Assembly (NCBI GenBank): GCA_900551945.1
Contig: URYE01000033.1
Coordinates: 1-24,778, forward strand
Length of the DNA stretch: 24,778 nt
Reading direction: 5' to 3'
Origin: an uncultured Eubacterium sp.
GTDB taxonomy: Bacteria > Bacillota > Clostridia > Lachnospirales > Lachnospiraceae
The notes below the pieces were generated by a model. The model saw nothing but the letters and a program-made list of their open reading frames with translations. It had not been told where the DNA came from and made no database searches. Made by a program: the position numbers and the translations under genes. This document shows, piece by piece, positions 1 through 24,778 of this stretch (position 1 is its first letter; every line of letters starts with the position of its first letter).

Positions 1-92
1 AATATATGCTTAAAGAAGTTATAAACTAAGTGGCTAAAAATTTTATAGATTATGGTGGAAAGTAGTCAGAAAGGGCAAGTATAAGGTATATT

Positions 93-131
93 AAGCTTGA
101 ATTTTTATGTAAAATACAAAAATTCAAGCTT
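93..131. repeat. Perfect 14-bp inverted repeat, terminator-like, upstream of icd
   Basis: Arms at 93-106 and 118-131 are exact reverse complements and begin and end with a HindIII-type AAGCTT; the loop is 11 nt. There is no clean T-run after either arm, so it is only terminator-like. The first ~30 bases of the window may hold the tail of an upstream plus-strand gene (short frames end in TAA at 22-24 and 27-29), but nothing there can be identified. Bases 132-179 show nothing else. Confidence 0.55.
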
Positions 132-179
132 CTTATGTGATTGTAACTTAATAGCAATGGGAATATTAAATAATTTATA

Positions 180-208
180 TTTACAAAATAGCGAAAATAT
201 TTTATAAT
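180..208 (+). promoter_or_regulatory. Sigma-A-type promoter for icd
   Basis: TTTACA at 180-185 and TATAAT at 203-208 are separated by exactly 17 bp: one mismatch from consensus at -35 and none at -10. Transcription would begin near 214, giving a short leader of about 30 nt that carries the icd ribosome binding site. Confidence 0.75.
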
Positions 209-243
209 TTAAGAAAAAGTTTATGAAAAGAGGAGTAATTGGC

Positions 244-1452
244 ATGGAAAAGATTAAGATGACAACACCGCTTGTTGAAATGGACGGCGATGAAATGACA
301 AGAGTACTTTGGAAACTTATAAAAGATGAACTTTTAAGTCCATTTATTGAGTTAAACACTGAGTATTACGACCTCGGTCTTGTACACAGAAATGAAACTA
401 ATGACGAAGTTACAGTAGCTTCTGCAGAAGCAACAAAGAAATACGGTGTTGCCGTAAAGTGTGCTACAATTACACCTAATGCGGCAAGAGTTAAAGAATA
501 TGATTTAAAGGAAATGTATAAAAGTCCTAATGGAACTATAAGAGCTATGCTTGATGGTACTGTATTTAGAGCACCAATTATTGTTAAAGGTATTGAGCCT
601 TATGTTAAGACTTGGAAAAAGCCTATCACAATAGCAAGACATGCTTATGGTGATGTGTATAAAGCTTCTGAGATGAAGGTTGAAGGTGCTGGTAAGGCAG
701 AGCTTGTATTTACTGATGAAAATGGTAACGAAACAAGAGAGCTTATACATAACTTTAAAGGAGCTGGTGTGCTTCAAGGTATGCACAACCTTAATTCTTC
801 AATAGAAAGTTTTGCAAGAAGCTGTTTTAACTTTGCACTTGAAACAAAGCAGGATTTGTGGTTTGCTACTAAGGATACTATTTCAAAGAAGTATGACCAC
901 ACATTCAAGGACATTTTTCAAGAAATATACGACAATGAATACGATGAGAAGTTTAAGGAAGCAGGAATTACTTACTTCTATACATTAATAGATGATGCAG
1001 TTGCAAGAGTTATGCGTTCAGAAGGTGGTTATATCTGGGCTTGTAAGAACTATGACGGCGATGTTATGAGTGATATGGTAGCTACAGCATTTGGTTCACT
1101 TTCAATGATGACATCAGTGCTTGTGTCACCAGATGGTAATTACGAATATGAAGCTGCTCATGGAACAGTTCAAAGGCATTATTATAAGCACCTTAAGGGA
1201 GAAGAAACATCAACTAATCCAATCGCTACAATTTACGCATGGACAGGTGCATTAAGAAAGCGTGGAGAACTTGATAATATTCCAGAGCTTGGTGAATTTG
1301 CAGATAAGCTTGAAAGAGCTTGTATCAAGACAATCGAAGATGGACAGATGACAAAAGACCTTGCTCTTATTACAACACTTGATAATCCTAAAGTACTTAA
1401 TACACAGGATTTCATTAAGGCAGTAAGAACAACACTTGAAGGTCTTTTATAA
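244..1452 (+). CDS. icd: NADP-dependent isocitrate dehydrogenase, eukaryote-like (type II)
   Basis: Converts isocitrate to 2-oxoglutarate with reduction of NADP in the cytoplasm, supplying 2-oxoglutarate for glutamate synthesis. The 402-residue protein matches the eukaryotic-type IDH family throughout: the substrate-binding SPNGTIR segment (S94 to R100), [10 protein letters not shown], the metal-binding [12 protein letters not shown], and [12 protein letters not shown], whose Arg-His pair is the usual NADP-specificity signature of this family. An in-frame ATG lies 21 nt upstream at 223, but AGAGGAG at 229-235 is correctly spaced only for ATG 244, so 244 is the start. The gene has its own promoter and terminator and is probably monocistronic. 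No citrate synthase or aconitase gene is nearby. Confidence 0.95.
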
Positions 1453-1470
1453 TAACTGATAAGTTTAAAG

Positions 1471-1526
1471 TGGGGTTGTCGCACTGGTTAAGAATTTCTT
1501 AGTGCAACAGCCCCATTTCTAAATTT
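1471..1526 (+). terminator. Rho-independent terminator of icd
   Basis: Stem arms 1471-1485 and 1501-1515 (TGGGGTTG... against ...CAGCCCCA) pair over 15 positions with one G-T wobble and one mismatch, and a T-rich stretch follows (1516-1526). The loop contains GGTTAAGAATTTCTT, which shares 13 nt (GTTAAGAATTTCT) with the left arm of the cloverleaf repeat at 13395-13550. Confidence 0.75.
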
Positions 1527-1580
1527 ATGCGAACAACGAGTCAAAGTCTGTGCTTGCACAAGAGCTTGACGACTGTTGTT
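1524..1580. repeat. Post-terminator structured repeat, copy A
   Basis: Begins TTTATGCGAACAACGAG and continues into GTGCTTGCAC. Paired segments: AACAAC 1532-1537 with GTTGTT 1575-1580; GTCAA 1540-1544 with TTGAC 1566-1570; and a small hairpin TGTG-CTTG-CACA (1549-1560). It lies immediately past the icd terminator. Related copies are at 14873-14918, 17768-17821 and, as a half copy, 10473-10496. Confidence 0.7.
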
Positions 1581-1609
1581 TTGGTGACGGTTGTGTAAAT
1601 TATTATAAA
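1581..1609 (+). promoter_or_regulatory. Candidate promoter for pgsA
   Basis: TATAAA at 1604-1609 has TTGGTG 17 bp upstream (1581-1586). The -10 is good but the -35 matches only TTG. It is placed reasonably between the icd terminator and pgsA, so a promoter is expected somewhere here. Confidence 0.3.
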
Positions 1610-1633
1610 TAATAAGTTTAAAGGGTGATTACT

Positions 1634-2227
1634 ATGGAATTTCATTTTAAAATAAAAGATTTAGTAGCAATACCTAATATATTGTGTTATTTAAGAATCA
1701 TTATGGTGGGGGTGTTTTTATACATTTATAATACAGCTACAAGTCAAAATGATTATTATATAGCAATGCTTGTTGTAATGGTAGCGGGAATTACTGACTT
1801 TTTAGATGGACGTATTGCAAGAAAGTTTAATATGATAACAGATTTAGGAAAAGTAATTGACCCAGTGGCAGACAAGCTTATGCAGTTTGCAATGCTTATA
1901 ACACTTACATTTAATGTCAAGAATATGTATATGCTTACTATTTACCTTATTATAAAAGAAGTTGTACTTGCATTGATAGCATTTATAATATTAAAAACTA
2001 AAGGTAGACGACTTAATGGCGCTAAGTGGTATGGCAAGGTGTGTACGGCTGTGCTTTATGTTGTAATGTTAGTGTTTGTGGCAGTTCCTCAGCTTAACGC
2101 TTATTTAAGAAATGCACTTCTTATTGTATGTGCGGCAGCAATTACACTTTCATTTGTAATGTATATAAGATTGTATATAATAATGATTAAAGATAGCAGA
2201 CATAATACTAAAAATGTATTATACTAA
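1634..2227 (+). CDS. pgsA: CDP-diacylglycerol--glycerol-3-phosphate 3-phosphatidyltransferase
   Basis: Makes phosphatidylglycerol phosphate from CDP-diacylglycerol and glycerol-3-phosphate, the committed step of acidic phospholipid synthesis, in the membrane. The 197-residue protein carries the full CDP-alcohol phosphotransferase signature D-G-x2-A-R-x8-G-x3-D-x3-D (starting DGRIAR, ending in DPVADK) between hydrophobic segments, and opens with the family-typical IPNILCYLRI. A GTG nine nt upstream (1625) lies inside the AAAGGGTG ribosome binding site, so ATG 1634 is the start. Other CDP-alcohol transferases share the signature; length and the N-terminus favour PgsA. It is followed by two more membrane-protein genes on the same strand. 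Confidence 0.88.
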   Translation: MEFHFKIKDLVAIPNILCYLRIIMVGVFLYIYNTATSQNDYYIAMLVVMVAGITDFLDGRIARKFNMITDLGKVIDPVADKLMQFAMLITLTFNVKNMYMLTIYLIIKEVVLALIAFIILKTKGRRLNGAKWYGKVCTAVLYVVMLVFVAVPQLNAYLRNALLIVCAAAITLSFVMYIRLYIIMIKDSRHNTKNVLY

Positions 2228-2275
2228 CAGTAAGAGATTATGCGGATTATAATATTCGCTTAGAAATGAGGAAAA

Positions 2276-2866
2276 ATGTTAAGTTATAGTTTTCGTGGAA
2301 TGGATTTGTGCCAATTAGCAATATGGTTTTTTATATATAGCTTTCTTGGTTGGGCAATGGAATGTGTTGTTATAAGAAAGCAGTTAGGCTACTGGGAGAA
2401 TAGAGGTTTTGCAAAATTGCCATTCTGCGTTATATATGGTTTTGGTGTATTTATAGCATTTCATATATTTGCACCAATAGAAAAGAATTATTTTGCAATA
2501 TACTTTTTCGGTTGTATATGTGCAACTATATTTGAATATCTTACTGCACAGCTTATGATTAAGCTTTTTGGTAAGGTGTGGTGGAATTATGACCACGAAA
2601 GATTTAACTATAAAGGAATACTTTGTCTTAAAAGTACTTTAGGTTGGGGACTTTTAGCATTAATTATATTTGGCTTTCTTAATGCAGTTATTGAGAATTT
2701 TGTACATGGAATAAATGAAAGAATTGTAGCAATAATAAGTCCTATTCTTGTTACTTCATATTTATTAGACTTTTCTTATAACTTTTTAAGAAGAATAGAA
2801 CTTAATTCGATTAAAGTAGCAGTAAATGATTTTAAACATAATCATTTTACAAGGAACTTTAGGTAA
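2276..2866 (+). CDS. CmpB-type putative ABC-transporter membrane protein
   Basis: A 196-residue polytopic membrane protein with about five hydrophobic segments. It resembles the family called putative ABC-transporter type IV (CmpB), common in clostridia: the opening SFLGWAMECVVI, then GYWENRGF, LPFCVIYGFG and the conserved Trp/Tyr-rich segment KVWWNYDHERFNYKG. No ATP-binding partner is encoded beside it, so the transporter label is only a family name and the real function is unknown. GAGGAAAA just upstream of ATG 2276 serves as ribosome binding site. It lies 48 nt after pgsA and 47 nt before the glycerophosphodiesterase, consistent with one transcript devoted to membrane lipids or envelope. 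Confidence 0.75.
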   Translation: MLSYSFRGMDLCQLAIWFFIYSFLGWAMECVVIRKQLGYWENRGFAKLPFCVIYGFGVFIAFHIFAPIEKNYFAIYFFGCICATIFEYLTAQLMIKLFGKVWWNYDHERFNYKGILCLKSTLGWGLLALIIFGFLNAVIENFVHGINERIVAIISPILVTSYLLDFSYNFLRRIELNSIKVAVNDFKHNHFTRNFR

Positions 2867-2913
2867 ATTCACAACATTGAGTTGTGGCAAGTTTTGTATT
2901 GGAAGTGGTTTTT

Positions 2914-4722
2914 ATGTTTGGCTCATTAAAAAAAGATTTGGAAATGTTAAGAAGTAGTAAAAGGAATATTATTATTTTTGAAATAACATACAAACTTGCG
3001 GCAACGGCAATAATATATCCTTGTATTTTATTTCTTTTACATTATGCAATGAAATTTACGGGAGTGAAGTATCTTACAAATGAATATATAGCTACTACAC
3101 TTACTAATCCAATAGTTATAATATTTATTATTTTAGGACTTATATTTTTAGCTTTGTATTGTTTTTTTGAAATGAGTTTTCTTGTTATGTGTTTTGAAGG
3201 AAACAGGAAAAAAAGTGATGCCACGATTTTTCAGTGTGTATACACAGCTGTTAAAGAATTTTTTGCAAGAATTAATATAAAAAATATATGGGCATTTTTC
3301 TTTGAACTTTTAATTATTGTATTTATAAATGTTGCTGTATTTTGTAACATATTGTATTCACAGACGATAGTTAATCTATTAAAAACAGCAATATTATATA
3401 CAGGAATATTTCCAAAGGTATTATTTATATTAGGAATAATTACTATTTATGTATTCGTTATAAGGGGAGTGTTTGTATTTAATATATTTTTCCTTGAGAA
3501 GGAAAATGTTATTGAAGCATATAAAAAAAGTGCTTCAATGGTGAAAAAACATTTATTTGGCGTTATATATTCAATTGTAATGTATAATATATGTGTAATT
3601 GCATTTATTGGAGTAGTTTATGTTATCTTGTCAGCCGTACTTATAGCAGGTGTTAAGTTTCTTGATATGGCATATATGGGAAGTACTATATATTTATCAA
3701 TGTTAAGATACATTCGTAAAGCTGTTAAGTTTTTTATGGTATATACTTGTATTCCAATCTCTTTTGCAGTTATAACAAGGCGTTATTATAAATATGCAGA
3801 TATAGACAATATAAAAGTGAGCATAACAAGTCATAGTGAAAAAAGACATGATTTTAATAAGTTTATTTATTATATAGTTTTATTTGCTTCTATTATTATT
3901 AATACAATTTATGTTGTTAAAACATTTAATAAAAATCCCTTTGATAAAATAGCAGTATTTCATGAAACGAATATAACTGCTCATAGAGGGGGTGCGCTTT
4001 TAGCCCCTGAAAATACACTTGCGGCCTTTGACAAGGCTATAAGTAATAGAGTGGATTATATTGAACTTGATGTAAGGCAGACTAGAGATGGTGAGATTGT
4101 AATAATGCACGATGCAAATGCAAAAAGAACGACAGGTGTAGACCGTTATATTAGTGATATGACACTTGATGAAGTTAAAAGACTTGACGCAGGTTCATTT
4201 TTTAGCAAAGAATACGTAGGTGAACAAGTGCCAACTTTGCAAGAAGTGTTAGAGCTTACTAAAGGAAAAGTAAAATTAAATATCGAGATTAAAACTTCAT
4301 TAAATGATAGCGATATAGCAGGTAAAGTTGTAAAAATAATACAAGAATATGAAGCACAAGAAGATTGTGAAATTACATCTTTTGACTATAATACTCTAAA
4401 AAAAATAAAAGAATATGATGAAAATATTAAAACAGGATATATTCTTTCTGTTGCTTATGGGACATTTTACGATACAGACGAAGTGGATTTTTTTAGTATG
4501 AATGCTTCGTTTTTGTCAAAAAGGTTAATTGACGCAATACACAAATCTGGTAAAGAAGTGTACGCATGGACTGTTAATAATGAGATTTCAATAAAAAATC
4601 TTTCTAACAAGGGCGTTGATAATATAATAACAGATGAATATGTGATTGCAAAAGAAACGGTTTTATCAAGAGATACAGCAGAAACGCTTGTTAATATGGC
4701 AAGATATGTTTTTAATAGATAA
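2914..4722 (+). CDS. Membrane-anchored glycerophosphodiester phosphodiesterase
   Basis: Probably hydrolyses glycerophosphodiesters (lipid head-group products or teichoic-acid-like polymers) to glycerol-3-phosphate and an alcohol, with the catalytic domain on the far side of the membrane. The 602-residue protein has about 340 N-terminal residues of repeated hydrophobic segments, resembling the GPDPase membrane domain, followed by a GDPD domain from about residue 353. Visible active-site features are the HRG motif (H357), ELD (E384, D386), and MHD (H399), with the conserved APENT segment after HRG. A GTG at 2884 extends the frame by ten residues but has no ribosome binding site; GGAAGTGG precedes ATG 2914, so the latter is chosen. 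Its substrate cannot be told from sequence. It sits between the CmpB-like gene and ptsI. Confidence 0.88.
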   Translation: MFGSLKKDLEMLRSSKRNIIIFEITYKLAATAIIYPCILFLLHYAMKFTGVKYLTNEYIATTLTNPIVIIFIILGLIFLALYCFFEMSFLVMCFEGNRKKSDATIFQCVYTAVKEFFARINIKNIWAFFFELLIIVFINVAVFCNILYSQTIVNLLKTAILYTGIFPKVLFILGIITIYVFVIRGVFVFNIFFLEKENVIEAYKKSASMVKKHLFGVIYSIVMYNICVIAFIGVVYVILSAVLIAGVKFLDMAYMGSTIYLSMLRYIRKAVKFFMVYTCIPISFAVITRRYYKYADIDNIKVSITSHSEKRHDFNKFIYYIVLFASIIINTIYVVKTFNKNPFDKIAVFHETNITAHRGGALLAPENTLAAFDKAISNRVDYIELDVRQTRDGEIVIMHDANAKRTTGVDRYISDMTLDEVKRLDAGSFFSKEYVGEQVPTLQEVLELTKGKVKLNIEIKTSLNDSDIAGKVVKIIQEYEAQEDCEITSFDYNTLKKIKEYDENIKTGYILSVAYGTFYDTDEVDFFSMNASFLSKRLIDAIHKSGKEVYAWTVNNEISIKNLSNKGVDNIITDEYVIAKETVLSRDTAETLVNMARYVFNR

Positions 4723-4769
4723 ATTAATAGGTATAAAAACTGCTTGAGAGTAGAGAAAGGCGTGCGAGT

Positions 4770-6488
4770 ATGATAAGAGGAATTGGTACATCTAAAGGTA
4801 TTGGCATGGGAAATGCCGTTTTAGTAGATATTAAGGATACAGAGTTTGAAGTTATAAATATAGAAGATGTCAATGCAGAAAAGGTGCGTTTTAAAGAAGC
4901 TGTTGAAGAATTTATAAAAACAACACAAACAGTTATTGAGCAGTTAAGTAGTAAGCTTAAAGATAACAATAATACTGCACTTGTAATGCAAAATCAAATA
5001 TACATTATAAAAGACCCTGAAATGACACAAGGGGTCAATGATATTATTGAAAGTGAAAAAATATGTGCAGAAGCAGCATTTGACGCAATTTGCAATAAAT
5101 TTATAAAAATATTTCAAGCTATGGATAATGAAGCCATGAACCAAAGAGTTGCTGATATTGAAGACTTGAGAAACCACGTTATTGATATTCTTATGGGAGT
5201 AAAGAGAGTAGATTTGACAAGTCTTAAACCACAAACGATTATTGTAGCAAAAGAGCTTCGTCCATCAATTACGGCTTCTATGGATATTGATAATGTAGTT
5301 GGTATTATTGCAGAAAATGGCGGTGAAACTTCACATGCAGCTATTCTTGCTAGAGCTCTTGAGATACCAGCAGTTCTTAATGTTAAAAATGCTTGCAAAC
5401 TTATTAAAAATGAAGATTATGTAATTGTAGATGGTGAATATGGAGAAATATTTGTCAATCCAATAGAACGAACTGTAAGAATTTATGAAAAAAAGAGAAG
5501 ACGTTTTCTTGAAGTGCAAGAAGAATTAAAGCAATATGTGAATAAAGAAACTTGTACGGCTGATAATATAAAAGTATGCCTTGCGGCAAATATTGGAAAT
5601 GCTGATGATGCTACAAAGGCTATGACAGCAGGAGCAGAAGGTGTTGGACTTTTTAGAACTGAATTTTTATTTATGAATGGTGTTAAAATGCCAACAGAAG
5701 AAGAACAATTTGAAGCATATAAAAAAGCAGTAATTCTTTGCAAAGATAAGTTTTTAACAATTAGGACACTTGATATAGGTGGCGATAAAGATATTCCCTA
5801 TATGGGGCTTGCAAAGGAAAATAATCCATTTTTAGGTTACAGAGCTATAAGGTTTTGTCTTGACAGAGTTGATGTATTTACGGTACAGTTAAGGGCAATA
5901 TTAAGAGCAAGTGCATTTGGGCGAATAAGAATAATGCTTCCAATGATTACAAGTGTTAATGAAGTTAGACAAGTTAAAAATATTATTGGTAAGCTTATGA
6001 ATAATCTTGAAAAGGATAATATAGAGTTTGATAAAAATATTCAAATTGGTGTTATGATAGAAACGCCAGCGGCGGCAATGATGGCTGATGTGCTTGCAAA
6101 GGAAACTGACTTTTTCTCAATAGGAACTAATGACCTTACGCAATATGTAATGGCAGTAGACAGAGGGAATGAAAATGTTGCATATCTTTATTCTGTCTTT
6201 AATCCTGCGGTGCTTAGATTTATAAAGAGAATTATTAAGGCGGGGAAAGAAGAAGGAATTGAAGTTGGTATGTGTGGTGAGGCAGCAGGCAACCCAGCTA
6301 TGATACCACTTTTACTTGCTTATGGGCTTGACGAGTTTAGTGTGACACCATCTAAGGTGCTTGAAACTAGGAAAAATATCGCTTCTTGGACTATGAAAGA
6401 GGCTTGTGAGTTGGAGAGTAAGGTGGCGAATATGGTTACTGAAAAAGAAGTTGCGATGTATCTTAATGATTATATTGCTAATAAATAA
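4770..6488 (+). CDS. ptsI: Phosphoenolpyruvate-protein phosphotransferase (PTS Enzyme I)
   Basis: First enzyme of the sugar phosphotransferase system: takes phosphate from PEP onto a histidine and passes it to HPr in the cytoplasm. At 572 residues it is the normal family length, and key residues fall where they do in the E. coli enzyme: phosphorylated H189 in GGETSHAAI, R296 in GLFRTEF, GTNDLTQY, and C502 in MCGEAAGN. It starts at ATG 4770 behind GAGAAAGG, 47 nt after the GDPD gene and possibly co-transcribed with it. No ptsH (HPr) or sugar-specific component is in the window, so this is a general rather than sugar-linked locus. The 3' end runs directly into the hairpin/tandem-repeat region; its stop codon is 14 nt from the hairpin. 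Confidence 0.96.
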   Translation: MIRGIGTSKGIGMGNAVLVDIKDTEFEVINIEDVNAEKVRFKEAVEEFIKTTQTVIEQLSSKLKDNNNTALVMQNQIYIIKDPEMTQGVNDIIESEKICAEAAFDAICNKFIKIFQAMDNEAMNQRVADIEDLRNHVIDILMGVKRVDLTSLKPQTIIVAKELRPSITASMDIDNVVGIIAENGGETSHAAILARALEIPAVLNVKNACKLIKNEDYVIVDGEYGEIFVNPIERTVRIYEKKRRRFLEVQEELKQYVNKETCTADNIKVCLAANIGNADDATKAMTAGAEGVGLFRTEFLFMNGVKMPTEEEQFEAYKKAVILCKDKFLTIRTLDIGGDKDIPYMGLAKENNPFLGYRAIRFCLDRVDVFTVQLRAILRASAFGRIRIMLPMITSVNEVRQVKNIIGKLMNNLEKDNIEFDKNIQIGVMIETPAAAMMADVLAKETDFFSIGTNDLTQYVMAVDRGNENVAYLYSVFNPAVLRFIKRIIKAGKEEGIEVGMCGEAAGNPAMIPLLLAYGLDEFSVTPSKVLETRKNIASWTMKEACELESKVANMVTEKEVAMYLNDYIANK

Positions 6489-6502
6489 CTTATGGTGTGA
6501 AG

Positions 6503-6657
6503 GGATATAGGACTTATATAAATAAACACACACCAGTGAAAGTACAATTATCTATATATGTATGCCCTCGTCAAACAAGGGTGTTTGCCGCTGTCATACA
6601 TATATAGATAATTGTTCTTTAAATGGTGCATTTATTATTTATATAAGTCCTATATCC
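6503..6657. repeat. Long covarying hairpin element, copy 1
   Basis: A 155-nt fold-back. Outer arms 6503-6525 and 6635-6657 are a perfect 23-bp stem; CACCA 6531-6535 pairs with TGGTG 6624-6628; inner arms 6544-6564 and 6595-6615 are a perfect 21-bp stem; the apex CAAACA-AGGG-TGTTTG (6572-6587) is a further hairpin. Fixed motifs shared with the copies at 10195 and 18471 are CACACACCAG, TATGCC, GTGTT, TTGTTCTTT and AATGGTG. It sits 14 nt past the ptsI stop. TGTGAAG flanks it on the left and TGACGGAAGG on the right; similar flanks recur in the tandem repeat that follows. Confidence 0.92.
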
Positions 6658-6900
6658 TGACGGAAGGTTTTCTTTATTCTATTTATTAGCAAAATATGGG
6701 TGGAGTGGTTGGCGATAGTTAATGTGTGAAGTACTATAGTCTGACGGGAAGTTGGCTGGCTTTTTCCGCAAAATATTAAAGGGTGTAGTGGTTGGAGATA
6801 TTTAATGTGTGAAGTATTATAGATTGATGAAAGAGTGGTTGGCTTTATTAGCAAAATATTAAAGGGTGTGGTGGTTGGTGATGGTTAATAAATGTAAGAT
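6658..6900 (+). repeat. Three imperfect tandem units of about 83 bp
   Basis: Units 6658-6741, 6742-6824 and 6825 to about 6900 each run TGACGG(A/G)A..., a T-rich part, GCAAAATAT, a G-rich part ending GTGGTTGG, then (T)TTAATGTGTGAAG and a short ATAG-containing joint; the third unit is the most degenerate. The joints between units resemble the hairpin flanks with the hairpin missing. The G-rich parts (such as GGGTGTGGTGGTTGG in unit 3) contain four GG runs. No convincing coding frame is present. The remaining bases to hflX (6901-6966) hold a TATAAT at 6905-6910 without a good -35 and the hflX ribosome binding site. Confidence 0.8.
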
Positions 6901-6966
6901 TGTTTATAATATGGAATTTGAAAAAATGTAGAATATTTAGGAATATTTGTTATATAAGGAGGTCAT

Positions 6967-8211
6967 ATGGCGCAGGTATATGATACTGAGGAGGAGATTG
7001 AAAGGGTTATTCTTGTCGGGGTTCAGCTTGATGATGATGAAGATGCGGAGAGTTCGCTTGAGGAGTTAAAGGAGCTTGCAAAAACGGCAGGAGCGGAAAC
7101 GGTTGGTAAGGTTATTCAGCCTAGAGATAGTTTTCATCCAGCTACTTATATTGGTAAGGGTAAGTTAGAAGAAGTTAGGGAGCTTATTGTAAAACTTGAC
7201 GCAACTGGAATAATTTGTGATGATGAATTGTCACCAGCACAACTTAAAAATCTTGAAGATGAGCTTAACACTAAAGTTATGGATAGAACTATGGTTATCC
7301 TTGACATTTTTGCGGCACATGCAACAACAAGTGAAGGTAAAATACAGGTTGAAATGGCTCAGTTAAAATATAGAATGACAAGACTTGCAGGACTTGGAAC
7401 TACACTTTCTAGACTAGGTGGTGGTATTGGAACAAGAGGGCCAGGTGAAAAGAAGATAGAAACTGACAGAAGAATTATTCGTGACAGAGTGACAAAGTTA
7501 TCAAGACAATTAAAAGAAGTTGAAAGTCACAGAGAAGTTACAAGACAACAAAGAAGTGAAGACAGTGTTATGACTGCTGCCATAGTAGGTTATACTAACG
7601 CAGGTAAGTCAACACTACTTAATCACTTAACAAATGCAGATGTATTATCTCAAGATAAGTTATTTGCAACTCTTGACCCTACAACAAGAATGTTAAAGCT
7701 TACTAATGGAGAGAAAATTCTTCTTACAGATACAGTAGGGTTTATAAGAAAGCTTCCACATAATCTTATAGAAGCATTTAAAAGTACACTTGAAGAAGCA
7801 AAATATGCAGATATAATTATTCATGTAGTGGATTGTTCTAATCCTGATATGGATAGACAGATTGCAACTGTTTATGAAACATTACAACAGCTTGAAGTAA
7901 AAGATAAGACAGTTATTACTTTATTTAACAAATGTGATAAACTTACAGAAGTTCCAGTACTTAAAGACCTTAAGGCAAAATACACTATTAATATATCAGC
8001 TTATCGTGGAGATGGACTTGATAAGCTTGATGAAGTTTTACAAGAAATTATTAAAGAGAGCAGAATATATATTGAAAGGTGTTTTGCTTATAATGAAGCA
8101 GGTAAGATACAGCTTATAAGACAACATGGTCAGCTTCAAAAAGAAGAATACACTGAAAATGGAATAGAAGTACAAGCTTATGTGCCAAAGTCAATATATG
8201 GAAGACTTTGA
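6967..8211 (+). CDS. hflX: Ribosome-associated GTPase HflX
   Basis: GTPase that binds the 50S subunit and helps split or rescue stalled ribosomes in the cytoplasm. The 414-residue protein has the HflX-specific N-terminal domain (including ATYIGKGKLEEV and the Gly-rich linker GGGIGTRGPGEKKIE), then the GTP-binding domain with G1 GYTNAGKST (208-216), G3 DTVGF (255-259) and G4 NKCD (321-324), and the HflX C-terminal region. AAGGAGG ends three nt before ATG 6967, a strong if close ribosome binding site. It is followed on the same strand by folA after 111 nt that contain AT-rich hairpins, so co-transcription is uncertain. Confidence 0.95.
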   Translation: MAQVYDTEEEIERVILVGVQLDDDEDAESSLEELKELAKTAGAETVGKVIQPRDSFHPATYIGKGKLEEVRELIVKLDATGIICDDELSPAQLKNLEDELNTKVMDRTMVILDIFAAHATTSEGKIQVEMAQLKYRMTRLAGLGTTLSRLGGGIGTRGPGEKKIETDRRIIRDRVTKLSRQLKEVESHREVTRQQRSEDSVMTAAIVGYTNAGKSTLLNHLTNADVLSQDKLFATLDPTTRMLKLTNGEKILLTDTVGFIRKLPHNLIEAFKSTLEEAKYADIIIHVVDCSNPDMDRQIATVYETLQQLEVKDKTVITLFNKCDKLTEVPVLKDLKAKYTINISAYRGDGLDKLDEVLQEIIKESRIYIERCFAYNEAGKIQLIRQHGQLQKEEYTENGIEVQAYVPKSIYGRL

Positions 8212-8231
8212 TATTATGAATAAAGTTTTTT

Positions 8232-8280
8232 GTAAAAATTAATATTGGTAATATTTTTACGAGCAATTATTAAAGTTGCT
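8232..8280 (+). terminator. Possible weak terminator after hflX
   Basis: GTAAAAAT 8232-8239 can pair with ATTTTTAC 8253-8260, and AGCAA 8262-8266 with TTGCT 8276-8280. Both stems are weak and AT-rich and lack a clear T-run, so this may be only a partial terminator or chance. Confidence 0.25.
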
Positions 8281-8322
8281 TGTGAATATTTATTTGACAA
8301 ATAAAATTTGGAGGTAATTTTT

Positions 8323-8811
8323 TTGAACCTTATAGCAGCAGTAGATAAGAATTGGGCGATAGGTAAGGGTAACGACCTTTTAGTAGATATCCCAGAAGAT
8401 AAGAGATTTTTTAGAGAAGAAACACTTGGAAAAGTAGTTGTAATGGGAAGAAAAACATTAGAAAGTCTTCCTACAGGTTCGCTTGATTTTAGAACTAATA
8501 TTGTACTTACAAAAGATAAAAATTACAGACCAAAGGATATATGTGTATGTCATTCAGTTGATGAAGTGCTTGAAGTTGTGTCAGATTATGATACAAATGA
8601 TGTATATATTATAGGTGGTCAGTCAATATATGAACAATTCGTTGATTTATGTGATGTAGCGCACATTACTAAAGTTGATTATAAATATGATGCAGATAAA
8701 TATTTTCCGAATCTTGATAAAAGGCAAGATTGGATAATTGAGCGTACAAGCGATGAAAAGACATATTTTAATATTGTATATGAATTTATAAAGTATGTAA
8801 AAAATAATTGA
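8323..8811 (+). CDS. folA: Dihydrofolate reductase
   Basis: Reduces dihydrofolate to tetrahydrofolate with NADPH, cytoplasmic. The 162-residue protein opens NLIAAVDKNWAIGKGNDLL, followed by DIPEDKRFF, the cofactor-binding VVVMGRKTLESLP and the late YIIGGQSIYEQF. The frame is open back to 8308, but that TTG is part of the TTGGAGGT ribosome binding site; the start is the TTG at 8323, eight nt after it. The usual Trp of the LPWHLP segment is replaced (LLVDIPED), while the acidic residue after the Pro is kept; this looks like a variant rather than a defect. It is followed 58 nt later by a membrane protein of unknown function. Confidence 0.93.
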   Translation: MNLIAAVDKNWAIGKGNDLLVDIPEDKRFFREETLGKVVVMGRKTLESLPTGSLDFRTNIVLTKDKNYRPKDICVCHSVDEVLEVVSDYDTNDVYIIGGQSIYEQFVDLCDVAHITKVDYKYDADKYFPNLDKRQDWIIERTSDEKTYFNIVYEFIKYVKNN

Positions 8812-8869
8812 TATTGTAAATGTTTTTTATTAGTGAGTTTTACAAAGAATTAAGAAAGGAGAATGTATT

Positions 8870-10186
8870 TTGGATAATACATATAAACCTACTAAAAATA
8901 AAAAGACACCGTTGATTATTGGAATTATTGTCGCTGTTATTGCAGTTGTGGGCTTGGGAATATATTTTGCATATCCTATGCTTAAAAGAAGTGCTGTGCC
9001 AGTAGAAAGTGCAGGAGATATTTTAAAGGCAGAAACAGATAGGTTAAAACAAAGTGTAGAATACAATCTTTCAGAGCTTGAAAACAATGGAAGTATAAAG
9101 ACAGTTAAGTATTCAGGAACTATTTCGTTAAAGGGACTTAATATAGAGGGAACAGACTATTTTGATTATTTAAAAGCTGATGAATTACAGTATGATATAT
9201 ATTCTGAGATGGCTACATCAACTATGAGTGGAATTATCGGAATAGCACAACAAGGTAATTCAATTTTAGAGCTTAATTTTTATAAGGATACACAAAATAT
9301 ATACTTTAGTGTACCTAAACTTATAACACAGACTTTTAAGATATCCATAGAAGATGTTATAAAAGAAATGGTTGCACAAAATGCAGAGTATATGCGTATA
9401 GGTGATGGTACATTAGATGAGTATTCACAGTTGATTGATAAGGATACCTATGAGAAAGTATTAAGAGCATTATTATTAGGAACAGGAAAAGAAAAGTTAA
9501 AAGGATATGCTTCTGATGTTAAAGCATTTACTCCTTATATATTCAGTTCAATTAATACTTTATGGGATAATGCAGAATATGAAAAGGGCGAGAATGTTAC
9601 TATTTCAACGAATAGAGGAGCTAATAAGCAAGACGCAAGAACTTATACAGTTACAATATTTAATAATGCGTTAAATAAAATGCTTGAAAATGCTATTAAC
9701 TCAATATATAGTGACTCAAAGCTTACAGCTTATACGTCGCTTATTACATCAGTAACTAAAGTATCAAAGAATACACTTATTATAGGCTTAGAAAATGAGT
9801 TTAAAAATGTTGACAATATAAAGTTTAATATTACAGTTGATGATAATGATAGAATTGTTGGACTGTGGTTTGATTTAAGTAGTTTGACTGGAAATGCAAC
9901 GGATTGTATTAATATTTCTATGGCAGGAAATAGTAGTCCATCAAGTTATATTACAAGTTCGATTAGTCTAACTGATAATTCATCATCAATTGATTTTAAT
10001 GTTGTATGTGATACAGAGTCAGAAAGTAAGGCAGAAAAGCTTTCAGTAAATGATTTTGTTAATCCTGTGGATGTTCTTAGTTTGACTAATAGTCAAATGG
10101 TGCAGATTTCAAGAGATTTAATTCTTAATATGAATGTATTAAATCAGATATTCTCTGAAAAGGCACTGTCGGAAATTATGGATTAA
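8870..10186 (+). CDS. Single-pass membrane protein of unknown function
   Basis: I do not recognise this 438-residue protein. It starts at TTG 8870 behind AAAGGAG. Residues 1-12 are Lys-rich and cytoplasmic-looking, residues ~14-34 form one transmembrane segment (IIGIIVAVIAVVGLGIYFAY), and the remaining ~400 residues would lie outside. The outer part is Ser/Thr/Asn-rich and soluble-looking, with alternating polar/hydrophobic stretches that suggest a mostly beta-strand fold (for example VKYSGTISLKGLNIEG and LELNFYKDTQNIYFSVP); no Cys lipobox or catalytic motif is visible. The layout resembles clostridial proteins annotated as hypothetical with repeated extracytoplasmic lipoprotein-like domains. 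It lies after folA on the same strand, and its stop codon is nine nt from the second hairpin element. Confidence 0.8.
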   Translation: MDNTYKPTKNKKTPLIIGIIVAVIAVVGLGIYFAYPMLKRSAVPVESAGDILKAETDRLKQSVEYNLSELENNGSIKTVKYSGTISLKGLNIEGTDYFDYLKADELQYDIYSEMATSTMSGIIGIAQQGNSILELNFYKDTQNIYFSVPKLITQTFKISIEDVIKEMVAQNAEYMRIGDGTLDEYSQLIDKDTYEKVLRALLLGTGKEKLKGYASDVKAFTPYIFSSINTLWDNAEYEKGENVTISTNRGANKQDARTYTVTIFNNALNKMLENAINSIYSDSKLTAYTSLITSVTKVSKNTLIIGLENEFKNVDNIKFNITVDDNDRIVGLWFDLSSLTGNATDCINISMAGNSSPSSYITSSISLTDNSSSIDFNVVCDTESESKAEKLSVNDFVNPVDVLSLTNSQMVQISRDLILNMNVLNQIFSEKALSEIMD

Positions 10187-10194
10187 GGTTGGTG

Positions 10195-10348
10195 AAAATA
10201 GCAGTAGTATATAAATACACACACCAGAAAAAGAACAATAGACTATATTTGTATGCCATCATCGAACAAGTGTGTTCGCTGTTGTCATACAAATATAGTC
10301 TATTGTTCTTTTTAATGGTGCATTTAATTTATATACTACTGCTATTTT
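10195..10348. repeat. Long covarying hairpin element, copy 2
   Basis: A 154-nt fold-back and the most perfect copy. Outer arms 10195-10216 and 10327-10348 pair over 22 bp; CACCA 10222-10226 pairs with TGGTG 10316-10320; inner arms 10228-10255 and 10286-10313 pair perfectly over 28 bp; the apex is CGAACA-AGTG-TGTTCG (10263-10278). The apical A-T pair of the other copies is G-C here, a compensatory change. GGTTGGTGA just before and TTTACGGAAGGTTGTGG just after match pieces of the tandem unit at 6658-6900. Confidence 0.92.
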
Positions 10349-10428
10349 ACGGAAGGTTGTGGCTATATAAAATATGACAACTTTAAAAATTTAGTACTAC
10401 GGAGTAGGGGAAAAGATTATATTGCAAG

Positions 10429-10475
10429 AAAATGACTATCGTAATAAATAAGAGTTGCGATAGTCATTTTTATTT
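10429..10475. terminator. Bidirectional terminator between converging genes
   Basis: Arms 10429-10441 (AAAATGACTATCG) and 10458-10470 (CGATAGTCATTTT) form a perfect 13-bp stem with T-runs on both strands. It lies between the plus-strand membrane-protein gene and the minus-strand amidase gene and can serve both. Bases 10349-10428 show only a remnant resembling the tandem unit. Confidence 0.8.
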
Positions 10476-10496
10476 ATACAAATAGCAAGCCAAAAT
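10473..10496. repeat. Post-terminator repeat, half copy D
   Basis: TTTATACAAATAGCAAGCC followed by AAAAT aligns without gaps over 24 nt to the beginning of copies at 1524, 14873 and 17768. The second, pairing half is missing, since the amidase stop codon (10496-10498, complement) begins here. Confidence 0.5.
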
Positions 10497-11779
10497 TAAT
10501 CATAGGATATATATGTGTTGTATCTAAAACGTCTAAGGCGTTGTTCCATTTTTATAGCATTGAATAAATTTCTAAATGCGCCGACTTGGACTTTGTATAT
10601 TCCGTTGTCGTACACTATGAATGCAGGGAAGCCTTCGATTAGGAGTGAATTGAGCATACGGTCGGCGTTGTCTTTGCTTCTAAAAGCTCCTGTTTGAACA
10701 CGATATAACTTTTCTGGTGGTTCGTTATAAGTGTTGTCATCGTATATATCAGGTGTGTTATAATTAGGATAATTCATGTTGTAAGAATTGTCCTGCATAG
10801 GTGAATTATAATTGTTGTCAGAAGTGTTATTGTAGTCAGTATTATATCTGTTATTATAGTCATTAGGATATTCGTTGTTATAGTTTGAATTATAATCATT
10901 ATTATAGTTAGGGTTATAATTTCTATCATAATTGTTGTCATAATTTGTATTATAGTTTCTATCGTAATTCCTATCATAATTTGCGTTATAATTCCTATTA
11001 TAATAGCCATCAGGATTATCCATATTTTCTTTAGGTTCTATGTTATCCATGTTATTATTATTCATACTATCAGTATTAGCTATTTCACTGTCGTTATCTA
11101 TATCGTTAATATTATTCATAGTGTCTATGCTATCTACATTATTTTGATTGTTAATATTTTCAAAGTTATTAGTATTATTTATATTAGGAGTATCATAAGT
11201 TGGGGATATATTATCTACAAATGTAGAAGAAGTAGCAACACTTCTTGATGGTAAGCTTTTTAGTATTCCGTCAGCGATTGCTTGAGCTATGTGTTGAAAA
11301 TGAGTGTCAAACAGTTCATTGTCTTTGTCGTTGTTAATAAATCCAACTTCAACAAGAACTGCAGGCATTTTTGTCCTTTTTAGAACCACAAGGTTCGGGC
11401 GTTCATCAACTCCTAAGTTTTTAAATCCAACTTTTTCAAGTTCTGTATTGATGTTTCTTGCCATTACAGCTTTAATTCCATCGTCATTATATACAAGAGT
11501 TTCGACACCTTCATATTGGTTATCTCGCTCTGAAGAGTTTCTATGAATAGATACAAAAAAGTCAGCATTCGCGTTATTAGCTTTAGTAGCTTTTTGAAAT
11601 GGTGTTTCATATATATCACTTGAACGTGTATATATTACATTAATTCCATTGTCCTGTAAAATTCTTCCAACAGCTTTAGTAAGGCGTAGGGCATCGTCTT
11701 TTTCTTGTCTGCCCTTATAAGTAGCACCTGGGTCAGTGCCTCCATGTCCCGCATCTAATACAACAGTAGTTTCTGGCAT
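10496..11779 (-). CDS. N-acetylmuramoyl-L-alanine amidase with Tyr/Asn repeat linker and SPOR domain
   Basis: Zinc amidase (Amidase_3 type) that should cut the bond between muramic acid and the stem peptide of peptidoglycan. Of 427 residues, 1-178 are the catalytic domain: zinc ligands H12 (DAGHGG), E26 and H79 (SIHRNSS), and catalytic E144 (VEVGF). Residues ~190-355 are a low-complexity linker: first Asn/Asp/Ile-rich, then Tyr at every fourth residue from Y260 to Y316. Residues ~356-427 are a SPOR domain of two related halves (YRVQTGAF..., YKVQVGAF...), which binds denuded glycan. The protein begins directly with the catalytic domain: no signal peptide or membrane segment is visible, odd for a wall enzyme. 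GGAG precedes the ATG. It is divergent from the peptidoglycan-binding protein at 12079. Confidence 0.93.
   Translation of the reverse strand: MPETTVVLDAGHGGTDPGATYKGRQEKDDALRLTKAVGRILQDNGINVIYTRSSDIYETPFQKATKANNANADFFVSIHRNSSERDNQYEGVETLVYNDDGIKAVMARNINTELEKVGFKNLGVDERPNLVVLKRTKMPAVLVEVGFINNDKDNELFDTHFQHIAQAIADGILKSLPSRSVATSSTFVDNISPTYDTPNINNTNNFENINNQNNVDSIDTMNNINDIDNDSEIANTDSMNNNNMDNIEPKENMDNPDGYYNRNYNANYDRNYDRNYNTNYDNNYDRNYNPNYNNDYNSNYNNEYPNDYNNRYNTDYNNTSDNNYNSPMQDNSYNMNYPNYNTPDIYDDNTYNEPPEKLYRVQTGAFRSKDNADRMLNSLLIEGFPAFIVYDNGIYKVQVGAFRNLFNAIKMEQRLRRFRYNTYISYD
10822..11002 (-). repeat. 12-bp-period tandem repeat encoding the Tyr-Asn linker
   Basis: Inside the amidase gene, codons for residues 260-319 repeat with a 12-nt period (Tyr-(Asn/Asp)-x-(Asn/Asp)), giving 15 tyrosines spaced exactly four residues apart (260 to 316). 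The plus strand reads as recurring TTATAATT/TATCATAATT-like blocks. Such arrays can gain or lose units by slippage. Confidence 0.85.
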
Positions 11780-11907
11780 ATAAACTCCAATTAATAAAAT
11801 CGTTATTCTATTTTATGCGGCATTGGTGATATGGTGAATTTTGTGATAGATAGTAGCTCGATTAATATTCTTTTTACAATTGTTTAAATTACATTTTTTT
11901 TAATCCT

Positions 11908-11925
11908 ATTGTAAAATAGTACAAT
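11908..11925. promoter_or_regulatory. Operator-like palindrome in the divergent intergenic region
   Basis: ATTGTA and TACAAT are perfect 6-bp arms around a 6-bp centre. It lies in the 299-bp gap between the amidase and the 12079 gene and could bind a regulator of either. In AT-rich DNA such a palindrome can arise by chance. No other strong feature was seen in this gap apart from the promoter-like site at 11957. Confidence 0.3.
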
Positions 11926-11956
11926 TAGCAATCGCTTGTATTTATAAAATTTTTGG

Positions 11957-11984
11957 TAATATGTAAGCTCAGTCAACATATATT
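11957..11984 (+). promoter_or_regulatory. SigmaE-like (mother-cell sporulation) promoter candidate
   Basis: TAATATG (11957-11963), a 13-bp spacer, then CATATATT (11977-11984). Compared with the Bacillus sigmaE consensus KMATATT-N13-15-CATACAHT this matches 6 of 7 and 7 of 8 positions. It would give a leader of about 90 nt before the 12079 gene. No good sigma-A promoter was seen here. AT-richness makes chance matches possible. Confidence 0.35.
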
Positions 11985-12078
11985 ATAGAAACGGCTATTA
12001 TTCAGATGTGCGACATAAGTTAGCACTTAAATTATTGTGAGTTGAAATATTATATGTTAAGAAAGGATATATAAATAG

Positions 12079-13350
12079 ATGAGCTTTGGATATGTGCATA
12101 CGTTTGAAACTCCACCCGAAATGTTAGATGAAGGTAGTCTTAAGATAAATGTTACTGATAGGTTGACAGGAAGACCAATAGATAATGCAAGGGTTGACAT
12201 TTCCTACACAGCAGACCCATCTTCAACAATAGAGGAGCTTGTGACGGACAGTGATGGTCAGACAGAAGCTATAATGCTTCCTACTCCGCCTTTAGAATAC
12301 AGCATGGAACCTAGTATTAATCAACCTTATGCCGAATATACTGTGACAGTAAATGTAAATGGCTTTGAACCATTTAGTGTATCTGGGGTAAATGTAATGT
12401 CAGGGGAAGTTAGTATTCAAGACGCACAAATTGTTGGAAGTACTGTAAGTGAAGCACCTGACAATATAGTAATTTTCCCACATACACTTTTTGCTGAATA
12501 TCCGCCAAAGATTGCCGAAAGTGAGATAAAGCAAGTAAACAGACCCGGAGAAATTGTACTGAGTCGAGTGGTAGTGCCAGAAACTATAGTTGTACATGAT
12601 GGTGTTCCAACAGACAGTTCAGCAACTAATTATTATGTAAGATATTCTGATTACATAAAAAATGTTGCTTGTAGTGAAATATATTCTACATGGCCGACGG
12701 AAACGATAGAAGCAAATGTACTTGCAATAATGTCCTTTACGTTAAATAGAGTGTATACGGAGTGGTATAGAAATCAAGGATATGATTTTACAATAACTTC
12801 TTCAACGGCTTATGACCATAAGTGGATGAACGGAAGGAATATTTTTAAGAGTATTTCTGATGTAGTAGATGATATTTTTAATAATTATTTGTCAAGACCA
12901 AATGTAAAACAGCCTATTCTAACTCAGTATTGTGATGGTAAGAGAGTGAGTTGCCCTAACTGGATGAGTCAGTGGGGAAGTAAATATTTGGGTGACCAAA
13001 GTTATAATTCTATAGAGATTTTAAGGTATTATTATGGTGATGATATGTATATTAACAGTGCCGAGCAAATAAGTGGAATACCATCATCATGGCCGGGAGC
13101 TAATCTTGACATAGGTTCTTCGGGTCAAAAGGTTAGGCAGCTTCAAGAGCAACTTAATCTTATTGGTGAATATTATAATCGAATACCAGTTCTTGTTCCT
13201 GATGGAGTGTATGGGGAAAGAACAGCAGAAGCGGTAAGAGAATTTCAAAGGATATTTGATATGCCACAGACAGGAGTGGTGGACTTTGCAACTTGGTATA
13301 AAATATCAGATAAATATGTAAGGCTTTCGGAGATTGCGGAATTAGTTTAG
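12079..13350 (+). CDS. SpoIID-like peptidoglycan-binding protein
   Basis: Likely binds and perhaps acts on peptidoglycan. The 423-residue protein appears to have three parts: residues ~16-110 a beta-sandwich resembling carboxypeptidase-regulatory or Ig-like folds (SLKINVTDRLTGRPIDNARV); residues ~185-330 a segment like the SpoIID/LytB family (VACSEIYSTWPTETIEANVLA, ILTQYCDG, MSQWGSKYLG, SIEILRYYYGDD); and residues ~345-415 a PG_binding_1 domain (GSSGQKVRQLQEQL, DGVYGERTAEAVREFQ). There is no signal peptide or membrane segment. AAAGGAT precedes ATG 12079. It is divergent from the SPOR-domain amidase, and both lack export signals, which fits a role inside the mother cell during sporulation or release on lysis; this is inference. 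Lytic activity is not established by visible residues. Confidence 0.82.
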   Translation: MSFGYVHTFETPPEMLDEGSLKINVTDRLTGRPIDNARVDISYTADPSSTIEELVTDSDGQTEAIMLPTPPLEYSMEPSINQPYAEYTVTVNVNGFEPFSVSGVNVMSGEVSIQDAQIVGSTVSEAPDNIVIFPHTLFAEYPPKIAESEIKQVNRPGEIVLSRVVVPETIVVHDGVPTDSSATNYYVRYSDYIKNVACSEIYSTWPTETIEANVLAIMSFTLNRVYTEWYRNQGYDFTITSSTAYDHKWMNGRNIFKSISDVVDDIFNNYLSRPNVKQPILTQYCDGKRVSCPNWMSQWGSKYLGDQSYNSIEILRYYYGDDMYINSAEQISGIPSSWPGANLDIGSSGQKVRQLQEQLNLIGEYYNRIPVLVPDGVYGERTAEAVREFQRIFDMPQTGVVDFATWYKISDKYVRLSEIAELV

Positions 13351-13394
13351 AAGTGTAAAGCAGACAAAAAATCGTGTATATTTGGTGGAAGATG

Positions 13395-13550
13395 AATAAG
13401 TGTTAAGAATTTCTAAGATAAGCTGGAAAAATTTTTTAAACGAACGTGGCGGAAAAAAAGCGACGTCGTGTCGCTTTTTCCTAAATTGCACGTCCTGTGC
13501 AATTTCCCCTGACTTTGTACAGCTTATCTAAGAAATACTAAACACTTATT
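13395..13550. repeat. Cloverleaf-like structured repeat element
   Basis: Outer arms 13395-13425 and 13520-13550 pair over 31 positions with three A-A mismatches. Inside are two hairpins side by side: 13451-13481 (GGAAAA...GCGAC-GTCGT-GTCGC...TTTTCC) and 13483-13505 (a perfect 9-bp stem with loop GTCCT). The two loops share the pattern GTCNT. The core is GC-richer than its surroundings. It fills the gap between the 12079 gene and degV; the first hairpin, ending CTTTTTCC, might double as a terminator. No protein is encoded. Confidence 0.85.
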
Positions 13551-13623
13551 ATATGCACTCTACAATATATACAATTTTTCTGCTTGCTATGCTATATTGT
13601 GGCAATGTGTAGTGAAAATTTTA

Positions 13624-14493
13624 TTATAATCGTTTTTCGCCCATGAAGAATAGGGCTACTGTGCCGGGACCGGAGTGAGTGCCTATTGTTGGGCAGATTG
13701 TGTTTATCCAGACGTCAAGACCGCATTTTTCTTTGACTTTATCAGCTACATATTGTGCGTCTTCAAGACAGTCACCATGTCCTAAAAATACAACATCGGT
13801 TTCATTTTTAAATGACCCCATGTATGTATCAATTTTGTCAACAAGAGCATTAAGAGATTTTTTTCTACCCCTAACTTTACCAACTGGTATAAGTTTACCT
13901 TCTTCACTTACATGTAAAATTGGCTTAATACCTGCTAAAGTACCTATAACGGCAGTTGTTTTTGAAACTCTACCACCTCTATATAAATGGTTGAGGTCGT
14001 CAACAGTGAAGAATTGTACAAAATTTTGTAAATGTTCATTTATGTACTTAGCGACTTCATCAATAGATTTACCTTCTTTTCGAAGTTGAATAGCACGATA
14101 TACAACAAGTCCTTCGCCCATAGAAGCAGAAAGAGAGTCAATAACAATAATTCTACAATCAGGATATTCTTCCATAGCTTCATTAGCGGCAACATAGAAG
14201 TTGTTGTAACTACTACTTAATGCAGAAGAAAATGATATATGAAGAATATCATATCCTTCGCTCGCTCTTTTTTTAAAAATCTTAGCGGCTTCTTCTGGGT
14301 TACAAGCCATTGTGGTTGGCATTTCACCGTTTCTCATACGGTCATAAAATTCTTTTACTGGCAAAGAGTTATCAGGCCCGTATATAGTGTCACCAATAGA
14401 ATAATATAATGTATGTACATCAATACCATTTTCCTTAATAAAATGCTCAGGTAAATCAGCAGTAGTATCTGTTGAAATAATAAATGGACGCAT
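13624..14493 (-). CDS. DegV family fatty-acid-binding protein
   Basis: DegV proteins bind a fatty acid and in Firmicutes can act as FakB partners of the fatty acid kinase FakA, presenting the acyl chain for phosphorylation and entry into phospholipid synthesis. This 289-residue protein has the normal length and landmarks: STDTTADLP near the N-terminus, ISFSSALSSSYNN (substrate pocket), DSLSASMGEGL, LYRGGRVSKTTAVIGTLAGIKP, and GTHSGPGTVALFF at the C-terminus. AAGGAGA on the minus strand precedes the ATG. It stands alone, divergent from the infC operon; no fakA is in the window, and the specific fatty acid cannot be told from sequence. Confidence 0.92.
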   Translation of the reverse strand: MRPFIISTDTTADLPEHFIKENGIDVHTLYYSIGDTIYGPDNSLPVKEFYDRMRNGEMPTTMACNPEEAAKIFKKRASEGYDILHISFSSALSSSYNNFYVAANEAMEEYPDCRIIVIDSLSASMGEGLVVYRAIQLRKEGKSIDEVAKYINEHLQNFVQFFTVDDLNHLYRGGRVSKTTAVIGTLAGIKPILHVSEEGKLIPVGKVRGRKKSLNALVDKIDTYMGSFKNETDVVFLGHGDCLEDAQYVADKVKEKCGLDVWINTICPTIGTHSGPGTVALFFMGEKRL

Positions 14494-14517
14494 ATTTGGC
14501 TCTCCTTTATAATATTA

Positions 14518-14547
14518 TTTATAAATAAATTTATGTAAGTATATCAA
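14518..14547 (-). promoter_or_regulatory. Candidate promoter for degV
   Basis: On the minus strand, TTGATA (14542-14547) and TATAAA (14518-14523) are 18 bp apart, just upstream of the degV ribosome binding site. Confidence 0.4.
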
Positions 14548-14610
14548 ACTTTTAGAATTATTAAAACTAATATTAGAAAAAAATATAATAAAAAATCAAG
14601 GAAAAGTGTG

Positions 14611-14639
14611 TTGACAAATAACAAATCGTGTGGTATCTT
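14611..14639 (+). promoter_or_regulatory. Promoter of the infC-rpmI-rplT leader
   Basis: Perfect TTGACA at 14611-14616, 17-bp spacer, TATCTT at 14634-14639. Transcription would start near 14646, about 560 nt before infC, consistent with a regulated leader. Confidence 0.65.
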
Positions 14640-14645
14640 TTAATA

Positions 14646-14832
14646 GTTGTGAAAATGAAGAAGGGTATCCACTCTCACCTCAGCGTAGTTGGCGACTTGG
14701 GTTAATATTTTTGATTTTGATGAATTATCTTATGGTTTTGTTAAATAATAATTTTATTAGGTGTTTATTTAAGTAATTAATATTTTTATAAAAGTCATAT
14801 TTCGATAATTCGTTTTTATAAGATAAAGTATT
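14646..14832 (+). promoter_or_regulatory. infC operon leader with antiterminator strand (L20-leader-like)
   Basis: The leader carries TATCCACT at 14666-14673, exactly complementary to AGTGGATA (14834-14841), the left arm of the downstream terminator. Pairing of these two would prevent the terminator, giving an antiterminator. A second long-range helix, TTATCTTAT 14725-14733 with ATAAGATAA 14818-14826, could bracket the structure. In Bacillus subtilis the same operon is controlled by ribosomal protein L20 through leader attenuation; the arrangement here matches that scheme, but the L20 binding site itself was not identified. Confidence 0.7.
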
Positions 14833-14870
14833 AAGTGGATAGCTTTTGTTATCCACTTTTTTATATTTTT
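14833..14870 (+). terminator. Attenuator terminator in the infC leader
   Basis: Perfect 9-bp stem, 14833-14841 (AAGTGGATA) with 14850-14858 (TATCCACTT), an 8-nt loop, and a long T-rich tail. There is no gene immediately upstream on this strand, so it acts as a leader attenuator. Confidence 0.82.
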
Positions 14871-14872
14871 AA

Positions 14873-14918
14873 TTTACGCAAACAGCGAGCCAAAGTTTGT
14901 GCTTGCACTAGACTTGGC
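14873..14918. repeat. Post-terminator structured repeat, copy B
   Basis: TTTACGCAAACAGCGAGCC then CAAAGT, GTGCTTGCAC hairpin (14899-14908); GCCAA 14889-14893 pairs with TTGGC 14914-14918, where copy A has GTCAA/TTGAC. It begins inside or just after the T-tail of the infC attenuator, so it would be part of the read-through leader RNA. Confidence 0.7.
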
Positions 14919-15207
14919 AACTTATGGCTAAGACCACGAAAACCAAGTGGCAATAATTAAAATCTAGGAAAGGAAAAGCTATTTAGATGAGCCTATATTT
15001 AATCAATTAAGATAAACTTATAGGTATGTACCGATGGCTAAGTCGGGAATTTATGACTGTGGAGTGTATAAAAATTGTTAGTAGTATCTGGCTTTATTCA
15101 GTACAAACGCATACACAATGAAGCAGTAACTACAAATCGTGAGATTGTAGCAAATCATCTAGCATATACACATATTGGTATATGTTTTTAGTAGCAGGTA
15201 CACTACA
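14919..15207 (+). promoter_or_regulatory. Second half of infC leader, with possible 7-codon frame
   Basis: Non-coding apart from a possible minimal frame ATG 14987 to TAA 15010 (MSLYLIN) behind AGGAAAGGA at 14966-14974, 12 nt away, which is long spacing. Short stems are visible: CCTATA 14992-14997 with TATAGG 15019-15024, CCGA 15031-15034 with TCGG 15043-15046, and CATATAC with GTATATG (about 15163-15184) followed by TTTTT, a weak second terminator-like hairpin just before infC. These may form part of the leader control or the translational control of infC. Confidence 0.4.
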
Positions 15208-15714
15208 ATTAGTGAATTAATGATTAACGAACGAATACGAGATAAAGAAATTCGTGTTATTGGTGAAGAAGGACAGCAGCTTGGAGTTATGTCTCCAAAA
15301 GAAGCAATGAAATTAGCAAAGGAAGCCAATGTAGACCTTGTAAAGGTTGCTCCATCAGCAGTTCCACCTGTATGTAAGCTTATTGATTATGGTAAGTACA
15401 GATATGAACTTGCAAGAAAAGAAAAAGAAGCTAAGAAAAAGCAAAAGACTATAGAGGTTAAGGAAGTAAGACTTTCACCTAACATAGATGTTAATGACCT
15501 TAATACAAAGTGTAATTCAGCAAGAAAGTTTCTTGAAAAAGGTAACAAAGTAAAGGTTACATTAAGATTTAGAGGCCGTGAAATGGCTCATATTGAAGCA
15601 AGTAAGCATATTCTTACAGATTTTGCTGAAAAGCTTTCAGATATAGCCGTAGTAGACAAAGCTCCAAAGCTTGAAGGCAGGAGTATGACAATGTTTTTAA
15701 CTGAAAAACGTTAA
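15208..15714 (+). CDS. infC: Translation initiation factor IF-3, probable ATT start
   Basis: Binds the 30S subunit, discriminates against wrong start codons and keeps subunits apart. The frame is open from a TTG at 15175, but family N-termini align from ISELMINERIRDKEIRVIG, which begins with ATT at 15208; AGCAGGT at 15193-15199 supplies a ribosome binding site about nine nt upstream. From there the protein has 168 residues, the usual size, with the IF3-N domain (to ~75), a Lys-rich linker helix (ARKEKEAKKKQKTIEVKEV) and IF3-C. A non-standard ATT start is typical of infC and lets IF-3 limit its own synthesis. ATG 15220 is a less likely alternative with no ribosome binding site. Heads the infC-rpmI-rplT operon behind an attenuated leader. 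Confidence 0.93.
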   Translation: MSELMINERIRDKEIRVIGEEGQQLGVMSPKEAMKLAKEANVDLVKVAPSAVPPVCKLIDYGKYRYELARKEKEAKKKQKTIEVKEVRLSPNIDVNDLNTKCNSARKFLEKGNKVKVTLRFRGREMAHIEASKHILTDFAEKLSDIAVVDKAPKLEGRSMTMFLTEKR

Positions 15715-15753
15715 AATAAAATACATTTATATTGATAGTTTAGGAGGATTATT

Positions 15754-15951
15754 ATGCCAAAGGTAAAGACTAAAAGAGCAGCTGCAAAGCGTTTCAAGAT
15801 GACTGGTTCAGGTCAATTAAAGAGAATGAAGGCTTATAAGAGCCATATTCTTACAAAGAAGACAGCAAAGAGAAAGAGAAACTTAAGACAGGCTACAATG
15901 ACTGACGCAACTAACGTAAAGACAATGAAGAAGATTATGCCATATCTCTAA
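15754..15951 (+). CDS. rpmI: 50S ribosomal protein L35
   Basis: Small, very basic 65-residue protein of the large subunit. It opens [19 protein letters not shown] and contains [17 protein letters not shown], the L35 signature. A strong ribosome binding site (AGGAGG) sits before ATG 15754. It lies 39 nt after infC in the conserved infC-rpmI-rplT order and is co-transcribed with both. Confidence 0.97.
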
Positions 15952-15986
15952 TTTGCAGGTTTGGTATAGAAGGAGGAATATAGAAA

Positions 15987-16343
15987 ATGGCAAGAATTAA
16001 AGGCGGTATGAACGCAAAGAAGAAGCACAACAGAGTTTTAAAGCTCGCTAAGGGTTATAGAGGAGCAAGGTCTAAGCAGTACAGAGTTGCTAAGCAGTCT
16101 GTAATGAGAGCTCTTACAGAAAGCTATAAGGGTAGAAAGCAGAAGAAGAGACAGTTCAGACAGTTATGGATAGCAAGAATTAATGCTGCTGCAAGAATGA
16201 ACGGTCTTTCATACAGCAAGTTCATGTACGGTTTAAAGTTAGCTAACGTAGACCTTAACAGAAAGGTATTATCAGAAATGGCTATTAACGATGCTGAAGG
16301 ATTTGCAAAGCTTGCAGAAGTTGCAAAGTCTAAGCTTGCTTAA
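15987..16343 (+). CDS. rplT: 50S ribosomal protein L20
   Basis: Binds 23S rRNA early in large-subunit assembly and, in other Firmicutes and in E. coli, represses its own operon. At 118 residues it is full length: [30 protein letters not shown]-terminal region (cited here by family: basic, extended), [19 protein letters not shown] and the globular C-terminal domain. GGAGG precedes ATG 15987. As last gene of the operon it is the likely regulator acting on the leader at 14646-14870. Confidence 0.97.
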
Positions 16344-16368
16344 TACATTTTTAATAAAATAATATATG

Positions 16369-16428
16369 TCGGTTAAGCCGATTTATTATGATTGCCCTCG
16401 TTTATCGAGGGCAATTTGTGTATTTATT
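16369..16428 (+). terminator. Terminator of infC-rpmI-rplT operon
   Basis: A perfect 10-bp GC-rich stem, ATTGCCCTCG 16391-16400 with CGAGGGCAAT 16406-16415, loop TTTAT, then a T-rich tail. A smaller hairpin TCGG-TTAAG-CCGA (16369-16381) precedes it. Confidence 0.85.
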
Positions 16429-16436
16429 GTGAAATA

Positions 16437-16526
16437 TGTTAAGAATTGCTATTAATTGAACGTGAAATATGATATAAATAGACAATAGCGCTTAACACTA
16501 GCAAACAAAAAGCAGTAATAGTGTTA
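16437..16526. repeat. Nested inverted repeats upstream of the lipoprotein gene
   Basis: TGTTAAG 16437-16443 pairs with CTTAACA 16491-16497 with inner support from CTATT/AATAG, and TAACACTA 16493-16500 pairs with TAGTGTTA 16519-16526; the two foldings compete. The left part shares GTTAAGAATT and GAACGTG with the element at 13395-13550, so it may be a decayed relative. It could also be a regulatory switch for the gene at 16568. Confidence 0.4.
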
Positions 16527-16567
16527 TGAGCATGATACATAAATGGTTTTTGCGTGGAGGATTATTA

Positions 16568-17614
16568 ATGAAGACAGGTATAATAAAAAAAGTGGGTGTA
16601 GGTGTAGTTTCATTTGCAATGCTACTTACAACAGCTTGTAATACTAAGATAAATGTGTCGTACGATTGCAATGCTAAGGATTATGTTAAGCTTGGTACAT
16701 ATAAAGGCATAGAAGTTACAGTTAATGAGTCAGCTATTGAAAATGAAATGATAGAAAAGAGAGTACAAAACGACCTTGATACAAAAACAACGTATGATGA
16801 GGTTTCAAGAGAGGCCAGAGAAGAAGACCAGGTTACAGTAGATTTTACAGGTTCAATTGGTGGTAATCAAATAGACGGTTTTAGTAACAATGATTATAGT
16901 CTTGTACTTGGAAAAGATACATTTGTTATTGATGGCTTTATTGATGCTTTATATGGCATGAAGGCAGGTGAAACTAAAGTCGTTACACTTCAAGTTCCAG
17001 AGAATTTTCAAGAAGAACAAGAGTATTCAGGAAGAAAGATTGTCTATGAAATTACAATGAATAAAGTTGAACAGCCTAATGCACCAATGATTACAGATGC
17101 TTATGTAAAAGAAGAATTTGGCTATGACACTGTTGAAGCATATAGAGAATATGTAAAGGGTGAAGTTCAATCAGCAATAGATGAAAGTGTTGAAAGTGCA
17201 AAGAAACAAGCTGTACTTACAAAGCTTCAAGACAATTGTAAAGTTTTAGGTTATCCAGAAGACTATGTTGCAACTAAAACAGAAGACTTTAGTAAGTCAA
17301 TAAGTTTCTATGCTATGATGCAGGGCTTGTCTAATGATGAGTACTGTCAAAAGAATTACAATATGTCTTTTGATGATTATGTAAAAAAAGCAGTTGTTCA
17401 AGAACTTATATTCCAACTTATAGTTGAGCAAGAGGGACTTACAATAACAGAATATGATTATAAGGGTGACTTACAAGCCTTTGCTGATAAGATGGGATAT
17501 TCTGATAAGAGTACATTTGTTGAAAAGTATGGAAAAGATAAGATTGTTAAAAATATGCTTTTACAACAGGCACAGGATATAGTTATGAATAGTGCAGTAT
17601 ATAATATTCAGTAA
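16568..17614 (+). CDS. Exported trigger-factor-like peptidyl-prolyl isomerase lipoprotein
   Basis: Predicted to assist folding of exported proteins. The 348-residue protein starts with a signal peptide (KTGIIKKVGVGVVSFAMLL) ending in TTAC, so Cys24 is the likely lipid-modified residue; the -3 position is Thr rather than Leu, a mild departure from the lipobox. Residues ~75-160 resemble the FKBP-type domain of trigger factor (EDQVTVDFTGSIGG, FVIDGFIDALYGMKAGET, VTLQVPENF), and ~170-348 resemble trigger factor's helical C-terminal chaperone region. The N-terminal ribosome-binding domain of true trigger factor is missing. ATG 16568, seven nt after GGAGG, is preferred over 16526. It is transcribed alone, converging on dut. 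Confidence 0.87.
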   Translation: MKTGIIKKVGVGVVSFAMLLTTACNTKINVSYDCNAKDYVKLGTYKGIEVTVNESAIENEMIEKRVQNDLDTKTTYDEVSREAREEDQVTVDFTGSIGGNQIDGFSNNDYSLVLGKDTFVIDGFIDALYGMKAGETKVVTLQVPENFQEEQEYSGRKIVYEITMNKVEQPNAPMITDAYVKEEFGYDTVEAYREYVKGEVQSAIDESVESAKKQAVLTKLQDNCKVLGYPEDYVATKTEDFSKSISFYAMMQGLSNDEYCQKNYNMSFDDYVKKAVVQELIFQLIVEQEGLTITEYDYKGDLQAFADKMGYSDKSTFVEKYGKDKIVKNMLLQQAQDIVMNSAVYNIQ

Positions 17615-17716
17615 TTGTTATTATATAAATTTTTATATTTGAGATTGTATTTCTTAAGATATCAGTAGTATATTACAAAATATAGTTTGTTTTTGAAAAG
17701 TGATTTTTAATAAAAA

Positions 17717-17767
17717 AGAGTGGTAATTATATTAATGAATTTAATAATATAATTATCACTCTTTTTA
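17717..17767. terminator. Bidirectional terminator between lipoprotein gene and dut
   Basis: Arms 17717-17734 and 17745-17762 pair over 18 bp with a single G-T wobble; T-runs flank it on both strands. It serves the converging genes at 16568-17614 and 17877-18320. Confidence 0.85.
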
Positions 17768-17821
17768 TTTATGCTAATAATGAACCAAAGTTTGTAATTG
17801 CATAAGACATTGGGAATTATT
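17768..17821. repeat. Post-terminator structured repeat, copy C
   Basis: TTTATGCTAATAATGAACC then AAAGT aligns over 24 nt to copies A, B and D. AATAAT 17776-17781 pairs with ATTATT 17816-17821 and CCAA 17785-17788 with TTGG 17810-17813. Copy A has AACAAC/GTTGTT and GTCAA/TTGAC at the same places, so the pairs have changed together. The central hairpin is degraded here. Confidence 0.65.
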
Positions 17822-17876
17822 TCAATAACTTGAGAAACTTGCAGAGAGTATTTTTCATGGTTTATTGGTAGAGATA

Positions 17877-18320
17877 TTATTTTGTCCCTGTTGAACCGAA
17901 GCCACCTTCACCTCTGACTGTATCTTCTAATTCGTCTACTTCTTGAAAATTTGCCTTTATATAAGGTGCGATTACAAGCTGTGCAACTCTATCGCCTTTT
18001 GCAATTGTTACGGCTTGATTAGAGTGATTGTATAGGGCAACCATTATTTCTCCACGATAATCTGAGTCTATAACGCCTACTTTATTAGCAGGGGCTACGC
18101 CTTTTTTACAAGCCATTCCGCTTCTTGCATATATTAATCCTACAAGCCCTACTGGAATTTCTATTGATATATCTGTGTGAATGAATACTGTTTCGTTAGG
18201 ATTGATTGTAACGTCTTCCATGCTTGAATAAAGGTCAGCACCAGCGGAATATTCTGTACCGTAAGATGGTATAACTGCATTTTCTGAAAGTTTTTTAAAT
18301 TTGATTGTATTAGTTGTCAT
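17877..18320 (-). CDS. dut: Deoxyuridine 5'-triphosphate nucleotidohydrolase (dUTPase)
   Basis: Hydrolyses dUTP to dUMP and pyrophosphate, keeping uracil out of DNA and feeding dTMP synthesis. The 147-residue protein has all five trimeric dUTPase motifs in order: SAGADLYS (1), ARSGMACKKG (2), VIDSDYRGEI with the catalytic Asp (3), GDRVAQLVI (4) and the Gly-rich RGEGGFGSTGTK (5). AAAAGGA on the minus strand lies about ten nt before the ATG. No prophage genes are nearby, so this is a housekeeping rather than phage copy. Confidence 0.96.
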   Translation of the reverse strand: MTTNTIKFKKLSENAVIPSYGTEYSAGADLYSSMEDVTINPNETVFIHTDISIEIPVGLVGLIYARSGMACKKGVAPANKVGVIDSDYRGEIMVALYNHSNQAVTIAKGDRVAQLVIAPYIKANFQEVDELEDTVRGEGGFGSTGTK

Positions 18321-18398
18321 TTTTGTTCCGTCCTTTTAAAATATTATTGTTATGAATTTAACAATTGATATAACTTTAAAATGTGTTGAATTACACGA

Positions 18399-18439
18399 AA
18401 TATAGTATACATTAAAAATTTGGAAATGTATACTATATT
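18399..18439. repeat. Perfect 15-bp inverted repeat upstream of dut
   Basis: Arms 18399-18413 (AATATAGTATACATT) and 18425-18439 (AATGTATACTATATT) with an 11-nt loop. No T-run follows on the plus strand. It lies about 80 bp upstream of dut and 31 nt before hairpin element copy 3; it may be an operator, an insulator hairpin or part of the repeat cluster. Arm and loop lengths are close to those of the palindrome at 93-131, but the sequences differ. Confidence 0.6.
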
Positions 18440-18470
18440 GTTTATGTGTCTTGCGTTTTTTGTTTGTGAG

Positions 18471-18627
18471 AGATATCATTATTATATAAAACATTCACAC
18501 ACCAGTAAAAGTACAATTGCCTATATTTGTATGCCATTATCAAACAAGAGTGTTTGCTACTGTCACACAAATATAGGCAATTGTTCTTTAAATGGTGTAT
18601 TTATTGTTTTATATAATTCTGATATCT
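18471..18627. repeat. Long covarying hairpin element, copy 3
   Basis: A 157-nt fold-back. Outer arms 18471-18493 and 18605-18627 pair with two mismatches; CACCA 18500-18504 pairs with TGGTG 18593-18597; inner arms 18513-18533 and 18564-18584 pair over 21 positions with one A-C mismatch; the apex is CAAACA-AGAG-TGTTTG (18541-18556). Right flank TTACGGGAATTTATTGG and later CAAAATT...TTAAAGGTGT match the tandem unit at 6658-6900. Same orientation as the other two copies. It separates dut from argF. Confidence 0.9.
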
Positions 18628-18720
18628 TACGGGAATTTATTGGAGTACAAAATTAGATAGTTAAAGGTGTCTTTTGAATTTATTATTATAGAGGGAGTTT
18701 TTCTATTTTTTAAATTTCTC

Positions 18721-18749
18721 TTGTAATAAAAAAGTTTATGATATAAAAT
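18721..18749 (+). promoter_or_regulatory. Candidate promoter for argF operon
   Basis: TTGTAA (18721-18726) and TAAAAT (18744-18749) are 17 bp apart; an alternative -10 TATAAA overlaps at 18742-18747. No clear arginine-repressor box was found between here and argF. Confidence 0.4.
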
Positions 18750-18806
18750 AAAACAAGTATTTATACAGATTATGAATTATGTGTATAAGAATGGAGGAAT
18801 TTGAAG

Positions 18807-19799
18807 ATGAATTTAAAGGGTAGAGATTTTTTAACACTTAAGGATTACACACCTGAAGAAATAGAGTATTTAATTGAGCTTGCAGCAAAGCTTAAAGACA
18901 TGAAGAAAAAGGGAATTGTAGAACAACCACTTTTAGGAAAAAATGTTGCGCTTATATTTGAAAAGACAAGTACAAGAACACGTTGTTCATTTGAAGTTGC
19001 TGCGCATGACTTAGGTATGGGAGTTACATATCTTGACCCAACTGGTTCACAGATTGGTAAGAAGGAAAGTATTGCAGATACAGCTAGAGTGCTTTGTACA
19101 ATGTTTGAAGGTATTGAATATCGTGGATTTGGTCAAGAGATAGTAGAAGACCTTGCAAAGTATTCATCAGTGCCAGTATGGAATGGACTTACTAACGAAT
19201 ACCACCCTACACAGATGCTTGCCGATATGCTTACTATTAAGGAGAAGCTTGGAAGACTTAAAGGGGTTAAGTTAGTTTATATGGGTGATGCAAGATATAA
19301 TATGGGTAACTCACTTATGATAGTATGCTCAAAGCTTGGTCTTCATTTTACAGCTTGTACAGCTAAAGAATATTTCCCAGATAAGGAGCTTGTTGCACAG
19401 TGTGAAGAATGGGCAAAACAGAGTGGCGGTTCTGTTACACTTTCAGAAGATGTTAAGACTGCTACAAAAGACGCAGATGTATTATACACAGATGTATGGG
19501 TATCAATGGGAGAACCTGATGAAGTTTGGGAAGAAAGAATTAACGCATTAAAGCCTTATCAGGTTAATAAAGCAGTTATGGATAATGCAGCAGATACAGC
19601 AATATTTATGCACTGTTTACCAGCTTTCCATGATTTAAAGACTAAGATTGGAAGTCAGATACATGACAAGTTCGGTCTTGATGAAATGGAAGTTACTGAT
19701 GAAGTATTTGAGTCAGAGCAGTCAGTTGTGTTTGATGAAGCTGAAAATCGTATGCACACAATAAAGGCAGTTATGGCAGCTACATTAGGTGCATATTAA
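18807..19799 (+). CDS. argF: Ornithine carbamoyltransferase
   Basis: Joins ornithine and carbamoyl phosphate to make citrulline in arginine synthesis, or the reverse in arginine breakdown; cytoplasmic trimer. The 330-residue protein has the carbamoyl-phosphate motif STRTR at S55-R59, HPTQMLAD in the middle, the ornithine-specific DVWVSMGE, and HCLPAFHD with C270. A TTG at 18801 is too close to GGAGG (18793-18797); ATG 18807, nine nt away, is the start. No other arg genes or arginine deiminase genes are beside it, so anabolic versus catabolic use cannot be settled from context. A small membrane protein follows after 15 nt, implying an operon. Confidence 0.95.
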
Positions 19800-19814
19800 T
19801 TATAGGAGATTTTT

Positions 19815-20102
19815 ATGTATTATACAACAAATGGTGCATACAGAAAAAGTAAGATGGTAATTGATTATATTAATATTGGTCTTACGGCTGTAATAGGTGT
19901 GCTCTTTGTAATTATATTATTTTTAAGAAGTAGAAGTGGAATACTTTTTCCTATAGAGTTTTTTGCAGGTGCAGTAATGAATGGACTTACAGCTATAAAA
20001 AACTTTATGAATAAGAAAAGAATAGCAGGGATATTTCTTATAATTGTGACTGTGATACTTATGTTAATGTCAATAGTTACACTTATAATTGCATTAAGAT
20101 AA
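19815..20102 (+). CDS. Small membrane protein, unknown function
   Basis: I do not recognise this 95-residue protein. It has three likely membrane segments (about residues 19-37, 44-62 and 71-92), a short Tyr/Lys-rich N-terminus and no catalytic motif. A clear ribosome binding site (AGGAG) precedes ATG 19815. It is tightly placed between argF (15 nt) and birA (30 nt), so it is almost certainly translated from the same transcript. The cluster gives no clear clue to its role. Confidence 0.75.
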   Translation: MYYTTNGAYRKSKMVIDYINIGLTAVIGVLFVIILFLRSRSGILFPIEFFAGAVMNGLTAIKNFMNKKRIAGIFLIIVTVILMLMSIVTLIIALR

Positions 20103-20132
20103 TGGTTTAATTGTTTGTTAAAGGGTTTATGT

Positions 20133-21128
20133 ATGAAAACAGAGATTTTAAGAAAACTTCGTAATTCAGAAGAATATGTATCAGGTCAAAGTATTTGTAA
20201 TGAACTTGGAGTTTCAAGAACAGCTATCTGGAAAGTTATTAATCAGCTAAAAGAAGAAGGATATGTATTTGATGCAGTTCAAAACAAAGGCTATAAAATA
20301 TCAAGTTATCCTGATGTAATTACAAAAAGTGAAATAGAAAGTCAGCTTGATGATAAAAATATAATTAAAAAGATACAGTTTTTTGAAGAAATTGACTCAA
20401 CTAATACACAAGCAAAGTTATATGCTGAACAAGGCGAAGAAAGTGGAACTTTATTTGTTGCAGAAAAACAGAATGGAGGTCGAGGAAGGAGAGGTCATAA
20501 TTGGATATCGCCGGCAGGAAGTGGTATATGGATGACACTTCTTTTAAGACCTGACATTGAACCTGTTAATGCTTCTATGCTTACAATTGTTTCTGCTATG
20601 GCAGTTACAAGTGCAATAAAAAGAGAGGCAAATGAGCAAGGTGTTGACATTGAATGTCAGATAAAGTGGCCTAATGATGTTGTTGTTAATAAAAAGAAAA
20701 TGTGTGGTATTTTAACAGAGATGAGCGCACAAATGGAGGCAGTCAATTACGTTGTTATTGGAATAGGAATAAATGTTAATACTACGCATTTTGATGATGA
20801 AATAAAGGCTACAGCTTCATCACTTTATGTTGAAACTGGAAAGCATTTTAAAAGAAGCCGTATTATTGTATTTTTTGCAGAAGAATTTACTAAATATTAT
20901 AATATATTTATGGAAAAGCAAAATCTTAGTGGCTTAAAAGATGATTATAATAAAATGCTTGCAAATAAAGATAATATTGTAAAAATAATTAATAAAGAAG
21001 AAACATTTACAGGTACAGCACTAGGAATTAACGACAAGGGAGAACTTGAAGTTGTAAAAGAAGATGGAAGTCACACAATGATTGTTTCTGGTGAAGTATC
21101 AGTGAGAGGATTATATGGATATGTTTAA
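20133..21128 (+). CDS. birA: Biotin operon repressor / biotin--protein ligase
   Basis: Attaches biotin to carboxylase carrier proteins through biotinyl-AMP and, through its N-terminal helix-turn-helix, may repress biotin genes. The 331-residue protein has the wHTH (~1-65: SGQSICNELGVSRTAIWKVI), the catalytic domain with STNTQAK, the nucleotide-binding GGRGRRG loop (115-121), WISPAGSGIWMTLLLRP, KWPNDVVVNKKKMCGIL and a C-terminal beta domain. A TTG at 20115 lies before AAAGGG; ATG 20133, seven nt after it, is the start. No biotin genes are in the window. Its 3' end overlaps the next gene by 14 nt, indicating coupled translation. Confidence 0.95.
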   Translation: MKTEILRKLRNSEEYVSGQSICNELGVSRTAIWKVINQLKEEGYVFDAVQNKGYKISSYPDVITKSEIESQLDDKNIIKKIQFFEEIDSTNTQAKLYAEQGEESGTLFVAEKQNGGRGRRGHNWISPAGSGIWMTLLLRPDIEPVNASMLTIVSAMAVTSAIKREANEQGVDIECQIKWPNDVVVNKKKMCGILTEMSAQMEAVNYVVIGIGINVNTTHFDDEIKATASSLYVETGKHFKRSRIIVFFAEEFTKYYNIFMEKQNLSGLKDDYNKMLANKDNIVKIINKEETFTGTALGINDKGELEVVKEDGSHTMIVSGEVSVRGLYGYV

Positions 21129-21450
21129 TGAAAATGAAGTATTATGTGCTTCAAGTGCTTATGAAAAAAAGTTCTATCTTAATGAGAATTTTGAAAAGTT
21201 GCCAGAAGACATAAAAAAAGAGCTTAAGATAATGTGCGTTCTTTTTACAGAAGAAGTTGGTGGTATATTAAGCCTTGAATTTGATGAAGATGGAACACTT
21301 TTATTTAAAACAGAAGCTGATGAAGATGATATATTATACGATGAAATCGGAAGCGGTATGTTAATTAAAAAACTTCAATATGAAAAAAGGGAACTTCTTG
21401 AATCGCTTGAGATGTTTTATAAAGTATTTTTTCTAGGAGAAGGTATGTAA
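21115..21450 (+). CDS. Small acidic protein of unknown function between birA and dus
   Basis: A 111-residue acidic, soluble-looking protein without signal or membrane segments (for example [22 protein letters not shown]). It resembles a short uncharacterised family that I associate with Lachnospiraceae (possibly DUF6145), but this is from memory and unverified. ATG 21115 overlaps the end of birA; ATG 21121 is an equally possible start given AGAGGA just upstream. Its stop codon shares one base with the dus start, so birA, this gene and dus are translationally linked. Function unknown. Confidence 0.78.
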
Positions 21451-22418
21451 TGAAGATTGGAAATGTAAATATTGACAATAATGTAGTATTAGCTCCGATG
21501 GCAGGTGTAACAGACCTGCCATTTCGTCTGTTATGTAAAGAAATGGGTTGTGGTCTGCTATATACAGAAATGGTAAGCGCAAAGGCTATATTATATAATA
21601 ATAAGAATACAGAAGCTTTATTAACAGTAACACCAAAGGAAAATCCTATTTCTGTTCAGCTCTTTGGTTCAGACCCACAGATAATGGCAGATATTGCGAA
21701 ACGTTTAGAAGAAAGACCATTTGATATAATAGATGTAAATATGGGCTGTCCTGTGCCAAAGGTTGTAAACAATGGAGAGGGTTCAGCACTGATGAAAAAT
21801 CCAGCTTTAATTGGAAAAATAGTTGAAGCAATGGCAAATGCTGTTAAAAAGCCTGTCACAGTAAAGATAAGAGCAGGCTTTAATGATGAGTCGATAAATG
21901 CGCCTGAAATTGCTAGAATAATTCAGGAGTCTGGTGGGGCAGCAGTTGCAGTTCATGGAAGAACAAGAGAACAGTATTACAGCGGTCATGCCGATTGGGA
22001 CGTTATAAGAAAAGTAAAAGAAAATGTAAGTATTCCCGTTATAGGAAATGGTGATATATTAACTGGCGAAGATGCAATTAAAATGTTTGAAACAACAGGG
22101 TGTGATGCTGTAATGATAGGTCGAGGTTCAAGAGGAAATCCCTGGATATTTAAACAGATAAGTGAATATCTTAAAAATGGAACTTTAATTCCAAAACCAG
22201 ATGTAAGCGAAGTGTGTGATATGATATTAAGACACGCCAATATGCTTATTGAAGCTAAGGGAGAATATATCGGTATTCGTGAAATGAGAAAACATTTTGC
22301 TTGGTATACAGCAGGAATGAAGCACTCAGCGGCATTAAGAAATCAAGTAAATCTTACAGAAAGTTATGAACAGCTAGAAGTACTTGTTGACAAAATAAGA
22401 GTGGAGTGTTGTAATTAA
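21450..22418 (+). CDS. dusB: tRNA-dihydrouridine synthase (DusB-like)
   Basis: FMN-dependent enzyme that reduces specific uridines of tRNA to dihydrouridine. The 322-residue TIM-barrel protein opens [15 protein letters not shown], carries VQLFGSDPQ, the catalytic Cys in NMGCPVPKV (C100, as in E. coli DusB), [18 protein letters not shown] and GIGNGD-like IPVIGNGDI with [13 protein letters not shown] at the FMN phosphate site. The ATG overlaps the previous stop by one base and has AGGAGAAGG as ribosome binding site. Family choice (DusB rather than another Dus) rests on length and general likeness and is less sure than the enzyme class. Last gene before the greA promoter. Confidence 0.93.
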
Positions 22419-22427
22419 TTTATCGCA

Positions 22428-22456
22428 TTGACAGAAAGAATTGTATACGATATAAT
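22428..22456 (+). promoter_or_regulatory. Consensus sigma-A promoter for greA-lysS
   Basis: TTGACA at 22428-22433, exactly 17 bp, TATAAT at 22451-22456: a perfect match to consensus at both boxes and spacing. Transcription would start near 22463, giving a greA leader of about 113 nt. Confidence 0.9.
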
Positions 22457-22515
22457 ATTTTGACTGGTTTTGATTATTGATATATTTTTGTATAAGTATA
22501 TATTGATAGTCATTT

Positions 22516-22529
22516 ATGACAACTGTCAT
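22516..22529. promoter_or_regulatory. Palindrome in the greA leader
   Basis: ATGACA and TGTCAT around a 2-bp centre, about 55 nt after the predicted start point, followed by ATTTTAG. Could be a small hairpin or operator; too short to judge. Confidence 0.25.
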
Positions 22530-22575
22530 ATTTTAGATTATAAGTAATATTTTAAAAAGAGAAAGGTGATATATA

Positions 22576-23052
22576 ATGGCAGAGAAGCAGTTTCTTACAA
22601 AAAAAGGTTATGAAGAGAGAATGGCATTACTTGAAAATCTCAAGGTTGTCAGAAGAAAGGAAGTAGCACAAAAGCTTAAGGAAGCTAGAGAGCAGGGGGA
22701 TTTATCTGAAAATGCTGAATATGATGCAGCAAAAGATGAACAGCGTGATATTGAAGCTCAGATTACAGAACTTGAAGCTATTTTAAGTAATGCTGAGATT
22801 ATTCAAGATACAGATAAGAGCAAGGATAAAGTTAAGATGGAAAGCTGTGTTAAGCTTCACGATTTAGAATATGATGAAGATATTGAATATACAATAGTAG
22901 GTTCATCAGAAGCAGATATTCTTAACAATAAGATTTCTAATGAGTCACCTCTTGGTGCAGCTCTTATTGGTAAGAAGGTTGGAGAAATCGTTACAGTAGA
23001 AGCTCCAATTGGAGAAATTCAGTACGAGATTATAGAAATAGTTAATGACTAA
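22576..23052 (+). CDS. greA: Transcription elongation factor GreA
   Basis: Enters the RNA polymerase secondary channel and stimulates cleavage of backtracked RNA. The 158-residue protein is normal length: an N-terminal coiled coil (~1-75) whose tip carries the acidic residues needed for cleavage (SENAEYDAAKDEQ), and a C-terminal globular domain ending SPLGAALIGKKVGEIVTV. AAAGGTG precedes ATG 22576. It is driven by a consensus promoter and followed by lysS after 78 nt, a common greA-lysS pairing in Firmicutes. Confidence 0.96.
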   Translation: MAEKQFLTKKGYEERMALLENLKVVRRKEVAQKLKEAREQGDLSENAEYDAAKDEQRDIEAQITELEAILSNAEIIQDTDKSKDKVKMESCVKLHDLEYDEDIEYTIVGSSEADILNNKISNESPLGAALIGKKVGEIVTVEAPIGEIQYEIIEIVND

Positions 23053-23100
23053 TTTTTTAATTTATAAATTAATATTAGTTGATTAAGGAAGGAGAAAGCT

Positions 23101-23117
23101 ATTTTATCAGATAAAAT
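23101..23117 (+). promoter_or_regulatory. Hairpin between the lysS ribosome binding site and start
   Basis: ATTTTAT-CAG-ATAAAAT, a perfect 7-bp stem with a 3-nt loop, directly after GGAAGGAGAAAGCT (23087-23100). If folded it would shorten the effective distance between the ribosome binding site and GTG 23122 to about ten nt, or to TTG 23131 to about nineteen. Confidence 0.5.
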
Positions 23118-23130
23118 AGCGGTGTTAGAT

Positions 23131-24778
23131 TTGGCAGAGAAGAATAAAGCACAAGGACCTGATGTTAATGAACAGATAAAGGTAAGAATGGATAAGCTTA
23201 AGGCATTACAAGAAGCTGGTAAAGACCCATTTCAGATAACTAAGTATGATGTTACACATCATACAGACGAAATTAGAACTATATATGAAGCACATGAGAA
23301 GGAGCTTCTTGGAGACAGACCAGAAGTTAATACTGATGGTTTAGATGAGCAGCAGGCAAGAGAAGCTGTTAATGCGGACTACAATGAAAGAAGAGCTATT
23401 ATGGATGCTTCTCCAATTAAAGTAAGTTTTGCAGGACGTATGATGTTTAAGAGAGTAATGGGAAAGGCTTCTTTCTGTAACATTGCTGACCTTAAGGGTA
23501 GAATACAGGCATATATATCAAAAGATTCTATTGGTGATGAAGCTTATGCTGATTTTAAGAAGTCAGATATAGGTGACATTTTTGGTATTAAGGGATTTAT
23601 TTTTAGAACTAAGACAGGTGAGATATCAGTTCATGCTGAGGAAATCACACTTCTTTCTAAGAGTTTACAGGTACTTCCAGAGAAGTTCCACGGAATTACT
23701 GATACTGAGATGAGATATCGTCAAAGATATGTAGACTTAATTATGAACTCTGAAGTTAAGGATACATTTGTAAAGCGTTCTCAGATTATTAAAGAGATTA
23801 GAAAGTTCCTTGATGGCAGAGATTTTATAGAAGTTGAGACTCCAACACTTGTAGCTAATGCAGGTGGTGCAGCAGCAAGACCGTTTGAAACACATTACAA
23901 TGCACTTGATGAAGATGTTAAGCTTCGTATTTCTTTGGAGCTTTATCTTAAGCGACTTATTGTTGGTGGTCTTGAAAGAGTATATGAAATTGGACGAGTG
24001 TATCGTAATGAAGGTGTAGATACAAGACACAATCCTGAATTTACACTTATGGAACTTTATCAGGCATATACAGATTATGAAGGTATGATGGAGCTTACAG
24101 AAAGTATGTTCAGACATCTTGCACAGACTGTATGCGGTACAACTAAGATTACTTACAATGGTACTGAAATCGACCTCGGAAAGCCATTTAGAAGACTTAC
24201 TATGAATGATGCAATTAAGGAATATGCAGGTATTGATTTTGATACAGTTAAGACTGATGAAGAAGCAAAGGCACTTGCTAAGGAAAGAAATATTGAGTTT
24301 GAAGAACGTCATACAAAGGGTGATATAATTAACCTTTTCTTTGAAACATATTGTGAAGAAAAGTTAATTCAGCCTACATTTATTATGGACCACCCTCTTG
24401 CAATATCACCACTTACTAAGAAGAAGCCAACTGACCCTGAAAAGGTTGAACGTTTTGAGCTTTTCATTAATACATGGGAAATGTGTAACGCATATTCAGA
24501 GCTTAATGACCCAATAGACCAGAGAGAACGTTTTGCACAGCAGGATAAGAATGCAGAAAATGGTGATGAAGAGGCTCAGCACACAGATGAAGATTTCCTT
24601 AATGCGCTTGCAGTAGGTATGCCACCAACTGGCGGTATTGGTTATGGTATTGACAGACTTGTTATGTTGCTTACAGACTCACCAGCTATTAGAGATGTAT
24701 TGTTATTCCCTACAATGAAGTCATTAGATGGTGTAAATAAGAAAAATGATGTAAATAATACAGCTTCTGAAGCACCTG
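23131..24778 (+). CDS. lysS: Lysyl-tRNA synthetase (class II), 3'-truncated by window end
   Basis: Charges tRNA-Lys with lysine. At least 549 residues are present: the OB-fold anticodon-binding domain (~80-165; VSFAGRMMFKRVMGKASF), then the class II catalytic core with RNEGVDTRHNPEFTLMELYQ (motif 2) and GGIGYGIDRLVML (motif 3, from residue 501). Typical bacterial LysRS ends soon after motif 3 (RDVLLFPTMK); here the frame continues, so there is a C-terminal extension of unknown size. The start is uncertain: family N-termini fit TTG 23131 (then AEKNKAQG), with GTG 23122 and ATT 23101 as in-frame alternatives, while the strong ribosome binding site lies farther upstream across a small hairpin. 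Downstream partner of greA. Confidence 0.93.
   Translation, partial: MAEKNKAQGPDVNEQIKVRMDKLKALQEAGKDPFQITKYDVTHHTDEIRTIYEAHEKELLGDRPEVNTDGLDEQQAREAVNADYNERRAIMDASPIKVSFAGRMMFKRVMGKASFCNIADLKGRIQAYISKDSIGDEAYADFKKSDIGDIFGIKGFIFRTKTGEISVHAEEITLLSKSLQVLPEKFHGITDTEMRYRQRYVDLIMNSEVKDTFVKRSQIIKEIRKFLDGRDFIEVETPTLVANAGGAAARPFETHYNALDEDVKLRISLELYLKRLIVGGLERVYEIGRVYRNEGVDTRHNPEFTLMELYQAYTDYEGMMELTESMFRHLAQTVCGTTKITYNGTEIDLGKPFRRLTMNDAIKEYAGIDFDTVKTDEEAKALAKERNIEFEERHTKGDIINLFFETYCEEKLIQPTFIMDHPLAISPLTKKKPTDPEKVERFELFINTWEMCNAYSELNDPIDQRERFAQQDKNAENGDEEAQHTDEDFLNALAVGMPPTGGIGYGIDRLVMLLTDSPAIRDVLLFPTMKSLDGVNKKNDVNNTASEAP

Follow-up and report, generated by a model that had tools for sequence, protein, structure and literature searches.

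Dispersed one-strand hairpins in Lachnospiraceae-like genomes, a candidate non-autonomous mobile element whose fold is kept between diverged copies

The window, by which we mean the whole stretch of 24,778 nt analysed here, contains three hairpins of 154-157 nt, which lie at the places given by a preliminary description of this DNA, in one orientation and between ORFs. Copy 1 is located between co-directional ORFs, copy 2 between convergent ORFs and copy 3 between divergent ORFs. The proteins encoded in the window are Lachnospiraceae-like; relatives listed for the amidase include Eubacteriales, Lachnospira pectinoschiza and [Lactobacillus] rogosae, and the protein of 8870-10186 had 7 relatives. 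The features of the hairpins are given below, with the minus strand taken as the folded one. Bit scores are from covariance model R3, which was built on the minus strand and whose training set includes all three copies.

6503-6657, minus (taken as the folded strand): copy 1, full hairpin from outer 23-bp stem to outer stem; R3 148.6 bits on the minus strand, 103.8 on the plus strand
10195-10348, minus: copy 2, full hairpin; R3 141.2 bits minus, 98.9 plus
18471-18627, minus: copy 3, full hairpin; R3 145.9 bits minus, 97.3 plus
6559-6600, minus: apical motif TGTNYG-N7-CRNACA-N4-TGTNYG-N7-CRNACA of copy 1; 0 occurrences in 100 shuffles
10250-10291, minus: apical motif of copy 2; pattern match
18528-18569, minus: apical motif of copy 3; pattern match
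6544-6615, minus: inner domain of copy 1, a 4-nt loop flanked by two arms of 34 nt; each of its 27 pairs is Watson-Crick; coordinates derived from the apical motif
6528-6534, minus: GGUGUGU arm of the conserved U.G-containing helix, copy 1
6625-6631, minus: AUGCACC arm of the same helix, copy 1
6475-6487, plus: outermost arm of copy 1 (TTGCTAATAAATA), in the end of coding sequence 4770-6488, part of the stop codon included
6680-6692, plus: partner of that outermost arm (TATTTATTAGCAA)
6698-6863, no strand assigned: two tandem 83-nt units adjoining copy 1, which repeat its flanks (GTGTGAAG..TGACGG) and have only a short stub where the hairpin would be

The apical motif pattern is its own reverse complement. 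The tandem 83-nt units may be deletion derivatives. They resemble base stubs that lack most of the interior in other genomes (L283, L313 and L342). Elsewhere in the window lie a TwoAYGGAY RNA (RF01731, 13392-13553, minus strand, 93.9 bits) in the gap after ORF 12079-13350, and a RAGATH-18 RNA (RF03064, 15056-15129, plus strand, 64.9 bits) just upstream of ORF 15175-15714. A second short repeat of 43-59 nt, with copies 67-73% alike, occurs at 1518-1576, 10467-10509, 14867-14925 and 17762-17820, and the amidase (10496-11779, minus strand) has an Asn/Tyr-rich linker, whose coding DNA is a degenerate repeat spaced at 12 and 24 nt.

The plus-strand folds had z = -13.7, -18.4 and -11.8 for copies 1, 2 and 3, with 0 of 200 shuffles as stable in each case, and a strict pattern of the element occurred three times in the window and never in 100 shuffles. 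The outer 23-bp stem of copy 1 is perfect, and the outer stem of copy 3 has two mismatched places, in line with the preliminary description. Compensated arm changes were seen as well, since 17 of the 64 predicted pairs in the three-copy alignment had both sides altered with pairing kept in at least one copy. On the minus strand, CACACACC and the GCAT beside AATGGTG are themselves part of a helix, AUGCACC/GGUGUGU, that includes wobble pairs. Outside the hairpin, copy 1 has an additional 13-bp stem, with the 3' end of the coding sequence upstream serving as one of its arms; this outermost stem scored 30.5, and the highest score among 100 shuffles was 23.0.

Read along the minus strand, the outer stem is followed by a short loop and the helix AUGCACC(G)/(C)GGUGUGU; next come an asymmetric loop, a first arm of 34 nt, a loop of 4-5 nt and the mirror-image arm. 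The core follows a fixed ruler, in which the 34-nt arm ACA-N12-TGTNYG-N7-CRNACA is followed by the loop and then by its mirror image; the 5' arm is 34 nt long in 10 of 11 copies and 35 nt in L136, and L138 and L139 deviate from the TGT of the motif. In alignment A3, which leaves out L133, the doubtful copies, and L140 and L142 with their other layout, one pair of the AUGCACC helix is invariably U.G (in all 9 rows that have letters there), and the adjacent pair is G.U in 7 of 9 rows and A-U in 2. L140 and L142, both in G331, share the loop motif (TGTACG-ATGAAAG-CGAACA) in a different layout and possibly represent a sister family (G and L numbers are our labels for genomes and loci). A third, copy-specific outer stem is present in all five copies of G358 and G362, and in each case no more than 1 of 100 shuffles equalled it; in the window it is found in copy 1 (0 of 100 shuffles) and is unclear in copies 2 and 3 (8 and 22 of 100).

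The core measures about 155 nt, and in the best-preserved genome, G589, the whole element including its base stem spans 204-210 nt between GGCTGTTGCA and TGCAACAGCC (10 copies measured). These terminal inverted repeats, or ends like them, were recognised in 14 of 48 copies of G589, G590 and G592. The window copies have inverted outer arms, and the base stem GGCTGTTGCA..TGCAACAGCC was not seen in them. In one candidate origin of the base stem, older terminators with stem CTGTTGCA would have received the element in their loop. This was rejected: a finder of perfect stems of 7-14 bp located 83 terminators in the G592 tiles and 52 in the G589 tiles, and CTGTT stood in the 5' arm of 0 and 1 of them, respectively. 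Since CTGTT is nearly absent from the 5' arms of ordinary terminators, the base stem seems to be part of the element.

Covariance-model searches, as proposed in the preliminary description, found relatives with compensatory arm changes. R1, a model of the three window copies, had no match in 101 genomes of the phylum to which an unrelated starting genome belongs. In a set of 40 genomes related to G157, it recovered full copies in G358 (three) and G362 (two) and an incomplete copy in G372, and a second, overlapping set of 40 genomes gave two weak matches, one of them again in G372. R2, an eight-copy model, matched at least 4 of 397 family genomes when the best 7 candidates per genome were scored; within 22 genomes of one genus, only G358 and G362 had matches. 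R3, a ten-copy model, matched 7 of the 40 genomes related to G528 and 3 of the 40 related to G248, with G372 and G374 common to both lists. At E<=0.001, scoring the best 75 of up to several thousand candidates per genome, the distinct places numbered at least 25 in G589, 28 in G590, 12 in G592, 5 in G528, 5 in G372, 4 in G248, 1 in G581 and 1 (weak) in G374, all of these counts being lower bounds. Loci were retrieved for 20 of 25 places in G589, 20 of 28 in G590, 12 of 12 in G592, 5 of 5 in G528 and 3 of 4 in G248. Judged by protein similarity, the host genomes are probably Lachnospiraceae.

No Rfam 15 family reached its gathering score on the hairpins when the whole window was searched, and at the E-value level copies 1 and 2 and ten loci gave only sub-threshold matches, mainly to microRNA precursors. 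blastn of copy 1 and L196 against phages and plasmids returned no match, and the exact element patterns were absent from viral contigs. Several candidates were rejected: three pattern matches in genome contigs, whose folds are unlike the element; L137, which is a plain hairpin; at least 120 stretches of viral contigs matching a loose pattern, taken as chance for a pattern of 16 bases; and 10 viral contigs matching the apical pattern, which hold other repeats or folds. Allowing one mismatch, the apical pattern occurred in 5 of the 397 family genomes, four of them with different folds and the fifth, G248, at the known L143 place (G248:C10), which R3 matched again as one of the 4 places of that genome. 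In some viral contigs (L174, L175, L178-L183), short palindromes such as GGACA-TTTTT-TGTCC stand in tandem or in clusters, with a fold that differs from that of the hairpins. The three window hairpins belong to a family of short non-coding repeats without an Rfam entry, in Lachnospiraceae-like hosts.

The fold was strongly supported by covariation in ten copies. Of 508 cells, 90.2% were paired, compared to 74.3% in shuffled alignments; 28 pairs showed double changes (17.0 shuffled), in 76 cells (23.9 shuffled), and the covariation score was 0.408 (0.140 shuffled); none of these values was reached in 500 shuffles. Both sides were altered in 14 of the 21 pairs of the inner helix. When the partner was slid by 1-3 columns, at most 51.9% of cells were paired, a comparison biased in favour of the structure because it was derived from the aligned sequences themselves. 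The earlier view that the fold is constrained was borne out.

The meaningful strand is the minus strand. Without flanks, folding energies on the minus and plus strands were -79.7 and -74.8 for copy 1, -84.8 and -81.5 for copy 2, and -73.4 and -65.5 for copy 3; once 45 nt were added at either end, the minus strand was lower only for copy 1 among these three. Over 15 core copies, four of which (L140-L143) are divergent or doubtful, L141 and L143 being retained as doubtful, the minus strand was lower in 14 without flanks, though orientation had been set by plus-strand models, and in 11 with 45-nt flanks. On the minus strand 59 of 877 pairs were G.U, as against 13 of 814 for the plus strand. When 11 copies were read in one fixed register of the inner helix, their 297 pairs comprised 268 Watson-Crick, 17 G.U, 2 A.C and 10 other pairs (G.U versus A.C, p = 0.0007). 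In a larger set, with counts resting on a model-fitted alignment, the modelled minus strand was lower in 64 of 74 copies; we give more weight to the 15-copy and fixed-register results, because the orientation of the 74 copies came from a model that contains base pairs.

We next consider where the copies lie. Neighbours were counted outside the window with mechanical ORF calls of 90 aa or more, and 63 of 65 copies had both neighbours. At least one gene 3' end adjoined 61 of the 63; between co-directional genes 22 copies were sense and 23 antisense, 16 lay between convergent genes and 2 between divergent genes. Where both ends were recognised (14 of 48 copies), the left flank was A-rich (58%) and the right flank T-rich (54% over the first 8 nt). 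Such positions recall a structured RNA working where it sits, as a 3'-UTR structure or an unusual terminator, and multiplied by duplication. This explanation is in line with all five copies of G358 and G362, which are located 44-65 nt past a stop codon in sense orientation, and with the T-rich DNA that follows the base stem in the 14 copies. The even orientation to co-directional neighbours speaks against it, as do the patchy occurrence, in 2 of 22 genomes of one genus, and the position of window copy 3 between divergent ORFs.

Ten similar copies of G589 differ from their nearest neighbours by 2-17%, and similarity of their flanks is absent over 1.3 kb on either side. Because similar copies have unrelated flanks, the element must have been amplified within genomes. 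Presence also differs between the sister species G590 and G592, whose flanks are colinear. Of seven G590 places with both flanks in the G592 tiles, the element is present in G592 at L202, decayed at L245 and L250, reduced to a base stub at L197 and unrecognised at L191, L207 and L239. At L207 and L239, by reading, the sister has an unrelated terminator-like hairpin instead, which would suit a structure with a local role. The sister comparison suggested at the outset thus gave differences in presence and absence, but the flanks do not rejoin cleanly and no exact empty site was among these places. In one genus, where empty sites were sought upstream of a fumarase gene, most proteins were 81-86% identical, and the species were judged too distant for the comparison.

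The short, non-coding, intergenic and numerous copies with inverted repeats are also what an ordinary transposase-borne MITE would leave, with the long arms as terminal inverted repeats and the fold incidental. Known bacterial MITEs likewise give long stem-loops; QMITE2 is found mainly in 3' untranslated regions, while SPRITE resembles a terminator (PMC10969869 and PMC2229807). No target duplication was detected, however: the mean score was 0.71 for true flanks and 0.71 for mismatched flanks, with 149 of 300 permutations as high, in a test of 14 of 48 copies with both ends, two of which share one site, and old duplications may have decayed. The end sequence GGxxCTGTTGCAAA of the G589 elements presumably resembles IS6-family ends, and no 8-bp duplication was seen at the ends of G589 elements. 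Beyond the ends, the 14 copies had no copy-specific complementarity. With end models built on G589, neither a mobilising gene nor a longer element with both ends in order was found in 1.98 Mb of G589 and G592 tiles. In addition, the inner helices covary, and their non-Watson-Crick pairs favour G.U on one strand. We regard an ordinary transposase-borne MITE with an incidental fold as improbable.

Copies at shared sites were also compared with diverged copies within genomes. Six sites shared by G590 and G592, 76-90% identical, were aligned directly in pairs (L243/L208 with one flank aligned only). Pairs were unchanged in 313 cases and changed in 95, of which 7 were double Watson-Crick changes, 25 G.U, 27 A.C, 28 other and 8 Watson-Crick in neither; in a separate tally, 7 were kept by double change, 25 were kept as G.U and 63 were broken. 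Run through the same script, the three window copies had 49 changed pairs (26 double, 5 G.U, 2 A.C, 16 other, 0 in neither) and three G358 copies had 62 (20 double, 17 G.U, 2 A.C, 19 other, 4 in neither). Within-genome comparisons being non-independent, the share of double changes exceeded that at shared sites with Fisher p = 2e-9 for the window and 8e-5 for G358, and the share of kept pairs with p = 0.0008 and 0.002. The excess of double changes was weak or absent elsewhere: six G589 copies, in 15 non-independent comparisons, were nearer neutral (213 changed: 21 double, 76 G.U, 51 A.C, 49 other, 16 in neither), and one pair from G362 (16 changed: 3 double, 6 G.U, 1 A.C, 5 other, 1 in neither) and one from G372 (5 changed: 1 double, 1 G.U, 0 A.C, 3 other) are too few to judge, while the window itself supplies three copies only. 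In the model-fitted alignment A5, the shared sites showed 26 double changes and a G.U:A.C ratio of 26:16, an excess that we attribute to shifted rows.

Changes at shared sites look neutral, with no preference for G.U over A.C. The ratio of 25:27 also led us to reject mutational strand bias as the source of the G.U excess. Since double changes are common among window and G358 copies and rare at shared sites, the fold looks to be kept between element lineages and not at each site. Conservation of structure at orthologous sites, as expected of RNA that works locally, was absent from the six sites, where pairs were lost uncompensated, although A5 is less clear in this respect; taken with the orientation and patchiness of the copies, this makes a role in place unlikely.

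The window copies, mutually diverged yet nearly perfect, do not discriminate by themselves, as selection in place or correction of one arm by the other would give the same picture. The latter was offered in the preliminary description as fold-back copying. As a rival explanation, slippage of replication at the hairpin would template one arm on the other, with no function involved. Perfect or nearly perfect arms in diverged copies would follow from it, and the outermost arm of copy 1, an inverted match to the 3' end of the adjacent coding sequence, is one hint in its favour. Such copying should be symmetric between strands and should repair copies in place, and neither was seen, so it is not supported as the main cause. 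It would erase both kinds of mismatch, yet G.U outnumbers A.C by 17:2 on one strand; internal loops and the U.G wobble are conserved uncorrected, and one-sided changes persist in the copies at shared sites. We consider a purely corrective origin very improbable.

The reading that we prefer, at a probability of about 0.55, is that the hairpins are a non-autonomous, non-coding mobile element whose spread requires one strand to be folded, as RNA or as single-stranded DNA. The element is dispersed, amplified within genomes, patchy between species and mostly found beside gene 3' ends; its one-strand fold is kept with compensation between diverged copies and decays uncompensated at sites shared by sister species. 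Neutral-looking shared sites and mostly fold-keeping diverged copies together separate selection for spread from selection in place. Counting against this reading are the lack of a mobilising gene in the 1.98 Mb of tiles, the flanks that fail to rejoin cleanly in G592, the weak or absent excess of double changes outside the window and G358, the folds with 45-nt flanks and the base stem not seen in the window copies. The element would spread in trans, through a machine that recognises the folded single strand, RNA or single-stranded DNA, corresponding to the minus strand of the window. Copies with a broken fold would stop spreading, and copies would decay after landing. The host may tolerate insertions because they fall beside terminators, or because the GC-rich base stem is followed by T-rich DNA. 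The preliminary description had named a structured RNA or a single-strand DNA substrate; a single-strand fold is indeed favoured, but on the other strand, and it would matter during spread and not at each site.

RNA would accommodate G.U pairs and the invariant U.G more naturally than DNA would, though single-stranded DNA stays a candidate too. In SINE-like retroelements, a structured RNA is amplified in trans and its structure is selected only in the source copies. A bacterial counterpart, in which a structured non-coding RNA is copied back into the chromosome in trans and only the spreading copies are selected for their RNA fold, would fit the invariant U.G and the one-strand G.U excess, and also the lack of target duplication and the apparently neutral decay of copies at shared sites. 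We know of no bacterial precedent, and put this version forward tentatively, as possible rather than probable.

Bacteria commonly have small palindromic repeats, but it is rarely testable whether their fold serves in place or only for spread; here both can be compared in one family. Strong covariation alone is thus no proof of a locally working RNA, and the mode of spread, as RNA or single-stranded DNA, becomes an experimental question. It is also of note that Rfam lacks a family that reaches 25 or more copies in some genomes. Within the terms searched, no published description of this repeat was found in open PMC texts.

ERIC, Correia/NEMIS, CIR, RPE and BOX/RUP/SPRITE, as described in PMC10969869 and PMC2229807, are like the present family in being short, non-coding, dispersed and intergenic, with long stem-loops and no transposase of their own. 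Going by those descriptions, the present family is set apart from bacterial MITEs and palindromic repeats by its host group, the 34-nt ruler, the invariant U.G, strand-specific compensation between lineages, decay at shared sites and the lack of an observed target duplication. Integron attC sites, too, are hairpins of variable sequence and conserved structure that are used as one strand; they stand in cassette arrays, unlike the single dispersed copies beside gene ends seen here. On our reading, IS200/IS605 elements and REP/RAYT systems would share with the present family a mismatched hairpin as single-strand substrate, strand specificity and the absence of target duplication. The present hairpin is much longer than theirs, REP units being 20-40 bp (PMC3733652).
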